A stretch of DNA of 64,000 nucleotides from positions 1-64,000 of the forward strand of contig NZ_FUWY01000005.1 in assembly GCF_900167375.1 (NCBI RefSeq), in the 5' to 3' direction. Below the pieces are notes generated by a model that had not been told where the DNA came from, did no database searches, and saw only the letters and a list, made by a program, of their open reading frames with translations. This document shows, piece after piece, positions 1 through 64,000 of the stretch (within the stretch, counting starts at the first letter, position 1; each line of letters opens with the position of its first letter). The position numbers were made by a program, and so were the translations under genes. The stretch comes from Anaerorhabdus furcosa (GTDB taxonomy: Bacteria > Bacillota_I > Bacilli_A > Erysipelotrichales > Erysipelotrichaceae).

Positions 1-23
1 CAATCAATCATTTATTTATAGTA

Positions 24-56
24 AAAGCAGATGATTTTTATTCACCTGCTTCATAT
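24..56 (-). terminator. Possible mscL terminator
   Basis: Read on the minus strand, AAGCAGGTGA and TCATCTGCTT pair with one mismatch around a 7-nt loop and are followed by TTTTACT. The hairpin lies about 70 nt after the mscL stop. Nothing else recognisable is in bases 1-122. Confidence 0.4.
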
Positions 57-122
57 CTTTTATTCTTGTGTCCTTGACAAGGGGTATAGTTTACTTGTTG
101 GATAAGATTACTTTTTATATGT

Positions 123-497
123 TTATTTTTTTAATGCATCACGTATTTCAGTTAATAGTTTTACTTCATCACTTGGTTCAGCAACAATTTCAACTTGTTC
201 AGGTTGTTTTTTCATTTTATTCATGAGTTTAATAACAATGAATAAAATAAATGCCATGATAACAAAATTCATAATTGCAGTTATAAATGCACCATAGTTA
301 ATGGTAACCATACCAATTGTTACACTTAATGTGTGCAATGAATCATTCATAAACAGACCAATTACTGGTGAGATGATGTCATTAATAAATGAATCAACAA
401 TGGATTTAAATGCAGCCCCAATCATAACCCCGACAGCCATATCGACTACATTTCCACGCATTGCAAACTCTTTAAATTCTTGGAAAAACTTTTTCAT
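123..497 (-). CDS. mscL: Large-conductance mechanosensitive channel MscL
   Basis: This is the pore-forming emergency valve of the cytoplasmic membrane, which opens under high membrane tension to release solutes after hypo-osmotic shock. The 124-residue length is typical of the family. The N-terminal amphipathic helix (KKFFQEFKEFAMRGNVVDMA) is followed by TM1 with the glycine/alanine-rich gate (VGVMIGAAF), an external loop, TM2 (about residues 65-90) and a charged C-terminal helix. The start is preceded by GGAGGG. The gene is monocistronic and has its own sigma-A-type promoter. Confidence 0.95.
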   Translation of the reverse strand: MKKFFQEFKEFAMRGNVVDMAVGVMIGAAFKSIVDSFINDIISPVIGLFMNDSLHTLSVTIGMVTINYGAFITAIMNFVIMAFILFIVIKLMNKMKKQPEQVEIVAEPSDEVKLLTEIRDALKK

Positions 498-520
498 AAT
501 ACCCTCCCTATATCTTTATT

Positions 521-549
521 AGTATAACGAGATTTGTATTTTATTACAA
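521..549 (-). promoter_or_regulatory. mscL promoter
   Basis: On the minus strand, TTGTAA (549-544) and TATACT (526-521) are separated by 17 nt, directly upstream of the mscL ribosome binding site. Confidence 0.6.
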
Positions 550-621
550 ACTTGTGAAGTTGTTTAGTGTTTTAATAAATAAAAAATATGAAATAATTTT
601 CAGTTTTCATGATAGATATTA

Positions 622-650
622 TTGACTTTTAATTAAGGGAAGCGTATAGT
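622..650 (+). promoter_or_regulatory. Promoter of the trp-type T-box leader
   Basis: TTGACT (622-627) and TATAGT (645-650) are 17 nt apart. Transcription should start near 657, just before the T-box stem I. Confidence 0.7.
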
Positions 651-656
651 CTAATC

Positions 657-914
657 AACCCTAAGATTGAGAGATAAAACAAATTAGTTACTTAAAGAGA
701 GTCAGGGATGGTGGAATCCTGATAGAGAATACGATTTGACAAATGGACTCATGAGGGCTAAGTGAAAGAGAAATCGAGTATCTTTAGACGGTAGTCTTCC
801 GTTATTAGACAGAAATGTGATTGCATTTTGATTGAGAGGATAAATAGATTCTATTTATCAACAAAGGTGGTACCGCAGGTTAACGCTTGTCCTTTATTTG
901 GATAGGCGTTTTTT
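657..914 (+). promoter_or_regulatory. T-box riboswitch, probably tryptophan-specific
   Basis: This is a tRNA-sensing transcription antitermination leader for the trpXYZ-like transporter. It has the stem I distal signature AGAGAGTC...GGTGGAA (about 697-716), the T-box sequence AAGGTGGTACCGCAGG (864-879), and a terminator stem AACGCTTGTCC/GGATAGGCGTT followed by T6 (881-914). The basal helix TGAG/CTCA places TGG (744-746), a Trp codon, directly before the purine next to the helix, which fits the downstream transporter. The specifier loop is slightly atypical, with two extra nucleotides after GA, so Asn (AAU) is a weaker alternative reading. Confidence 0.85.
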
Positions 915-974
915 GTTTATAAGGGGAAATCCTTCACTTCAGTCAAACGCACAATTGAAAAGGAGAGAAGAAAG

Positions 975-1976
975 ATGAAAAAGATTAGAAAAGTTTTAAT
1001 TGCATTAGCATGTATGGCACTGGTAGGTTGCTCAAGTCAACCTGCACCAAAAAATGAAGAAGGTTCAAACTCAAGTACAGGTACAAAAAAGATTGGTGTT
1101 ATCCAATTAACAGAACATACTTCACTTAATATGATTTATGATAGTTTTGTAGCTGAATTAGAAAATTTAGGTTATGGTGCAGAGAAAGCAACAATTGATT
1201 TCAAGAATGCACAAAACGAAATGTCAAATATTCCAACAATTGTTCAATATTTTGATGCTAACAAACAAGATGTAGTTGTAACGATTACAACTCCAGTTGC
1301 TCAAGGTGCAATGTCATTAACTAAAAATACACCTGTAGTATTTGCTGCAGTTACTGATCCAATTGCTGCAAATGTTGTTAAAGATTTAGAAAAACCAGAA
1401 GGAAATATAACTGGAACAAGCGATATGGTTCAAATTGATGAAATCATTGATTTAGCCTTAACGATTAAACCTGAGATTAAAACAATTGGATTTATTTATA
1501 ATCCATCAGAAACAAATTCAGTATCAAACTATGAAAAACTTCAAGCGGTATGTGAAGAACGTGGCATTAAAATAGAAACTGCTTCCATATCAACGTCAAT
1601 TGATCTACAAACTGCTACAAGTGCATTACTTCCTAAAGTTGATGCAATCTTTGTACCAAATGATAATACAGTAGCTGAAGCGATGCCAGCTCTTTCAAAA
1701 CTTGCTAAAGATGCAAAAATTCCAGTATTCACTGGTGCTGATTCAATGGTTATGGATGGTGGATTTGCTACAATTGGTATTGATTATGTAGAGTTAGGAA
1801 AAAAGACTGCACAAATGGTAGTTGAAGTTTTAGAAGGAAAACCAACATCTGAGATTCCTGTCTATGTATTCAAAGATGATTTATACATTACAGTAAATGA
1901 AGATACAATGAACGCATTAGGAATTACATTACCAGAAGAAGTAGCAAACAATCCAAAACTCATGTTAGTAAAGTAA
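975..1976 (+). CDS. trpX: ABC transporter substrate-binding lipoprotein, TrpX-like
   Basis: This is the extracellular substrate receptor of an importer in the ABC_sub_bind (PF04392) group. The protein has 333 residues with a lipoprotein signal peptide; the lipobox LVGC puts the lipidated Cys at residue 19. A Ser/Thr/Asn-rich linker follows, then a two-lobed periplasmic-binding fold starting at IGVIQLTEHTSLN. It has a good ribosome binding site (AAGGAGAG) and is the first gene of a three-gene operon behind the T-box. Tryptophan as substrate is inferred from the TGG specifier and from related trpXYZ loci in streptococci. BMP-type nucleoside ligands cannot be excluded from sequence alone. Confidence 0.82.
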   Translation: MKKIRKVLIALACMALVGCSSQPAPKNEEGSNSSTGTKKIGVIQLTEHTSLNMIYDSFVAELENLGYGAEKATIDFKNAQNEMSNIPTIVQYFDANKQDVVVTITTPVAQGAMSLTKNTPVVFAAVTDPIAANVVKDLEKPEGNITGTSDMVQIDEIIDLALTIKPEIKTIGFIYNPSETNSVSNYEKLQAVCEERGIKIETASISTSIDLQTATSALLPKVDAIFVPNDNTVAEAMPALSKLAKDAKIPVFTGADSMVMDGGFATIGIDYVELGKKTAQMVVEVLEGKPTSEIPVYVFKDDLYITVNEDTMNALGITLPEEVANNPKLMLVK

Positions 1977-1985
1977 GGTGATTAG

Positions 1986-2867
1986 ATGTCTTTGAGTTTA
2001 GTAGTAGGAGCAATTGAATTAGGGATCATATTTGGAATATGTTCGCTTGGATTATTCATTGCATTTCGTGTGTTAAATTTACCAGATTTAACGGTTGACG
2101 GAAGTTTTGTAACAGGACTGGCATTTAGTGCGGTGTTTTCAATGCAAGGTCAACCACTGCTTGGAATTATTCTGGGTATTGTAGGTGGAACACTTGCAGG
2201 TATTGTTACTGGAGTTTTGCATACAAAATTTAAGATACAAGAAATACTTGCAGGTATTTTAACAATGACAGGATTGTATTCAATTAATCTTAAAATAATG
2301 AATGATCAACCAAGTATTTTCTTATATGGTATCGATACAATCTTTACACCATTTACAAACAAATTGGTGATACAAGGTGTAGATTTTGGTTATTTACTCG
2401 TCTTATTGTGTATTGCGATGTTGCTGATTGTGATTCTAGTTTTCTTCTTTAAAACGTTGACTGGATTAGCACTAAGAGCTACAGGTGATAATGAAGCAAT
2501 GGTACGTAGTTCATCAATCAATACAGACACAATGAAAATATTGGGATTTGCAATGACGAATGCCATTGTTGCGTTGGGTGGAGGTTTATATGCACAATAC
2601 ACGCAAACAGCAGCACATGGGGCGGGAGTAGGAACACTTGTCTTATGTTGCGCAAGTATCATCATTGGTGAAACAGTATTTGGTAAGCGAAGAGGAATGC
2701 TTCATCATATAGTATCTATTGTACTAGGTGCTATATTGTATCGTTTGCTACTATCGTATGCATTTGTTTTAGGATTACCCGCAAGTGATTTAAAACTATT
2801 CTCAGCACTTATCGTTGTCTTTGCAATGGTATTGCCTCAAATTAAATTGAGGAGGAAAAATAGATGA
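1986..2867 (+). CDS. trpY: ABC transporter permease, TrpY-like
   Basis: This is the integral membrane subunit of the T-box-controlled importer, 293 residues with about eight hydrophobic segments, of the branched-chain-amino-acid/BMP permease type. Conserved-looking stretches include VLNLPDLTVDGSFVTG near the N-terminus and LRATGDNEAMVRSSSIN, a probable coupling loop to the ATPase, near residues 165-180. It begins 9 nt after the trpX stop (AAGGTGATTAG before ATG) and overlaps trpZ by 4 nt, which implies translational coupling. Confidence 0.82.
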   Translation: MSLSLVVGAIELGIIFGICSLGLFIAFRVLNLPDLTVDGSFVTGLAFSAVFSMQGQPLLGIILGIVGGTLAGIVTGVLHTKFKIQEILAGILTMTGLYSINLKIMNDQPSIFLYGIDTIFTPFTNKLVIQGVDFGYLLVLLCIAMLLIVILVFFFKTLTGLALRATGDNEAMVRSSSINTDTMKILGFAMTNAIVALGGGLYAQYTQTAAHGAGVGTLVLCCASIIIGETVFGKRRGMLHHIVSIVLGAILYRLLLSYAFVLGLPASDLKLFSALIVVFAMVLPQIKLRRKNR

Positions 2868-3649
2868 TAGAAATAAAAAATTGCAATGTTATTTTTAATA
2901 AAAATACGGTGAATGAAAATCATGCACTAAAGGATATTAATTTAAGACTTGAAGATGGTGATTTTGTTACCGTTATTGGCTCAAATGGTGCAGGAAAATC
3001 AACATTACTAAATGTTATTTGTGGAAATATCGAAACTGAGTCAGGTGAAGTATTTATTGATAATCAAAATATCACAAAATTCAAAGAACATAAACGTGCT
3101 AATTGTATTGGAAGATTATCACAAGATCCTTTAAAAGGAACTGCTCCTCATATGACAATTGAAGAGAATTGTTTATTGGCATATGGAAGAGGAACAAAAC
3201 GAAAACTTAGATTTTCAATAAGCAAAGAAGAAAAAGAATTGTTTCATAATCAATGTGCTAAACTTAATTTGGGTTTAGAAGATCGAATGAAAACAGAAGT
3301 TGGATTTTTATCGGGAGGGCAACGCCAAGCATTGACTTTGTTAATGGCAACAATGATACCTCCACAATGCTTGTTGTTGGATGAGCACACAGCTGCACTT
3401 GATCCAAAAACAGCTGAAAATATTATGAAGATTACAAATGATATCATACAAGAGTATCACATTACGACACTCATGATTACACACAATATTGATCATGCAC
3501 TACACTATGGTAATAAAACAATTATCATGAATGAAGGACGTATTTTAGATATCATTGAAGGCGAACAAAGAAAATCAATGACAAAAGAAGATGTACTAAA
3601 ATACTATGAAAAGATTAATGGTGTTTTAACGGATAAACAAATTCTATAA
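2864..3649 (+). CDS. trpZ: ABC transporter ATPase, TrpZ-like
   Basis: This 261-residue protein is the cytoplasmic energising subunit of the importer. Walker A GSNGAGKST is at residues 39-47, the signature LSGGQRQA at about 150, Walker B CLLLDEHTAALDP at about 170-182, and the H-loop ITHNIDHA after that. Its start codon overlaps the trpY stop (ATGA), and a terminator follows. The operon therefore holds a complete receptor-permease-ATPase set. Confidence 0.85.
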   Translation: MIEIKNCNVIFNKNTVNENHALKDINLRLEDGDFVTVIGSNGAGKSTLLNVICGNIETESGEVFIDNQNITKFKEHKRANCIGRLSQDPLKGTAPHMTIEENCLLAYGRGTKRKLRFSISKEEKELFHNQCAKLNLGLEDRMKTEVGFLSGGQRQALTLLMATMIPPQCLLLDEHTAALDPKTAENIMKITNDIIQEYHITTLMITHNIDHALHYGNKTIIMNEGRILDIIEGEQRKSMTKEDVLKYYEKINGVLTDKQIL

Positions 3650-3651
3650 AT

Positions 3652-3676
3652 TAGGTGGTCATACCACCTTTTCTTA
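3652..3676 (+). terminator. trpXYZ terminator
   Basis: AGGTGGT and ACCACCT pair around a short loop and are followed by TTTTC, 3 nt after the trpZ stop. Confidence 0.75.
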
Positions 3677-3705
3677 TGTAAATCTCGACTAATATGAAGT
3701 ATAAT
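3677..3705 (+). promoter_or_regulatory. Promoter of the phosphoesterase-MFS operon
   Basis: TGTAAA (3677-3682) and a perfect TATAAT (3700-3705) are separated by 17 nt, just upstream of the ATG at 3727. Confidence 0.55.
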
Positions 3706-3726
3706 AACGACTATGAGGTGTAGAGG

Positions 3727-5097
3727 ATGAGAATATTTCATACGAATGATATTCATAGTGAATATGAAAATATGGAACGTTTAAGTACGTTTTTAAAGAG
3801 AAGTAAAACTGAACATGATTTATATCTTGATTCAGGAGATGTGGGTGATTTAAAAAGTTTAACTGTGATTGGATCAAAGGGTGAGGTGAGTGCAACACTA
3901 ATGAACTATCTTCACGTTGATGCAATGACAGTTGGAAATAATGAATCTGAGTTGGGACAAGAGTGGGTGGAATTAATGGCTTCAAAAATGCCACTCCTAT
4001 CATGTAATTTAAAAAACCTTGCAGGTGAAGATTTAATTGGATTAAAAAGCAGTGTAATCCTTACTAAAAATAAAATTCGATTTCTAATTGTGGGAACTTC
4101 ACCATTTTATGGAGCAGACTTGAAAGAGGGTGTCTATAATTTCTTTTTAGAACTTGATGGATTAAAAACATTGGAGCCAATTCAACAAATACAACAAGAA
4201 ATAGATAAATATAAAGGACAGTATGATATCTGTATTCTTGTAAGTCATTCAGGTATTGAAACTGATGAATACCTTGCAAAATCAATTGATACCATTGATA
4301 TTATCATAGGAGGTCATTCACATACGCAATTAAATGAACCACTCATGGTTGATAATACAATTATTGTACAAGCGAAAAGCTATGCAGAATATATTGGATG
4401 TTTAGAGTTCGAATATGTTGAAAATAAAATAACAGATCTATCTTATCAATTGATATCTTTAGAAGGTGAAGAAAAAGATAAAGCATTTAAAGAACAAGTT
4501 GAATTATGCAATGAAGAAGCTATAAAACAATTGAACTTACCAGTAGCACATATTGAGTGTTTAGATTTTGATTTAATTCATGAATGTCATCTTGTTAATT
4601 TTATTTGTGATGCATTAAAAGAAATGTATCCATGTGATTTATCACTCATCTATCATGGCATTGTAAGTCATCAATTAGTAGGTGATATATCAAAAATGGA
4701 TTTAATTGAATGTTCACCATCAAAATTAAATCCAACATTTATAAAAGCAAAAGGTAAACAAATTCGTGATGCATTCGAATTAAGTTTAGATGTAGATTAT
4801 TGTATGCAATCTGGCAGAGGACCTGGTTTTAGGGGAGATAAACTAGGTACATTAGGTTTTAGTTCAAATGTTAAAATCATAAATAATCAATTATTTATTG
4901 ATGGAAAAGAACTAGATGATAATCAAGAATATTCAATTATGATTGATGATTATTTGCAGCGTGGTGCACGTTATCCTTCACTTAAAACACAAGAGAAAGA
5001 TGCAAAATTCTTTAAGGGATTTATTCGTGATGTAATAGAAGAAAATTTGCGCAATCAGAGATGTTTTGAGTTATGTAGGATAAAAAGGAGAACATAA
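3727..5097 (+). CDS. Cytoplasmic 5'-nucleotidase-like metallophosphoesterase, YunD-like
   Basis: This is a calcineurin-type phosphoesterase joined to a 5'-nucleotidase C-terminal domain, 456 residues. Metal-binding motifs are visible in order: FHTNDIH (residues 4-10), DSGDVGD, VGNNE, SHSG and IIGGHSH. The third motif reads GNNE, where catalytic nucleotidases such as UshA have GNHE. As far as I recall this substitution is shared with the YunD group of Bacillus, so it may be family-typical rather than inactivating. There is no signal peptide, so the protein should act in the cytoplasm. The start follows GAGGTGTAGAGG. It overlaps the MFS gene by 1 nt (TAATG). The substrate is unknown; a nucleotide or nucleotide sugar is likely. 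Confidence 0.75.
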   Translation: MRIFHTNDIHSEYENMERLSTFLKRSKTEHDLYLDSGDVGDLKSLTVIGSKGEVSATLMNYLHVDAMTVGNNESELGQEWVELMASKMPLLSCNLKNLAGEDLIGLKSSVILTKNKIRFLIVGTSPFYGADLKEGVYNFFLELDGLKTLEPIQQIQQEIDKYKGQYDICILVSHSGIETDEYLAKSIDTIDIIIGGHSHTQLNEPLMVDNTIIVQAKSYAEYIGCLEFEYVENKITDLSYQLISLEGEEKDKAFKEQVELCNEEAIKQLNLPVAHIECLDFDLIHECHLVNFICDALKEMYPCDLSLIYHGIVSHQLVGDISKMDLIECSPSKLNPTFIKAKGKQIRDAFELSLDVDYCMQSGRGPGFRGDKLGTLGFSSNVKIINNQLFIDGKELDDNQEYSIMIDDYLQRGARYPSLKTQEKDAKFFKGFIRDVIEENLRNQRCFELCRIKRRT

Positions 5098-6326
5098 TGT
5101 TTAGCCATTATAAGGGGTTAAGAAGAGAAATGTATGTCCTTTTCTTTGGAAGAATTGTAACAAATATGGGTGCATTAATATGGCCGATGTTAACACTTAT
5201 TCTAACAAATAAATTAGGATATTCAGCAAGTCAGGTTGCAACGATCATGTTGGTTATGACACTAATCCAAATACCATTTACTTTGATTGGTGGAAAACTT
5301 GCGGATCATTTCAATAAACGAAATATTATTATTTTCTGTGACTTAATAACGGTGACTTGTTATTTTATTTTAGGATTTATTGAAGTGTCCTTTGCATTTG
5401 TTGTTTTATTCTTTGTAGCAGGTTTATTTGCATCAATTGAATGGCCTTGCTACGATGCTTTAGTAGCTGATTTAAGTACATCAAAGGATCGTGAAAAAGC
5501 TTACAGTTTAAATTATTTAGGAGCAAATATTGGGTTGGTTTTAGCACCAACAATTGGTGGGTTTCTATTTGAAAACTATTTGAATATTGCATTTGTCGTT
5601 AATGCAATTTCAACTTTATCAAGTACAATTTTAATATACATTTACATCAAAGATGTAAGAAAAATTCATGAAGAAGTTCAAACTGGTTCTTATGAAGAAA
5701 GTGCAAGTCATGATTCTATATTCAAAGTCATTAAAGAGAGAAAAATGATCATGGTTTATTTGTTATTTGCGGCAATATCTGGATTAGTGTATTCACAATT
5801 TAATTTTCTTATGCCACTTAATTTAGAAAGATTGTATGGTGCTAAAGGAGCAATTATCTTTGGATTAATTACAAGTGTTAATGCGTGCATTGTTATCATT
5901 GGAACACCACTACTGACTAAGTATTTTCCAAAAGTTAGAGATGTATCCAAGTTAGTAATTGGTGAAATTCTGATTGTAACGGGTTTAGCGATGTATATCT
6001 TTATTCAAGGTTTAATTCCAATGTACTTTGTTTCAATATTTATTTTTACAATTGGCGAGATATTTAGTACATTGGGTAAATCTCCTTATCTTACAAGAAG
6101 AATTCCTGCAAGTCATCGAGGGAGAATAGTAAGTATAAGTATGTTGTTTGCATCCATCTTCCAAGCATTTATGCAAAAAGGAGTAGGGTTCTTAGCAGAT
6201 TCTTATTCGATGCCAGTTGTTTGGGGTTTTGTTTGTATAATGGGAGTCTTGGGTATAACACTGGCAACAATCCAATTAAAATTAGACAAGAAAATGTATC
6301 CACTGCTTTATACAGAAACAAAATAA
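5097..6326 (+). CDS. MFS transporter, drug-efflux type
   Basis: This 409-residue protein has about 12 hydrophobic helices and the MFS signature between TM2 and TM3 (GGKLADHFNKRN). The central cytoplasmic loop (about residues 190-215) is charged. Family resemblance is to multidrug/quinolone efflux carriers (MdtG/YttB-like), but the substrate cannot be read from sequence. The start codon overlaps the stop of the upstream phosphoesterase, so the two proteins are co-translated; the pairing might mean export of a product related to the phosphoesterase. Confidence 0.8.
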   Translation: MFSHYKGLRREMYVLFFGRIVTNMGALIWPMLTLILTNKLGYSASQVATIMLVMTLIQIPFTLIGGKLADHFNKRNIIIFCDLITVTCYFILGFIEVSFAFVVLFFVAGLFASIEWPCYDALVADLSTSKDREKAYSLNYLGANIGLVLAPTIGGFLFENYLNIAFVVNAISTLSSTILIYIYIKDVRKIHEEVQTGSYEESASHDSIFKVIKERKMIMVYLLFAAISGLVYSQFNFLMPLNLERLYGAKGAIIFGLITSVNACIVIIGTPLLTKYFPKVRDVSKLVIGEILIVTGLAMYIFIQGLIPMYFVSIFIFTIGEIFSTLGKSPYLTRRIPASHRGRIVSISMLFASIFQAFMQKGVGFLADSYSMPVVWGFVCIMGVLGITLATIQLKLDKKMYPLLYTETK

Positions 6327-6328
6327 GG

Positions 6329-6356
6329 TTGATGTTAAATACGATAATGGTAAAAT
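6329..6356 (+). promoter_or_regulatory. Promoter of the cofE-like gene and add
   Basis: TTGATG (6329-6334) and TAAAAT (6351-6356) are 16 nt apart, starting right after the MFS stop codon. Confidence 0.5.
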
Positions 6357-6383
6357 AAAACTATAGAATTTGGAGAATAGAAG

Positions 6384-7112
6384 ATGAATAGAAATAAAGA
6401 AGACAGAAAGCATGTAGTAAAAGATATAACTTATTATAAGCGTGATGATATTGAAGTACAGGGAGATCATTATGAACGCCTAGCAATTCATACACATTTT
6501 ATTGCACGTGGTGAATCCTATGTAGAAAATATTGAAAAGTATGTTAAGCCATTATATGAAGAAGGAAATATTGTTTCGATTAGTGAGAAAGTAATTTCAA
6601 TGTGTCAAAACAATTGTGTTGATAAAGCTGATGTTCGTTTAGGATTTTGGGCTAAGTTTCTAAGTAAATTTGCTCACCGTTCAAGCGCAGGTATTGGTAT
6701 GGATGAACCATATAAGTTACAATTAGCTATTAATATTGTTGGATTACCTAAAATTCTGTATGCATCTTTTTGTTCGGTAATTGGCAAGCTATTTGGTAAA
6801 CGAGGTGTTTTCTATGAAATCGTTGGAAATGGTATTGCAGGAATTGATGGTTTTTATCCAAATTCATCATTTGATATTTACAAAGATACAGCAGTATTAA
6901 ATCCAAAGAATCCAAATGGTGTATGTGAAGAAATTTATAATAAAACTGGTGTTATTTGTGTCATTGTTGATGCAAATGATATCTCTAGAGAAATACTAGG
7001 TAAAAGTTCTAAGTTACCAGTAAGTGATGAACAATTCTTACAAATCATCCGTGATAATCCAGCAGGACAAAGTGATGAATTAACACCATTTATTTTGATT
7101 AAAAAGATTTAG
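6384..7112 (+). CDS. CofE-like gamma-glutamyl ligase family protein
   Basis: This 242-residue protein resembles coenzyme F420-0:gamma-glutamyl ligases (PF01996). Features include HTHFIARGESYVENIEKYV near residues 30-50, KVISMCQN in the core and the C-terminal PVSDEQFLQIIRDNPAGQSDELTP. In archaea and actinobacteria the family adds glutamates to F420, but no other F420 gene is visible here and this group is not known to make F420. The real substrate is therefore unknown. It lies 18 nt upstream of adenosine deaminase and shares its promoter, which hints at a nucleotide-related task. Confidence 0.7.
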   Translation: MNRNKEDRKHVVKDITYYKRDDIEVQGDHYERLAIHTHFIARGESYVENIEKYVKPLYEEGNIVSISEKVISMCQNNCVDKADVRLGFWAKFLSKFAHRSSAGIGMDEPYKLQLAINIVGLPKILYASFCSVIGKLFGKRGVFYEIVGNGIAGIDGFYPNSSFDIYKDTAVLNPKNPNGVCEEIYNKTGVICVIVDANDISREILGKSSKLPVSDEQFLQIIRDNPAGQSDELTPFILIKKI

Positions 7113-7130
7113 TAAATAGGGGAAAAGGAA

Positions 7131-8126
7131 ATGAATAAAATACCAAAGATAGATTTACATCTACACTTTGATGGAAGTATTCCACCAGAAGTTTTATGTG
7201 AATTAGCAAATCAAAGAAATGTAGCAATACCGGGTGAATCATTAGAAGGCTATAAGGCTTATTTAAAAGATACGAAGAACTGTAAAAGTTTAGTTGAATA
7301 TTTAGATCGTTTTGATTTTCCAATTTCTATACTTCAAGATGAAGAAGCTATTATTCGATGTATGGAAGCATTGATTGAACTATTAGATAAGCAAGGATTA
7401 GTCTATGCCGAAATACGATTTGCACCACAGTTTTCTACACACAAAGGATTAACACAAGAACAAGCGTTACTTGCGATATTAAAAGCAATTGAAAATAAGA
7501 AGAAGGATTGCCAAATCCACATAGAAGTCATTTGTTGCCTAATGAACTTTGGTGATGTAACACTAAATGAAAAAGCCAATTGGGAAACAATTGATTTAGT
7601 AGAAAAGTATTTAGGTAAGGGAGTTGTTTTACTTGATATTGCAGGTGCTGAAGGAAAAAACATGAATGATTTTAGAAAATTCTTCGAAAATGCAAAATCA
7701 AGAAATATTCCATACATCATCCACGCTGGAGAAGCAGGTGATGCCAACAATGTACACTTAGCTTTAGAAATGGGTGCTAAACGTATTGGTCATGGGGTAA
7801 GAAGTATTGAAGATGTAGAAGTTGTTAAAGAACTTGCTATGTCAAAGACACCAATAGAAGTTTGTATTTCAAGTAATATTGATTGTTTTGTCTTTGATAG
7901 TTTTAAAAATCACCCTATTAAAACATTACAAGATTCGGGGGTTGTTATTACAATTAATACGGATAACATGATGTTCTCAAATACCACATTGGATGAAGAA
8001 TATGAAATTTTAAAATCAACTTTTGGCTATACGGATGAAGACATTATTCGATTTAACAAAAAGTCATTGGATGTTGCTGCATGTAGTGAAAAAGTTAAAG
8101 CTAAAATAAGTGAATATTTCAATTAA
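7131..8126 (+). CDS. add: Adenosine deaminase
   Basis: This enzyme hydrolyses adenosine or deoxyadenosine to inosine and ammonia in purine salvage. The 331-residue protein shows the zinc-binding HLH near the N-terminus (residues 10-12 in DLHLHFDGS), the substrate motif HAGEAG, the metal His region RIGHGVRS and the metal Asp in NTDN. The last residue of that motif is Asn rather than the Asp of E. coli Add, a variant found in many Gram-positive homologues. A strong GGGGAAAAGG site precedes the ATG, and a terminator follows. Confidence 0.93.
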   Translation: MNKIPKIDLHLHFDGSIPPEVLCELANQRNVAIPGESLEGYKAYLKDTKNCKSLVEYLDRFDFPISILQDEEAIIRCMEALIELLDKQGLVYAEIRFAPQFSTHKGLTQEQALLAILKAIENKKKDCQIHIEVICCLMNFGDVTLNEKANWETIDLVEKYLGKGVVLLDIAGAEGKNMNDFRKFFENAKSRNIPYIIHAGEAGDANNVHLALEMGAKRIGHGVRSIEDVEVVKELAMSKTPIEVCISSNIDCFVFDSFKNHPIKTLQDSGVVITINTDNMMFSNTTLDEEYEILKSTFGYTDEDIIRFNKKSLDVAACSEKVKAKISEYFN

Positions 8127-8150
8127 AGATCTCTTAAAGAGGTCTTTTGT
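8125..8150 (+). terminator. add terminator
   Basis: AAGATCTCTT and AAGAGGTCTT pair and are followed by TTGTTTTT, overlapping the add stop codon. Confidence 0.75.
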
Positions 8151-8166
8151 TTTTAAATCACATTCG

Positions 8167-8195
8167 TTGAGTATTAGAAAAGACAATGCTAGGAT
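8167..8195 (+). promoter_or_regulatory. Promoter of the APC permease gene
   Basis: TTGAGT (8167-8172) and TAGGAT (8190-8195) are 17 nt apart. A small GTAGT/ACTAC hairpin lies in the leader just before the GAAGGGG ribosome binding site. Confidence 0.5.
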
Positions 8196-8230
8196 GAAAA
8201 TGTAGTTATCACTACGAAGGGGCCTAGCTT

Positions 8231-9691
8231 ATGTCTAATAAAAAAAATTTAACTTTATTTGGATTTTTTGCATTAACTGCCACAATGGTTATGACAGTTT
8301 ATGAGTATCCAAGTTTTGCATCATCTGGTTTTTCACTCGTATTTTACTTGATTGTCGGGGGATTCTTTTGGTTTTTACCAGTAGCATTATGTGCTGCTGA
8401 AATGGCAACTGTTAAAGGTTGGGATACTGGAGGAGTTTATGCATGGTCTGGTAATTTGTTGGGAGAAAAATGGGGATTTGCGAATATCTTCTTCCAATGG
8501 TTTCAAGGTACTGTTGGGTTTGTTACAATGATTTATTTCATCTTAAGTGCTTTATCCTATGTCTTCAACTTTGAACCATTAAATTCAAATCCAATGGTTC
8601 GTTTCTTAGGTGTAGTACTTATTTTTTGGATAGTTACATTATCTCAATTTAAGGGAACAAAAATCAGTGCTAAAATATCACGTTATGGATTTATTATTGG
8701 TATTTTAATTCCTGCCCTAGTTTTATTTGGATTAACAATTGCTTACTTTCTAACAGGTGGGAAAAGTTTATTAACATTTGATTTTAAAACATTTATACCT
8801 GATTTTAGTAAAGTGAATACACTCGTTGTGTTTGTTTCCTTTATTTTAGCGTATGCTGGAATTGAAGCGTCAGCCAGTCATGCAAATGAAATGAAAAATG
8901 TAAAAAGAGATTATCCAATTGCAGTAATTGGTTTAGTTATTCTAGCAATACTACTCAATACAATGGGTGGACTTTCAATTGGTTCAGTTGTACCTGCGGA
9001 TAAATTAGGATTATCAACGGGTGTTCTTCAAGGATTTAAAGGACTGTTAGCACATTTTGGTACTAACTTTGAGTGGATTGTTCGAGTCATTGCTATATTA
9101 ATTTCAATGGGTGTACTTGCTGAAACAACAGCATGGATTGTTGGTCCATCTTGGGGTATGCAAGTAGCAGGGAAAACAGGATTATTGCCAAAGAGTTTAT
9201 CAAAAACAAATAAAGATGGTGTACCAACACAATTCTTAATTCTTCAAGGAGTGATTGTTACAATTTGGGCAGCTATTCTTACATTTGGTGGTAATGGCAA
9301 TAGCAACCTATCATTCTTTGCAGGAATGTCACTAACGGTTATTATTTATGCGCTTGCTTATATTATTTTCTTTGTGGCTTATCTAGTTTTAGTTACAAAA
9401 CACGATTCAATTGAAAGAGCATTTAGAATTTCTAAATCAAAAATTGTTCAATATTTCTTTGGAATTTCAGGTTTGGTTTTCTCAATTATCGTTTTCTTCA
9501 TATCATTTATTCCACCATCTCAACTTCATTCGAGTACTGCCCAACGAGAGTATTTTATGATTTTAATTGTGAGTTTTATCCTCGTTGTTTTTGTACCCTT
9601 TATCATTTATCAAATTATGCGCAAAAAGAACCCTTTACCTAAAGGTGCAAAAATGCCAACTTTAGAGGAGGATGAAACACATGGAAACTAG
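8231..9691 (+). CDS. APC-family amino acid permease/antiporter, GadC-like
   Basis: This is an integral membrane amino acid carrier of the APC superfamily, 486 residues with about 12 helices. TM1 has the unwound Gly/Ser region, and WDTGGVYAWSGNLLGEKWG and AGIEASASHANEMKN are typical of the glutamate:GABA antiporter group. The C-terminal tail is short and acidic. The substrate is uncertain; glutamate/GABA or another amino acid exchange is possible. The last 11 nt overlap the next small gene, so the two are translationally linked. Confidence 0.82.
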   Translation: MSNKKNLTLFGFFALTATMVMTVYEYPSFASSGFSLVFYLIVGGFFWFLPVALCAAEMATVKGWDTGGVYAWSGNLLGEKWGFANIFFQWFQGTVGFVTMIYFILSALSYVFNFEPLNSNPMVRFLGVVLIFWIVTLSQFKGTKISAKISRYGFIIGILIPALVLFGLTIAYFLTGGKSLLTFDFKTFIPDFSKVNTLVVFVSFILAYAGIEASASHANEMKNVKRDYPIAVIGLVILAILLNTMGGLSIGSVVPADKLGLSTGVLQGFKGLLAHFGTNFEWIVRVIAILISMGVLAETTAWIVGPSWGMQVAGKTGLLPKSLSKTNKDGVPTQFLILQGVIVTIWAAILTFGGNGNSNLSFFAGMSLTVIIYALAYIIFFVAYLVLVTKHDSIERAFRISKSKIVQYFFGISGLVFSIIVFFISFIPPSQLHSSTAQREYFMILIVSFILVVFVPFIIYQIMRKKNPLPKGAKMPTLEEDETHGN

Positions 9692-9935
9692 AATTATTGA
9701 ACATGCCAAGGTAATTAAAAAAGTGGCTTATGATTATTTCTCTATTCCAGGAGACTTACCGTTTCCATCCAATGAGTATGAAATTTTATTTCAAACACCA
9801 TCCAATGAAATTATCGATTGTACATGTAGCATTTTTGAATATCAAGTATTGGAAGAGGGTGATGAGGGTGAACTTATCATCAAGGATCATGAAATTATTA
9901 AATTTGCTGATAAAATAAAAGAAGTAAAAGACTGA
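9681..9935 (+). CDS. Small acidic protein of unknown function
   Basis: This 84-residue protein is predicted to be soluble and acidic and was not recognised. The ATG at 9681 is preferred to 9672 because GAGGAGG (9665-9671) is then at ideal spacing. The sequence begins METRIIEHAKVIKKVAYDYF and ends in an acidic, beta-rich half. There are two internal Cys (CTC) and no membrane segment or signal peptide. It overlaps the permease stop by 11 nt, suggesting a role with the permease, for example as an accessory or regulatory subunit. That role is inference only. Confidence 0.6.
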   Translation: METRIIEHAKVIKKVAYDYFSIPGDLPFPSNEYEILFQTPSNEIIDCTCSIFEYQVLEEGDEGELIIKDHEIIKFADKIKEVKD

Positions 9936-9962
9936 AGTACTTGAGTTATCCTGATGAATGGG

Positions 9963-9990
9963 TTGACAAAATTTTTGAATTTGATATGCT
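9963..9990 (+). promoter_or_regulatory. Promoter of the arginine T-box leader
   Basis: TTGACA (9963-9968) and TATGCT (9985-9990) are 16 nt apart, with a start expected near 9997 at the beginning of the T-box stem I. Confidence 0.55.
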
Positions 9991-9995
9991 TACTG

Positions 9996-10218
9996 TGTCG
10001 ATGAAAAAGAGTAGTAACTCATTGGAAACTCAAAGAGAGCTCATGATGGTGGAATTGAGCAGTGGAAAATGGATGAAACGAGCTTTGGAGATTTATCCGT
10101 ATGACAGTAAGGATAATGTATTCCTGCATTAAAGGAAAGAGGTTAAGTAGGTAAACTATTTAGCAATTTGAGTGGTACCGCGGTTTAATATCGTCTCTTC
10201 ATATGAAGAGGCGTTTTT
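9996..10218 (+). promoter_or_regulatory. T-box riboswitch, arginine-specific
   Basis: This antitermination leader senses uncharged tRNA-Arg. Stem I has the 5' specifier-loop strand AGAGTAGTAAC (10009-10019), the distal signature AGAGAGCTC...GGTGGAA (10034-10054), and the 3' strand TGAAA followed by CGA (10079-10081), an Arg codon, and a G next to the basal CTTT. The T-box sequence GAGTGGTACCGCGG is at 10170-10183. The terminator CGTCTCTTC/GAAGAGGCG with T6 is at 10192-10218. The leader is followed by tRNA-Arg and then argS, which confirms the amino acid. Confidence 0.9.
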
Positions 10219-10239
10219 TATTTAAACTTGAAAAGGGTA

Positions 10240-10268
10240 TTGAAAAAAAGAATTTTGTTTGTTAAGAT
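10240..10268 (+). promoter_or_regulatory. tRNA-Arg promoter
   Basis: TTGAAA (10240-10245) and TAAGAT (10263-10268) are exactly 17 nt apart. The start would lie about 10 nt before the mature tRNA. This gives the tRNA gene its own transcription start inside the T-box/argS interval. Confidence 0.6.
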
Positions 10269-10284
10269 GAATGAGCAAGTAAAT

Positions 10285-10361
10285 GCGCCCATAGCTCAAC
10301 TGGATAGAGCGTTTGACTACGGATCAAAAGGTTGCGGGTTCGATTCCTACTGGGCGCGCCA
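10285..10361 (+). tRNA. tRNA-Arg(ACG)
   Basis: This is a 77-nt cloverleaf with encoded CCA. The acceptor GCGCCCA pairs with TGGGCGC, D-stem GCTC with GAGC, and anticodon stem TTTGA with TCAAA. The anticodon loop CTACGGA gives ACG, which reads CGN through inosine. The T-stem GCGGG/CCTAC contains one C-A mismatch and one G-U pair. The discriminator base is G. Confidence 0.96.
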
Positions 10362-10374
10362 TTAACAAACAAAG

Positions 10375-10402
10375 CTGATACAAACGTATCAGTTTTAATT
10401 TT
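10375..10402 (+). terminator. Hairpin between tRNA-Arg and argS
   Basis: CTGATAC (10375-10381) and GTATCAG (10386-10392) form a 7-bp stem with an AAAC loop, followed by TTTTAATTTT. It looks like a moderate intrinsic terminator for the tRNA transcript. Only 17 nt separate it from the argS start, leaving no room for a separate argS promoter, so argS must depend on readthrough. Confidence 0.65.
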
Positions 10403-10419
10403 ATAAAGAGGAGATGTGT

Positions 10420-12060
10420 ATGAATAAAATTGAACAAAACTTAACAACTGCAATTAAAGATGTAGTAACAAAACTTTATGGGGAAATTGATGATTCTTTG
10501 ATTATGATTGAAATTCCAAAGGATAATACAAATGGAGATTATTCGACAAACATTGCAATGCGTTTAGCTAAAGTTGCTAAAAAAGCGCCTGCTATGATTG
10601 CGCGAGAAGTTGTAGAAGGATTAAAAGAAACAGTAAAAGATGCTGATAAAATCGAAATTGCTGGTCCTGGGTTTATTAACTTTTGGATGAAGAAAAGTGT
10701 TTTAGCAGATATCATCAATGTTGTTTTAGACAAAGGTGAAAAATATGGTGAAAATACAAGTGGTGATGATTTACATATTTTAGTTGAATATGTAAGTGCA
10801 AATCCTACTGGTGATCTTCATTTAGGGCATGCTCGAGGTGCTGCATGGGGAGATTGTATTTGTCGATTATTAAATAAGAGTGGATACAATTGCTTGCGTG
10901 AATACTATATAAATGATGCAGGAGCACAAATGATTAACTTAGGTAAATCAGTGTATTCACGTTATGCTGAAACCTTTGGTGTGAAAGTAGATATTCCTGA
11001 AGATGGTTATCAAGGACCTGATGTAGCTCAAATTGGGAAAGAACTTGCTGAAGAGTTAGGTGATCAATGGCTTAATAAAGAAGAAGGACGTATTGAATTC
11101 TTCAAAGAAAAAGGTCGTGAAAAAGAATTAGAAAAGATTAAAAAAGATTTGCAATATTATGGTTGTGAATTTGATTCATGGATTTCTGAACAATCATTAT
11201 ATGATAATGGTAGTGTAGATGAATGCATTGAAAAGATGAAAGACATGGGTCTTACATTTGAAGAAGATGGTGCTCTTTGGTTTAAGTCTACAAAATGGGG
11301 CGATGACAAAGATCGTGTACTTCGTAAGAGTGATGGAACGCTAACCTACCTAACACCAGATATTGCTAATCATATGGATAAATTCGCTCGTGGCTATACA
11401 AAACTAGTAAATTTATGGGGAGCTGATCACCATGGATACATTCCTCGTATGGTTGCCGCAATACAAGCTATGGGATATGGACCTACAGATTTAGAAGTAG
11501 ATATTATTCAAATGGTACGTCTTGTTGATGAAGGACAAGAAGTGAAGATGAGTAAACGTACAGGGAATGCGATTACAATTCGTGAACTTTGTGACGATAT
11601 TGGTGTCGATGCTGCACGTTACTTCTTTGTAAGTCGTGCTGTGGATACACATTTGGACTTTGATTTAGGATTAGCTCGTAAGAAAACAAATGAAAATCCA
11701 GTATATTATGCTCAATATGCTCATGCTCGTATGTGTTCAATCTTACGTAATGCACCTGAATTTAAGAAAGAAGACAACTATGATTTATTAGTAAGTGAAA
11801 AAGAAGTAGACTTACTTAAATACATTGCAGAATTTACAAGTGTTGTTGCAGATGCTGCAGCGACACGTTCTCCAAACAAGATTTGTAACTATGTTCAAAA
11901 GCTTGCGGGTTATTTCCATAGTTTCTATGGTGCTCACAAAATCATTGATGATTCAAATCCTGAACTAACAAATCAACGTCTTGGATTATTATTAGCTACA
12001 AAACAAACATTAGCTAATGCATTGGATTTAATTGGAATAAGCGCACCTGAAAAGATGTAG
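10420..12060 (+). CDS. argS: Arginyl-tRNA synthetase
   Basis: This class I aminoacyl-tRNA synthetase charges tRNA-Arg with arginine using ATP. The protein has 546 residues from the ATG at 10420; the upstream ATG at 10414 is too close to the AAAGAGGAG site. Visible features are the N-terminal Add1 region, the HIGH-equivalent GDLHLGHARG, the KMSKR signature (EVKMSKRTGNAIT) and a C-terminal DALR anticodon-binding domain. It lies behind the arginine T-box and tRNA-Arg and is followed by a strong terminator. Confidence 0.95.
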   Translation: MNKIEQNLTTAIKDVVTKLYGEIDDSLIMIEIPKDNTNGDYSTNIAMRLAKVAKKAPAMIAREVVEGLKETVKDADKIEIAGPGFINFWMKKSVLADIINVVLDKGEKYGENTSGDDLHILVEYVSANPTGDLHLGHARGAAWGDCICRLLNKSGYNCLREYYINDAGAQMINLGKSVYSRYAETFGVKVDIPEDGYQGPDVAQIGKELAEELGDQWLNKEEGRIEFFKEKGREKELEKIKKDLQYYGCEFDSWISEQSLYDNGSVDECIEKMKDMGLTFEEDGALWFKSTKWGDDKDRVLRKSDGTLTYLTPDIANHMDKFARGYTKLVNLWGADHHGYIPRMVAAIQAMGYGPTDLEVDIIQMVRLVDEGQEVKMSKRTGNAITIRELCDDIGVDAARYFFVSRAVDTHLDFDLGLARKKTNENPVYYAQYAHARMCSILRNAPEFKKEDNYDLLVSEKEVDLLKYIAEFTSVVADAAATRSPNKICNYVQKLAGYFHSFYGAHKIIDDSNPELTNQRLGLLLATKQTLANALDLIGISAPEKM

Positions 12061-12063
12061 GGG

Positions 12064-12095
12064 AAAAGCTGGTATGAAAATATCAGCTTTTATTT
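12064..12095 (+). terminator. argS terminator
   Basis: AAAAGCTGGTAT (12064-12075) and ATATCAGCTTTT (12080-12091) pair around GAAA and run into TATTTT. Confidence 0.85.
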
Positions 12096-12102
12096 TGAAA
12101 AA

Positions 12103-12172
12103 ATATGTAAAGTCTACTTGACATATTTGTGGAAAAACGCAATAATGGATATGTAAAGTTAACTATACATTT
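12103..12172 (+). promoter_or_regulatory. Autoregulatory promoter with two operators for the XRE repressor
   Basis: Two near-palindromes share the half-site ATATGTAAAGT. O1 spans 12103-12126 (ATATGTAAAGT-CT-ACTTGACATAT, 10 of 11 positions symmetric). O2 spans 12149-12172 (ATATGTAAAGT-TA-ACTATACATTT, 9 of 11). Their centres are 46 bp apart. O1 contains the -35 TTGACA (12118-12123); the -10 AATAAT lies at 12141-12146 between the operators. Occupation of both would block RNA polymerase. Confidence 0.72.
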
Positions 12173-12185
12173 TATAGGAGGGTTA

Positions 12186-12386
12186 ATGAGGACAAAAATA
12201 AAAGAATTAAGAAAAGAAAATAAGCTGTCACAAGAAGATTTGGCTTTGGCAGTAGGCACAACCAGACAAACGATTATATCAATTGAATCAGAAAAATATA
12301 TTGCTTCACTGCCCCTTGCCTATAAAATATCTAAGTATTTTAATCGTGCTATTGAAGATGTATTTTATCTAGATGATCAATTATAA
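12186..12386 (+). CDS. Small XRE-family transcriptional repressor
   Basis: This 66-residue protein consists of one helix-turn-helix domain (LRKENKLSQEDLALAVGTTR as the HTH, then QTIISIESEKYIASL). The ATG at 12186 fits the AGGAGGG site; a longer reading frame from 12129 would start inside the promoter. Its length matches the short YozG-like regulators that usually precede a small membrane protein gene, as here. The twin palindromes upstream suggest that it represses its own two-gene operon. Confidence 0.82.
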   Translation: MRTKIKELRKENKLSQEDLALAVGTTRQTIISIESEKYIASLPLAYKISKYFNRAIEDVFYLDDQL

Positions 12387-12396
12387 GGAGATAATG

Positions 12397-12834
12397 ATGG
12401 AAGAGTATAAAAAAATATTGAATAGAAGAAGACTTGCACTAGTAACATTTGTATTATTTTCAAGTATAGTACTGTTGTTTAATCAACTGTACTTAGAAGA
12501 AACGATAACCAATCCAACTGTTCATGGGTTTCAATTTGGATTATTAGTAGGATTGGAGGGAATCGCAATTTTTATGGTAATCAAAATCACACGAACACTT
12601 ATGGATGAAAGAAAAATACAACTCATGTACAATGCTGAGCATGATGAAAGAAAAGTATATATCAAGGCAAAAGCAGGGCAACCCATGGTTTTGATACTAT
12701 CCAGTATATTGTTATTTGCAGCAATTATTGCAGGTTATTACAATACAACAGTTTTCTTCACACTTGTGGGTGTAGTTTATTTCCAATTAACCGTAACTGT
12801 GGTGATTAAAATGATATATCTTAAAAAAATGTAG
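12397..12834 (+). CDS. Membrane protein of unknown function, partner of the XRE regulator
   Basis: This 145-residue protein has about four membrane helices in two pairs: residues 14-32 and 47-66, then about 95-115 and 118-137. A charged loop (DERKIQLMYNAEHDERKVYIKA) lies between the pairs. The ATG at 12397 (or the adjacent 12394) fits the AAGGAG site at 12385-12390. XRE-regulator/membrane-protein pairs are frequent in Bacillota, but the function of the membrane partner is unknown. Confidence 0.72.
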   Translation: MEEYKKILNRRRLALVTFVLFSSIVLLFNQLYLEETITNPTVHGFQFGLLVGLEGIAIFMVIKITRTLMDERKIQLMYNAEHDERKVYIKAKAGQPMVLILSSILLFAAIIAGYYNTTVFFTLVGVVYFQLTVTVVIKMIYLKKM

Positions 12835-12885
12835 ATACAAGAAAAATACTATAAAATCAAGAAAATAAAATTTGTTACATTGTAG

Positions 12886-12915
12886 AAAGCCCTTTCAAAA
12901 GGGGCTTTTCTTTTT
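12886..12915 (+). terminator. Terminator before the arc operon
   Basis: AAAGCCCTTT and AAAGGGGCTTT pair and are followed by TCTTTTTG. It ends the XRE/membrane protein operon. The remaining stretch to 13130 holds the arc regulatory region; I could not fix its promoter hexamers. Confidence 0.7.
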
Positions 12916-13039
12916 GTTTCATACATAATTTTCAAAGAAATTTTCATAAAAATGTAAATTTTGAAAAACTAATTTTACTATAAAATTCATTTTTTTTGAC
13001 CCACATAGGGGTGAATAAGGGGCTAAACTGAAAACATAA

Positions 13040-13053
13040 AGAAAGCGATTTCA
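13040..13053 (+). promoter_or_regulatory. cre-like CcpA operator upstream of arcA
   Basis: AGAAAGCGATTTCA matches 13 of 14 positions of the catabolite response element consensus TGWAANCGNTNWCA; only the first base differs. It is 77 bp upstream of the arcA start. Carbon catabolite repression of arginine deiminase operons by CcpA is known in related bacteria. Confidence 0.62.
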
Positions 13054-13129
13054 ATAATTTTGATTTGGACGTCCCGTTGTTGAAAGAGCTAGAAATTATC
13101 AGAAAAAACATAAGAAAAGGAGATTTGAA

Positions 13130-14347
13130 ATGGTAGCAATTCATGTTACAAGTGAAATTAAACCACTTAAAAAAGTACTATTACATAGACCAGGAAAGGA
13201 ATTATTAAATTTAACTCCAGATACTTTGGAAAGATTATTGTTTGATGATATTCCATTCCTACCTGTTGCTCAAAAGGAGCATGACCGCTTTGCAGAAATC
13301 TTAAAAGAAAATGGCGTTGAAGTTGTTTACTTGGAAGATTTAATGGCTGAAACAATTTCAGTTTCTCCTGAGATTCGCGAGAAATTCATTAAGCAATATA
13401 TTGTTGAGGCAAATATTCACACAGAACGTTGGAAGAAAATCTTATTTGATTATTTCGATTCAATTAAAGATCCTAAAGAATTAGTATTGAAAACAATGGA
13501 AGGCTTGAACTTAAAAGAAGTACATGTTTCTCCAGAAAATTCATTAGTTGACCTTGTATCTGAATCAGATAAATTAATTATCGATCCAATGCCAAACTTA
13601 TACTTTACACGTGATCCATTTGCTTCAGTAGGTGATGGTGTAACTTTAAACAAAATGTATTCTATTACAAGAAATCGTGAAACAATTTATGCTGAATATA
13701 TCTTCAACTTCCACCCTGAATACAAAGGACAAGTTGAAAAATGGTATGACAGATATGATGAATTCCATATTGAAGGTGGAGATGTTCTTAACATCAATGA
13801 AACTACATTAGCAGTTGGAATTTCTCAACGTACTTGTCCTGAAGCAATTGATGGATTAGCACACCGTATCTTTAAAAACCCAAAGAGCAAGATTGAAAGA
13901 ATCTTAGCTGTTAACATTCCAAATAACCGTGCAATGATGCATTTAGATACTGTATTTACTCAAATTGATACAGATAAATTTACAGTTCACCCAGGAATTT
14001 ATGGTGAATTACAAGTATTTGAAGTTACTCCTAAGGGAGATGATATCTTAGTTAAAGAAATCAATGACAAATTAGAAAATATCTTAGCTAAGTATTTAGG
14101 ACACCCAGTAACACTAATTCCATGTGCTGGTGGTGATCGAATTGCAAGTGAACGTGAACAATGGAATGATGGTTCAAATACATTATGTATCGCACCAGGA
14201 GTTATCGTTGTTTATGACCGCAATGATGTAACAAATAAAATCTTACGCGAACAAGGCTTAACAGTTCTTGAAATGCCAAGTGCCGAATTATCAAGAGGAC
14301 GTGGTGGACCAAGATGTATGTCAATGCCACTTGTACGCGAAGACTAA
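13130..14347 (+). CDS. arcA: Arginine deiminase
   Basis: This enzyme hydrolyses arginine to citrulline and ammonia, the first step of the ATP-yielding arginine deiminase pathway in the cytoplasm. The 405-residue length is typical. Catalytic-core motifs are NLYFTRDPF, EGGDVL, HLDTVFTQ and the C-terminal nucleophile Cys in RGGPRCMSMPL. AAAGGAGA precedes the ATG. It is the first gene of arcABCD and has a cre-like site upstream. Confidence 0.97.
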   Translation: MVAIHVTSEIKPLKKVLLHRPGKELLNLTPDTLERLLFDDIPFLPVAQKEHDRFAEILKENGVEVVYLEDLMAETISVSPEIREKFIKQYIVEANIHTERWKKILFDYFDSIKDPKELVLKTMEGLNLKEVHVSPENSLVDLVSESDKLIIDPMPNLYFTRDPFASVGDGVTLNKMYSITRNRETIYAEYIFNFHPEYKGQVEKWYDRYDEFHIEGGDVLNINETTLAVGISQRTCPEAIDGLAHRIFKNPKSKIERILAVNIPNNRAMMHLDTVFTQIDTDKFTVHPGIYGELQVFEVTPKGDDILVKEINDKLENILAKYLGHPVTLIPCAGGDRIASEREQWNDGSNTLCIAPGVIVVYDRNDVTNKILREQGLTVLEMPSAELSRGRGGPRCMSMPLVRED

Positions 14348-14384
14348 AAAAACATAAATTACATAGAAGGAGAAAATAAAATTT

Positions 14385-15377
14385 ATGGCAGTTAACTTAA
14401 GAGGAAGAAATTTCCTAAAACTATTAGATTTCTCATCTGAAGAAATCAGATATTTAATCGATTTATCAAAAGAATTAAAGAAAATGAAACTTGCAGGTAT
14501 TCCTCATCGTTACCTTGAAGGAAAAAATATCGTATTGTTGTTTGAAAAAACATCAACTCGTACACGTTGCGCATTTGAAGTAGGCGGAATGGATTTAGGT
14601 ATGGGTGTTACTTATCTTGATCCAGGTTCAAGTCAAATGGGTAAAAAAGAGAGTATTGCAGATACTGCACGCGTTCTTGGAAGAATGTATGATGGTATTG
14701 AATACCGTGGCTATGCTCAAGAATTAGTTGAAGAATTAGCTAAATATGCAGGTGTTCCAGTATGGAATGGTTTAACTACTGAATTCCATCCAACTCAAAT
14801 GTTAGCTGATATGTTAACAATCGAAGAAAAATTTGGACATCTAAAAGGAATTAACTTTACATTCTTTGGTGATGCTCGCAATAACATGGGTAATTCATTG
14901 ATGGTTGCTTGTGCTAAGATGGGTCTTAATTTTACAGCTTGTGCACCAAAAGAATTATGGCCAGATGAAGCACTTGTTGAAACTTGTAAAGAATTAGCTA
15001 AAGAACATGAATGCACAGTTACTTTAACTGAAGATGTTAAAGAAGGTGCTACTAATGCAGATGTTATCTATACTGATATTTGGGTTTCTATGGGAGAACC
15101 AGATGATGTTTGGGATACAAGAATTAAATTATTAAGCAAATATCAAGTGAATAAAGATGTTATGGCTATGGCTAAACATGATGCTATCTTCATGCACTGC
15201 TTACCTAGTTTCCATGATACAAATACAACAATTGGATCTGAAATTGCTAAGAAATTTGGCTTAAATGAAATGGAAGTTTCTGATGAAGTATTTGAATCAA
15301 AACAATCTGTAGTATTTGATGAAGCTGAAAACCGCATGCATACAATTAAAGCTGTTATGCTTGCTACACTAAAATAA
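14385..15377 (+). CDS. arcB: Ornithine carbamoyltransferase, catabolic
   Basis: In this pathway the enzyme phosphorolyses citrulline to ornithine and carbamoyl phosphate. The 330-residue protein has the carbamoyl-phosphate loop [10 protein letters not shown], the FHPTQMLAD motif and the ornithine-side [10 protein letters not shown] small gap with AGAAGGAG separates it from arcA, so the two are co-transcribed. The catabolic direction is inferred from the operon. Confidence 0.96.
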
Positions 15378-15395
15378 TATCCTTCTATGTTTAGA

Positions 15396-15418
15396 AACTA
15401 GGAATTAACTTCCTAGTT
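15396..15418 (+). other. Intercistronic hairpin between arcB and arcC
   Basis: AACTAGGAA and TTCCTAGTT form a perfect 9-bp stem with a 5-nt loop and no T-run after it. It is more likely an RNA-processing or stability element than a terminator, and may set different expression of arcAB versus arcCD. Confidence 0.6.
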
Positions 15419-15455
15419 CTAAGCATTGGTTGAATAAATTTAAGAAAGGTAATCT

Positions 15456-16391
15456 ATGAGTAAAAAAAGATTAGTAATTGCATTGGGAGGAAACGCTTTA
15501 GGTAATTCTCCTGAAGAACAATTAGATTTAGTAAAAGAAACAGCGAAAACAATTGTTGATTTAGCTGAAGATTATGATGTCATCATTGGTCATGGTAATG
15601 GACCACAAGTAGGAATGATTAATAATGCAATGGAATTTTCATCAAAAGAAGGTGGAAAAACTCCTTATATGCCATTTCCTGAATGTGGTGCAATGTCACA
15701 AGGATATATTGGGTATCATCTAACACAATCAATTGAAGCAGAACTTGAAAGAAGAAGCGTGAAGAAAGATGTTGCATGCATCATTACTCAAGTTGTAGTA
15801 GATCCTAACGACCCAGCATTTGACAAACCAACAAAACCGATTGGTTCATTCTACACAAAAGAAGAAGCTGATCAAATCGCAGCAGATAAAGGTTTTGTAT
15901 TTGTTGAAGACGCAGGACGTGGATATAGAAGGGTTGTTCCAAGCCCAATTCCAACACGCATTGTTGAATTAAATGTTGTAGAACAATTAATTCAAGCTGG
16001 TGATATTGTTATCACTGTTGGTGGGGGAGGAATCCCAGTAGTTGAAACAAAGGATGGTTTGAAAGGTGTTGCAGCAGTAATCGACAAAGATCGCTCAAGT
16101 GCTAAACTTGCATTAGATGCTAAAGCAGATATGCTTGTTATTCTTACAGCAGTTGACCGTGTATGCATCAACTATAATAAACCAAACCAAAAAGAATTAG
16201 CAGAAATGACAATTGCAGAAGCTGATGAGTACATTAAAGAAGGACATTTTGCTCCAGGATCAATGTTACCAAAAGTAGAAGCTTGCCTAGACTTTGTTAA
16301 GGCTACAACAAACGGTGTTGCTCTCATTACATCATTAGAAAAAGCAAAATATGCTTTAAAAGGAGAGACAGGAACTATTATTAAAAAATAG
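15456..16391 (+). CDS. arcC: Carbamate kinase
   Basis: This enzyme transfers phosphate from carbamoyl phosphate to ADP, giving ATP, CO2 and ammonia, the energy-conserving step of the pathway. The 311-residue protein belongs to the amino acid kinase fold. It has LVIALGGNALG at the N-terminus, IGHGNGPQVG, the substrate region GAMSQGYIGY, the nucleotide-site ITVGGGGIPV and IDKDRSSAKLA. Its ribosome binding site is AAGAAAGG. It sits between arcB and arcD. Confidence 0.96.
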   Translation: MSKKRLVIALGGNALGNSPEEQLDLVKETAKTIVDLAEDYDVIIGHGNGPQVGMINNAMEFSSKEGGKTPYMPFPECGAMSQGYIGYHLTQSIEAELERRSVKKDVACIITQVVVDPNDPAFDKPTKPIGSFYTKEEADQIAADKGFVFVEDAGRGYRRVVPSPIPTRIVELNVVEQLIQAGDIVITVGGGGIPVVETKDGLKGVAAVIDKDRSSAKLALDAKADMLVILTAVDRVCINYNKPNQKELAEMTIAEADEYIKEGHFAPGSMLPKVEACLDFVKATTNGVALITSLEKAKYALKGETGTIIKK

Positions 16392-16415
16392 AACTGGTTA
16401 AACAAGGAGGATAAA

Positions 16416-17819
16416 ATGACAGAAAAGAAAAAAAGATCGCTATCCGCTTATTCCATCCTATTACTTATCATCATTGCACTAGCTGCAATTACATGGTTTG
16501 TACCAGGAGTTGAAAAAGCAACTTTAGCGACAATCGTTATGGCTCCATATAATGGATTCGTTGACGCGCTTGATGTTTGTGTATTCGTATTGGTATTAGG
16601 TGGATTCCTAGGGGTAGTTACTAAAACTGGAGCTCTTGATGCAGGAATCAAAACATTAGTAAAAAAACTTAATGGTAAAGAACTTATCTTAATCCCAATC
16701 CTTATGACAGTATTTGCTTTAGGTGGTACTACATATGGTATGTGTGAAGAAACAGTGGCTTTCTATGCACTAATTAGTGCAACAATGGTTGCTGCTGGAT
16801 TCGATACAGTAGTAGCTGCTGCAACAATTTTACTAGGAGCTGGTATTGGTTGCTTAGGTTCAACAGTTAATCCATTTGCTACAGGTATCGCATCTGATGC
16901 TATCGTTAGCTTAGGAATTCCAGTTGACCAATCAGTTGTAATTGTATTAGGACTTATTTTATTAGTAGTTAACTTAGTTATCGCAATTCTATTTGTAATG
17001 AATTACGCTAAGAAAGTTAAAAATGAAAAAGGTTCTATTCTATCTACTTCTGAAAAAGCTGCAATGATGGAACACTATGCTCAAGGTGATCATGAAAAAA
17101 TTAGTTTTTCTGGAAAACAAAAATTTGTATTAGTTTTATTCGCATTTACATTTATCATCATGGTTATGTCAGTTATGCCTTGGAGTGATTTGATAGGTGA
17201 AGCTGCTGCTAACTCAATCTTTGGATGGAGCTCATTCTTAAATGGAGTACCTCTTGGTGGATGGTGGTTTGGAGAACTTGCAATGTGGTTCTTCTTAGCT
17301 ACAATTATCGTTGGTATCATTGGTGGATTACACGAAAAAGTTATCGTTGATTCATTCTTAAATGGTGCTGCAGATATCGTATCAGTAGTACTTGTTATCG
17401 CAGTAGCTCGTGGAGCATCTGTATTAATGACTCAAACTGGTTTAGACATTTATCTATTAACTGCTGCTGCTAATGCATTGAATGGATTAAGTGCTACAAT
17501 ATTTGCTCCATTAGCTTATGTTATCTACATTGGTTTATCATTCTTAATTCCATCTACAAGTGGATGTGCTACAGTTACAATGCCAATCATGGGACCATTA
17601 ACTGCAAACTTGGGTTACAACCCAGCTGTTATGGTTATGATCTTCTCTGCTGCAAGTGGTATCGTAAACTTATTCACACCAACTTCTGGTGTAGTAATGG
17701 GTGGTCTAGCTATTGCGAAAGTTGAATATTCAACTTGGCTAAAATGGGCTGGAAAACTTATCTTAATCTTAGCTGTTGTATCTTGCGTCATTCTTACTGT
17801 CGCAATGATGATTCTATAA
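16416..17819 (+). CDS. arcD: ArcD-type transporter (YfcC family), probable arginine-ornithine exchanger
   Basis: This 467-residue membrane protein has about 11-12 helices. It belongs to the YfcC/ArcD-like ion transporter group rather than the APC-type ArcD. Signature regions are TTYGMCEETVAFYAL, NPFATGIASDAI and SFLIPSTSGCATVTMPIMGP. A good AAGGAGG site follows arcC closely. Arginine/ornithine exchange is inferred from its place as the last gene of arcABCD. Family members elsewhere are often annotated loosely as C4-dicarboxylate or Na+/H+ carriers. Confidence 0.85.
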   Translation: MTEKKKRSLSAYSILLLIIIALAAITWFVPGVEKATLATIVMAPYNGFVDALDVCVFVLVLGGFLGVVTKTGALDAGIKTLVKKLNGKELILIPILMTVFALGGTTYGMCEETVAFYALISATMVAAGFDTVVAAATILLGAGIGCLGSTVNPFATGIASDAIVSLGIPVDQSVVIVLGLILLVVNLVIAILFVMNYAKKVKNEKGSILSTSEKAAMMEHYAQGDHEKISFSGKQKFVLVLFAFTFIIMVMSVMPWSDLIGEAAANSIFGWSSFLNGVPLGGWWFGELAMWFFLATIIVGIIGGLHEKVIVDSFLNGAADIVSVVLVIAVARGASVLMTQTGLDIYLLTAAANALNGLSATIFAPLAYVIYIGLSFLIPSTSGCATVTMPIMGPLTANLGYNPAVMVMIFSAASGIVNLFTPTSGVVMGGLAIAKVEYSTWLKWAGKLILILAVVSCVILTVAMMIL

Positions 17820-17838
17820 AAATATAATAATTTAGTTT

Positions 17839-17867
17839 AAAGACCTCACAATTTGTGAGGTCTTTTA
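17839..17867 (+). terminator. arc operon terminator
   Basis: AAGACCTCACAA and TTGTGAGGTCTT form a 12-bp stem followed by TTACTA, closing arcABCD. Confidence 0.85.
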
Positions 17868-17949
17868 CTAAAGTGTAAGAAAAGAATAGTAAACTTCTTT
17901 TAACTGAAATAAAAAGTGCTATAATGTTAAAGAAGGAATTTAAACGAAA

Positions 17950-19260
17950 ATGACCAACGATATAACAACAATACAAGATAAATTCGCATCAGCACTTGAC
18001 CGACGACAAGTTTGCTCTTTTGATATTGAATTCGTTGACAACCAAACCTCACCTCTTATTCATAGCGCGGCGAGGTTTTTATATTTTTTAGAGGGTAAAT
18101 GCACACTATTACTCAATGGTATTGACTATGAAATTGTTTCAAATACACTTGTAGCAATCATGCCTTGGGATATTACTTTAATTAAAGATGTAAAAGAACC
18201 ATTAACATTTCAAAAAATTGTATACAATTCTGATTTTATAAATGGATATTTAAGAACAATTTATAATCCTAAAAATATTGTTATTAATTTACACGAAACA
18301 ATAAAAGAAAATCCAGTCCTCTATTGTGATCATGATATGCATCATCGTTTTCAAACATTTATAGAACGATTGCAAATGGAATTAGGGGATGATAGTTTGA
18401 ATCCAGATTACGCTAAACTTCCAGAATTATCGGATGCTTATGTTACAAGCATGCTAGTAGGTATTTTAGTTCTTTTTAATCGCTTTTGTCATAAAACAAA
18501 TGAAATCAAAAAAATGAGTAGCAATGAAGTTGAAATAACAAATCAAATTCTTAAATATATAAGTACACATCTACAATCGAAAATAACTTTAGATAAGTTA
18601 TCTAAAATATTTTATATTAGTGAATCAACGATTGCTAAGTATTTACAAGAGAACATTGGTTACTCTTTCTCTGAGATGCTAACTGAAATTCGCATCTCAA
18701 AATCGTATGATCTTTTACTCTACTCAGATTTAAGTTTAAATATCATTGCACAATTAATTGGTTATACAGATGCTTCTCATTTTATTAAAGCTTTCACGAC
18801 TAAAGTGGGATGTACACCCAACGAATATCGTAAAAGCTATCAAACAGATGAAGAAGTATTAAAACGAAAAGAGAATGAAGTAATATATAAAGTATTAAAT
18901 TACATTGATGAAAACTATTTGAGTGATAAGATAAGCGGTGCTATTGTATCGAAAAAATTTGGAATTACAATGATGGAATTAAATCATATCATGGTCTTTC
19001 AAGTTGAAAAAACATTTGATGACTATGTTGATTGGTTACGAATCTCACGAGCTAGTGAGTTGTTGATAAGTACTGATTTAGCGATAACAGATATTGCAAT
19101 TGAAGTAGGTTACAATACAACTAAAACATTTACAAGAATTTTTACTAATATACGTAAAATGACACCTGGTGCATTTAGAAAAACAGTCAGTTTGCAAAAG
19201 AAAAATGGTGAAATAATACCTGCTAAAAAGGAAAAATCATCAACATTAAGAGAAACTTAA
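17950..19260 (+). CDS. Transcription regulator with two AraC-type DNA-binding domains
   Basis: This 436-residue protein has an N-terminal cupin-like sensor (about 1-120) and two full AraC helix-turn-helix modules. The first is about residues 195-300 (ITLDKLSKIFYISESTIAKY, then IGYTDASHFIKAFTTKVGCTPNEYRK). The second is about 315-420 (DKISGAIVSKKFGITMMEL, then VGYNTTKTFTRIFTNIRKMTPGAFRK). Typical AraC regulators carry one module. A TATAAT at 17920-17925 suggests its own promoter, although the ribosome binding site AGAAGG is 13 nt from the ATG. Its position after arcABCD suggests control of arginine catabolism or of the next gene; the ligand is unknown. Confidence 0.8.
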   Translation: MTNDITTIQDKFASALDRRQVCSFDIEFVDNQTSPLIHSAARFLYFLEGKCTLLLNGIDYEIVSNTLVAIMPWDITLIKDVKEPLTFQKIVYNSDFINGYLRTIYNPKNIVINLHETIKENPVLYCDHDMHHRFQTFIERLQMELGDDSLNPDYAKLPELSDAYVTSMLVGILVLFNRFCHKTNEIKKMSSNEVEITNQILKYISTHLQSKITLDKLSKIFYISESTIAKYLQENIGYSFSEMLTEIRISKSYDLLLYSDLSLNIIAQLIGYTDASHFIKAFTTKVGCTPNEYRKSYQTDEEVLKRKENEVIYKVLNYIDENYLSDKISGAIVSKKFGITMMELNHIMVFQVEKTFDDYVDWLRISRASELLISTDLAITDIAIEVGYNTTKTFTRIFTNIRKMTPGAFRKTVSLQKKNGEIIPAKKEKSSTLRET

Positions 19261-19305
19261 GAATTAGGCAAGGTACTCATGATATAATTTTTTTGAGGTG
19301 ATACT

Positions 19306-21606
19306 ATGTTTGCTGGGTTATCAAAAGAAGAAGTTCAACAAAGAATTCAAGAAGGTAAGATTAATACAATAGAGATTAAAATTACTCGTACATACAAGGA
19401 AATATTTAAATCAAACATTTTTACTTTTTTTAATTTAATGAATGTTGTTTTATTCATATTAATTTTATTTGTTAAGTCATATCGAAATGGCTTGTTTTTT
19501 CTTACAATTATCGCAAATACATGTGTTGGAATATTCCAAGAAATTCGATCTAAGAAAGTATTGGATAAACTTGCGATTGTTACCATGAATAAAATCGAAG
19601 TCTATCGTGATAAAGATAAAATTATTTTACCGATTGATCAGTTGGTATTAGATGATGTTGTCGTCATAAGAGCAGGTATGCAAGTTCCAAGTGATGCTGT
19701 CATACTAGAGGGTAAGTTAGAAGTGAATGAGTCTCTATTAACAGGCGAAAGTGTTCCTCAACTCAAAGAGAGAGATAATGAATTATTTAGTGGAAGTGTT
19801 GTCACATCAGGTGAAGCTGTTTGTAAAATTATTCATGTTGGAAAAGATAACTACTCTTCTAAAATTATACAAGAAGCTAAGAAATACAAAGGAATTACAT
19901 CAGATTTAAAGAAGAGCATAGATACAATTTTAAAGATAATCAGTTTCATTATTATTCCATTAGGAATCTTACTTTTTACAAATCAATACTTTATGCTTCA
20001 TTTCTCATTGAAGGAAGCAGTTGTAAAAACAGTTGCTGCTTTAATAGGAATGATTCCTGAGGGATTAGTTTTCTTAACAAGTGTAGCCCTAGCAATTAGT
20101 GTAATGCGACTGGCACAAAAAAAGACATTAGTACAAGATTTATATTGTGTTGAAACTTTAGCGCGTGTTGATACATTGTGCTTGGATAAAACGGGAACAC
20201 TTACTGAAGGAAAAATGAAAGTAATTGAATCATTTAAAATGCAAGAGATAGACTTAGATGAAATCATGGGAAATTATTGCACAGTTTTTCCAGATGGCAA
20301 TGCAACTTCATTAGCATTAAGTGCTTCATTTAAATTATTACAAAATTATTCTATTAAGGATAAGTTAGATTTTTCATCAGATCGAAAATATAGTGCAATT
20401 ACATTTACTGATAAAGGTACTTATTGTTTAGGTGCAGCACAATTTTTATTTCCTAATCATAAAGATGTGATAGAACTTGCACAAAAATATGCAGTAGATG
20501 GATATCGTGTCATTTTCTTAGGTAAATCAGAAAAGGGAATCATTGATAATAAAATAGTGGATGCGATTCCACTGGCATACATGTTGATTCGTGATCAAAT
20601 TCGACCAACTGCAAAAGCAACAATTGAATATTTCTATAAACAAGATGTTACATGTAAAATCATTTCGGGAGATGATCCATTAACAGTGAGTAACATTGCG
20701 AAAAGTGTGGGTGTTCGAAATACCGATGAGTATGTAGATGCTTCGCAATATAGTGATGAAGAACTATCAAAACTTATATTAGAAAAAACTATTTTTGGGC
20801 GTGTTACACCATATCAAAAGAAATTGTTTGTTGAAGCATTACAAAATGCAGGGCATGTAGTGGCAATGACGGGGGATGGTGTCAATGATGTTCCAGCACT
20901 AAAAAAAGCCAATGCTTCTATTGCTATGGCCTCAGGAAGTGATGCAGCGAAGAATGCTTCAAATATTGTTTTACTTGATTCTGATTTTAGTAGTTTACCT
21001 TCTGTTGTTAATGAAGGAAGACGTGTAATTAATAATATACGTAGTGCATCCTCAATGTTTTTAATCAAAACAGCATTCTCAGTTGTTCTATCAATTCTAA
21101 CGGTATTATTATCACAAGCTTACCCATTCCAACCAATACAACTTACAATCATTGGTATATTCTCTATTGGTATACCAACATTCTTACTTCAATTCGAACC
21201 AAATTTCCAACGAGTAGATGGAAAATTCTTACGTGTGGCATTTAGAAATGCGATTCCATCAGCGATGGCAATTGTATTTGGTATCTTATTGGGTATGATA
21301 TTAAATGCTTATTTCCGTTTTCCTGCATCCATGGTTTCTACATTTAATGCAATTCAAACAGGAATTATTTATACCTTTACGCTTTATATGGTGTATTCAC
21401 CATTAAGTAAGTATCGATTGTTTGTAATTCTTACAATGCAAACTTTACTAGCACTATCATTCTTATTTGGTGCTAATTTCCTAGGTTTAACTACTTTGTC
21501 ATTGCCTTTGATTATTGCGATAGTTGTTTACTCTTTATTCTCAATTGTCCTTGTAAAAGGATTTAAGGCAATTTTTCAATGGTTAATCAAGTCGCTCGGA
21601 TACTAA
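19306..21606 (+). CDS. Cation-transporting P-type ATPase, CtpE-like
   Basis: This ATP-driven cation pump of the cytoplasmic membrane has 766 residues. The actuator motif is LLTGESVP, the phosphorylation site CLDKTGTLT, the hinge MTGDGVNDVPALKKA, and the M4 ion-site motif IPEGL. The nucleotide-binding domain is short compared with SERCA-type pumps, and the C-terminus has about six helices. The closest family that comes to mind is mycobacterial CtpE (calcium uptake); Mg or Ca as substrate is a guess. It has a TATAAT at 19283-19288 and a GAGGTGA site. The stop codon lies inside the terminator hairpin. Confidence 0.85.
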   Translation: MFAGLSKEEVQQRIQEGKINTIEIKITRTYKEIFKSNIFTFFNLMNVVLFILILFVKSYRNGLFFLTIIANTCVGIFQEIRSKKVLDKLAIVTMNKIEVYRDKDKIILPIDQLVLDDVVVIRAGMQVPSDAVILEGKLEVNESLLTGESVPQLKERDNELFSGSVVTSGEAVCKIIHVGKDNYSSKIIQEAKKYKGITSDLKKSIDTILKIISFIIIPLGILLFTNQYFMLHFSLKEAVVKTVAALIGMIPEGLVFLTSVALAISVMRLAQKKTLVQDLYCVETLARVDTLCLDKTGTLTEGKMKVIESFKMQEIDLDEIMGNYCTVFPDGNATSLALSASFKLLQNYSIKDKLDFSSDRKYSAITFTDKGTYCLGAAQFLFPNHKDVIELAQKYAVDGYRVIFLGKSEKGIIDNKIVDAIPLAYMLIRDQIRPTAKATIEYFYKQDVTCKIISGDDPLTVSNIAKSVGVRNTDEYVDASQYSDEELSKLILEKTIFGRVTPYQKKLFVEALQNAGHVVAMTGDGVNDVPALKKANASIAMASGSDAAKNASNIVLLDSDFSSLPSVVNEGRRVINNIRSASSMFLIKTAFSVVLSILTVLLSQAYPFQPIQLTIIGIFSIGIPTFLLQFEPNFQRVDGKFLRVAFRNAIPSAMAIVFGILLGMILNAYFRFPASMVSTFNAIQTGIIYTFTLYMVYSPLSKYRLFVILTMQTLLALSFLFGANFLGLTTLSLPLIIAIVVYSLFSIVLVKGFKAIFQWLIKSLGY

Positions 21607-21619
21607 TCTGAGCGATTTT
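21592..21619 (+). terminator. Terminator of the CtpE-like gene
   Basis: TCGCTCGGAT (21592-21601) and ATCTGAGCGA (21606-21615) form a 10-bp stem around ACTA, followed by TTTTAC. It spans the stop codon of the ATPase gene. Confidence 0.8.
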
Positions 21620-21675
21620 ACATAGATTTAACATATCTTGCATAAAAACTTAATAAATCTTATTTATTCTATAAC
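21616..21675 (+). promoter_or_regulatory. Candidate PhoP-dependent promoter of the pst operon
   Basis: TTTACA (21616-21621) and TTAACA (21628-21633) fit the PhoP half-site TT(A/T)ACA with 6 nt between them. Degenerate copies (TGCATA at 21639, TTAATA at 21650) continue with an 11-bp period. A -10 TATAAC is at 21670-21675 without a clear -35, as expected for an activator-dependent promoter. Confidence 0.5.
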
Positions 21676-21703
21676 TGTACCAAGATGGTATGGGAGGAAA
21701 TTT

Positions 21704-22645
21704 ATGAAAAAATTATTAAGTTTATTACTAGCGGGGTTATTGATAGCTGGATGCTCATCAACTCCAACAAATAATGAAAATGGGGGAGAAACAGCTAAGC
21801 CAAATACATCAGCATCTGTAATTAATGTTTACACTCGTGATGGAAGCAGTGGAACTAGAGAAGCTTTCGAAGGTGCTATAGGTTTAGAAGAATTAACACA
21901 AAATGCAATTGAAGTTAGTTCTAATGGTGACATGGCTACTAAAGTAGGTAATGACACTGCTGGTATTGGTTATGTTTCACTATCTACAGATTTTGAAGCA
22001 AATAATATTAAAGCATTATCATTTGAAGGTGTTGTACCAACAGTTGAAACAGTACTTGATGGTACATATACAATGCAACGTCCATTTGCATTCGTAACTC
22101 GTGCAGCAGGTGATTTTGGATCAGATGAAAAAGAACAATTAGTTGCAGCATTTATCGATTTCTTACAAAACTCAACTGAAGGTATGGCAATCGTAGAAAG
22201 TGCTCATGGTATTGTTGATATGACAAAAGGAACACCTTGGGCAGAATTAGCTAAAAATCATCCAATTGTTACACAAGATAACTCAGCAATTACACTTGTA
22301 ACAGCAGGCTCAACATCAGTTAGTAAAACATTACAAGCAGCATTAGAAGCATTCCAACCAATGGCTGGTAACTTCCAAATTTCTATGAATCAAACTGGTT
22401 CAGGTGATGGTTACAAACGTGTACTTGGTGATGAAAAAGATGGAGCAAATGCAGCAGATATTGGATTTGCATCTAGAAATTTCAAAACTGAAGAAGATGT
22501 AACAAATGCAATGACAACTGGTGTTTACTGTATTGATGCAGTAGTAGCTGTTGTAAACAAAGCAAATTCATTAACAAACGTAACAGGACAAAATTTAAAC
22601 GACATCTTTGCAGGAACTGTAACATCATTCACTGACGTTAAGTAG
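21704..22645 (+). CDS. pstS: Phosphate ABC transporter substrate-binding lipoprotein PstS
   Basis: This high-affinity phosphate receptor is anchored outside the membrane. The ATG at 21704 follows GGGAGGA; a longer reading frame from 21638 lacks a signal peptide. The 313-residue protein has a lipobox LIAGC with Cys at residue 17. Two PstS-like lobes follow: the phosphate-loop motif TRDGSSGTREAFEG in the first and TAGSTSVSKTLQAAL with MNQTGSGDGYKRV in the second. It is the first gene of pstSCAB-phoU. Confidence 0.92.
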   Translation: MKKLLSLLLAGLLIAGCSSTPTNNENGGETAKPNTSASVINVYTRDGSSGTREAFEGAIGLEELTQNAIEVSSNGDMATKVGNDTAGIGYVSLSTDFEANNIKALSFEGVVPTVETVLDGTYTMQRPFAFVTRAAGDFGSDEKEQLVAAFIDFLQNSTEGMAIVESAHGIVDMTKGTPWAELAKNHPIVTQDNSAITLVTAGSTSVSKTLQAALEAFQPMAGNFQISMNQTGSGDGYKRVLGDEKDGANAADIGFASRNFKTEEDVTNAMTTGVYCIDAVVAVVNKANSLTNVTGQNLNDIFAGTVTSFTDVK

Positions 22646-22651
22646 AATCTC

Positions 22652-23572
22652 ATGCAAGTAAATAAGAAGTATATCAAAAAAAATAAAACGATAGATTCAA
22701 TTTATAAATACTTCTTTATGGCGATGGCTATTCTAGCGAGTAGTTTCATAGTATTACTAGTTCTCTTTGTTTTCACAAAGGGAATTTCGCCATTTTTAAG
22801 TGGATATGAATATGGACAAGTTAACTTCTTTGATTTCCTGTTCGGGTTAACGTATCGTCAAGATAAAGGGATTTATGGTGTTGGTTTCATTATTATCAAT
22901 ACATTCATTAGTGCCTTTGCAGCATTAATTATTTCGTTTCCAATATCCGTATTAACAGCTTTATTTATCGTAAAAATAGCACCAAAGAATTTAAGTAAAG
23001 TCATGCAAACCATTGTTGAATTGCTTGCGAGTATTCCAAGTATTGTTTATGGGGTATTTGCAGGAGGTGTTATTACGGGAATTGTTAAAGATTTAGCACT
23101 ACTTTTTGGTGTTTCAACAGCAGGTGGATCAAGCTTATTAGCGGTAGTCATTTTATTAGCAATTATGATATTTCCAACAATTACATCACTTTCAATTTCA
23201 GCTATCCAAGCAGTCGACAAAGATTTAGAACAAGCTTCATTAGCTTTAGGTGCTACAAAAACACAAACTAATTTCAAGATTGTATTAATTGCAGCGAAAT
23301 CAGGAATATTTGCAGGAGCAATTTTGGGGATAGGACGTGCCTTTGGTGAAGCAACTGCAGTTGCAATGGTAGCGGGGAATAAGTTATTTGGTCCTACGTT
23401 TAACCCTTTTGATATTACGCGTACGCTAACGACAACAATGCTTGCGGGATTAAAAGAAACATCAGGATTAGATTATGATATTCGTTTCTCGGTGGGTTTA
23501 GTATTGATGGTTGTTATCTTTGTAAGTAATTACATCTTAAATCTTGTGAAAAAGAAAGTAGGTAATATGTAA
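22652..23572 (+). CDS. pstC: Phosphate ABC transporter permease PstC
   Basis: This 306-residue membrane subunit has six predicted helices. The coupling-loop sequence SLALGATKTQTNFKIVLIAAKSG and the GRAFGEATAVAMVAG stretch are typical of PstC. It starts 6 nt after pstS with only a weak ribosome binding site, which suggests coupling to pstS translation. It overlaps pstA by 1 nt (TAATG). Confidence 0.92.
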   Translation: MQVNKKYIKKNKTIDSIYKYFFMAMAILASSFIVLLVLFVFTKGISPFLSGYEYGQVNFFDFLFGLTYRQDKGIYGVGFIIINTFISAFAALIISFPISVLTALFIVKIAPKNLSKVMQTIVELLASIPSIVYGVFAGGVITGIVKDLALLFGVSTAGGSSLLAVVILLAIMIFPTITSLSISAIQAVDKDLEQASLALGATKTQTNFKIVLIAAKSGIFAGAILGIGRAFGEATAVAMVAGNKLFGPTFNPFDITRTLTTTMLAGLKETSGLDYDIRFSVGLVLMVVIFVSNYILNLVKKKVGNM

Positions 23573-24774
23573 TGAGTACAAAAATTAAAGACAAAATATT
23601 AAATACAATTACCTATTTTGCAAGCGGAATAAGTGTGTTTGTATTAGGTGCAGTTCTTGTATTCTTATTTTCAAAAGGATTTTCAACGTTAAATTGGGAT
23701 TTAATTGTAAATAACTATTGGAGTCAAAATCTTCTTGGAACTGTTGATTCAGTTGGTGGAGACTATACAATTTCAGAAGAAGTTGATGGTATCTATTCAG
23801 CACGTTGGGGTATTGCATTAAAAGATAATGTGAATTCTCAAAAAGAAAAAGTAATTGAAGTAACATATATTCATCCAGAATCACCATTAAAAACAATGCT
23901 TAGCTCATCAGCGGGGGATAACAACAAAGAAATTACTCTAGAAGATGGCTATACAATTCAAAAAATTGATATTGTTACTAGTGATGGAATTCCTACCTTT
24001 ACAGGCAAGATTATGTCACAAGATGCAGCAACTGTTATTAGCAACATTGACTCGGCGCAAAAAATTACAAGTATTTACTATAAAACAACAGGTGGAGGTA
24101 TTCGTAGTAGTTTGATTACCACATTGTATCTAATTGTAATTTCATTAGTTATAGCTTTACCAATAGGTGTATGTAGTGCAATCTATTTGCATGAATACGC
24201 ATCAAAATCAAAACTAAATAAACTAATACGTCAAGGAATCGAAACTTTAACTGGTGTACCAAGTATAGTTTATGGATTAATGGGAGTTACCGTTCTCTTT
24301 CCAGTAACACAATTATTTGGTGCAACAACAACCAGTATTCTTTTAGGTGGATTAACTATGTCAATCATTTTACTCCCTACCATCATGAAATCTACTGAAG
24401 AAGCATTGATTGTTGTACCACAAAGTTTAAGAGATGGAAGTTTATCATTAGGTGCTACAAAATCACAAACTATATTCAAAGTAGTATTACCTTGTGCTGT
24501 TAATGGAATTTTAACTGGCGTATTATTATCGATAGGTAGAGTAATTGGTGAATCGGCAGCTCTTATCTATACTATGGGAACATTTATTAATGACTCTCCA
24601 AAACTCTTATCGCAAGGAACCACTTTATCATTAATGATTTGGTCATTCATGTCAGGTGAACAACCAAACTTTGAATTAGCAAGTGCAATATCGATTATCA
24701 TATTAGTCATTGTATTGGTATTGAACTTTATCGTTAAAGCAATCGCAAAGAAGTTCACTAAGAATTTTGCCTAG
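23572..24774 (+). CDS. pstA: Phosphate ABC transporter permease PstA with a large external insertion
   Basis: This is the second membrane subunit of the Pst importer. The C-terminal half is standard PstA, with [15 protein letters not shown], the coupling loop [18 protein letters not shown] and [15 protein letters not shown]. At 400 residues it is about 100 longer than usual. The extra part is a hydrophilic segment at about residues 60-170 between TM1 and TM2, which should lie outside the cell. It might contact PstS or sense phosphate, but no domain was recognised in it. Confidence 0.9.
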
Positions 24775-24785
24775 AAAGGAAACTT

Positions 24786-25541
24786 ATGGAAACAAGTTTT
24801 ATTGTAAAAGATTTAGATTTATTCTATGGTGATAAACAAGCTTTAAAGAAAATCAACATGGAATTATATAAAAATAAAGTAACTGCATTTATTGGCCCTT
24901 CAGGATGTGGTAAATCAACTTTCTTGCGTTGCTTAAATCGTATGAATGATTTGATAGAAGGCTGTAAAATTGTAGGAACAATTGAAAAAGATGGTGTTAA
25001 TATTTATTCATCAAAAACAGATATTGTTGATTTGCGTACAAAGGTTGGAATGGTATTCCAAAAACCAAATCCATTTCCAATGAGTATCTTTGATAATGTT
25101 GCCTATGGACCACGTTGCCAAGGATTAAAAGATAAAAAACACTTAGAAGAGATAGTTACAAAAGCATTGAAACAAGCAGCGCTATATGAAGAAGTTAAAG
25201 ATCGTCTTAATGAATCCGCTCTTGGATTATCAGGAGGTCAACAACAACGTCTGTGTATCGCTCGTTGTATTGCAATGGAACCAGAAGTTATTCTAATGGA
25301 TGAGCCAACCTCGGCACTAGATCCAATTGCAACAGCAAAGATAGAAGAGTTAATTGAAGAATTAAAAAATGATTATACAATCATTATCGTAACACACAGT
25401 ATGCAACAAGCATCTCGTATTAGTGACTACACAGCTTTCTTCCTGTTGGGAGAAGTTGTAGAGTTCGATAATACAAAACTAGTATTTAGTACTCCAAAAG
25501 ATAAAAGAACAGAAGATTATATTACAGGGAGATTCGGATAA
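24786..25541 (+). CDS. pstB: Phosphate ABC transporter ATPase PstB
   Basis: This 251-residue cytoplasmic ATPase drives phosphate import. Walker A is GPSGCGKST (about residues 38-46), the Q-loop region [12 protein letters not shown] is diagnostic of PstB, the signature is LSGGQQQR, and Walker B is [13 protein letters not shown]. An AAAGGAAAC site precedes the ATG. The stop overlaps phoU by 1 nt. Confidence 0.96.
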
Positions 25542-26182
25542 TGACAAAACTTGATGAAAAATGTAGTTTAATTAAAGAGTGTGTAATGAAGATGGCTAAA
25601 CGAGTAGAAGATATGTATTCTATTTCTTTAGAAATCATGGAAACAGGAAATACTGAAGCAGCTTTAAAAGTAATTGAAATGGATAGCTTTGTGAATAGTG
25701 CGGAAGAAGAAATTAATGATCTAGCAATTGAAGCACTATGCCTATTATCACCAGTAGCAAGTGATTTAAGAAAAGTAATTACTGGAATTAAGATTGCTTC
25801 AGATTTAGAACGAATAGGTGACTATGCAAAGAGTATTGCAGGCTTTGTTGTGAGAAATGGTAAATTAAATAGCGAACTTGCAAGTATGGCTAAAGATTTA
25901 GGAGATGCATTCCTTGCAATGATTGATCATGCAATGGACAGTTATAATAAATCAGATGCAGTATGGGCAATGAGCATTCCAGAAGAAGATGCCCAAATTG
26001 ATAAAATTTATGATGAGATTGTTAAGTATCTTCAAGATAAAATCAGAAAGCAAGAAATGGCAGATGATATCATTCCAATACTAAGTATGTTGCGTAATCT
26101 AAAACGTGCTGGAGAACATACAAAGAATATTTGTGAACACACTATTTTTGAAGTAAAAGGACAACATATTGAATTTAACTAA
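25541..26182 (+). CDS. phoU: Phosphate signalling protein PhoU
   Basis: This 213-residue all-helical protein contains two PhoU repeats. ASDLRKVITGIKIASDLERIGDYAKSI is the metal-binding E/DxxxD repeat of the first half, and LRNLKRAGEHTKNICE that of the second. PhoU links Pst transport activity to the PhoR kinase. It is the last gene of the operon and is followed by a terminator; phoPR lies about 4 kb downstream on the opposite strand. Confidence 0.93.
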   Translation: MTKLDEKCSLIKECVMKMAKRVEDMYSISLEIMETGNTEAALKVIEMDSFVNSAEEEINDLAIEALCLLSPVASDLRKVITGIKIASDLERIGDYAKSIAGFVVRNGKLNSELASMAKDLGDAFLAMIDHAMDSYNKSDAVWAMSIPEEDAQIDKIYDEIVKYLQDKIRKQEMADDIIPILSMLRNLKRAGEHTKNICEHTIFEVKGQHIEFN

Positions 26183-26204
26183 GATACCGTAAGGTATCTT
26201 TTAG
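26181..26204 (+). terminator. pst operon terminator
   Basis: AAGATACC (26181-26188) and GGTATCTT (26193-26200) pair around GTAA and are followed by TTAGTTT. It overlaps the phoU stop codon. Confidence 0.75.
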
Positions 26205-26218
26205 TTTATGTACATAAC

Positions 26219-26247
26219 TTGACTTGATTGTAAAATAGAGGTATAAA
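26219..26247 (+). promoter_or_regulatory. mgtA promoter
   Basis: TTGACT (26219-26224) and TATAAA (26242-26247) are separated by 17 nt, placing the start at the 5' end of the M-box. Confidence 0.75.
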
Positions 26248-26252
26248 GAAGT

Positions 26253-26452
26253 TAGTATCAGTAGGTGAGGCTACCTTAGGGATACGGATTGCTGCCGCAA
26301 AATTGTGGAGACACGATGAGTTGGTCAACAGTCTATGTCGCATCAAGGCATAGAATAATGTAATAACATTGCCCTAAGAAGCTAAAGCTTGAATGATAAA
26401 GAACAGATCGTTTTTTCGAGTCCTTATCTACTGATAGGGACTTTTATATTTT
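26253..26452 (+). promoter_or_regulatory. M-box magnesium riboswitch (ykoK leader)
   Basis: The leader contains the M-box hallmark blocks GTAGGTGAGGCTACC, TTAGGGATACGGATTGCTGCC, GGAGACACGATG..GGTCAACAG and TGCCCTAAGAAGC. It ends in an intrinsic terminator: AGTCCTTATC (26419-26428) and GATAGGGACT (26433-26442) with TTTTATATTTT. M-boxes bind Mg2+ and favour termination when Mg2+ is plentiful. The downstream gene is mgtA. Confidence 0.93.
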
Positions 26453-26467
26453 AAGGAGGTGAGTTGT

Positions 26468-26560
26468 ATGAGTACAGGTGATCCGAAACCGAGTAAAACC
26501 AGGCATGATTATAATAAAATATGTTTCTTATACAACTCATTTTTGAATTCTAGAAACTAG
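26468..26560 (+). CDS. Leader ORF with DPKP motif before mgtA
   Basis: This 30-codon ORF follows a near-perfect Shine-Dalgarno sequence AAGGAGGTGAG (26453-26463), directly after the M-box terminator T-run. The peptide begins MSTGDPKPSKTRHDYN and ends without hydrophobic or signal features. The acidic-proline start (GDPKP) recalls MgtL of Salmonella (MEPDPTP), where Asp/Glu-Pro runs make ribosomes drop off at low Mg2+ and so raise mgtA transcription. The coding potential rests on the ribosome binding site and position; function is inference. It may also encode a short functional protein. Confidence 0.6.
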   Translation: MSTGDPKPSKTRHDYNKICFLYNSFLNSRN

Positions 26561-26600
26561 ATATTTTTAATAATGGTGCCTCAAAAAAGGAGGAATTATT

Positions 26601-29270
26601 ATGGTAAAGAAAATACTAGGTTTATTTATGCAACAAGCTTTTGTTGTTGAAGAAAAGATTCGCCAATCAACAAAGTTAGCTACAAGTGATTTATTGCGTG
26701 AAGTTGGCAATACATTAAATGGTTATACAAGCAACGAAGTAGAAACACAAAGAGAACGTTTTGGTGAAAATGTACTCATACATAAAAAAGAGGCGTCTAT
26801 TGCACAACTGATTTTTGAATCAATTAAAAATCCTTTTTCACTTGTATTGTTGACTCTTGCAGTCATTTCATTTTTCACAAAAGATTATGCAGCAGTGACA
26901 ATCATTGTATTGATGGTTACATTGAGTAGTATACTTGGGATTACGCAAGAATTAAAAAGCACTAAAGCTGTTGAACAACTTACAGAAATGGTTGAAACAA
27001 CAGTAACTGTTCAAAGAAAAGAAGATTTAGAAGTATCATCTCGCCAAGAAATACCAATGGATGAACTTGTTGTGGGAGATATTTTGTATTTATCTGCAGG
27101 AGATATAATTCCAGCAGATGTTCGTTTAATTCAAACAAAGGATTTCTTTGTTACACAATCAAGTTTAACTGGAGAAAGTGAACCAATTGAAAAATATGGA
27201 GATGCATTAAATGAAGAAGTAAAACAAATCTTAGAAGCAAATAATCTTGTTTTCATGGGATCAAATGTTGTATCAGGAAGTGCGACAGGTATTGTCCTAG
27301 CGGTTGGTAATGAAACAATGTTTGGTAATATTGCAAAGTCACTTCAAGAAAAATCAACTGTTACAAACTTTGAAAAAGGAATTAATTCTGTTTCTATGGT
27401 TTTTGTTCGATTTATGCTAATTATGGCACCGATTGTCTTTGTAATGAATGGTATTACAAAAGGAAATTGGTTGGAAGCATTCTTATTTGCAATTTCGATT
27501 GCAGTGGGTTTAACACCTGAAATGTTACCAATGATTGTTTCTGTAAACCTTGCAAAAGGTGCGATGGAAATGTCAAAGAAAAAAGTAATTGTTAAAAAAT
27601 TAAATGCTATTCAAAATTTTGGTGCAATGGATATTTTATGTACAGATAAAACAGGGACAATTACCCAAGATAAAGTTACTCTTAAGTATTATTTAAATAT
27701 TCATGGTGATGCAGATGATCGTATTTTAAGACATGGATTTCTAAATAGCTATTATCAAACTGGACTTAAGAATCTAATGGATCTTGCGATTATTTCTCAT
27801 GTTGATGAACTAGAACAAAAAGATTTGTTTAACAACTATCGCAAAATTGATGAGATACCTTTTGATTTTAATCGTAGAAGAATGAGTGTCGTGGTAGAAA
27901 ATATAAATACTGAGAAGTATCAATTAATTACAAAAGGCGCAATAGAGGAAATGATTTCTATTTGTAGCCATGCTGAGTACAATGAAGTGGTTGAAGAATT
28001 AAATGATAATTTAAAACAAGAAATATTGAATCGATGTTATGAATATAATGAAAAAGGATTTCGAGTTTTAGGTATTGCACACAAAAAATTAGATTTTACA
28101 TCACCACTAATTTCAGTTGAAGATGAGAGAGAGATGGTTCTACTAGGATTTCTTGCGTTCTTTGATCCACCTAAAGAAAGTACAAAAGATGCACTTCAAA
28201 TTCTTAATGAATATGGTGTAAGAGTTAAAGTGTTAACAGGGGACAATGATGCGGTAACTAAGTACATTTGCAATGAAGTAGGTTTAAATGTACAAAACTT
28301 TATGTTAGGTGAACAAGTTGAAGCCTTAAATGATGAAGAGTTACAACTCGTTGTGGAAGATGTGGATGTATTTGCAAAACTCTCGCCAGCACAAAAAACA
28401 AGAATTGTTCAACAACTCCATAAAAATGGACATACTGTAGGGTTTATGGGGGATGGAATCAATGATGCATCAGCAATGAAAGTTGCTGATGTGGGTATTT
28501 CTGTAGATTCAGCGGTTGATATTGCAAAAGAAAGTGCATCCATTATTTTACTTGAGAAAGATTTGATGGTTCTTGAAAAGGGTGTAGTAGAAGGAAGAAA
28601 GACATTTACCAACATCTTGAAATACATTAAAATTACAGCAAGCTCTAATTTTGGAAATATGTTTTCAGTATTAGCTGCAAGTGTATTTTTACCATTCTTA
28701 CCAATGATGCCTCTTCAAATACTTATCTTGAATTTGATTTATGATATTTCATGTACTGCAATTCCTTGGGATAATGTGGATGAAGAATATTTGAAAGAAC
28801 CACGTCAATGGGATGCAAAAGGAATTTCCAAATTTATGGTTTATTTTGGACCAACAAGTTCTATATTTGATATAATTACTTACTTAATTTTATTTTTTGG
28901 AATTTGTCCACTTGTATTTGGTGGAAGTTATGGAAGTTTGTCACCAGAAATGAAGATCTTATTTATTAGTATGTTTCAAACAGGATGGTTTATTGAAAGT
29001 TTATGGACACAAACATTTGTTATCCACATGTTACGTACTCAAAAAATACCATTTATACAAAGTAGAGCCTCACTAAAATTAATAGGTGGAACTTTATTTG
29101 GTATTGTAGTTGGAACGTTAATTCCAATGACTTTTGTAGGGAAGATATTGGATATGACAAGTGTACCTGCTTTATTCTTTGCCATTCTTATTGTTATAAT
29201 TATTTTCTATAATATTCTTACGTCATGTGTTAAGTATTTCTATATCAAGAAATACAGTCGATTATTATAA
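26601..29270 (+). CDS. mgtA: Magnesium-importing P-type ATPase MgtA
   Basis: This ATP-driven Mg2+ uptake pump (P3B type) has 889 residues. TGES occurs in SSLTGESEPIEKYG, the phosphorylated Asp in LCTDKTGTITQD, the hinge in MGDGINDASAMKVADVGIS, and the M4 motif LTPEMLPMIV is characteristic of MgtA/MgtB rather than calcium pumps. Ten membrane helices are expected. AAAGGAGG precedes the ATG. Control by the M-box and probably by the leader ORF supports Mg2+ as the substrate. Confidence 0.95.
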   Translation: MVKKILGLFMQQAFVVEEKIRQSTKLATSDLLREVGNTLNGYTSNEVETQRERFGENVLIHKKEASIAQLIFESIKNPFSLVLLTLAVISFFTKDYAAVTIIVLMVTLSSILGITQELKSTKAVEQLTEMVETTVTVQRKEDLEVSSRQEIPMDELVVGDILYLSAGDIIPADVRLIQTKDFFVTQSSLTGESEPIEKYGDALNEEVKQILEANNLVFMGSNVVSGSATGIVLAVGNETMFGNIAKSLQEKSTVTNFEKGINSVSMVFVRFMLIMAPIVFVMNGITKGNWLEAFLFAISIAVGLTPEMLPMIVSVNLAKGAMEMSKKKVIVKKLNAIQNFGAMDILCTDKTGTITQDKVTLKYYLNIHGDADDRILRHGFLNSYYQTGLKNLMDLAIISHVDELEQKDLFNNYRKIDEIPFDFNRRRMSVVVENINTEKYQLITKGAIEEMISICSHAEYNEVVEELNDNLKQEILNRCYEYNEKGFRVLGIAHKKLDFTSPLISVEDEREMVLLGFLAFFDPPKESTKDALQILNEYGVRVKVLTGDNDAVTKYICNEVGLNVQNFMLGEQVEALNDEELQLVVEDVDVFAKLSPAQKTRIVQQLHKNGHTVGFMGDGINDASAMKVADVGISVDSAVDIAKESASIILLEKDLMVLEKGVVEGRKTFTNILKYIKITASSNFGNMFSVLAASVFLPFLPMMPLQILILNLIYDISCTAIPWDNVDEEYLKEPRQWDAKGISKFMVYFGPTSSIFDIITYLILFFGICPLVFGGSYGSLSPEMKILFISMFQTGWFIESLWTQTFVIHMLRTQKIPFIQSRASLKLIGGTLFGIVVGTLIPMTFVGKILDMTSVPALFFAILIVIIIFYNILTSCVKYFYIKKYSRLL

Positions 29271-29304
29271 AACAAGTAGGTCAAATTGACCTACTTGTTT
29301 ATTT
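29269..29304. terminator. Bidirectional terminator between mgtA and phoR
   Basis: AAACAAGTAGGTCAA and TTGACCTACTTGTTT form a 15-bp stem with one loop base, flanked by A-run and T-run. It serves convergent mgtA and phoPR; the phoR stop codon lies in the stem. Confidence 0.85.
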
Positions 29305-30577
29305 TAATGACAAACTTTGTACCATGATTAAGATAATCAAATACTTCAATTGTACCATTGTGGAAATCAACACCATGTTTTACTATTGCTAATCCTAATC
29401 CAGTTCCTTCAATTTGTTTACTATGGGATTTATCACTGCGATAGAATCGTTCGAATACACGTTCTTTATCTTTATCATGAATACCAATACCATCATCTTT
29501 TACAATGATTTCAATGTAGCGAGGATAATCACGTACGCTTATCCATACGTGACCATTTTCGTAGTTATACTTAATCGCATTTTGTATTAAATTATAAATA
29601 ATTTCATAGATGATTTGACGAACAGCTAATCCTTTTACAGGGAGTGTTTCATCAATTAAGGATACTTTGGCTTTTGCAGCGTAATCTTCTAAGTTTCGCA
29701 ATACATTTTGAATAACTTCTTGATAGTTAATGGTTTCGAAATCAAGTTGTACATTTCCTTCGTCAAGTTTGGATAACTTGATAATGTCTTCGATGATTCG
29801 TAGTAATTGTTTCGACTCATCAACGATCTTTTGTGAGAAACCTTGTGTATTATCACCTTGGAGATTATTGGCCATTATTTCAGCATATCCTGAAATACTT
29901 GTAAGTGGTGTTTTTAGTTCGTGAGAAACATTAGCACTGAACTCTTTTCTTATTTTGTTGTGATAATTCATGTTTTCAAGTAAAGGCTGTAATTCGGGAT
30001 ATGTTTTGTTTGCAAGAGGGACATCCAAATTGAGATGATTTATAGGATCAACAATTTTCTGTGTTAGTATTCTTGCGATAATAAGACTAATAATGATGAC
30101 ACAAGCAAACATTAGTAAAATGGGCATCAATGATGAACCTAAAGTACTTAATAAAGTTTCTGAAGTTGTTGATAGGCGAAGGATATTGCCATCACTCAAC
30201 TTGATTGCATAATAGTACGTTGATTCATTCAATGTATCAGAATATCTTGAAGATCCAGCGTGACCATTTTCAAGTGCATTTATAAATTCAGGACGTGTTG
30301 AATGATTAGTCAAACTAGTTGGAGTGTATCTAGAATCCAAGATGACAGTCCCATCATTTTTAATAAGTGTAATTCTTGATTCAGAATAAAACTTAGTTTC
30401 CATGAAAGTAAGTGGATCTTGATTATAATAGGAAGCTAAATCTTCAGTTTCTCGAATAAGGGTTTGTTTCGTAGCGTTTTCTAAATCATTGTAGATAATG
30501 AAAGTACACAAAAAGTAAGAAATCGCTACTAGAACGATTGAAGTTATTGCGATACTTTGAAATATCTTTTTTTTCAT
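29291..30577 (-). CDS. phoR: Sensor histidine kinase PhoR-like
   Basis: This 428-residue membrane kinase has TM1 at about residues 7-28, an extracellular domain of about 125 residues and TM2 at about 155-178. A short linker leads to the HisKA box FSANVSHELKTPLTSISGYAE with the phospho-accepting His. The ATPase domain follows: N-box NLIQNAIKYN, G1 DDGIGI, F-box ERFYRSD, G2 GTGLGLAIVKH. It overlaps phoP by 4 nt. Assignment to phosphate sensing rests on the nearby pst-phoU operon and on the TTAACA repeats before phoP. Confidence 0.85.
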   Translation of the reverse strand: MKKKIFQSIAITSIVLVAISYFLCTFIIYNDLENATKQTLIRETEDLASYYNQDPLTFMETKFYSESRITLIKNDGTVILDSRYTPTSLTNHSTRPEFINALENGHAGSSRYSDTLNESTYYYAIKLSDGNILRLSTTSETLLSTLGSSLMPILLMFACVIIISLIIARILTQKIVDPINHLNLDVPLANKTYPELQPLLENMNYHNKIRKEFSANVSHELKTPLTSISGYAEIMANNLQGDNTQGFSQKIVDESKQLLRIIEDIIKLSKLDEGNVQLDFETINYQEVIQNVLRNLEDYAAKAKVSLIDETLPVKGLAVRQIIYEIIYNLIQNAIKYNYENGHVWISVRDYPRYIEIIVKDDGIGIHDKDKERVFERFYRSDKSHSKQIEGTGLGLAIVKHGVDFHNGTIEVFDYLNHGTKFVIKINK

Positions 30578-31248
30578 TCTTTATCCACCATTTTGTAACC
30601 AACACCACGAATTGTTTCAATATAGTCACTTGCGTGTTCAAGTTTGGAACGCAAGGTACGTATATGAACATCAACTGTTCTTGTTTCACCATAATAATCG
30701 TAACCCCAAATCTGTTCAAGTAGTTGATCACGAGTTAAAACAATGCCTTGATTTTCCATCAAGAGTTTTAGTAATTCAAATTCTTTTAGTGTTAAAACAA
30801 TTCTTTGATCTGCAAGGAGTACAAAATGACGTTGTGTATCAATTGTCAAATCTTTAAATGTGATGGTCTTAGATGGAGCAGGTTTATCTGTTCTTCTAAG
30901 CACCGCTTTCACTCTTGCTACTAATTCCATAATACCAAAAGGCTTCGTGATATAGTCATCAGCACCTAAGTCTAAACCTTGAACTTTATCATATTCACTA
31001 TTTTTAGCAGTCAATAAAATGACTGGAATATTCTTTGTTGTAATCGAAGATTTCAGTTGTTTTAAAATGGATAGACCACTTTCTCCTGGGAGCATTACAT
31101 CAAGTAGTATTAATTCGGGTTTTTCATCAGCAATAGCTGGATAAAAAGTCTTGGCATCACTAAACCCTCTGGCTTGAAAACCAGTGTTGTTTAGGGTATA
31201 AACAATCAGTTCCTGAATGTTTTGTTCATCTTCTATACAATAGATCAT
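30574..31248 (-). CDS. phoP: Response regulator PhoP-like (OmpR family)
   Basis: This 224-residue regulator starts at 31248 (MIYCIEDEQNIQEL) after AGGTGATGAT; a longer frame to 31293 has no better ribosome binding site. The receiver has the acidic pair EDE, the phosphoacceptor Asp in LILLDVMLPGESG and the Lys in ITKPFG. The C-terminal winged helix contains LTLKEFELLKLLMENQG and RTVDVHIRTLRSKL. It is the first gene of the phoPR operon and likely activates pst. Confidence 0.88.
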   Translation of the reverse strand: MIYCIEDEQNIQELIVYTLNNTGFQARGFSDAKTFYPAIADEKPELILLDVMLPGESGLSILKQLKSSITTKNIPVILLTAKNSEYDKVQGLDLGADDYITKPFGIMELVARVKAVLRRTDKPAPSKTITFKDLTIDTQRHFVLLADQRIVLTLKEFELLKLLMENQGIVLTRDQLLEQIWGYDYYGETRTVDVHIRTLRSKLEHASDYIETIRGVGYKMVDKE

Positions 31249-31308
31249 ATCATCACCTACCCATAGTTTACGTGTTTTGAGCACTAACTTCAATCATCCT
31301 TCTTTGAT

Positions 31309-31366
31309 TTAACAAAAAATTAACATATTTCATATAACTATTATTTTACTGCAAAGATGATATAAT
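31309..31366. promoter_or_regulatory. Tandem TTAACA Pho box between phoP and the zinc-ribbon gene
   Basis: Two perfect TTAACA hexamers (31309-31314 and 31320-31325) lie exactly 11 bp apart, the classical PhoP-box architecture of Bacillus. On the plus strand a TATAAT (31361-31366) without a good -35 stands 35 bp downstream, before the gene at 31385. The divergent phoPR operon begins 60 bp to the left, so one box may serve both directions. Confidence 0.55.
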
Positions 31367-31384
31367 GAGTATCGGTGATAAATT

Positions 31385-31789
31385 ATGGGAAAACTTAAAT
31401 ATGCTTTACTTCGATTTATGCAAGGAAGATATGGTACAGATAGTTTAAACAACTTTCTATTATATGGATCTATAGTCATCTATATTCTTGATATTTTCTT
31501 CATTAAAAATTTCTTTGTTTCTTTGATTTCACAAGCGATGTTAATTTTGGTTATCTTTCGTATGTTTTCAAAGAATTGGATTAAGAGACAAAATGAGAAT
31601 GCTATTTATCTTAATCTAACAAAGGGAATAAGACGATATTTTATTTGTATGCAAAAGCAATTAAAAGATAAAGATCATACCTATTTCCTGTGTCCAAATT
31701 GCAAACAAATTGTAAGAGTACCAAAAGGGAAGGGTAAAATAGAACTTACCTGTCCCTCATGCAAAACAAAATTTGATCGTAAAACATAA
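31385..31789 (+). CDS. Small membrane protein with C-terminal zinc ribbon
   Basis: This 134-residue protein has two membrane helices at about residues 23-40 and 44-61, then a basic linker and a zinc-ribbon-like tail with two CxxC knuckles (CPNCK and CPSCK, 16 residues between). The cytoplasmic ribbon could bind zinc, nucleic acid or a protein partner. Such proteins are widespread and uncharacterised in Bacillota. A Pho-type box upstream suggests phosphate-dependent expression, but this is untested. Confidence 0.75.
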   Translation: MGKLKYALLRFMQGRYGTDSLNNFLLYGSIVIYILDIFFIKNFFVSLISQAMLILVIFRMFSKNWIKRQNENAIYLNLTKGIRRYFICMQKQLKDKDHTYFLCPNCKQIVRVPKGKGKIELTCPSCKTKFDRKT

Positions 31790-31814
31790 AAAATGTAGGG
31801 CAACCTACATTTTT
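31789..31814. terminator. Bidirectional terminator between the zinc-ribbon gene and serA
   Basis: AAAAATGTAGG and CCTACATTTTT form an 11-bp stem with loop GCAA, usable on both strands. Confidence 0.85.
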
Positions 31815-32971
31815 ATTATTCTTACTTTAGATACACCTTGAATTGATTCAAGTTCATTTTTTGTTGTGTCCTTAATCTTATTTTCCAAATCAATTAAGGT
31901 ATAAGCTACTTGTCCTTTTGAATTATTTATAAGATTTGCGATATTAATTCCTTCTTTCGCAAGGACTTGAGTTATCTGCCCAATCATATTCGGGATGTTT
32001 TGATGTAAAAGTGCTATACGTGATGTTGCTTCACAATGGCCCATATCACAGTTTGGATAGTTTACAGAATTTTTGATATTACCATGTTCCAAATATTCCA
32101 TCATTTCTAGAACTGCCATTTGAGCACAATTGTCCTCTGCCTCTTCTGTTGATGCACCTAGATGAGGAAGAACAAGCGTATTATCTAAATGCATGACAGT
32201 CGGATTAGGGAAATCTGTGATGTATTTTTTTATGATTCCCTGTTCAATGGCATTCTTTAAGTCAATTTCATTGACCAATGTATCTCTAGAAAAATTAAGA
32301 AGGACAGTGCCATGTTTCATTATATTGAATAGAGATTCATTAATCATCTCTTTCGTATCGTTTGTTAAAGGCAAGTGTAAGGTAATAAAGTCGGCCTTTT
32401 CCAATAAAGTTTGAATTTCAGTTGCGTGTTCAACTTTCGATGAAAGACTCCAAGCTGCGTGAATAGAAATGTAAGGATCATAGCCGATTACTTTCATAGC
32501 CAAAGAAGTAGCTGCGTTAGCGACTTTTGCACCAATTGCTCCCAAACCAATGACACCCAAGGTTTTACCTTGAATTTCAATGCCTGAAAAATTCTTTTTT
32601 TCTTTTTCAACTGTTTTTGCAATTGCTTCATCATTAGCGTTCTTCTTGCACCACTCAATACCTCCAACTAAATCACGACAAGATAACAATAGTCCAGCAA
32701 GTACTAGCTCTTTAACACCATTAGCGTTGGCACCAGGGGTGTTGAAGACTACAATTCCTTTTTCGCTACATCGCTCCAAAGGAATATTATTAACTCCAGC
32801 TCCAGCTCGGGCGATACATTGAAGTTGAGGATTAAATTCTTGCTCATGTAAAGAAGCACTTCTAACTAAAAAGGCATCAGCATCTACGAGTGAATCAGTA
32901 AGACTATAGCGAGTATTTAGTTCTTTTAAACCGAAGTTTGAAATTGAATTAAGACAATGAACTTTAAACAT
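31805..32971 (-). CDS. serA: D-3-phosphoglycerate dehydrogenase
   Basis: This enzyme oxidises 3-phosphoglycerate to 3-phosphohydroxypyruvate with NAD+, the first step of serine synthesis. The start is set at 32971 (MFKVHCLNSISNFG) after AGAAGG; upstream codons only overlap serC. The 388-residue protein shows the substrate loop RAGAGVNNIPLE, the NAD fold GVIGLGAIGAKVANA, the catalytic His in LVLPHLGAST and a C-terminal ACT domain (about 315-388) for possible serine feedback. Its first 8 nt overlap the end of serC. Confidence 0.93.
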   Translation of the reverse strand: MFKVHCLNSISNFGLKELNTRYSLTDSLVDADAFLVRSASLHEQEFNPQLQCIARAGAGVNNIPLERCSEKGIVVFNTPGANANGVKELVLAGLLLSCRDLVGGIEWCKKNANDEAIAKTVEKEKKNFSGIEIQGKTLGVIGLGAIGAKVANAATSLAMKVIGYDPYISIHAAWSLSSKVEHATEIQTLLEKADFITLHLPLTNDTKEMINESLFNIMKHGTVLLNFSRDTLVNEIDLKNAIEQGIIKKYITDFPNPTVMHLDNTLVLPHLGASTEEAEDNCAQMAVLEMMEYLEHGNIKNSVNYPNCDMGHCEATSRIALLHQNIPNMIGQITQVLAKEGINIANLINNSKGQVAYTLIDLENKIKDTTKNELESIQGVSKVRIIKM

Positions 32972-34058
32972 GTATTTTACCTTCTCTTTCTTCAAAATCA
33001 TGCATGAATGCAACAAGAGTTTGGATACCATCAAGAGGCATCGCGTTGTAAATACTTGCACGCATTCCACCAACAGAGCGATGTCCTTTGATATTTTCAA
33101 GTCCTGCTTCTTTTGCCTCTTTAATAAACTTTGCATCAAGCTCTTCATTACCTGTTACAAAAGGAACATTCATGATGGAACGATAGTTTGGATCAACTGG
33201 ACATTTAAACAAATTACTTTGTTCGATTGCATCATAGAGTAGTTTTGCTTTATCACTATTTCTTTTTTGTAAGGCTACAAGTCCACCTTGTTCTTTAATC
33301 CATTTGAATACTTTGCCACACATATAAATTGTGTAGGTAGGGGGAGTATTATACATGGAATCATGATCTGCATAAGTTTTGTATTTTAGCATTGTGGGTG
33401 TTGGATTAAATGTTTCTTCACGAATTAAGTCTTTTCGAATAATGACAACACAGACACCAGAGGGACCAATGTTTTTTTGAGCTCCTGCAAAGAGAAGTCC
33501 GTATTTAGTAATATCAATCGGTTCAGATAAGAAACAAGAAGAAACATCTGCAACTAAAGGAATATCTTTGGTATTTGGAAGTTCTTTAAACTTTGTGCCA
33601 TAGATTGTATTGTTTTCGCAAATATAAACATAATCAGCATCTTCTCTGATTTCAACATTAGCTACATCAGGAATTGTTGTGAAGTTTTGCTCTTTGGAAG
33701 AAGCAACAACTTTAGCATCTAGAAATAGTTTAGCTTCTTCATACGCTTTCTTTGCAAATTGACCAGTTACAAAATAATCAGCTTTTCCATTTTTAATAAG
33801 ATTCATAGGAACCATTGAAAATTGCAAGGAAGCTCCTCCTTGAATAAATAGAATTTCATAGTTATCTGGAATGTTAGCAATGTCTCTTAAATCTTGCTTA
33901 GCTTCTTGCAAGATAGTTTCATACACTTTGGAGCGATGTGACATCTCCATAACCGACATGCCAGAGTTTGCATAGTTTAGTAGTTCATCTTTTGCCTGTA
34001 TTAAAACTTCTTTTGGTAGAACAGCAGGGCCTGCAGAAAAATTATAAATTTGTTTCAT
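32964..34058 (-). CDS. serC: Phosphoserine aminotransferase
   Basis: This PLP enzyme converts 3-phosphohydroxypyruvate and glutamate to phosphoserine. The start at 34058 (MKQIYNFSAGPAVLPKEVL) has GTGGAGG at ideal distance; the longer frame runs into the hsp20 terminator. The 364-residue protein has the PLP-binding Lys in FAGAQKNIGPSG, the phosphate-binding FIQGGASLQFS and the C-terminal HRSVGGMRASIYNA. It is transcribed with serA. No phosphoserine phosphatase gene is in the window. Confidence 0.95.
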   Translation of the reverse strand: MKQIYNFSAGPAVLPKEVLIQAKDELLNYANSGMSVMEMSHRSKVYETILQEAKQDLRDIANIPDNYEILFIQGGASLQFSMVPMNLIKNGKADYFVTGQFAKKAYEEAKLFLDAKVVASSKEQNFTTIPDVANVEIREDADYVYICENNTIYGTKFKELPNTKDIPLVADVSSCFLSEPIDITKYGLLFAGAQKNIGPSGVCVVIIRKDLIREETFNPTPTMLKYKTYADHDSMYNTPPTYTIYMCGKVFKWIKEQGGLVALQKRNSDKAKLLYDAIEQSNLFKCPVDPNYRSIMNVPFVTGNEELDAKFIKEAKEAGLENIKGHRSVGGMRASIYNAMPLDGIQTLVAFMHDFEEREGKIHV

Positions 34059-34079
34059 AGTGTACCTCCACTTTTTCCT

Positions 34080-34125
34080 ATTATACAATAGAACACAAAA
34101 AAAGAATAAGGACTCAGCCTTATTC
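34080..34125 (-). terminator. hsp20 terminator, with the serC -10 element behind it
   Basis: On the minus strand GAATAAGG and CCTTATTC (34125-34104) form an 8-bp stem followed by seven T, overlapping the hsp20 stop. A minus-strand TATAAT at 34085-34080 then provides the likely -10 of serCA, so serCA is transcribed separately. Confidence 0.75.
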
Positions 34126-34542
34126 GATTGGAATTTGTTTTTTTGTTTCGATTTGTTTTTCGGACATGTTAGGTAAGAATAATTTAAGTTCACCATTTTC
34201 AAACTTCGCTTTGATATCTTCTTCTTTGATGTTATCGCCTACATAATAACTACGTGAGCAATGACCTGAGAATCTTTCTTGACGAATCATATGACCATGC
34301 TCATCTTTTTCTTCTTCACTACGTTCTTTTGTCGCACTAATGGTGAGGGTACCTTTATCTAGTTCAATATGAATATCCTCTTTACTAAATCCAGGTAATT
34401 CAATATCTAATAGATAATTACCATCTTTTTCTTTGATGTCAGTTTTCATCACGTTTGTTGAACCTCTAAAATTGAATGGATCTTTAAACATGTCATCGAA
34501 CATCTCGTCAAACAAACTTACATTTCTAGGTACTAATTTCAT
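34120..34542 (-). CDS. Small heat shock protein Hsp20
   Basis: This 140-residue ATP-independent holdase keeps unfolding proteins soluble. A short N-terminal arm (SLFDEMFDDMF) precedes the alpha-crystallin domain (about residues 30-130), which includes LDIELPGFSKEDI and the conserved AKFENGELKLFLPN. The C-terminal IPIE is the I-x-I oligomerisation motif. GAGGCG precedes the ATG. A CIRCE operator on its promoter predicts HrcA control. Confidence 0.93.
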   Translation of the reverse strand: MKLVPRNVSLFDEMFDDMFKDPFNFRGSTNVMKTDIKEKDGNYLLDIELPGFSKEDIHIELDKGTLTISATKERSEEEKDEHGHMIRQERFSGHCSRSYYVGDNIKEEDIKAKFENGELKLFLPNMSEKQIETKKQIPIE

Positions 34543-34604
34543 AATATCGCCTCTTTTCTTATCATCTATGAAATTCTAGAAGAAGTTTCCTTAACTTCAA
34601 CTAT

Positions 34605-34646
34605 AGTATAGCACAAATATTAGCACTGTCAAGTGATGAGTGCTAA
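34605..34646 (-). promoter_or_regulatory. hsp20 promoter with CIRCE operator
   Basis: TTAGCACTG (34620-34628), N9, GAGTGCTAA (34638-34646) matches the HrcA-binding CIRCE consensus with one mismatch and exact N9 spacing. On the minus strand the promoter is TTGACA (34632-34627), 16 nt, TATACT (34610-34605), so the -35 element and part of the spacer lie inside the operator. Confidence 0.9.
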
Positions 34647-34723
34647 TATTTAAAAAAGTCATCATTTTTGCACGATAAGTTATTTCGCAATCGTTTTATA
34701 AGTGAGAGAAGGAGGAAATGAAT

Positions 34724-34984
34724 ATGAAAAAGTTACTCTCAGTATTAGCAATTACAGGAATGTTAGCATTAACAGCAACTAATGTATTTGCAGCACAAGA
34801 CACATCGAATTGTCATAAAGGTTACGAAGATTGCCCTAAAACAAGTGAAGAATGTTTGAAAAATCAAGAAGATTGTCCAATGAATATAGAAAGAAGTTAT
34901 ACCACAAAACAAACAAGAAGTGTAAAGACAACAAATCAAGTTAAAAATGGTAGAATGATGCAAGGAAGAAATTGTCATAACTAA
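34724..34984 (+). CDS. Secreted protein with heptad-spaced cysteines, first gene of a sigma-factor operon
   Basis: This 86-residue protein has a classical signal peptide (cleavage near NVFA-AQ, residue 23). The start at 34724 gives the AAGGAGG site proper spacing; 34718 is too close. In the mature part Cys30, Cys37, Cys44 and Cys51 are exactly seven residues apart in units of the form C-x-(K/M)-x-x-E-(D/E/R). A basic, Thr/Lys-rich middle follows, and the C-terminus is GRNCHN. No family was recognised. It ends 12 nt before an ECF sigma gene. The motif GRNCH recurs in the external part of the anti-sigma factor, which suggests that the two proteins interact or share an ancestor. Confidence 0.75.
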   Translation: MKKLLSVLAITGMLALTATNVFAAQDTSNCHKGYEDCPKTSEECLKNQEDCPMNIERSYTTKQTRSVKTTNQVKNGRMMQGRNCHN

Positions 34985-34996
34985 TAGAAGGTAAAT

Positions 34997-35500
34997 ATGC
35001 TAAGTGAAGAACAGGTAGAAAGAGCTATCGATTTGTACGCAAATGACGTGCGAAGATTATGTTTCATTTATTGCAAGTCAGAGGCGGATGTCGATGATAT
35101 TTTTCAGAATGTCTTCATTAAGTATTATAAATTAGATGAACCTTTTACTGATCCAACATATGAAAAAGCATGGATATTACGAGTAACAATTAATGCCTGT
35201 AAGGACTTGTTCAAATCTTGGTTTCGTAAAAATGCAGAACTCACTGATGATTTTAGCCAATTCTCAATTGATCCAAAGGACAGTGATGGTGAATTGATTC
35301 TAGAGGTAAGGAAGTTAAGAAAAGAATATGCTACAGTTATTTATCTTTATTATTATGAAGAGTACAGTTTAAAAGAAATTGCAGCGATTTGTAATGCGAG
35401 TATTAATACAATTTCGTCAAGACTTCAACGAGCAAGAAAAGAATTAAAGAAAAGATTAGGAGGTGAAATACTAAATGAAGAGAATGAAGCAATTAGATAA
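34997..35500 (+). CDS. ECF-type RNA polymerase sigma factor
   Basis: This 167-residue protein has sigma region 2 (about 8-75, with CKSEADVDDIFQNVFIKYY and the -10-recognising segment AWILRVTINACKDLFKS) and region 4 (about 110-160, with YYYEEYSLKEIAAICNASINTISSRLQRARKEL). Regions 1 and 3 are absent, as in ECF factors. Its start follows AGAAGG. The last 26 nt overlap the anti-sigma gene, a typical arrangement for stoichiometric control. Confidence 0.92.
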   Translation: MLSEEQVERAIDLYANDVRRLCFIYCKSEADVDDIFQNVFIKYYKLDEPFTDPTYEKAWILRVTINACKDLFKSWFRKNAELTDDFSQFSIDPKDSDGELILEVRKLRKEYATVIYLYYYEEYSLKEIAAICNASINTISSRLQRARKELKKRLGGEILNEENEAIR

Positions 35501-36161
35501 AATTGAAATAACCAAAAGTAAAAAGCGAGAAATCTTACAACATGTCATGAAACCTAAACACTCAAACAAGATGAAGTATGGTGTTGCTTTTGCAATGGTA
35601 GTCGTTTTATTAGTAACTTCATTATCGTTATTTAGTAAATCGCCAACATCGCTTGTGGTAAGCTCAATTGCAATGGAAGTAAATCCTACGATTATTTTGA
35701 ATTTAGATTCAAATAATAAAGTAATAGAAGTTGTAGATCAAAGTGGTGATGCTATGGAGTTACTTCAAGAAGTAAATGTTATTGGAGAAGATGTTCAAGA
35801 GGCTATGAGTCAAATACTTGATTCTCAAATATATCAAGCAAAGTATGCAAACAATTATCTGGAAGTTAGTATTTATTCAAAAAATCAAAATCTTTCAAGT
35901 TCGCTTAATCAATTAGTTGATGTGGTTTTACAGGAAAATCTTGATGGCAGAAATTGTCATAGTCAACAAGTGGATAAAGAAACATGGGAAGGTGCAAGAA
36001 AGCGAAATATGGGCGTGGGTAAATACGCTAAAATATCAAATATTCTTGAATCATCAGATGAATATACCTTTGAACAGTTAGAGCATTGTTCAATGAAAGA
36101 ATTGAATGAAATACAAAGTAAATGTCAAAAAGGACATGGCTATAGAAAGGGATGCAATTGA
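35475..36161 (+). CDS. Membrane anti-sigma factor, RsgI-like
   Basis: This 228-residue protein has a short basic cytoplasmic part (1-34) that should hold the sigma factor, one membrane helix (about 35-53) and an extracellular domain. The external start SSIAMEVNPTIILNLDSNNK resembles the RsgI middle domain. It continues with GRNCH at 158-162 and a Cys-containing tail (Cys205, 217, 227, ending RKGCN). GGAGG lies 11 nt before the ATG. The tail shares GRNCH with the secreted protein encoded first in the operon. The activating signal is unknown; redox state or metal is possible. Confidence 0.82.
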   Translation: MKRMKQLDKIEITKSKKREILQHVMKPKHSNKMKYGVAFAMVVVLLVTSLSLFSKSPTSLVVSSIAMEVNPTIILNLDSNNKVIEVVDQSGDAMELLQEVNVIGEDVQEAMSQILDSQIYQAKYANNYLEVSIYSKNQNLSSSLNQLVDVVLQENLDGRNCHSQQVDKETWEGARKRNMGVGKYAKISNILESSDEYTFEQLEHCSMKELNEIQSKCQKGHGYRKGCN

Positions 36162-36180
36162 TTGCATCTCTTTTTCTTGT
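36151..36180 (+). terminator. Terminator of the sigma/anti-sigma operon
   Basis: GATGCAA and TTGCATC pair around TTGA and are followed by TCTTTTTCTT; the anti-sigma stop codon lies in the loop region. Confidence 0.75.
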
Positions 36181-36206
36181 TAGAATGAAGGTAGCGAGGA
36201 TAGAAT

Positions 36207-37016
36207 ATGAAAAAGATAATAAAGGGATTATTGTGTGTGGGATTAGCATTTGGCATATTTGGATGTCAAAAGAAGCTCAGTAAAGAAGATGTTGGATTAA
36301 TGTATCGTGATGCTCTAGTGAATATGGCGCAAACAATGAATTTCACAGTAGATGGTACAATTAAAATTTCACTTGGTGATGAAGGGGCATCTCTATCTAT
36401 GGATATGGGCGTTCTTACATTAATTGATGGAACGGATTTAGATGATGGAAAAATGTTGATGCAAATATCGACATCAATGTTTGGACTAGAGACAACAGCT
36501 GAAACGATCTATGCAAATGATTATGTTTATACAAATACAATGAACATGAAAACCAAAGAAGTAGTAAGTCCTGAAGATAATATATTTTATCAATTAAAAG
36601 CAACGCTTCCATTATTAAGTGTTGCAGCCAAAAATGATAAAGTTGATATGAGTGGTAATTTTGATTTCACTTATGTAGAAATCGAGGATGGAATTCGAAT
36701 TACTATTGTTGTTAAACCAGAGGATGTCAATGATATTCTGAGTCAATTTCAAGGACAAGAGATACCAACAGATTTTGTATTCAATGATTTATCGATGACA
36801 ATTGATATCAACAAGGATAAATTAATTACGAATCTTACAATGATGATGGATATGGATATGAGTGATCCAACATTTTCAACAGGATTTAAAATGGATATGA
36901 ATTTAAATGTTAAGGATTATGGTACAACCAAAGTTGAACTACCAAGTGACTTGGATAGTTATAAATTATTAGAACCAACCAATCCAGCAGATAATTATCC
37001 GTTTGAGGCATTATAA
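36207..37016 (+). CDS. Lipoprotein of unknown function
   Basis: This 269-residue protein has a lipoprotein signal (lipobox IFGC, Cys20). The mature part is rich in beta-type, Asp/Met/Thr-rich segments such as DGTDLDDGKMLMQ and MDMSDPTFSTGFKMDMN. It resembles the LolA/LppX-like or DUF6612-type lipid-binding fold in overall pattern, but this was not established. It is monocistronic and lies just after the sigma operon, so it could belong to that regulon. Confidence 0.7.
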   Translation: MKKIIKGLLCVGLAFGIFGCQKKLSKEDVGLMYRDALVNMAQTMNFTVDGTIKISLGDEGASLSMDMGVLTLIDGTDLDDGKMLMQISTSMFGLETTAETIYANDYVYTNTMNMKTKEVVSPEDNIFYQLKATLPLLSVAAKNDKVDMSGNFDFTYVEIEDGIRITIVVKPEDVNDILSQFQGQEIPTDFVFNDLSMTIDINKDKLITNLTMMMDMDMSDPTFSTGFKMDMNLNVKDYGTTKVELPSDLDSYKLLEPTNPADNYPFEAL

Positions 37017-37021
37017 GTAGA

Positions 37022-37053
37022 AAAGGGTTGAACGATTTATCGTTTAACCCTTT
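37022..37053. terminator. Bidirectional terminator between the lipoprotein gene and asnA
   Basis: AAAGGGTTGAACGA and TCGTTTAACCCTTT form a 14-bp stem with one G-T pair around TTTA. Confidence 0.85.
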
Positions 37054-37056
37054 CGT

Positions 37057-38064
37057 TTATAAAATATGAATTTTGTGTTTCTCGCATTCATCAATCATTT
37101 CTTGTGGCCAAATGCTTGCTTGAACCTCACCAACGTGAGCTTTGTTTAACAAAAGCATACATAATCTTGATTGACCAATACCACCACCAATTGTATAAGG
37201 TAATTCTTTGTTAACAACCATTTTATGATATGGAAGTTCTAAGCGATTTAAGCAATCTGATTTCTTGCATTGCTCAACGATTGCATTTTCATCAACACGG
37301 ATTCCCATGCTTGATAATTCTAGTCCACATTGAAGGGTTTCATGCCAGAAGAAGATATCTCCATTGAGTGACCAATCATCATAGTCAGGTGCACGACCAT
37401 CATGAGGGATACCACTATGTAATGGTTCACCAATTTTCATGATGAAGACACAACCTAGTTCTTTTGAAATTGCATTTTCTCTTTCCTTTGGAGTAAGAGT
37501 AGGGTATTTATCTTCTAGTTCTTGTGTTGTAATGAAATGAATTTTATTTGGTAAATGATTTACTGCATTTGGATATTTATACCATACTTCATGTTCCATA
37601 TGTTTAATTACTTTAAAGATATCTTGCACTGTTTGTTTAAGTACATCAATGGTTCGTTCTTCTTTAGAAATAATTTTTTCCCAATCCCATTGATCAACAT
37701 AACAAGAGTGAGTGTTATCTACTTCTTCATCTCGACGAATTGCATTCATGTTGGTGTATAGACCTTCATGCATTTTAAAGCCATATTTTTTAAGAGCCAA
37801 TCTTTTCCATTTCGCAAGCGATTGTACAACTTCGATTTCATCGTTTGGTAATTCTTTCATATCAAAACTAACAGGGCGTTCAATACCATTTAAATTATCA
37901 TTTAGCCCAGAACTTTTTTCTACAAATAATGGAGCTGAAATACGTGATAATCCAAGAACTTTTCCAAGTTCTTTTTGAAATGTATCACGAATATATTTGA
38001 TAGCTTCTTGTGTTTCTCTTACTGATAAAATAGGATCATAGTTTTCTGGAATATATAATTTCAT
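37057..38064 (-). CDS. asnA: Aspartate-ammonia ligase
   Basis: This enzyme makes asparagine from aspartate, ammonia and ATP. The 335-residue length is typical for AsnA, a class II aminoacyl-tRNA-synthetase-like fold. Recognisable are [23 protein letters not shown] near the N-terminus, [12 protein letters not shown], the ATP-site [14 protein letters not shown] and RAPDYDDW. The start follows GAGGTAATC, and a minus-strand TATAAT lies upstream at 38094-38089. No T-box or other leader was seen. Confidence 0.95.
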
Positions 38065-38185
38065 AGTGATTACCTCGCATAATGCTTAATTATATAATAT
38101 TTAAAGCATATCGTGAAGAAAAAAATCTAGATTACTGCAACGATGAGATGATTGTGGTACAATACTGTCGGAAAGTAGGTACTGT

Positions 38186-39487
38186 ATGAAAATTGGAATT
38201 ATATCACTAGGATGTTGTAAAAATTTAGTTGATACTGAAAACTTGATTGGAATGCTACAACAATCTAACCAAGAAATAACATATAACTTAAATGAAGCAG
38301 ATGCTATTATTGTAAATACCTGTGGTTTTATTGATCCTGCAAAGGAAGAAGGTATTAATACAATTTTAGAAATGGCTGAATATAAAGAAAAAAACTGTAA
38401 GAAATTGATTGTAATGGGATGTTTGGCTGAACGATATTTAGATCAGTTAGCTGAAGAATTGCCAGAGGTGGATTGTTTTATAACGCTGAAACAATACAAT
38501 CAATTTGGTCCTATCTTAACTGAAGTATTAGGAGAAAAAATAGCGAATGATTATGGGAAGTGTCCACAAGTATTAACAGGTAAGCCATGGATGGCTTATT
38601 TGAAAATAGCTGATGGTTGTGATAATCGTTGTTCATATTGTGCAATTCCACTAATTCGTGGTGGTTATCGTTCATTTGATATTGATGCCCTTGTTGATCA
38701 AGCAAAGGAATTGGCGAAGCGTGGTGTAAAAGAATTAAATCTGATTGCTCAAGACACTACACGTTATGGTTTAGATAATTATGGAAAACGTCGATTATTG
38801 GAATTATTAGGTCGTTGTAATGAAATTGAGGGACTTCATTGGATTCGTGTTCTTTATATGTATCCAGATGAAATTGATGATGAATTGATTGAAGGAATGG
38901 CAAAGTTAGATAAAGTATTACCTTACTTTGATATTCCGGTTCAACATGGATCTGACCGTATGTTGCAAATAATGAATCGTCGTGGTTCAGTAGAGAGTAT
39001 TATTCGACTTGTAGATAAAATAAGAGAGACATATCCTACACCAGCTCTTCGTACAACAATGATTGTAGGATTTCCTACAGAAACATTAGAAGATGTTCAA
39101 TTGAATTTGGAATTCATGAAAAGAGTAAAATGGGATCGTTTAGGTGGTTTTACTTACTCAAAAGAAGAGGATACACCATCATATGACTTGCTAGATGAAT
39201 TAAGCCAAGAAGAAAAAAATAGACGCTATGAAGAAATGATGAAACTTCAAGAAGAAATCGTTGAAGCGAAGAATCAAGAGTTGATAGGAAAAACATTGGA
39301 AGTGCTTGTTGAAAAACAAGATGGCTTAACTGGTTTCTACCGTGGTCGCAGTGTATTTAGTGCACCTGATGGCATAGATGGTGAGGTAATCTTTAAGAGT
39401 GAGGAACCAATAGAATTTGGTTCGTTTGTTCCAGTAACTATCACACGAATCAAGGCTCATGATTTTTATGGCAATCGTGTAAATTAA
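38186..39487 (+). CDS. rimO: Ribosomal protein S12 methylthiotransferase RimO
   Basis: This radical-SAM enzyme adds a methylthio group to an Asp of ribosomal protein S12. The 433-residue protein has the N-terminal UPF0004 domain with cluster Cys residues (LGCCKN, NTCGF, MGCLAERY), the radical-SAM triad CDNRCSYC in IADGCDNRCSYCAIP, and a C-terminal TRAM domain (about 370-433). The SLGCCKNLVDTE start pattern is RimO-like rather than MiaB-like. Confidence 0.93.
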   Translation: MKIGIISLGCCKNLVDTENLIGMLQQSNQEITYNLNEADAIIVNTCGFIDPAKEEGINTILEMAEYKEKNCKKLIVMGCLAERYLDQLAEELPEVDCFITLKQYNQFGPILTEVLGEKIANDYGKCPQVLTGKPWMAYLKIADGCDNRCSYCAIPLIRGGYRSFDIDALVDQAKELAKRGVKELNLIAQDTTRYGLDNYGKRRLLELLGRCNEIEGLHWIRVLYMYPDEIDDELIEGMAKLDKVLPYFDIPVQHGSDRMLQIMNRRGSVESIIRLVDKIRETYPTPALRTTMIVGFPTETLEDVQLNLEFMKRVKWDRLGGFTYSKEEDTPSYDLLDELSQEEKNRRYEEMMKLQEEIVEAKNQELIGKTLEVLVEKQDGLTGFYRGRSVFSAPDGIDGEVIFKSEEPIEFGSFVPVTITRIKAHDFYGNRVN

Positions 39488-39511
39488 ACTTTGAGAAATC
39501 AAAGTTTTTCT
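39486..39511 (+). terminator. rimO terminator
   Basis: AAACTTTGA and TCAAAGTTT pair around GAAA and are followed by TTCTTTT. Confidence 0.8.
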
Positions 39512-39593
39512 TTTGTCTAATCCACATGTAAGCCTTTTCTTTTTGCGACAAAAACTCTATAATAATGAATAGATAATAAAAAAGGAGACAAGC

Positions 39594-40493
39594 ATGAAGA
39601 CAATTATCGGTATTGATCTAGGGGGCACGAATGTACGTGTTGCTAAAGTTACGGATTCAGGGGAAGTATTACAAGAATTAAAAAGTCCTTCTTATGGGCT
39701 AGAAGGTCCAGAAAAGGTTGTACCCAATATTATTTCATTAATCAAACAAATTGATGGCTACAAGGATTGTATTGGAGTTGGTATTGGTGTACCAGGACCA
39801 GTTGATACAGTTAATAAAGTAATGAAACTATCTAGTAATTTAACAGGATTTACTGACTATCCAATGGCTAAGATGATTGAAGAGGCTACAGGATTACCAA
39901 CGTTCCTTGATAATGACGCAAACTGTGCAGGACTTGCAGAAGCAATCATTGGAGCAGGAAAATTATATCCAATTGTATATTACACAACGGTTTCTACAGG
40001 AATCGGTGGTGCTTTGATAGTGAATGGGAAGCTTGTTTCAGGAAAATCAGGATATGCAGGTGAAGTTGGAAATCTAATTGTTGATCCATACCGCGAACCA
40101 TTTAATAATTTAAATCCAGGAGCATCTGAGAGTGAAGCTAGTGGTCGTGCGATCACACGTAAAGGACAAGCTATTTTTGGTGATAAAATCGAAAGTGCTA
40201 AAGATGTCTTTGATTTATATGTTCAAGGTGATGAAGAAGCAAAGAAACTTGTTGATCAAGTTACAACTGATTTAGCTGTTATGTACAGCCATATTGCACA
40301 TATTGTAGATCCACATATTTTTGTTATTGGTGGTGGGGTAATGAAATCCAAAGATATTTGGTTACCAATCATGCAAGAAAAATTCAAAAAACTAGTTCAT
40401 TCAGGAATGAGAGATGTTATTTTTACAGAAGCTGAATGTAGTGAACCTGGAATTTTAGGAGCTGCAATGCTACCTATTTCCAATGGACTATAG
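39594..40493 (+). CDS. glcK: Glucokinase, ROK family
   Basis: This enzyme phosphorylates glucose with ATP. The 299-residue protein has the phosphate-1 loop GIDLGGTNVRVA, VGIGVPGPVD, the catalytic Asp in FLDNDANCAGLAEA, and TVSTGIGGALIVNGKLVSG. The usual ROK zinc-binding CxCGxxGC is not evident; NLNPGASESEASG occupies that region. Other sugars such as mannose or N-acetylmannosamine are possible substrates. It lies 8 nt before the aminopeptidase gene. Confidence 0.85.
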   Translation: MKTIIGIDLGGTNVRVAKVTDSGEVLQELKSPSYGLEGPEKVVPNIISLIKQIDGYKDCIGVGIGVPGPVDTVNKVMKLSSNLTGFTDYPMAKMIEEATGLPTFLDNDANCAGLAEAIIGAGKLYPIVYYTTVSTGIGGALIVNGKLVSGKSGYAGEVGNLIVDPYREPFNNLNPGASESEASGRAITRKGQAIFGDKIESAKDVFDLYVQGDEEAKKLVDQVTTDLAVMYSHIAHIVDPHIFVIGGGVMKSKDIWLPIMQEKFKKLVHSGMRDVIFTEAECSEPGILGAAMLPISNGL

Positions 40494-40501
40494 GTGAATC
40501 C

Positions 40502-41731
40502 ATGGATAATCGTTTAAAAAAATATGCAGAACTTGCAATAAAACAAGGGGTTAATATCCAAGTAGGACAACCACTTGTCATCAATGCGCCCGTTGAATGT
40601 GTTGAATTTGTACGTTTATGCGTAGCAGAAGCATATAAAGCAAAAGCATCTAAAGTGGATGTTGTATGGAGTGATGATTTAATCACAAAACTTCATTATG
40701 AAAATGTTGAAACTGATATTTTGAAAAAAGTACCTGCTTATAAAATTGAACAACGCAAAGAAGAAGTTGAATCAAAATGTGCTTTTTTAAGTATTCGTAG
40801 TAGCATTCCAGGAAACTTGAAGCACATTGATCCATCAAAGTTACAAGCTGTAAGTCTTGAAGCATCTAAAGCAATGGAACCTTATCGCTATTATACAATG
40901 GCAAATGTTGGACAATGGTCAATCGTAGCCTTACCTAATGTTGCATGGGCAGAAACAATCTTCAAAGATTTAAAGGGTGAAGATGCAGTCAATGCTTTGT
41001 GGGATGCAATTTTTAAATCAGTTCGTATCAGTGAAGATAATGATCCAGTACATGAGTGGGACAACCACAATGAATCATTACATCAACACAATGATTTATT
41101 AAACAAATACAATTTTAAATCACTTCATTTTAAAAATGGAATAGGTACAGATTTAGTTGTTGGACTTGTAGAAAATCACATTTGGGCTGGAGGATATGAT
41201 ACAACTCAAGGTGGTATTATGTTTAACCCAAATATGCCAACTGAAGAAACATTTACAACACCTCTTCGTACAAGTGTTAATGGAATTGTGTATGGTACAA
41301 AACCACTTAACTATCAAGGTAAATTAATTGAAAACTTTTGGATTAAATTTAAAGATGGAAAAGCGGTTGAGTTTCATGCAGAAAAGCAAGAAGATGCTTT
41401 AGCTAATTTAATCAACCTGGATGAAGGATCATGTTATTTAGGAGAAGTAGCGCTTATTTCGCATAATTCTCCTATATCCAATATGAATATTTTATTCTAT
41501 GATACTTTGTTTGATGAGAATGCATCCTGCCATCTAGCATTAGGTGCAGCATATCCAAACAACATCAAAGATGGCGAAAAAATGAGTAAAGAAGAGCTTA
41601 TTCAACACGGATGCAATGTTTCAATGGCTCATTCAGACTTTATGTTTGGAAGCGCTGATATGGATATTGTAGGAATTACTTATGATAATCAAGAAATTCA
41701 ACTATTTAAACATGGTGATTTTTGTATCTAA
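40502..41731 (+). CDS. M29-family aminopeptidase
   Basis: This 409-residue cytoplasmic metallopeptidase of the AmpS/PepS (thermophilic aminopeptidase) family trims N-terminal residues from peptides. Motifs include the N-terminal YAELAIKQGVNIQVGQPLVINAP, and metal-ligand regions FNPNMPTEETFTTPLR, LGEVALI, and HLALGAAYP with DFMFGSADMDI at the C-terminus. It is co-transcribed with glcK and followed by a terminator. Confidence 0.93.
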   Translation: MDNRLKKYAELAIKQGVNIQVGQPLVINAPVECVEFVRLCVAEAYKAKASKVDVVWSDDLITKLHYENVETDILKKVPAYKIEQRKEEVESKCAFLSIRSSIPGNLKHIDPSKLQAVSLEASKAMEPYRYYTMANVGQWSIVALPNVAWAETIFKDLKGEDAVNALWDAIFKSVRISEDNDPVHEWDNHNESLHQHNDLLNKYNFKSLHFKNGIGTDLVVGLVENHIWAGGYDTTQGGIMFNPNMPTEETFTTPLRTSVNGIVYGTKPLNYQGKLIENFWIKFKDGKAVEFHAEKQEDALANLINLDEGSCYLGEVALISHNSPISNMNILFYDTLFDENASCHLALGAAYPNNIKDGEKMSKEELIQHGCNVSMAHSDFMFGSADMDIVGITYDNQEIQLFKHGDFCI

Positions 41732-41756
41732 AACCTCATGATGAGGTTTTTATTTG
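41730..41756 (+). terminator. glcK-aminopeptidase terminator
   Basis: AAAACCTCAT and ATGAGGTTTT pair and lead into TATTTGATTTTT. Confidence 0.8.
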
Positions 41757-41816
41757 ATTTTTGGATTTACTTTAGCTATTCTATAATGTGATGTATAATG
41801 AATGAAGGTGATTACA

Positions 41817-43295
41817 ATGTATCATATATCTGATGTAAAAAAATATTTAAGATGTCCAAAATTATTCTGGTTAAGTCATTATGAGGAACCATTACCGTTT
41901 AATTCTTTTGTGCGACTAGATGAAGCTGTAACAACACTTGCGTGTGAAAAACTAGGTATTACAGATTGTTTTTTAGGTGCACGTGGTGATGAGGCTAGTT
42001 TAGCATTAAAGGCAATGGAAAATAATGAATGGATTGTAAAAGGACGCTTTGAAGCAAAACAATTAAGAGTTAAAATTCCTTTTCTACATAAAACTGAACA
42101 AGGATGGGATGTTTATTTTCTATTCTGTGGCAATCGTCCAAAAGATGATGACATGAATTTTTATTGTAGTAGTATTTGGGTATTGGAAGAAAATGAAATT
42201 GATATTCATAACATATACATCTTACATTTTGATGAAAACTATGTACGTGGTGATGAATTAGATCCTCACCAATTATTTCAAATTACGGAAGAGTTTTTTA
42301 ATGATAAAGGAAACCCAAGTAAAAATATAAAAGATACCGTATTTAAACGTCTACGTAATTTAGAAGATACACTCAATGGCATGGATGAAATATTAAAACG
42401 TGATGTCGTGGAGTGTACGCGTCAAAATAAATGTACAAAGAAAAACAAATGTCGTTTTTATGATAAGTGTTTTCCAAATGAATTAGAAGTAGATGCTGAT
42501 TCTATTTTGACATTAGTGTCTTCTCAACATAAATATGCTATGCATCATGAAGGTAGATTAAAACTTAAGGATGTAGATTTAGATCGTATTGAAGGTTCAA
42601 GACAACAATTTGCGCAAATTCGAGCAAGTCAAAATGATGGATTATATGTGGATTATTATTCACTAAAAACTTGGATAGAAGAAATTAAATATCCAATTAC
42701 GTTTTTAGATTTTGAATGGGAAACTTATGCAATACCACCATTTAAAGGGATGAAACCGTATGATGTACTACCGTTTGAATACTCAATTCATATTTTGCAT
42801 GAAGATGGCACAATTGAGCATAAAGAATATTTAGGAACTCGTGATTGTCGACGTCATGTTGTAGAAAATCTAATTCAAGATATACCAAATGAGGGGACAA
42901 TTGTTGCCTATAATGCTGAAGGTGCTGAAAAAATACGTTTAAAGGAAATGGCAGCTCAGTTTCCTGAGCATGCAAAAGATTTAATGAATTTATATAGTCG
43001 TCTTGTTGACTTGGCATTTCCGTTTGTGATTGGTGCTGTCTATGATGTTCGTATGAGAGGTTACTATTCACTAAAAGTGTTAATGTCTCTTATGGAGAAC
43101 CAAAGTGGATATCAAGATTTAGATATTCATCAAGGAATGGATGCAGTTTTCCAATGGCGATTATTGGATAGAGAAGATGATGAGGTTGATTCAGAAGAAA
43201 TCAGAACACATCTTATTGAGTATTGTAGTATGGACACATATGCAATGGTAGTTGTGTACAAGTGGTTAATGAGTTTAGTACATGAGCGAATATGA
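41817..43295 (+). CDS. DUF2779 protein with Cys array and DEDD-exonuclease-like domain
   Basis: This 492-residue protein starts at the ATG at 41817 after GAAGGTGA. The N-terminus MYHISDVKKYLRCPKLFWL resembles the start of Cas4/RecB-type PD-(D/E)xK nucleases. A middle array CTRQNKC-TKKNKC-RFYDKC places four Cys exactly six residues apart. The C-terminal half looks like a DnaQ-type exonuclease, with TFLDFEWE, IVAYNAEGAE and YCSMDTYAM supplying acidic residues. The N-terminal Cys plus the array could hold an iron-sulphur cluster, as in Cas4 and AddB. DNA or RNA processing is likely; the biological role is unknown. Confidence 0.75.
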   Translation: MYHISDVKKYLRCPKLFWLSHYEEPLPFNSFVRLDEAVTTLACEKLGITDCFLGARGDEASLALKAMENNEWIVKGRFEAKQLRVKIPFLHKTEQGWDVYFLFCGNRPKDDDMNFYCSSIWVLEENEIDIHNIYILHFDENYVRGDELDPHQLFQITEEFFNDKGNPSKNIKDTVFKRLRNLEDTLNGMDEILKRDVVECTRQNKCTKKNKCRFYDKCFPNELEVDADSILTLVSSQHKYAMHHEGRLKLKDVDLDRIEGSRQQFAQIRASQNDGLYVDYYSLKTWIEEIKYPITFLDFEWETYAIPPFKGMKPYDVLPFEYSIHILHEDGTIEHKEYLGTRDCRRHVVENLIQDIPNEGTIVAYNAEGAEKIRLKEMAAQFPEHAKDLMNLYSRLVDLAFPFVIGAVYDVRMRGYYSLKVLMSLMENQSGYQDLDIHQGMDAVFQWRLLDREDDEVDSEEIRTHLIEYCSMDTYAMVVVYKWLMSLVHERI

Positions 43296-43305
43296 AAAAT
43301 AACTG

Positions 43306-43338
43306 AAGTTTGATGTATTGGTGTATCAAACTTATTCT
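43306..43338 (+). terminator. Weak terminator after the DUF2779 gene
   Basis: AAGTTTGAT and ATCAAACTT form a 9-bp stem with a 10-nt loop; the T-run after it is poor (ATTCTG). Confidence 0.5.
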
Positions 43339-43378
43339 GAATCATTTATAATATAAGTAAGAATAGGAGGTTTCATAT

Positions 43379-43906
43379 ATGAGATTTGAAATCGTTGGAC
43401 AACATGTTAGTATCACTGAAGGAATGAGAACTAAAATAGAGAATAAACTATCCTTCCTTGATAAGTATTTCTTAATTGATGAAGACACTATTGCTCGTGT
43501 TGTTGTGAAAATTTACCCAACAACTCAAAAGATAGAGGTGACAATTCCAAGCAAAATTGGTTTATTGCGTGCAGAAGTTGAACATGAAGATTTATATGCT
43601 GCAATTGATTTAGCAATTGACAAATTAGAAGATCAAATTCGCCGTCAAAAAACGAGATTATCGCGTAAACATAAAGATAAATTAGCAATGAATTTCATCG
43701 AAGTTGATGAAGAAAAATTAAATGAAGGAGACATTCCTGTTAAAACAAAAACAATCCAAGCTAAAACAATGGATTTAGAGGAAGCAATTCTTCAAATGGA
43801 AATGTTAGGACATAGTTTCTTTATCTACACGGATGCTGAAACTGAAACAATCAGTGTTGTATATCGCCGTAACAATGGTGGTTATGGATTGATCGAAACA
43901 GAATAA
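43379..43906 (+). CDS. hpf: Ribosome hibernation promoting factor, long form
   Basis: This protein dimerises idle 70S ribosomes into 100S particles in stationary phase. The 175-residue protein has the N-terminal S30AE domain (1-100, with MRFEIVGQHVSITEGMRTKIENK) and the C-terminal dimerisation domain (about 118-172, with TKTIQAKTMDLEEAILQMEMLGHSFFIY) that defines the long form. AGGAGG precedes the ATG, and TATAAT lies upstream. Confidence 0.95.
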   Translation: MRFEIVGQHVSITEGMRTKIENKLSFLDKYFLIDEDTIARVVVKIYPTTQKIEVTIPSKIGLLRAEVEHEDLYAAIDLAIDKLEDQIRRQKTRLSRKHKDKLAMNFIEVDEEKLNEGDIPVKTKTIQAKTMDLEEAILQMEMLGHSFFIYTDAETETISVVYRRNNGGYGLIETE

Positions 43907-43911
43907 ATTAA

Positions 43912-43944
43912 AAATGGAAGTTCACAAGTAGTGAACTTCCATTT
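43912..43944. terminator. Bidirectional terminator between hpf and the membrane protein gene
   Basis: AAATGGAAGTTCAC and GTGAACTTCCATTT form a perfect 14-bp stem around AAGTA. Confidence 0.9.
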
Positions 43945-43945
43945 C

Positions 43946-44611
43946 TTATGCAACAAAGTAATTAAGTAGATTGAATAAGAGTAAAACAAATCCAAGACTG
44001 AACATTCCTGGAAGAAATGAATGAGTCTGATTATATAAATAAGAAATAATAATTGTGATTACAAAATAGAACAGATAACCCTTTAACCAAGCAATCATAT
44101 CAAATGGAATGTAGGTAACTGTGAATAATAAAGCAAATATGAATCCAGATAAGAGAATAACAACAGCTTCAGCGTGTTTTAATTTCAATCGATCAGTAAC
44201 ACATTTGAAGACGATAACATAATTCATAGCGAAGACAAATGTATTAATAATCAGTATTGGAACAATGAACCAAGAAAAAGCTTGGAGTGATTCTTTTGCA
44301 ATAAGTGGCAGGAATGCGTTTAAATAGTTCGTATTAGCCCAAACTAAAAATGACATGATAAGTATACCAATAATAGTAAAGAAGATAGCTTCTTTATAAT
44401 CATCCTTAAAACGATTCCCGTGAATTGCAAGTAAGTCCCAATTTTGAATCATTAATAATAGTCCAGATAAACTCACAGCAAATGTATATGATATTAATGA
44501 ATTTTGAATAATCATATTAATGAGTGGAGAAAAAACTGGAACGATTAGAAAGTAACATATTGATAAAATAATACGGCTATAGGGCAAAGTTGTAGATTCA
44601 TTACTCATCAT
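43946..44611 (-). CDS. Polytopic membrane protein, perhaps a degenerate CPBP protease
   Basis: This 221-residue protein has about seven hydrophobic helices and was not recognised with certainty. The helix pattern and length recall CPBP intramembrane proteases (CAAX/bacteriocin-processing family), but the EExxxR and HxxxN-type catalytic motifs are not visible. It would therefore be inactive or unrelated. GGGGGTTAG precedes the start. It converges with hpf. Confidence 0.6.
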   Translation of the reverse strand: MMSNESTTLPYSRIILSICYFLIVPVFSPLINMIIQNSLISYTFAVSLSGLLLMIQNWDLLAIHGNRFKDDYKEAIFFTIIGILIMSFLVWANTNYLNAFLPLIAKESLQAFSWFIVPILIINTFVFAMNYVIVFKCVTDRLKLKHAEAVVILLSGFIFALLFTVTYIPFDMIAWLKGYLFYFVITIIISYLYNQTHSFLPGMFSLGFVLLLFNLLNYFVA

Positions 44612-44762
44612 CTAACCCCCTTCGAGTTTACTTGAAAATTATATCAAGAAAGCAATAAAAAGCAAGTGCTATTAGATGGAGAAAAAAATAGTATCTACAA
44701 TTACGAGAAAAGGGTACTCATTCATTAATTTTTATCATATAAATGGATTAGGAGGGGGATTT

Positions 44763-45089
44763 ATGTTAACAAAACCATTAAGTGATAAAGATAAAAAATC
44801 ATTTATAATGATCTTAGCAAAGGCTTATATGAGATCAAAGCGAAGAATACAAATGTATAAATTCTTAAGCGTTGAAGAGAATAAATCTTACTATTCAAGT
44901 GAATTAAGTACTGTTTACTTAGTAAATTCAACAATTTTGTTGTGTAGTCCAACAAGTCAGTTTATTTTAAAAAATGAGTTTTTTAGTTATCCAAACCCCA
45001 ATTGGTATATAGAGTATTATTCTAGAAGTAGCTATTATCGACTAAAAAAGCAAGCGATTGACGAATTTATTGATTGTCTTAACATCTAA
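44763..45089 (+). CDS. Small basic protein of unknown function
   Basis: This 108-residue protein starts at 44763 after GGAGGGG; an upstream ATG at 44676 has no ribosome binding site. It is rich in Lys, Ser and Tyr, with MILAKAYMRSKRRIQMYKFLS and YPNPNWYIEYYSRSSYYRLKK. No signal peptide is evident. It sits 30 nt before an acyl carrier protein gene. From memory, mycoplasmas have a small uncharacterised protein (MG284) close to an acyl carrier gene (MG287), so a homology search against that family would be useful. Confidence 0.62.
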   Translation: MLTKPLSDKDKKSFIMILAKAYMRSKRRIQMYKFLSVEENKSYYSSELSTVYLVNSTILLCSPTSQFILKNEFFSYPNPNWYIEYYSRSSYYRLKKQAIDEFIDCLNI

Positions 45090-45119
45090 AAAATGATAAA
45101 ATCTCCGTGAGGTGTAGAC

Positions 45120-45347
45120 ATGGAAACGTTCAACACAATAAAAGGTTACCTTGAGCAATCAATCAATAAAAAATGCGAAGTCATGGAAGAAACAACATTT
45201 GAAGAATTAGGGCTAGATTCTTTCGGGGTTGTTGATTTTGCACTTGGGTTAGAAGAAAAGTTTGGGATTACTTTTTTTGATGAAGAATTACATGATATTA
45301 ACACTATCAAAGATATGGTAGATGTTTTGAATCGCCATATAATTTAA
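45120..45347 (+). CDS. acpP: Acyl carrier protein
   Basis: This 75-residue four-helix carrier holds acyl chains on a 4'-phosphopantetheine attached to the Ser in GLDSFGVVDFALGLEEKFGI. The usual motif is DSLD or DSLT; here Phe-Gly follows the Ser. The small size and acidity are typical. GAGGTG precedes the ATG. No fatty acid synthesis gene is nearby, so its partner enzymes are unknown; it might serve lipid or cell-envelope acylation. ptsI follows after 12 nt. Confidence 0.88.
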   Translation: METFNTIKGYLEQSINKKCEVMEETTFEELGLDSFGVVDFALGLEEKFGITFFDEELHDINTIKDMVDVLNRHII

Positions 45348-45359
45348 GGAGGGATATCT

Positions 45360-47063
45360 ATGTTGAAAGGTATAGCAGCATCATCGGGAGTTGCAATTGC
45401 AAAGGTTTATAAATTACAACAACCAGAACTTAAAATTGAAAAAGTACAAAGTTCTTCTGAAGAAGAAATTGCAAAGCTAGAAAAAGCATTTGAGAAAACA
45501 ATTGCTGACATTGAAGTTATTAAGGAAAGAGCATCTGGTAATTTATCAGAAGAAGAATTAGCTATTTTTGACGCTCACTTAATGATGGCAAATGACCCTG
45601 AATTAAAAGGCCAAATTGAAGAAATGATTAAAAATGATGGCATCAATGCAGAATATGCTACTGAACAAGTTGCTAACATGATGGTAGGTATGTTTGAAAG
45701 TATGGATGATGCATACTTCAAAGAAAGAGCCGCTGATGTAAAAGACGTTACTTTCCGTTTACAATGCAATCTTGCAGGAGCAATCATTCCTGATTTAACA
45801 ACAATTAATGAAGAAGTAATCATTGTTGCAGAAGATTTAACACCTTCTGACACAGCTCAATTAAATAAAAAATATACACTTGGATTTGCTACTGCAATTG
45901 GTGGTAGAACATCTCACTCTGCAATCATGGCAAGAAGTTTAGAAATTCCTGCAGTTGTTGGTTGTGCAGCAATTATGGAAGAAGCTAAACAAGGTGATGT
46001 TCTTGTTTTAGATGCAATTGATGGTGTAGTAATTTTAAATCCAACAGAAGATCAAATTAATGAATTTGGTGCAAAACGTGCTAAATTTATTGAAGAAAAA
46101 GAAGCTCTTAAGATTCTTATTAGCGAAAAGAGTGTTACTCTTGATGGTCATGAAGTTGAACTTGCAGGAAATATTGGAACTCCAAAAGATGTTGAAGGTG
46201 TTCTTGCAAATGGTGGTGAAGGTGTAGGGTTATACCGTACAGAATTCTTATATATGGATTCAGATAACTTCCCAACAGAAGATGAACAATTTGAAGCTTA
46301 CAAGACAGTTCTTGAAGCAATGGGTAATAAAAAAGTTGTTATTCGTACATTAGATATTGGTGGCGATAAGAAATTAAGTTACTTCACATTCCCAGAAGAA
46401 ATGAATCCATTCTTAGGGTATCGTGCAATTCGTCTTTGCTTAGACCGTACAGATATTTTTAGAACTCAATTACGTGCTTTAATTCGTGCTAGTGCATATG
46501 GACACTTATGTATCATGTTCCCTATGATTGCTACATTAAAAGAATTTAGAGCTGCTAAAGCATTATTCAATGAAGAAAAAGAAAATTTAATTCGTGAAGG
46601 TGTAAAAATTGGAGATAAGATTGAAGTAGGTATCATGGTTGAAATTCCTGCTGCTGCTGTTCTTGCTGATCAATTCGCTAAAGAAGCAGATTTCTTCTCA
46701 ATTGGTACAAATGACTTAGTTCAATATTCAATGGCTGCAGATAGAATGAGTGAAAAAGTATCCTATCTATACCAACCAATGAACCCATCTTTATTACGTT
46801 TAATTAAAATGGCAATTGATGGTGCTCATAAAGAAGGTAAATGGTGTGGAATGTGTGGAGAAATGGCTGGTGATGAATTAGCTGCTCCAGTATTACTAGG
46901 ACTTGGACTTGATGAATTCTCAATGAGCGCTTCAAGTATCTTACGTGCTCGTAAAATGATTCGTTCACTTAAAAAATCGGATATGGAAGAACTAGCAAAT
47001 AAAGCACTTGCAAGCGAAACTATGGAAGATGTCATCGAATTAGTGAAAAATAGTTTAAAATAA
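45360..47063 (+). CDS. ptsI: PTS enzyme I
   Basis: This phosphoenolpyruvate-protein phosphotransferase takes phosphate from PEP and passes it to HPr, starting PTS sugar uptake. The 567-residue protein has the N-terminal HPr-binding domain ([14 protein letters not shown]), the active His in [21 protein letters not shown] (about 189), and the C-terminal PEP-binding barrel with [23 protein letters not shown] and [16 protein letters not shown]. HPr is not adjacent, unlike the usual ptsHI order. Confidence 0.97.
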
Positions 47064-47072
47064 GTTAAAATA

Positions 47073-47098
47073 AGAGTGTGAGTGTTCACACTCTTTCT
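47073..47098 (+). terminator. ptsI terminator
   Basis: AGAGTGTGA and TCACACTCT pair around GTGT and are followed by TTCTTTTT. Confidence 0.85.
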
Positions 47099-47115
47099 TT
47101 TTGAGGAGATATAAA

Positions 47116-47586
47116 ATGAAAAAAGTAATCTTTATCTCAAGTACTGGGGGACATCTAACGGAATTAATGCAGCTTGCTCCGATGTTTGATGGAGTTGATG
47201 CAACTCTTATTACTGAAAATACAGCTTCAAATAGCTCGTTAAAAGATAAGTATGGGAGCAAATTTCATACACTTGTTTATGGAACGAAACAACATTTGTT
47301 TTCATACTTATTTATCTTCGCATTTAATATATTAAAATCATTTGTTCTATTTATTAAGATAAGACCAGATTATATTATTACAACAGGAACACATACTGCT
47401 GTACCCATGTGCAAAATAGCGCATCTATTTAAGAAGAAGGTCATCTATATTGAAACTTTTGCGAATTCTAAAACACCGACTCAAGCTGGACAAATGATTT
47501 ATCCAATTGCGGATTTATTTATTGTTCAATGGGAGAGTATGTTAGAGGTATATCCTAAAGCAGTCTATGGGGGGTGGATTTTCTAA
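47116..47586 (+). CDS. Alg14-like glycosyltransferase subunit (PssD/Cps14F type)
   Basis: This 156-residue protein begins with the nucleotide-sugar-binding pattern IFISSTGGHLTELMQL. A membrane-associated segment (LFIFAFNILKSFVLFIK) follows, then YIITTGTHTAVPMCKIA and VIYIETFANSK, as in the Alg14 family. Alg14-like proteins anchor a soluble Alg13-like partner to the membrane. The start is the ATG at 47116 behind GAGGAG. Its stop overlaps the next gene (TAATG), which encodes the partner. Confidence 0.83.
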   Translation: MKKVIFISSTGGHLTELMQLAPMFDGVDATLITENTASNSSLKDKYGSKFHTLVYGTKQHLFSYLFIFAFNILKSFVLFIKIRPDYIITTGTHTAVPMCKIAHLFKKKVIYIETFANSKTPTQAGQMIYPIADLFIVQWESMLEVYPKAVYGGWIF

Positions 47587-48065
47587 TGATATTAGTTACA
47601 CTTGGGACGCAAGATAAGTCATTCAAGCGCTTGTTAGAAGCAATTGATAAACAAATTGAAGCGGGAGTCATTTTAGATCGTGTTGTTGTACAAGCAGGAT
47701 ACACAACTTATCATTCAAACAACATGGAGGTTTTTGATTATATTGATCGTGACGAATTTGCAAAATTATTACAAGAGGCTGATTTGATACTTACTCATGG
47801 TGGTGTAGGGACAATTATGACAGCATTAAAAAGTGGTAAGAAGGTAATTGGAGCGGCGCGATTAAGTGAATTTGGTGAACATCACAATGATCATCAAACA
47901 CAAATTCTGGAAAGTTTTGATGAACAAGGATACCTCATCTATGCTAGGGATTTAAATCAATTTAGTGAATATATAGAAAAGAGTAAAACATTTACTCCAA
48001 AACCACTTGTGAGTAATACGGAGTCTTTTATCAAGCTGATAGAAGATTTTATGGAAAAAAACTAG
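47586..48065 (+). CDS. Alg13-like glycosyltransferase subunit (PssE/Cps14G type)
   Basis: This 159-residue protein is the C-terminal, UDP-sugar-binding half of a split GT28-type transferase. It begins MILVTLGTQDKSFKRLLEAI and contains the donor-binding LILTHGGVGTIMTALKSGKKVIGAARL. With the Alg14-like subunit it should add a hexose (galactose or GlcNAc) to a lipid-linked sugar. The pair stands alone between ptsI and the pyr operon, away from the polysaccharide cluster at 58.5 kb. Confidence 0.83.
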   Translation: MILVTLGTQDKSFKRLLEAIDKQIEAGVILDRVVVQAGYTTYHSNNMEVFDYIDRDEFAKLLQEADLILTHGGVGTIMTALKSGKKVIGAARLSEFGEHHNDHQTQILESFDEQGYLIYARDLNQFSEYIEKSKTFTPKPLVSNTESFIKLIEDFMEKN

Positions 48066-48095
48066 AAAATATCTATTAAATAAAATTTGATATGA

Positions 48096-48199
48096 TATAA
48101 TGACAATGGCTTTAATGAAATGCGTGACGTTTCGAAGAAATCAAATTTTTTATAGTAACTACTGATGACCTTCGAACTCATGTTTTGAAGGTTTTTTTA
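48096..48199 (+). promoter_or_regulatory. pyr operon leader with attenuator
   Basis: After a TATAAT (48096-48101) the leader contains a terminator: ACCTTCGAAC (48168-48177) pairs with GTTTTGAAGGT (48182-48192), followed by T7. An upstream segment GTTTCGAAG (48129-48137) can pair instead with CTTCGAAC in the terminator's 5' arm, giving an exclusive antiterminator. A 19-codon ORF (48106-48165, start MALMKCVTF) ends 3 nt before the terminator and carries a T6 tract, like the E. coli pyrBI leader, but it lacks a ribosome binding site. No PyrR-binding loop was recognised. Confidence 0.6.
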
Positions 48200-48209
48200 T
48201 GGAGGAAAT

Positions 48210-49490
48210 ATGAGCAAATTATTTCAAAATGGTAATGTTTATATCAAGGGTAAATTTCAAGAAAAAGATTTTATGATTGATGATGAAGGCTGTATTGTCA
48301 TTGCCGATAAAATAGATGTGGATGAGGTCGAGGAAGTGATTGATTGTGCAGGATTGCATGTCTTCCCAGGTTTTATTGATCCACATGTTCATTTAAGAGA
48401 ACCAGGTTATTCGTACAAAGAAACGATGAAATCAGGAACAAAAGCAGCAGCACATGGGGGATATACAACAGTGTTTGCAATGCCCAATGTGAATCCAGTT
48501 CCAGATTCAGCCCAACATATTGAACAGTTAGGAAAATTGATTGATCAAGATGCATGCATTCATGTCTTACCGATTGCCTCAATAACACAAGGTCAAAAAG
48601 GAGTAGGGAAACTTGTTGATTTTGATGAGTTACTACCACATACTTATTTGTTTTCAGATGATGGAAAAGGTGTGCAAGAGGCATCAATGATGAAGAAAGC
48701 AATGGAGAGTTGTCAAAGAAATAATGCAATCATTATTGCTCATTGTGAGGATGAAGCACTGCTAAAGGAACATGGATGTATACATGATGGTAAAAAAGCA
48801 AAGGAATTTAATTTGGTAGGTATTTCAAGTGAATCTGAATATGCTCAAGTTAAGCGTGATCTTGATTTAGTAAGAGAAACCAATTGCCAATATCATATTT
48901 GTCATATTTCAACAAAAGAATCAGTAGCATATTTAAGACAAGCAAAAAAAGAGGGATATCCTGTAAGTGGTGAAGTTACACCTCATCATTTATTCTTATG
49001 TGAAGATGATATCGTTGAAAATCATGGAAGATTTAAGATGAATCCACCACTAAGAACAAAAGAAGATCAAGAAGCACTTCTACAAGGATTACTTGATGGA
49101 ACAATCGATTGTATCTCAACAGATCAAGCACCACACAGTGATGAAGAAAAAAATTGCACAATGGACAAAGCTAGCATGGGAATTGTTGGAAATGAAATTG
49201 CCTTTCCTCTAGTTTATACAAAACTTGTAAAAGAGAAAAAATGTTCGCTTGAAGATGTCATGGAGTGGATGAGTGGACATGCAGCAGATATATTTGGAGT
49301 AGATGGTGGCGAGATTGTAAGTTTTGAAAAAGCGAATATTACTATATTCAATTTGAATGATCGCCAACAAGTACGCTCAAGAGAATTTGAATCAAAAGGT
49401 AAGAGTACACCGTTTGAGGGACAATGGTTACAAAGTAAATGCTACATGACCATCAAAGATGGTGACATTGTTTATAGAAAGGGTATTTAA
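48210..49490 (+). CDS. pyrC: Dihydroorotase
   Basis: This zinc enzyme closes carbamoyl-aspartate to dihydroorotate. The 426-residue length is typical of the type I (PyrC of Bacillus) class. The metal site DPHVHLREPGY contains the HxH pair, followed by AMPNVNPVPDS, HCEDEALL, HICHIST and the Asp in ISTDQAPHSDEEK. It is the first gene of pyrCKDFE behind the leader. pyrB and carAB are not next to it. Confidence 0.95.
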   Translation: MSKLFQNGNVYIKGKFQEKDFMIDDEGCIVIADKIDVDEVEEVIDCAGLHVFPGFIDPHVHLREPGYSYKETMKSGTKAAAHGGYTTVFAMPNVNPVPDSAQHIEQLGKLIDQDACIHVLPIASITQGQKGVGKLVDFDELLPHTYLFSDDGKGVQEASMMKKAMESCQRNNAIIIAHCEDEALLKEHGCIHDGKKAKEFNLVGISSESEYAQVKRDLDLVRETNCQYHICHISTKESVAYLRQAKKEGYPVSGEVTPHHLFLCEDDIVENHGRFKMNPPLRTKEDQEALLQGLLDGTIDCISTDQAPHSDEEKNCTMDKASMGIVGNEIAFPLVYTKLVKEKKCSLEDVMEWMSGHAADIFGVDGGEIVSFEKANITIFNLNDRQQVRSREFESKGKSTPFEGQWLQSKCYMTIKDGDIVYRKGI

Positions 49491-49492
49491 TT

Positions 49493-50236
49493 ATGAAATC
49501 TATACAAACCTATAAGATTCTACAAAATGAACCATTAACACAAAATGTCTACAAAATGATTCTTGAAGGGGATACAAGTTGGGTAACAAATCCAGGACAG
49601 TTTATTAATATTACAATTGACACAGAATATTTAAAAAGACCAATTAGCCTATGTGACTATGATGATTCAACTCTTACTATTATTTATAAAGTAGTCGGTG
49701 CTGGAACTAGTTGGATGGCTAAACAAGAAGTAGGAAAAGAAATAGAAGTGTTAGTAGGACTTGGAAATGGCTTTACACCACAACAGAGTAAACATGCATT
49801 GCTTGTGGGTGGAGGTGTAGGAGTTCCACCACTATATCGGTTATGCAAAGATCTAATTGAAAAAGGTGTAGAGGTAGAAGTAGTATTGGGATTTAATACA
49901 AAAAGTGAATGTTTCTATGAAAATGAATTTAAGCTTCTTGGTGCCTCTGTTACAGTATGTACGGTAGATGGAAGTTATGGAACAAAAGGGTTTGTATCAG
50001 AAGTTATTCAAGGAGACTTAAAAAATTATCCTTATTATAGTTGTGGACCACTTCCAATGTTAAAGGCTGTATTTGATGCATCAAACACCCAAGGACAATT
50101 ATCATTTGAAGAAAGAATGGGTTGTGGATTTGGTGCTTGTATGGGATGTAGTTGTAAGACACTGACAGGCTATAAACGTATTTGTGTTGAAGGACCAGTC
50201 ATGAAAAGTGAGGAAATCTTATGGACAAAAGATTAA
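49493..50236 (+). CDS. pyrK: Dihydroorotate dehydrogenase electron transfer subunit PyrK
   Basis: This 247-residue FAD/[2Fe-2S] protein lets PyrD-1B use NAD+. The FAD domain contains LKRPISLCDYD, the NAD-binding GGGVGVPPLYRLCK follows, and the C-terminal cysteine cluster is in GCGFGACMGCSC with a further Cys in KRICVEG. It is 2 nt from pyrC and overlaps pyrD by 16 nt. Confidence 0.95.
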   Translation: MKSIQTYKILQNEPLTQNVYKMILEGDTSWVTNPGQFINITIDTEYLKRPISLCDYDDSTLTIIYKVVGAGTSWMAKQEVGKEIEVLVGLGNGFTPQQSKHALLVGGGVGVPPLYRLCKDLIEKGVEVEVVLGFNTKSECFYENEFKLLGASVTVCTVDGSYGTKGFVSEVIQGDLKNYPYYSCGPLPMLKAVFDASNTQGQLSFEERMGCGFGACMGCSCKTLTGYKRICVEGPVMKSEEILWTKD

Positions 50237-51138
50237 GCGTAACACTCTCAGGGTGGAAATTGGATAATCCTGTAATACCAGCAAGTGGAACCTTTGGGTT
50301 TGGTTATGAATTTGCACAATTTTATGACATCAACGAGTTAGGAAGTATTGCGACAAAAGGAACTACGAAAGAAGCACGATTTGGAAATCCTACGCCAAGA
50401 ATTGCAGAATGTGATCGAGGGATGATTAATGCAGTAGGACTTCAAAATCCTGGTATTGATGAAGTAATTCAAACAGAATTTAAAAAGTTAAAAGAAGTTT
50501 ATCATAAAAAAGTAGTCGCAAATATTTCTGGATTTGCTTTAGAAGAATATGTAGAATGTGCTAAAAAAATGGATAAGGAAGATATCGTAGGTATACTTGA
50601 AATTAATATTTCTTGTCCAAATGTTAAACATGGTGGAATGAGTTTTGGAACAGATCCAAAAATTGCGGCAGAGATTACAAAAGCAGTTAAGGCAGTGACA
50701 ACCAAACCAGTATATATTAAGTTATCACCTAATGTAACAGATATTGTTGAAATTGCTAAGGCGGTGGAAGAAGCTGGTGCAGATGGAATTTGTATGATTA
50801 ATACACTTCTTGGGGCAAGATTTGATTTAAAAACAGGGAAACCAATTATCGCTAACATAATGGGTGGGTTTAGTGGACCTGCAATTAAACCAATCGCTCT
50901 TCGAATGGTATATCAAGTTTATAAAGCAGTACGCATTCCTATCATTGGAATTGGAGGAATCGCAACTGCAGAGGATGTAATTGAAATGATGATTGCAGGA
51001 GCTACCGCAATTCAAGTAGGTGCAGAGAATTGTCGTAATCCGTATGCATGCAAAGAAATTATTGATAACTTACCCATATTAATGGATAAGTTAGGCATAG
51101 AAAAACTAGAAGACATAATTGGGAGGGCTCATCAATGA
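50221..51138 (+). CDS. pyrD: Dihydroorotate dehydrogenase, class 1B
   Basis: This FMN enzyme oxidises dihydroorotate to orotate. The 305-residue barrel has NPVIPASGTFGFGYE at the N-terminus, the catalytic Cys in INISCPNVKHGG (class 1 uses Cys as base), YIKLSPNVTDI and the phosphate-binding GIGGIATAEDVIEM. The adjoining PyrK makes it the NAD-dependent 1B type. It overlaps pyrF by 4 nt. Confidence 0.95.
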   Translation: MDKRLSVTLSGWKLDNPVIPASGTFGFGYEFAQFYDINELGSIATKGTTKEARFGNPTPRIAECDRGMINAVGLQNPGIDEVIQTEFKKLKEVYHKKVVANISGFALEEYVECAKKMDKEDIVGILEINISCPNVKHGGMSFGTDPKIAAEITKAVKAVTTKPVYIKLSPNVTDIVEIAKAVEEAGADGICMINTLLGARFDLKTGKPIIANIMGGFSGPAIKPIALRMVYQVYKAVRIPIIGIGGIATAEDVIEMMIAGATAIQVGAENCRNPYACKEIIDNLPILMDKLGIEKLEDIIGRAHQ

Positions 51139-51839
51139 GAGAAAGAGATGTCATTATCGCGTGTGATTTTTCAAGTAAGGAAGAAACATTAAATTTCCTT
51201 GATTTATTTAAGGAAGAAAAGCCATTTGTTAAGATTGGTCAAGAATTATTTTATTCAGAAGGACCTAGCATTGTTCATGAAATTAAACGTCGTGGACATA
51301 AGATTTTCTTGGATTTAAAACAACATGATATTCCAAACACAGTGTATAAAGCGATTAAAAACTTAGCAAATTTAGGAACAGATATGCTAAATGTGCATGC
51401 AGCAGGTACAATCGAAATGATGGCAGCTGCTCAAAAAGCAGTTGATGAAGTGAATCCGAATATTAAACTAATCGCAGTAACACAACTTACAAGTACATCG
51501 GAAGAAAGAATGAAAGAAGAATTATGGATTGACCATAGTTTGAATGATACGGTGGTACACTATGCTAAAAATGCTGAGAAGGCAGGACTTGCGGGTGTGG
51601 TATGTAGTCCACTTGAAGCTGGGCTTATTCGTGAAGCTTGTGGTGATAAATTTATTACAGTAACCCCAGGTATTCGTTTCAATGATGAAACAAAAGGGGA
51701 TCAAGTACGTGTTACAACACCTTCACAAGCTCGTGAAATTGGAAGTGATTATATTGTGGTAGGAAGACCAATTACGGGTGCTAGTGACCCAGTTGAAGCA
51801 TACCGCCGTTGTGTTAGAGAATTTGTAAAAGGAGAATAA
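51135..51839 (+). CDS. pyrF: Orotidine 5'-phosphate decarboxylase
   Basis: This enzyme converts OMP to UMP, the last step of de novo pyrimidine synthesis. The 234-residue barrel has IACDFSS, the active-site tetrad in [20 protein letters not shown], and the phosphate-binding TPGIRF and [14 protein letters not shown]. Start and stop both overlap neighbours by 1-4 nt. Confidence 0.95.
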
Positions 51840-52474
51840 TGATGGAAAAGTTAATTGCGAAAGATTTATTAGATATTCAAGCAGTATTTTTAAAACCAAA
51901 TGATCCATTTACATGGGCTAGTGGAATAAAATCTCCAATATATTGTGATAATCGTCTTACTCTATCTAATCCAAAAGTAAGAAGAGATGTAGAAAATGCA
52001 TTAGCTGAAATCATTAAAAAACACTATCCAGAATGTGAAGCAGTTATGGGTACTGCAACAGCGGGCATAGCACATGCAGCACTTGTTTCAGAAATTCTTG
52101 ACTTACCAATGGGTTATGTTCGTGCTAGTGCGAAAGATCATGGACGAACAAATCAAATTGAAGGAAAATGCGAACCAGGTACAAAAGTCGTTGTTGTTGA
52201 AGATTTAATTTCAACAGCTGGCTCAAGTATTGATGTAGTGAAAGTGCTACAAGAAAATGGTATTGAAGTTCTAGGGATTGCATCTATCTTTACTTATGGT
52301 ATGAAAAAAGGATTGGATCGTTTAGCTGAAGCAAATGTAAAGAATGTAAGTGCTAGTAACTTTAATGCACTTGTTGAAGTTGCGGTAGAAACTGGTTACA
52401 TTCAAGCAGAGGATTCAGAAAGATTATTAAAATTTAGAGATAATCCAAGCGATGAAAGCTGGATGGAAAAATAA
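51839..52474 (+). CDS. pyrE: Orotate phosphoribosyltransferase
   Basis: This enzyme joins orotate and PRPP to form OMP. The 211-residue protein contains [16 protein letters not shown], the loop [16 protein letters not shown] and the PRPP motif [14 protein letters not shown]. The start may be 51839 or the next ATG at 51842; the AAAGGAG site fits both. It is the last gene of the operon and is followed by a terminator. Confidence 0.95.
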
Positions 52475-52500
52475 AAGCCACTTCTGTGGCTTTTTGTTTT
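52474..52500 (+). terminator. pyr operon terminator
   Basis: AAAGCCAC and GTGGCTTT pair around TTCT and are followed by TTGTTTT. Confidence 0.85.
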
Positions 52501-52557
52501 ATCGCATGTGGTATGATAGAAAGAAATACAACACATGATCTTAAAAAGGAGATGAAA

Positions 52558-53130
52558 ATGATGGATAAAGTGAGATGTAAATGGGCAGGGGACTTGCAAA
52601 TATATCGTGATTATCATGATTATGAGTGGGGAAAGCCAGTTCATGATGATCAACTCTTATTTGAAATGTTTATATTGGAAACAATGCAAGCGGGTTTATC
52701 CTGGATTACAATTTTAAAGAAAAGAGAATCTTATCGTGAAGCTTTTGATTTTTTTGATGCCTCTAAAATTATTCGTTATGATGCCGTTAAAATAGAAGAA
52801 CTGATGCAAAATGAAGGAATCATTCGAAACCGACTTAAAATAAATTCAGTGATTTCAAATGCGAAATTATATTTAGAGATTCAAGAAAAATATGGAAGTT
52901 TTAATGATTTTTTATGGAATTATGTTGATGGAAAACCACGAATGGAGAATTATAAAACAATTGAAGAAATGCCAGCAACAACCCCGTTGTCTGATCAAAT
53001 TAGCAAAGATTTAAAGAAAATGGGCTTTAAGTTTGCAGGATCAACGATTGTGTATGCGTTTATGCAAGCTGTGGGTATGGTTAATGCACATACTACCGAT
53101 TGCTTTGTCTATAAAGAAATACAAAAGTAA
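52558..53130 (+). CDS. tag: DNA-3-methyladenine glycosylase I
   Basis: This base-excision repair enzyme removes 3-methyladenine from DNA. The 190-residue protein (start at 52558 or 52561 behind AAAGGAG; the longer frame runs into the pyr terminator) has the diagnostic YHDYEWGKPVHDDQLLFEM, LETMQAGLSW, NRLKINSVISNA and the zinc-site region VGMVNAHTTDCF. It converges with the ABC permease gene with one base between the two stop codons. Confidence 0.94.
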   Translation: MMDKVRCKWAGDLQIYRDYHDYEWGKPVHDDQLLFEMFILETMQAGLSWITILKKRESYREAFDFFDASKIIRYDAVKIEELMQNEGIIRNRLKINSVISNAKLYLEIQEKYGSFNDFLWNYVDGKPRMENYKTIEEMPATTPLSDQISKDLKKMGFKFAGSTIVYAFMQAVGMVNAHTTDCFVYKEIQK

Positions 53131-53131
53131 G

Positions 53132-53983
53132 TTATTTGTTTTTGCGTGATAAGTTAAGAATAGCAAGAAAAAAGAAAAGAATGGTAACTGCAATCATAAA
53201 GAGAATATGATGAATAGGTTCAACTGTAAAACTACCAAATTTAAATACAACACCAACACTTTCATTAAATCCATTTAAATATTCAACAGGTAAGTTATTA
53301 AAACTTACTTTTAGTGGTTCCTGTAAGAAGAGTTGACGTAAAAGCACTGCAGTGTGCGATGTAGGGAAACATTTAATCATCATTTGTACATATTCTGGTA
53401 CAGAGCCAATGGGTAAATAAACACCAGTTAAAAAACCAATCAAAGTACCTAGAATTGTACTTGCCGTTGACATTGCACTTAAATTATTAAAGAAGCTAAC
53501 AATAAAGAAGATAATAGTGCTCGACATCAAACTAGATAATAAAATTACAAGAATTATTTGAATGATGATCGAAACAGAAAGAAGTGTTGCGCCTTGCATA
53601 AGCAAAAATATTTCTCCAACGATAAAGGCAACTAGACTCATCAAACTTCCTACAATAAATGCGCAAAGAATATAGCCGCCTACAAGTTTATAAGGTGCAA
53701 CAGGCGAGATGTTAAAGTCTTTGCTGATGTTGTGAGCACGATCTTCTACAAACAGTTCAAATGCACCCATGGTGGTTGTGATGGAAGTAACGGCAACGAT
53801 TCCAGCAATAACCCAACTATACATAAGAATATCTACTTCGACTACATCCAAACCACGCTTGAATTGATCACCTAAAAATACGGCGTAGAGTAGAATAATG
53901 ATGAAGACACCCATTAATGAAAAGAAGACAGTACTCTTTTGTCTAAAATATATTTTACAATTTCTAATTGCTAAATTAATCAT
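53132..53983 (-). CDS. ABC-2 type transporter permease
   Basis: This 283-residue membrane subunit has six helices, with an N-terminal amphipathic start (NLAIRNCKIYFRQKSTVFFSL) and the ABC-2 signature region GFLTGVYLPIGSVPEYVQ. It overlaps the ATPase gene by 8 nt. It belongs to DrrB/antibiotic-type exporters. The substrate is unknown; a peptide, lipid or drug is possible. A nearby LytTR system appears to control it. Confidence 0.85.
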   Translation of the reverse strand: MINLAIRNCKIYFRQKSTVFFSLMGVFIIILLYAVFLGDQFKRGLDVVEVDILMYSWVIAGIVAVTSITTTMGAFELFVEDRAHNISKDFNISPVAPYKLVGGYILCAFIVGSLMSLVAFIVGEIFLLMQGATLLSVSIIIQIILVILLSSLMSSTIIFFIVSFFNNLSAMSTASTILGTLIGFLTGVYLPIGSVPEYVQMMIKCFPTSHTAVLLRQLFLQEPLKVSFNNLPVEYLNGFNESVGVVFKFGSFTVEPIHHILFMIAVTILFFFLAILNLSRKNK

Positions 53984-54893
53984 TGTTTAATTCTCCTTTT
54001 GTGATTTCGATAAATGCATCATTCATAGAGCCGTGGATAACTTCAAAACTCTCAATGAAAGGCTCTAATTCTTGAAGAAGAGTTATTACTGATTTTGATT
54101 CTTTAATTGTAGATATAATCAAATCGTTTTTTATCATGTAAGAATAATCCGACTTATCTAATATATTTTTTACTTTGATATCATCAAGGGGCTTTAGTCG
54201 TAATGCATCTTGGCTAAATTTTTCTTTTAAATCATAAGGAGTTCCTTGTGCAACAATTTGTCCGTGATTTATGATTACAATGTAATCTGATGTAGCAGCT
54301 TCTTCCATGTAGTGTGTGGTTAAGAAAATTGTCATTTGATACTCTTTTTGTAAATTAGCTATTGTATTCCAAACAAGTTCTCTTGTTGAAGGATCAAGCC
54401 CTGTTGTAGGTTCATCCAAAAAAAGAATACTTGGCTTATGAATTAGTGCTCGCGCAATATCTACACGACGTTTTTGGCCACCTGATAATTTACCATAAGG
54501 ACGATTTACAAACTCACCAATATCAGTTGCATTAATAACGAATTCTAGAGAATCCATCAACTCTTTTCCTTTTAAATTATAAAGTTTACCTCTTGTAAGG
54601 ATATTTTCTTTTACACTTAATAATGGGTCTAAGGCATTATCTTGAAAAACAACACCAATCTTGGAACGTATTTCATTGTTATCTTTACCTAAAGTACAAT
54701 GATCAATAAGTACTGTACCTGTATCTTTTTCGAGTAATGTACATAAGATGTTAATGGTAGTTGATTTACCTGCACCATTTGTTCCAAGAAAAGAAAATAG
54801 TTTTCCTTTTTCAACATAGAAGTTAATATCATTTACCGCATGAATATCCTTAAATGATTTTTTTAGATTTTGTATTTCAATAATTTTTTCCAT
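53976..54893 (-). CDS. ABC-2 type transporter ATPase
   Basis: This 305-residue ATPase energises the exporter. The ATG at 54893 follows GAGGTGA; a GTG at 54902 lies inside that site. Walker A is GTNGAGKST, the signature LSGGQKRR, Walker B ILFLDEPTTGLDP, and the H-loop TTHYMEEA. A C-terminal domain of about 75 residues follows the core, as in DrrA-type proteins. Its own promoter with a LytTR-type direct repeat lies upstream. Confidence 0.9.
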   Translation of the reverse strand: MEKIIEIQNLKKSFKDIHAVNDINFYVEKGKLFSFLGTNGAGKSTTINILCTLLEKDTGTVLIDHCTLGKDNNEIRSKIGVVFQDNALDPLLSVKENILTRGKLYNLKGKELMDSLEFVINATDIGEFVNRPYGKLSGGQKRRVDIARALIHKPSILFLDEPTTGLDPSTRELVWNTIANLQKEYQMTIFLTTHYMEEAATSDYIVIINHGQIVAQGTPYDLKEKFSQDALRLKPLDDIKVKNILDKSDYSYMIKNDLIISTIKESKSVITLLQELEPFIESFEVIHGSMNDAFIEITKGELNND

Positions 54894-54911
54894 TTCTATC
54901 ACCTCGAGAGT

Positions 54912-54986
54912 AGTCTAAGATAAATAAAATACAGTTACAAGTAACAAAATGGTATAGTGACTAAATAAGAAAATAAGATGACTAAA
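54912..54986 (-). promoter_or_regulatory. Exporter promoter with LytTR-type direct repeat
   Basis: On the minus strand the promoter is TTGTAA (54940-54935), 17 nt, TAGACT (54917-54912). Upstream are two repeats, TTTAGTCATCTTA (54986-54974) and TTTAGTCACTATA (54965-54953), whose shared cores are 21 bp apart. The proximal repeat ends 12 bp before the -35. The same layout recurs at 55887-55960. Confidence 0.7.
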
Positions 54987-54991
54987 AATAA

Positions 54992-55018
54992 AAATAAGAT
55001 TGCTATTCAATCTTATTT
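54992..55018 (-). terminator. Terminator of the LytTR-DUF3021 operon
   Basis: AAATAAGATTG and CAATCTTATTT form an 11-bp stem with a 5-nt loop; on the minus strand it is followed by TTATTTTT. It overlaps the DUF3021 stop codon. Confidence 0.8.
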
Positions 55019-55416
55019 CTTTTCTGTATTGCTTGATTAATTGATTCTGCTAATTCATTATTCATATAAACTGTATAGAAGTAGGTGAGTGGAAAACATA
55101 ATATTAATGTAGGTGTTATTTCCCAAAGACCAAAAAGTGAGAAAGAGACAACCCCGAATGAAGCACAAGCGATAAATACGACAACATAGCAAATTGAGAT
55201 ACGAACTACCAAATCAATCCAAATTGATGAGATATCATAATGATTTTGTATTTTATCAGAGAGTTCCATTAATAACGCAATACTAGTTGATATGATTAAG
55301 ACAAGAAGAACAGTTTCATTATTTATTTCTGGTGCTAAATCAAATTGGCGAAAGAATGTAAACAAGATCATCATGATTGTAAAACTACCGAATGTAATAT
55401 TTAATATTTTTTTCAT
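55003..55416 (-). CDS. DUF3021 membrane protein, probable inhibitor of the LytTR regulator
   Basis: This 137-residue protein starts at 55416 (MKKILNITFGSFTIMM) behind AAGGTGATGA; the longer frame overlaps the regulator gene. It has four membrane helices (about 8-24, 37-54, 70-92, 98-117) and matches the DUF3021 pattern. DUF3021 genes usually follow a LytTR regulator gene. In streptococcal LytTR regulatory systems (HdrRM, BrsRM) the membrane partner restrains the regulator. The same role here is inference. Confidence 0.8.
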   Translation of the reverse strand: MKKILNITFGSFTIMMILFTFFRQFDLAPEINNETVLLVLIISTSIALLMELSDKIQNHYDISSIWIDLVVRISICYVVVFIACASFGVVSFSLFGLWEITPTLILCFPLTYFYTVYMNNELAESINQAIQKRNKIE

Positions 55417-55426
55417 TGTCATCACC

Positions 55427-55864
55427 TTAAAATATAAACTTTCTTTTGAATTCTTGAATATAATGTTTTGAAACAATAAGTTTTTCTTCGTTGGTAAGTG
55501 TTGCTTCAATACGACCATTAAAATGTGCCCGAACCGATGCAACGACACTTGTGTTAATAATACAACTCTTACTAATTCGAGTGAAAGGAGAGTTACTTAA
55601 ATATTCTTCTAACTCATATAACTTTTTATCAGAAGAATATACTTTATCTTTTGTGTAAATGAAGACAGTGTTATCAACAGTATCAAAATAGTATATGTTT
55701 TCTAATGCGATAGGTGTTGATATGCCATCACTATAGCCAACAAAAGAGAAAGTATACAATTTAATCTGTTCAATTAATCTTTTTAAACGATCATCCATAT
55801 AACCACATACAATTTTTATTTCAGTTTCTTGTATGTCGGTAGACTGTTCTATTAATAGTTTCAT
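55427..55864 (-). CDS. Stand-alone LytTR DNA-binding regulator
   Basis: This 145-residue protein has no receiver domain: an N-terminal part (1-45) with weak ACT-like or dimerisation character is followed by a LytTR domain (about 50-145; ENIYYFDTVDNTVFIYTKDKVY, FTRISKSCIINTSVV, VSKHYIQEFKRKF). The ATG at 55864 is preferred to 55876 because AAGG abuts the latter. The stop is 10 nt before the DUF3021 start. It likely activates its own promoter and that of the ABC exporter through the repeated TTTAGTCATCTTA elements. Confidence 0.87.
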   Translation of the reverse strand: MKLLIEQSTDIQETEIKIVCGYMDDRLKRLIEQIKLYTFSFVGYSDGISTPIALENIYYFDTVDNTVFIYTKDKVYSSDKKLYELEEYLSNSPFTRISKSCIINTSVVASVRAHFNGRIEATLTNEEKLIVSKHYIQEFKRKFIF

Positions 55865-55886
55865 TTCTATTTCCATCCTTGATTAA

Positions 55887-55960
55887 AGTTTAACAATTCA
55901 AAGGATAACCTTCAATTAAAAATAAGTAAGATGACTAAATTTGCATGTAAGATAACTAAA
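55887..55960 (-). promoter_or_regulatory. LytTR operon promoter with LytTR-type direct repeat
   Basis: On the minus strand the promoter is TTGAAG (55915-55910), 17 nt, TAAACT (55892-55887). Upstream are TTTAGTTATCTTA (55960-55948) and TTTAGTCATCTTA (55939-55927), exactly 21 bp apart, the proximal copy ending 11 bp before the -35. This geometry fits class I activation by a LytTR dimer. Confidence 0.75.
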
Positions 55961-55962
55961 AA

Positions 55963-55985
55963 AGACAGTTTATACTGTCTATAAA
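55963..55985 (-). terminator. Terminator of the LytTR response regulator gene
   Basis: AGACAGT and ACTGTCT form a 7-bp stem with loop ATAA on the minus strand, followed by TTTTTTAG. It separates the response regulator from the LytTR-DUF3021 operon. Confidence 0.75.
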
Positions 55986-56689
55986 TCAACATGCTCTATT
56001 TTATTTAGTGATTGTTTAACGCAGGATAAATAATTTCTACCGACAGGAATAAGATGCCCATTATATAAACTAATTTCATTGGAGTTTAAATCTTTGATAA
56101 ACAACATATTAACTAAAAAAGCACGATGGCATTGAACAAAAATTGTAGAAGGGAGTATTTCTAATATTTCATCCGTGGAACGATATGTTTCATAATTTCC
56201 TTGAGTTGTATAAAACAAAGCTTTACGTAATGATTTCTCAATGTAAACAATGTTTCTAAAAGGAATAATGGATGTTTTTCCTTTAAATGATAAGACTAAT
56301 GTATCAATACTTGAGTTCAAATCATCTATATATTTTTGTAAGGCATTTGTTAGTTTGCATAAGTCATTTTTAAATACGGTGTATAAATGATTTACTGTAT
56401 ATAAATCAGTTGTATATTGTTGCGGATCAATCACAAAAATTATCCTGGTTTTAGGATAGAGTATATTAATTTTATGCGCAAATTCAATACCGTTAGTTCT
56501 TTCTAACTCGGTTGATGTAATTAAAATTTGAAATTCGGTCTTAATGAAATCTTTTAGTATTTGTGTTGTTTCTCTGTATGTACTAACTGTAGGTTTAATA
56601 TCAATCGATTTACAAAATTTCATTACTTCTGAAAGCGTTTCGTTTAGATGATACGGGTTATTGTCACATATTGCGATATTTAAACTCAT
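55979..56689 (-). CDS. AgrA-like LytTR response regulator with degenerate receiver
   Basis: This 236-residue protein has a receiver-like domain (1-120) and a LytTR DNA-binding domain (about 135-236; IIPFRNIVYIEKSLRKALFYT, FVQCHRAFLVNMLFI). In the receiver, the region QILITSTELERTNGIEFA aligns with the usual D-I/L-x-L-D-I-x-M-P-G-x-(D/N)-G, but the phosphoacceptor Asp is Ser. The Lys is kept (TVFKND). It should not be phosphorylated in the standard way and may be constitutive or ligand-controlled. No histidine kinase gene is adjacent. It may act on the LytTR-type boxes next door. Confidence 0.82.
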   Translation of the reverse strand: MSLNIAICDNNPYHLNETLSEVMKFCKSIDIKPTVSTYRETTQILKDFIKTEFQILITSTELERTNGIEFAHKINILYPKTRIIFVIDPQQYTTDLYTVNHLYTVFKNDLCKLTNALQKYIDDLNSSIDTLVLSFKGKTSIIPFRNIVYIEKSLRKALFYTTQGNYETYRSTDEILEILPSTIFVQCHRAFLVNMLFIKDLNSNEISLYNGHLIPVGRNYLSCVKQSLNKIEHVDL

Positions 56690-56744
56690 TCAAATCACGT
56701 CCTATATTAATGATAGCAAATATCGAGGAATGAAAGAATTTTTT

Positions 56745-56812
56745 GTTACTATTTTTGTTACAAATTTAGATAGACTGGTTACATTTAGCGAGTCTAGATG
56801 TAATGAGTTACA
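56745..56812. repeat. GTTACA repeats upstream of the response regulator
   Basis: GTTAC occurs at 56745, 56757, 56778 and 56807 on the plus strand; three are GTTACA. The copies at 56757 and 56778 are 21 bp apart and both are followed by an A/T-rich segment ending in TTTAG. This may be a binding site for a LytTR protein, different in sequence from the two boxes near 54.9 and 55.9 kb. Confidence 0.4.
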
Positions 56813-56848
56813 TTTTTTTTTGAATAGGTGACATAATCGAGTAAAAAA

Positions 56849-56877
56849 AATAATCCTTGTTTTAGTCAAGAATTATT
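56849..56877 (-). terminator. Terminator of the DUF402 gene
   Basis: On the minus strand AATAATTCTTG and CAAGGATTATT pair around a 7-nt loop and are followed by a run of T; the stop codon lies in the stem. Confidence 0.75.
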
Positions 56878-57418
56878 TTTGAGAGTGCTTTAATTGATTG
56901 AAGGTGTGATAACAAAAAGAAATAAGATTTGTTTGATTTTCTTTTACTTCTAACCAAGCAATGCATTGTTTTGCTGTTGTGTAGGCTTGTTCAACTTGAT
57001 CTGGAGTAATAATCTTTTTATTCAAAGCATCTAATAATTCATCTTCATCAAGCAAATTAATTGTGCCATCGGGAAAAAAGATAATATCTAAGTATAAATC
57101 TTCAAAATAGGAATTTCCTTCTGTATGAAGATAATTGTTTGCAGTAACATCAAAATAGCATTCTAGTAAAGTGTCTTGTTCATCAAACATTGCGGTACAC
57201 CATAAATTGTAATTCTTAAAAGCGAGTTGTAGCCAGGAATAACCATTAGCGGCTATGCACTTAGGCGTGGTGGTATGTGGATATGTAACATACAAAGGCT
57301 CTGCTAGCTTTTGCATTTGGATTAGCCCAGCTTCGATTGTTGGATTTATTGTTTTATATGTAAATTTACATTCTTTTAATCGCCACCATTCAGTGCGTTT
57401 CATTGATTTTGTCTTCAT
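56873..57418 (-). CDS. DUF402 domain protein
   Basis: This 181-residue soluble protein has a DUF402-type core: CYFDVTANNYLHTEGNSYFEDLYLDIIFFPDGTINLLDEDELLDAL, followed by a helical tail. DUF402 proteins include FAU-1-type RNA-binding or RNase-like proteins and nucleoside phosphatases (Ntdp). The Asp/Glu residues in the core fit metal binding, but the activity here is undecided. AGGAGA precedes the ATG at 57418. It is divergent from the PHP gene. Confidence 0.78.
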   Translation of the reverse strand: MKTKSMKRTEWWRLKECKFTYKTINPTIEAGLIQMQKLAEPLYVTYPHTTTPKCIAANGYSWLQLAFKNYNLWCTAMFDEQDTLLECYFDVTANNYLHTEGNSYFEDLYLDIIFFPDGTINLLDEDELLDALNKKIITPDQVEQAYTTAKQCIAWLEVKENQTNLISFCYHTFNQLKHSQK

Positions 57419-57468
57419 TTGTATTCTCCTAACATGGTATAATTATATCACTTAGTAGGAGGGCTTTT

Positions 57469-58338
57469 ATGATTAAAGATTTTCATATGCATTCACATTA
57501 TAGTGATGATGGTGAGTATTCACCGAAAGAACTATGTGAAATTGCTAAAGCATCCGGTATTAGCCAAATAGCATTAACAGACCATGATTCTGTTCATGGT
57601 GTAAGCGAAATGATTGAAGAGGGAACAAAGCTAGGTTTAAAGGTACTTCCTGGTATTGAAGTTGATTGTACTTTTAAAGGAATTAACTTTCATTTGTTAG
57701 TCTATAATATGGATTATCAAGATCAGCGATATGAAGAAATAAAGTCTTATTACTTAAAGGAAAATCAAAAAGCAGCGATGAAACAAGTTGAATTGCTTGA
57801 AGATTATTTAAAAATTCATATCAACCGTGATGAACTTAAGAAGATTGAGAAAAATGGTGTACTTGTTCCAGAAGATATCGGCGAATTATTGCTTAAACTT
57901 CCAGAATTTATGGAAAGTGAATTTTTATTACCGTATCGTGAAAATGGAAATCGTAGTGATAATCCATTCTTAAATATCTATTTGGATTTCTTTTCGCAAG
58001 GGAAACCAGCCTTTGTAGCAGGAGAGTTACTTACTGTTGAGCATGTGTTGAACATTGTAAAAGAAACACATGGAACAACAGTTGTTGCCCATCCTGGGTT
58101 GAATTTTAAAGGTAATGATGAAATATTTACTCAATTACTTGATCTTGGAATTCAAGGAATTGAAGTAGAAAGTAATTACCATACACCAGAACAAACCCAA
58201 TATTACTACAAAGTAGCTAAGGATAGACAGTTGATTATGACAAGTGGTAGTGATTTCCATGGTAAAAATAAACCGGCTATAAAAATGGGTACTTTTGGGA
58301 ATACGATTGAAGGATTTATAAATAACTTAAGTGATTGA
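57469..58338 (+). CDS. PHP-domain phosphoesterase (TrpH/RNase AM-like)
   Basis: This 289-residue metal-dependent phosphoesterase has the PHP metal motifs DFHMHSHYSDDG, LTDHDSVHG, PGIEVDC, VVAHPGLN and SGSDFHGKNKPA. Family members (YciV/TrpH) hydrolyse 3',5'-nucleoside bisphosphates or trim 5' ends of small RNAs. A central insertion (about 90-165) is typical of the group. AGGAGGG precedes the ATG, and a strong terminator follows. Confidence 0.88.
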   Translation: MIKDFHMHSHYSDDGEYSPKELCEIAKASGISQIALTDHDSVHGVSEMIEEGTKLGLKVLPGIEVDCTFKGINFHLLVYNMDYQDQRYEEIKSYYLKENQKAAMKQVELLEDYLKIHINRDELKKIEKNGVLVPEDIGELLLKLPEFMESEFLLPYRENGNRSDNPFLNIYLDFFSQGKPAFVAGELLTVEHVLNIVKETHGTTVVAHPGLNFKGNDEIFTQLLDLGIQGIEVESNYHTPEQTQYYYKVAKDRQLIMTSGSDFHGKNKPAIKMGTFGNTIEGFINNLSD

Positions 58339-58361
58339 ATTAATGTGAATAGTAAGAAGAT

Positions 58362-58401
58362 AAGAACTGATGAATCTCTAAATTGATCAGTTCTTTTTTT
58401 T
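58362..58401 (+). terminator. PHP gene terminator
   Basis: AAGAACTGAT (58362-58371) and ATCAGTTCTT (58385-58394) pair around a 13-nt loop and are followed by a T-run. Confidence 0.85.
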
Positions 58402-58459
58402 GTTTTTGACAAGAATTTAAGTTTTAGTGAATTTTAAGTGTGTGTTGATTCCAATGTGG

Positions 58460-58490
58460 TTGAAATTGGGGTGAGGGAGGATAGTATAAT
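58460..58490 (+). promoter_or_regulatory. Putative promoter of the polysaccharide cluster
   Basis: A perfect TATAAT (58485-58490) is preceded by TTGAAA (58460-58465) at a long 19-nt spacing. The leader to the first gene is about 60 nt. Confidence 0.45.
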
Positions 58491-58558
58491 AGTTGTGTTT
58501 CTTTATTTAAGTATAATTTGATATTTACCGAATGCGAATTTTGAAGGAGGAGAAGGCT

Positions 58559-59338
58559 ATGAATCATGCATTTGTTATATGTGCGTATAAAGACAGCAAA
58601 TATTTAGAAGAATGTATCCTATCATTAGTAAATCAAAATAATCCGTCTCCTATCTATATGTCAACATCAACAATTAATAATCATATCAAAAATTTAGCTG
58701 ATAAATATAATTTAGAGTTATTTGTAAGCAAAGATGAAACTTCAATTGCAAATGATTGGAATTATGCATTAAAATGTACAAATTTTGATTATATAACTTT
58801 GTGCCATCAGGATGATATATATAACAAGAATTATTCTGTTTATATCAAGAAATCAATTAATAAGAATAAAAATTTTTCTATTATATGCACAAGAGGTTCA
58901 GTGTTAAAAAACGGAAAAGAAATGAAGTATATACCAGAGTTAATCATTAAAAATATTTTGAATATTCCTCTTACAATTCCATATATTAAGAAAACATATT
59001 TTGCTCGTAAGTTTTCATTGATGTTTGCAGACGCAATATGTTGTCCTACGGTTACATTCAATCGTATTTATTCCACGAATTTATTCGATAATTCATTTGT
59101 AAATAACTTGGATTGGGAAGCGTGGGTAAGAATTAGTAAAATCAATGCAGAATTGATTCATATTCCTAAATATTTAGTGACACATAGAATTCATAATAAC
59201 TCAACTTCAATTAAAAATATTGAATCGAAGATACGAGAAAAAGAGAATTATTCCATATATAGAATGTATTGGGGAGAACATGTTTCTCGATTTCTTGCAA
59301 AACTTTTAAGATTAAGCGAATTGAGATATAGAGGTTAA
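58559..59338 (+). CDS. Family 2 glycosyltransferase
   Basis: This 259-residue GT-A transferase starts at 58559 (MNHAFVICAYKDSKYLEEC) with AAGGAGGAG upstream. ICAYKDSKYLEECILSLVNQ is the nucleotide-sugar fold start, the DxD-like metal motif is LCHQDDIYN, and NNLDWEAWVRIS with TTH-type ending VTHRIHNNS is typical of rhamnan-type transferases. It is the first gene of the cluster and probably adds an early sugar to the lipid-linked polysaccharide. Donor and acceptor are unknown. Confidence 0.85.
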   Translation: MNHAFVICAYKDSKYLEECILSLVNQNNPSPIYMSTSTINNHIKNLADKYNLELFVSKDETSIANDWNYALKCTNFDYITLCHQDDIYNKNYSVYIKKSINKNKNFSIICTRGSVLKNGKEMKYIPELIIKNILNIPLTIPYIKKTYFARKFSLMFADAICCPTVTFNRIYSTNLFDNSFVNNLDWEAWVRISKINAELIHIPKYLVTHRIHNNSTSIKNIESKIREKENYSIYRMYWGEHVSRFLAKLLRLSELRYRG

Positions 59339-59340
59339 CT

Positions 59341-60297
59341 ATGGATAAAATAGAAATATTACTTGCGACATTTAATGGTGATAAATATTTAGAAGAACAG
59401 CTTCTATCATTAATTAATCAATCATATTCAGATATAACGATTACAATAAGTGATGATGGTTCTACTGATTGTACTTTGGATATAATTGAAAAATATATGA
59501 AATTATATCCCAATATGATTAAATTACTTCCTAAAAATAATAATCATAGTTCATGTAAAAATTTTCTTTATTTACTTGAAAATAGCGTTGAAAAATACTG
59601 TATGTTTTCAGATCAAGATGATGTTTGGGATAAAAATAAAGTAATGAAAAGTTATCATAAAATGAAAGAATATGAAGCGAACAAACAGGGTAATCCAATT
59701 TTGATTTTTACAGATTTAACTGTTGTTGATAAAAATTTAAATGTTATATCAAATTCTTTTATGAAATTTCAAGGGTTATGTTCTAAAAATGTGAGCTTTA
59801 ATAAGCTGCTATTAAAAAATGTAGTAACGGGCTGCACTATAATGATGAATAATTATTTAAAAGAGAAAGTTATAAAATCAAAAAATCATTGGGATAAGGT
59901 TATTATTCATGATTGGTGGGTAGCTCTTATAGCAAGTAAGTTTGGAGAAATAGGGTTTATAGATGAATCTACAATTTTATATAGACAGCACGAAACAAAT
60001 GCTATTGGTGCTAAAAAGAGAAAAACTACTTTGTCTAACATTTTATCTTCAGTCATATGTTTTGATTTGAAAAAGGAAATGAAATATTATCGTGATTTAC
60101 TTGATAGTATTAAGAATCAAGCTGGTTTATTTTGCAATATCTATGAAGATGATTTAAATCAAAGTGATAATCAGCTTCTCGTAAAATTTTCTCAATTAGA
60201 TAATTCAAATATTATTGCAAAGATAAACTTTCTAATTAGAAATCATTTTTACACAAATTATTTTTTAGAATCAGTAGTCATAATTATACTTCTTTAG
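59341..60297 (+). CDS. Family 2 glycosyltransferase, RgpB-like rhamnosyltransferase
   Basis: This 318-residue GT-A transferase has ILLATFNGDKYLEEQLLSLINQ, SDDGSTDCT, the DxD-type FSDQDDVWDKNKV and HDWWVALIASKFGEI, which together match RgpB-like alpha-L-rhamnosyltransferases. A hydrophobic C-terminus may contact the membrane. It is 2 nt after the previous gene. Rhamnose as donor is supported by rgpCDF-like genes and rmlC downstream. Confidence 0.85.
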   Translation: MDKIEILLATFNGDKYLEEQLLSLINQSYSDITITISDDGSTDCTLDIIEKYMKLYPNMIKLLPKNNNHSSCKNFLYLLENSVEKYCMFSDQDDVWDKNKVMKSYHKMKEYEANKQGNPILIFTDLTVVDKNLNVISNSFMKFQGLCSKNVSFNKLLLKNVVTGCTIMMNNYLKEKVIKSKNHWDKVIIHDWWVALIASKFGEIGFIDESTILYRQHETNAIGAKKRKTTLSNILSSVICFDLKKEMKYYRDLLDSIKNQAGLFCNIYEDDLNQSDNQLLVKFSQLDNSNIIAKINFLIRNHFYTNYFLESVVIIILL

Positions 60298-60309
60298 TAG
60301 GGGAGAAAA

Positions 60310-61092
60310 ATGAAAAACATATTGAACGATATAACAGAAATATATAAATATAAAACGATGCTTTATTATCTGGTTAAAAGAAATTTGCGTTCTAGATATA
60401 AGGGATCATTTTTAGGTTTTTTGTGGACTTTGCTTACACCATTACTGCAACTTGTGATATATGGTTTTGTATTTTCGGTCTTATTTCCAAATGAGATAGA
60501 TAATTTTTCGTTTTTTTTACTGTGTGGATTGCTACCTTGGAATTATTTTATTTCGTCGATTACAACGTCTGTGGATTCCATTGTTGGAAATAGTAATTTA
60601 GTGAAAAAAATATACTTTCCTCGACTTGTCTTGCCACTATCAAATGTTATTACTTATTTTATAGATTTTCTAATGGGGTTTGCAATTCTGTTGATAGTTT
60701 TTATCCTTATGGGTAATCAAATTGGAATTACACTAATTTACTTTCCACTTATTTTAATTATTCAAACGATATTGCAATGTGGTTTAGCGTTTATTCTTTG
60801 TTCTTTATATGTTTCGATGAGAGATATTTCATATATCGTGAATATAGTAACCATGATGGGATTTTACTTGACTCCAATTGTTTATTCTGCTGTTAGTTTT
60901 TCAAGTGATATACAATTGCTTCTATCATTGAATCCACTGACAGAAATAATTGAAGCGTATCGGGCTATTCTGCTATATGGCGAAATGCCAAATATAAATA
61001 TCATGTACTCACTGTTCGTTTCTATTATACTTCTCATTTTGGGACTTTATGTATTTCATAAGTTGAATAAAACATTTGCGGAGGAATTATGA
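60310..61092 (+). CDS. rgpC: Polysaccharide ABC transporter permease, RgpC/TagG-like
   Basis: This 260-residue ABC-2 permease exports lipid-linked polysaccharide across the membrane. It has RNLRSRYKGSFLGFLWTLLTPLLQL at the N-terminus, six helices, and FYLTPIVYSA with LNPLTEIIEAYRAILLYG at the end, as in the Wzm/TagG/RgpC group. GGGGAG precedes the ATG. It overlaps the ATPase gene by 4 nt. Confidence 0.9.
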   Translation: MKNILNDITEIYKYKTMLYYLVKRNLRSRYKGSFLGFLWTLLTPLLQLVIYGFVFSVLFPNEIDNFSFFLLCGLLPWNYFISSITTSVDSIVGNSNLVKKIYFPRLVLPLSNVITYFIDFLMGFAILLIVFILMGNQIGITLIYFPLILIIQTILQCGLAFILCSLYVSMRDISYIVNIVTMMGFYLTPIVYSAVSFSSDIQLLLSLNPLTEIIEAYRAILLYGEMPNINIMYSLFVSIILLILGLYVFHKLNKTFAEEL

Positions 61093-61832
61093 AGAATATC
61101 ACTGTAATTAAAATAGAAAATTTATTTAAAAGCTTTGTGAACTACTATGATAAACCGATGATGTTAAAAGAAAGAATTTTAAGAATGAAGAAAGGCGAAA
61201 AAAAAGTAGTTGAGATTTTAAAAAATATTTCATTAGAAATTTCCAAAGGTGAAATAACAGCAATTATTGGTTCTAATGGAAGTGGGAAAAGTACATTGCT
61301 TAAGATTTTAACTAATATTATTTATCCCACTAGTGGAACAATTGATATTCAGGGAAAAGTTGCAGGAATATTAGAGTTAGGAGCAGGATTTCATCCTGAT
61401 TTTACAGGAAGAGAAAACATTTATATAAATGCATCAATTTGGGGATTATCTAAGAAAGATATAGATTCGATTCTAAATGAAATCATAGATTTTTCTGAAC
61501 TTAAAGACTATATTGACGCTCCAGTTCGAGTGTATTCATCAGGGATGTATATTAGACTTGCATTTGCAATTGCTATAAATGTTAAAGCAGATATTTTATT
61601 GATAGATGAAGTTTTTGCTGTAGGTGATGCTAACTTCCAAAAAAAATGTCTTACAAAGCTTCGTGAATTAAAAAATAAAGGTGTAACAATTATTTTGGTA
61701 ACGCATGATTCGGGAATTGTTAAAGAGTTTTGTTCGCGAGCAATATGGATAAGTGATGGAAGTATAAAACTTGATGGGAATGCAGTTGATGTTTCAATGA
61801 AATATGATGAATCAGTAAAATTTAGTAGTTGA
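61089..61832 (+). CDS. rgpD: Polysaccharide ABC transporter ATPase, RgpD/TagH-like
   Basis: This 247-residue ATPase powers the polysaccharide exporter. The N-terminal insertion before Walker A (MLKERILRMKKGEKKVVEIL) is typical of Wzt/TagH/RgpD. Walker A is GSNGSGKST; LELGAGFHPDFTGRENIY is diagnostic for the group; the signature is YSSGMYIRLAFA. It lacks the C-terminal carbohydrate-binding domain of some Wzt proteins. Confidence 0.92.
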   Translation: MKNITVIKIENLFKSFVNYYDKPMMLKERILRMKKGEKKVVEILKNISLEISKGEITAIIGSNGSGKSTLLKILTNIIYPTSGTIDIQGKVAGILELGAGFHPDFTGRENIYINASIWGLSKKDIDSILNEIIDFSELKDYIDAPVRVYSSGMYIRLAFAIAINVKADILLIDEVFAVGDANFQKKCLTKLRELKNKGVTIILVTHDSGIVKEFCSRAIWISDGSIKLDGNAVDVSMKYDESVKFSS

Positions 61833-61846
61833 TGGGAGAGCAACGG

Positions 61847-63562
61847 ATGAATAATAAACGTTTAGGAATTTTTGTGTTTTATGATAAAGAGGGAATTGTG
61901 CGTGAATATCTTAGGTATTTGCTGAATGATATTACGCAATGTTTTACTAATTTTATTATTGTTGTAAATGGTAAAGTTAATAATGATGGAATGGAGTATT
62001 TTAAGAAATTAACTCAAACTGTTTATGTAAGAGAAAATATTGGTCTAGATGCAGGTGGATTTCAATTTGGCATAAATATGGTTGGTGAGAAAGAATTGCG
62101 AACTGTAGAAGAGTTAGTTTTATTTAATGACACTTTTTATGGACCTTTTTATCATTTTGAAGATATGTTTAACAATGAACGGATAAAGGATAAAGATTTT
62201 TGGGGAATAACAGCAAATTATGAATCTACTGATGGAAAGAAAATTTTTAAGACACATATTCAAACATATTTTATGTGTTTTAAAAATTCAATTTTGATCG
62301 ATAATGCTTTTTATGATTATTGGAGAAACCTCAATACCAAAACAAATAATTACTTCGATATTGTTTATAAACATGAAATAGTATTAACTGATTACTTCGA
62401 AAATTTAGGATTTAGTTGGGGAACTATTGTTGATACAAAGAAGTACAGTGATTCAGATATAAGATTAAATTATAATCCTTATGCTTATTCTGCGCAGGAT
62501 TTATTGAAAGATAATTGTCCAATATTAAAACGAAAAATATTTTCGTTAAAAAAAAGTGAAAGTATGGAGGTGTGTGATAGTACTCAACTCATTCAAAGCA
62601 TAAATTATATTAAGAAAAACTACGATTATAACATTGATATGATAATGGATGACATCATTAGAAACAACAATGCTATTGATGTACATAATAATTTGTGTTT
62701 GGATTTTATAATTAAAACAGAATCTTGTAATTCAAGGAAAGTTAAGAAATTAATCGTGTTTTATTGTAATGATATTCGTTCGTTGGAATTATTTAATGAA
62801 TATACAACTGGATTAAAATGTGATGTGTTTCTTATAACTAAAAATGAAGATGTTTGTAAATGTGCCGAAGAACTTAATTTAAAGGATATTTTTATTATTG
62901 AATCTACTCATAACAATATTATTCTTGAATTAATTAAGCTTGAAGATAAATTAAAAAAATATGATTATCTTTGCTATGTAGACGATACAATTATCACGAC
63001 AAAAGGAAGTCGCTATTCATATAGAAATAGTGTGTTGAATACAAGATTTAGTAATTTGTTTCAGTGTGAAGGTTATGTTGATAATATAATCGAGTTATTA
63101 CAAAAAGAATATAAACTTAAGCTGGTAACCACAATTGATCAATTTGATTATATAAGTACTGAAAGTGAACGATTTGCCAAGTTAATTTTACAAAATGAAA
63201 TAAAGGCATGTATGCATAAAATAGGTTTTAGTGTGGAAGATGATGCTGACTATGCAACAATTCCAATACAATTTGGATTTTGGATAGATATGAAGTGTTT
63301 CTTAGAACTGAAGAATGCTTATAATCAGCTGTCCAAGTTAAGCGATTTTGAAGCTAAAATTTCGCTTCCAATTATACTTTGCAAAGAATGTAATGTTTCA
63401 TGGGGTACGATTACGAATGAAGATAATGTTTCTTCTTATATAAATAATACTAGTTACATAATAAAATCGAATTCATTTGCTTATGGTGATATAAGGATGA
63501 CAATTTATATGACTTTAAAGAGAGTTAAAAATCAAATATTAAAAATAACAGGGAGATTATAA
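61847..63562 (+). CDS. rgpF: Rhamnan synthesis protein RgpF-like
   Basis: This 571-residue protein belongs to the RgpF family (PF05045), glycosyltransferase-like proteins needed for rhamnose-glucose polysaccharide. The start at 61847 (MNNKRLGIFVFYDKEGIV) has GGGAGAG at good distance; earlier TTG/ATG codons lie within that site. Diagnostic stretches are VRENIGLDAGGFQFG, LVLFNDTFYGPFY, FWGITANYES and THIQTYFMCFKNS. A second half (about 285-571) seems a degenerate repeat of a transferase fold. It is 1 nt before rmlC's ATG. Confidence 0.88.
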   Translation: MNNKRLGIFVFYDKEGIVREYLRYLLNDITQCFTNFIIVVNGKVNNDGMEYFKKLTQTVYVRENIGLDAGGFQFGINMVGEKELRTVEELVLFNDTFYGPFYHFEDMFNNERIKDKDFWGITANYESTDGKKIFKTHIQTYFMCFKNSILIDNAFYDYWRNLNTKTNNYFDIVYKHEIVLTDYFENLGFSWGTIVDTKKYSDSDIRLNYNPYAYSAQDLLKDNCPILKRKIFSLKKSESMEVCDSTQLIQSINYIKKNYDYNIDMIMDDIIRNNNAIDVHNNLCLDFIIKTESCNSRKVKKLIVFYCNDIRSLELFNEYTTGLKCDVFLITKNEDVCKCAEELNLKDIFIIESTHNNIILELIKLEDKLKKYDYLCYVDDTIITTKGSRYSYRNSVLNTRFSNLFQCEGYVDNIIELLQKEYKLKLVTTIDQFDYISTESERFAKLILQNEIKACMHKIGFSVEDDADYATIPIQFGFWIDMKCFLELKNAYNQLSKLSDFEAKISLPIILCKECNVSWGTITNEDNVSSYINNTSYIIKSNSFAYGDIRMTIYMTLKRVKNQILKITGRL

Positions 63563-63563
63563 A

Positions 63564-64000
63564 ATGGAAATAATTAAAACTTGTTTTGAAGGTGTTTTAA
63601 TCATAAAACCAAATAGTTTTGTTGATAATCGAGGATTTTTTATGGAAACTTATCAAAAAGATAGATACAGTGAATTAGGAATTTGCTACACATTTGTGCA
63701 ATCCAATTTATCTAGTTCATATAAAAAAGGAACAATTAGAGGAATTCATTGGCAAAATGAACCGTATGCACAAACTAAACTTGTTCAGTGTATAAAGGGA
63801 GAAATCAAAGATATAGTAGTAGATTTGAGAAGAAATAGTCAAACATTTGGCGAATGGATTAGCATTGATTTAAGTGAGAGCAATAGAACGCAGGTGCTTA
63901 TTCCTGATGGTTTTGGGCATGCGTTTATTAGTTTAGTTGATGATGTAATCATTGAATACAAAGTAAATAATAACTACTGTAAAGAATGTGAAAGAACGAT
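63564..64000 (+). CDS. rmlC: dTDP-4-dehydrorhamnose 3,5-epimerase, cut by the window end
   Basis: The reading frame starts at ATG 63564 and is open to the last base (145 codons). It contains the RmlC hallmarks DNRGFFMETYQKDRY, QSNLSSSYKKGTIRGIHWQ with the active His, LVQCIKGEIKDIVVDLRRNS, TFGEW and LIPDGFGHAFISL. The enzyme makes the direct precursor of dTDP-L-rhamnose, confirming a rhamnose polysaccharide. rmlA, rmlB and rmlD probably follow outside the window. Confidence 0.93.
   Translation, partial: MEIIKTCFEGVLIIKPNSFVDNRGFFMETYQKDRYSELGICYTFVQSNLSSSYKKGTIRGIHWQNEPYAQTKLVQCIKGEIKDIVVDLRRNSQTFGEWISIDLSESNRTQVLIPDGFGHAFISLVDDVIIEYKVNNNYCKECERT

Follow-up and report, generated by a model that had tools for sequence, protein, structure and literature searches.

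How many layers of Mg2+ control act on mgtA in Anaerorhabdus furcosa, and what does the short open reading frame (ORF) directly upstream of that gene contribute? Within the window, the whole 64,000-nucleotide stretch that was analysed, an M-box, a terminator, an ORF with a strong Shine-Dalgarno (SD) sequence and mgtA follow one another on the mRNA (Table 1). An initial annotation had placed these elements, including a 30-codon ORF whose peptide begins MSTGDPKPSK, at positions at which all of them were recovered, and had proposed that a riboswitch and a ribosome-destabilising leader peptide are stacked on one transcript. It had missed a helix that buries the leader SD and start, an anti-SD hairpin on the mgtA SD, and a third helix that competes with them.

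The locus and its leader ORF

The M-box score lies well above the gathering score of 44, as expected of a member of the covariance-model family; the copy in Table 1 is the sole RF00380 match in the genome. Its expression platform consists of an intrinsic terminator followed by a Mg2+ transporter gene, and the terminator scan of the region called 2 terminators where 0.2 were expected. One terminator arm alternatively pairs with 26243-26270 (inverted repeat I1), a pairing that is likely an antiterminator. A second intrinsic terminator was considered at the helix formed by regions 1 and 2, which has five U residues past its stem, and was rejected because the terminator scan made no such call.

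Table 1. Features of the M-box/mgtA leader, in window coordinates
Feature	Position	Strand	Basis
M-box (ykoK-type) Mg2+ riboswitch aptamer, RF00380	26250..26408	+	cmscan 98.6 bits, E 1.2e-20, full model 1-169
M-box intrinsic terminator, 11-bp stem, U-rich tail	26418..26443	+	terminator scan; arms GAGTCCTTATC-TACT-GATAGGGACTTTT
Leader-ORF SD AGGAGGTG	26454..26461	+	sequence; 8/8 match, SD score 8; 6 nt to ATG 26468
Region 1, leader SD and start	26455..26472	+	18-bp helix with region 2, -21.7 kcal/mol; fold z -3.55
Leader ORF, 30 codons, MSTGDPKPSKTRHDYNKICFLYNSFLNSRN, stop TAG	26468..26560	+	sequence; positional counterparts at most M-box/mgtA loci
Codons 4-8, GDPKP	26477..26491	+	P-site at codons 4-5 predicted to open mgtA SD (opening energies)
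Mid-leader capture arm, codons 12-15	26501..26512	+	pairs 26570-26581; duplex z -3.28, p 0.013; -13.9 kcal/mol
Region 2, end of leader ORF	26527..26544	+	pairs with region 1; inverted repeat I3
Region 3, anti-SD arm TTAATAATGGTGCCTC	26567..26582	+	pairs with region 4 (-11.8 kcal/mol) or mid-leader arm
Region 4, mgtA SD (AGGAGG 26588-26593) and start	26588..26602	+	sequestered by region 3 (fold)
mgtA, Mg2+-importing P-type ATPase	26601..29270	+	TIGR01524 1140 bits, cut-off 611

The leader stop lies 40 nt from mgtA, and the ORF has the position of an MgtL-type leader, being short, led by an SD and placed between the promoter and mgtA. Homology is another matter. Among 295 genomes of the order, no confident homologue of the 30-residue peptide was found other than itself, and weaker hits, at E 0.02-1, appear to be random; NCBIfam returned zero matches for the window leader and six other leaders, and Pfam nothing significant for the window leader. 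Neither NCBIfam nor the relatives gave a match to MgtL, and the two peptides cannot be aligned past the early acid-proline run. The expectation that GDPKPS would be conserved at the amino acid level in relatives, read literally, thus failed.

The surroundings of the unit were also recorded. The window mgtA shares 60% identity with Clostridium, compared with 45-54% with the M-box-linked mgtA of its own family; the sequence suggests that the M-box/mgtA unit may have been acquired by horizontal transfer. One flank carries the ORFs of a pst-phoU-like phosphate operon (22652-26182), the other, on the minus strand, a two-component pair resembling PhoR/PhoB (29291-31293); both were identified by eye. 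Mg2+ and phosphate uptake genes thereby adjoin over 22652-31293. Elsewhere in the window, a T-box (9992-10201) precedes tRNA-Arg(ACG) (10285-10361) and an arginyl-tRNA synthetase-like ORF (10414-12060), with arginine-deiminase-type genes downstream (ORF identities by eye); a T-box before a tRNA gene plus its cognate synthetase looks unusual. Another T-box (654-897) precedes an ABC operon (975-3649) of substrate-binding protein, permease and ATPase.

Leader ORFs at other mgtA loci

Sequence downstream of 27 M-boxes of the family was read, and those that precede mgtA were nearly always followed, right past the terminator, by an SD-led ORF of ~22-38 codons. A wider survey drew in loci from 392 additional genomes and from an mgtA-protein scan across 84,980 species. 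Leaders were then picked by a rule that ignored codon 2, namely an ORF of 12-60 codons within 400 nt whose best SD had six or more contiguous matches. Such strong-SD small ORFs occurred at 36 of 110 mgtA loci; dinucleotide shuffles gave them in 2.7% and the reverse strand in none (0/110). The scan also picked up E. coli mgtL (L158), an annotated leader. Codon 2 was Asp or Glu in 28 of the 36 leaders, whereas 254 genes taken as background gave 8.3% (p=8e-24) and shuffled ORFs 3.4%; p-values here are nominal because the loci share phylogeny, the clearest near-duplicates having been dropped and no tree correction applied. This codon is spelled GAC, GAT or GAA, and therefore the acidic residue appears to be chosen rather than a single codon. 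Position 4 is enriched in Gly/Glu and positions 5-6 in Ser.

Examples include MDEESSKCIDPLG and MEEGSSKVINPLG in Clostridium, MDPESSKGIK and MDPGSRRGIK in Clostridioides-type leaders, MDPESISSPDP and MESQSINSPEP in Lactococcus, MESQSINSPEPERP in L. cremoris, MDSGSDGSLK in Negativicutes, MDVENSGSSI in Fusobacterium and MEGDVQSSRR in Cetobacterium. Among the genera in which an M-box terminator comes before the leader ORF are Clostridium, Lactococcus and Fusobacterium. At further loci, leaders were present with no M-box hit (C. gallinarum L076, MEEGSSKVINS; L123, MDDDSCGSSD; L112, MDAGPERYQ), and the leader would therefore be the sole Mg2+ control there. The ORF was missing from some mgtA and many mgtE loci. 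Most counterparts carry an early Asp or Glu and no early proline; the window leader, with Ser at codon 2 and D5 of D5-P6-K7-P8 as its lone early acid, is atypical among them in sequence.

Past the first codons, the leaders diverge almost wholly even within a family, and their lengths range from 17 to 52 codons. Aggregate pN/pS over leader pairs was 0.58 and the third-position excess was not significant (p=0.054), so peptide-level selection is weak beyond the first codons. Ser5/Ser6 is almost always spelled AGT (codon 5 of the L072-L090 leaders: 16 AGT, 2 AGC, 0 TCN), a bias that suggests an RNA- or codon-level constraint beyond the peptide; in L072-L090, the AGT codons 5-6 often precede a GGCATAA-like stretch.

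Several loci depart from this general form. Tandem acidic-start leaders precede one mgtA at L078, L083 and L042 (in L083, MDGETAGRSL and MDTGSSGKTS). Genus g23 has an additional mgtA copy (L159-L161), whose leaders keep DDDPLG through synonymous changes. In the TGA-reading Mollicutes L148 and L150, the mgtA leader MVVS(G/S)YSERKLSD has a perfect 8-nt SD and a codon 2 that is not acidic. At the M-box-mgtE loci L066 and L068, a MDEG... leader ORF extends, in a different frame, over the SD and start of mgtE.

Competing helices and ribosome position

Folding of the window leader predicts three helices in competition: region 1 with region 2, region 3 with region 4, and the mid-leader arm with the anti-SD arm. 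The last of these is lengthened by 26516-26528:26552-26567 and is present in the modelled fold with a ribosome at codon 4-5. Across 37 loci, pairing between the mid-leader and the sequence immediately before the gene had a mean z of -2.07, compared with +0.09 for mismatched pairs (p=2.5e-10), and it reached p<0.05 individually at 20 of them. At four Clostridium loci, the helix is kept by two-sided compensatory changes, with own-pair energies of -15.5 to -18.4 and most cross-pairs weaker.

The cost of opening the mgtA SD was computed with secondary-structure models that leave aside pseudoknots, kinetics and Rho. An early version, with 42 nt masked over the initial codons, showed no effect across loci in general (15/43), and was replaced by single-ribosome footprints of 30 nt with shuffle controls. 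Ribosome-free, the window mgtA SD is sequestered by the anti-SD arm at an opening cost of 7.4 kcal/mol. A ribosome at codons 1-2 lowered this to 3.0 kcal/mol, one at codon 3 to 2.2, and ribosomes at codons 4 and 5 to 0.5 and 0.4. From codon 6 (4.1) the cost climbed back to 7.3-7.4 over codons 7-17; it was ~3 for a ribosome at codons 21-27 and 7.1 for one on the last codon. No shuffle matched this profile (0/300), and the low-cost stretch lay inside codons 3-6 for every footprint tested, with its exact edge moving by a codon, and did so too at 30 or 37 C and in longer context. The model gives what the earlier stall idea requires, as the SD is predicted to be most open with the ribosome exactly at G4-D5, before P6-K7-P8.

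Over 34 loci, a ribosome at codon 1 gave a median SD opening of 2.4 kcal/mol, one at codon 10 gave 6.2 and traffic through the leader 6.6, and the traffic-minus-initiation difference was +3.5 compared with -0.1 in shuffles (p=1e-13); the folding set was curated after the motif had been noticed, whereas the 110-locus scan rule was blind to codon 2. Outside the curated set, switch-like opening was seen at L050 (1.0 to 8.4), L148 (2.2 to 7.9), L106 (3.6 to 10.6) and L042b (0.5 to 3.4), and a weak switch at L178. There was no opening switch at L085, an mgtA locus outside the curated set, nor for the far-upstream first leaders of the tandem pairs (L042, L078, L083). Leaders at M-box-linked mgtE genes include an ORF in several cases and mostly have no clear SD-opening switch; the switch therefore tracks mgtA. 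Across loci, the codon at which the SD closes was uncorrelated with the position of the early acidic residue (rho 0.13, p 0.55). What sequence and computation show directly is that the elements exist, that they recur and that the modelled opening depends on ribosome position.

Proposed control and its relation to known systems

We propose two-layer control: M-box termination first, then a translational switch resembling MgtQ/MgtL, through which an early pause or drop-off would turn mgtA on. We consider this arrangement probable, with room for doubt. In the first layer, high Mg2+ would fold the M-box and the terminator would halt transcription, as is established for M-boxes. On read-through transcripts, a ribosome would initiate at the leader ORF. 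If it ran through the leader, regions 1 and 2 would re-pair and the 3:4 helix would cover the mgtA SD, leaving mgtA off. If it paused or dropped off within the first codons (approximately G4-D5-P6), region 1 would be blocked by the same or the next initiating ribosome; codons 12-15 would then be free to capture the anti-SD arm, and the mgtA SD would open and be translated. With the leader untranslated, the mgtA SD would stay closed. The early acidic and proline codons would confer sensitivity to low Mg2+, as in Salmonella MgtL/MgtQ. Leader translation, early pausing or drop-off and a low-Mg2+ trigger are what we infer. Of the initial claim of two-layer control, the leader slot, the strong SD, the early acidic start and the RNA switch recur at mgtA loci in comparative genomics and RNA modelling; GDPKPS, however, is unconserved and contains a single acid.

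The closest known system is Salmonella mgtQ, in the mgtC-mgtB intergenic region, in which Asp2/Glu5 codons and alternative stems release the mgtB ribosome-binding site (RBS) (PMC8092293). As in the window, a short ORF with early acidic codon(s) precedes an RBS held in stem 3:4, occupancy of region 1 leads to an alternative helix that frees the RBS, the target is a Mg2+-importing P-type ATPase, and the effect is on translation, which is predicted here (PMC8092293). In the window, the freeing of the mgtA SD by an early ribosome is an in silico result. MgtQ differs in having 8 codons and in lying within an operon under PhoP with no riboswitch, whereas the window leader has 30 codons, lies past the M-box terminator, has no sequence similarity to MgtQ and places its capture arm at codons 12-15. 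L31-dependent destabilisation of the MgtQ type goes with acidic codons 2 and 5, of which the window leader has Asp at codon 5 and Ser at codon 2.

Enterobacterial mgtL is likewise a leader ORF ahead of mgtA; it carries an early acid-proline run and is proposed to sense Mg2+ by ribosome destabilisation. Ribosomes drop off at its EPDP motif, with a toeprint that has Pro3 in the P site (PMC11282234). It differs in acting by Rho-dependent transcription termination and in having no M-box, and modelled SD opening for E. coli mgtL is high at every ribosome position (9.9-12.9). The parallel drawn with mgtL at the outset holds in part: the predicted target is translation of mgtA, as in Salmonella mgtQ, rather than transcription, as in mgtL. 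The models suggest that the window leader works like MgtQ/MgtL, which does not imply homology to them.

Other systems share single elements. Known transcriptional off-switches of the M-box type (RF00380) also place an aptamer and an intrinsic terminator before a Mg2+ transporter gene; such control stops at the terminator, whereas the window adds a predicted leader-ORF translational switch. In Mycobacterium tuberculosis pe20, an M-box and then small ORFs precede a Mg2+-linked operon, but the M-box itself controls uORF translation and Rho termination, the conserved peptide is unrelated and the target is not mgtA (PMC12810186). Ribosome position on a leader ORF also sets target SD exposure in ermC/ErmCL, which differs in cue, gene and peptide, as ErmCL stalls on an inducer-dependent arrest peptide.

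Early acidic residues destabilise ribosomes and cause drop-off in MgtL and MgtQ (PMC11282234, PMC8092293), and low Mg2+, acting once the M-box lets RNA polymerase pass, is therefore the likeliest cue. The same ribosome-position switch could instead answer to prolyl-tRNA charging or EF-P at P6/P8, to ATP/ABC-F status or to polyamines, with the M-box as the sole Mg2+ signal. The structural switch is independent of its cue, DPKP with its single acid is closer to a proline-type pause, and the ABC-F protein EttA acts on the EPDP motif of MgtL. However, most counterparts have the early acid without an early proline, and all genes concerned import Mg2+, even at loci that lack an M-box; we regard a cue other than Mg2+ as unlikely. 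A plainer role, in which the leader ORF serves as constitutive translational coupling or mRNA protection and the M-box does all the regulation, appears more doubtful still. It would fit the short distance from leader stop to mgtA, the reduced opening cost at codons 21-27 and leader stops 14-20 nt from the gene at L041, L051, L067 and L094, yet a ribosome on the last codon leaves the mgtA SD closed, and coupling leaves unexplained the acidic codon 2, the complementarity of mid-leader and anti-SD, and closure of the SD at codons 8-17.

The strong SD could instead serve a small functional protein, such as an MgtR/MgtS-like modulator of MgtA, and a conserved mycobacterial small ORF with no assigned role does lie downstream of an M-box (PMC12810186). 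The near-total divergence of the leaders, their variable lengths, the lack of any NCBIfam hit or significant Pfam hit and the commitment of much of the ORF to base pairing make such a protein very improbable. Least credible of all is that the leader RNA is structured and the ORF within it arose by chance: a peptide without a homologue and the AGT bias at codons 5-6, pointing to RNA constraint, would suit it, but neither the excess of ORFs over shuffles nor the acidic codon 2, written with both Asp codons and GAA, would be expected of it.

Across 5.39 million open-access full texts, no leader-ORF switch downstream of an M-box and before mgtA was found, and an M-box plus uORF was found in Mycobacterium only, in a different arrangement (PMC12810186); subscription papers lay largely outside this search, and novelty is therefore provisional. 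The combination had been put forward as new: it is absent from the literature searched, but it is widespread rather than unique to A. furcosa. We give about even weight to the broader reading that translational switches before mgtA that are gated by ribosome position and have a leader peptide with an acidic start (M-[D/E]-x-[G/E/S]-S) form a widespread, previously unrecognised class of Mg2+ sensor in Firmicutes (also in Fusobacteriota, some Mollicutes and probably Bacteroidota and Actinobacteria), stacked on M-boxes at many loci and alone at others, with enterobacterial mgtL/mgtQ as functional counterparts of the same solution. If this is true, unannotated small ORFs would be predicted at dozens of loci, and the debated destabilisation of ribosomes by early acids at low Mg2+ would become testable in many species, among them Lactococcus cremoris, which is a laboratory organism. 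Ribosome-based Mg2+ sensing would then not be confined to enterobacteria; it would recur at Gram-positive mgtA genes, often downstream of a classical Mg2+ riboswitch, where aptamer and ribosome would form an AND-gate on a single mRNA.
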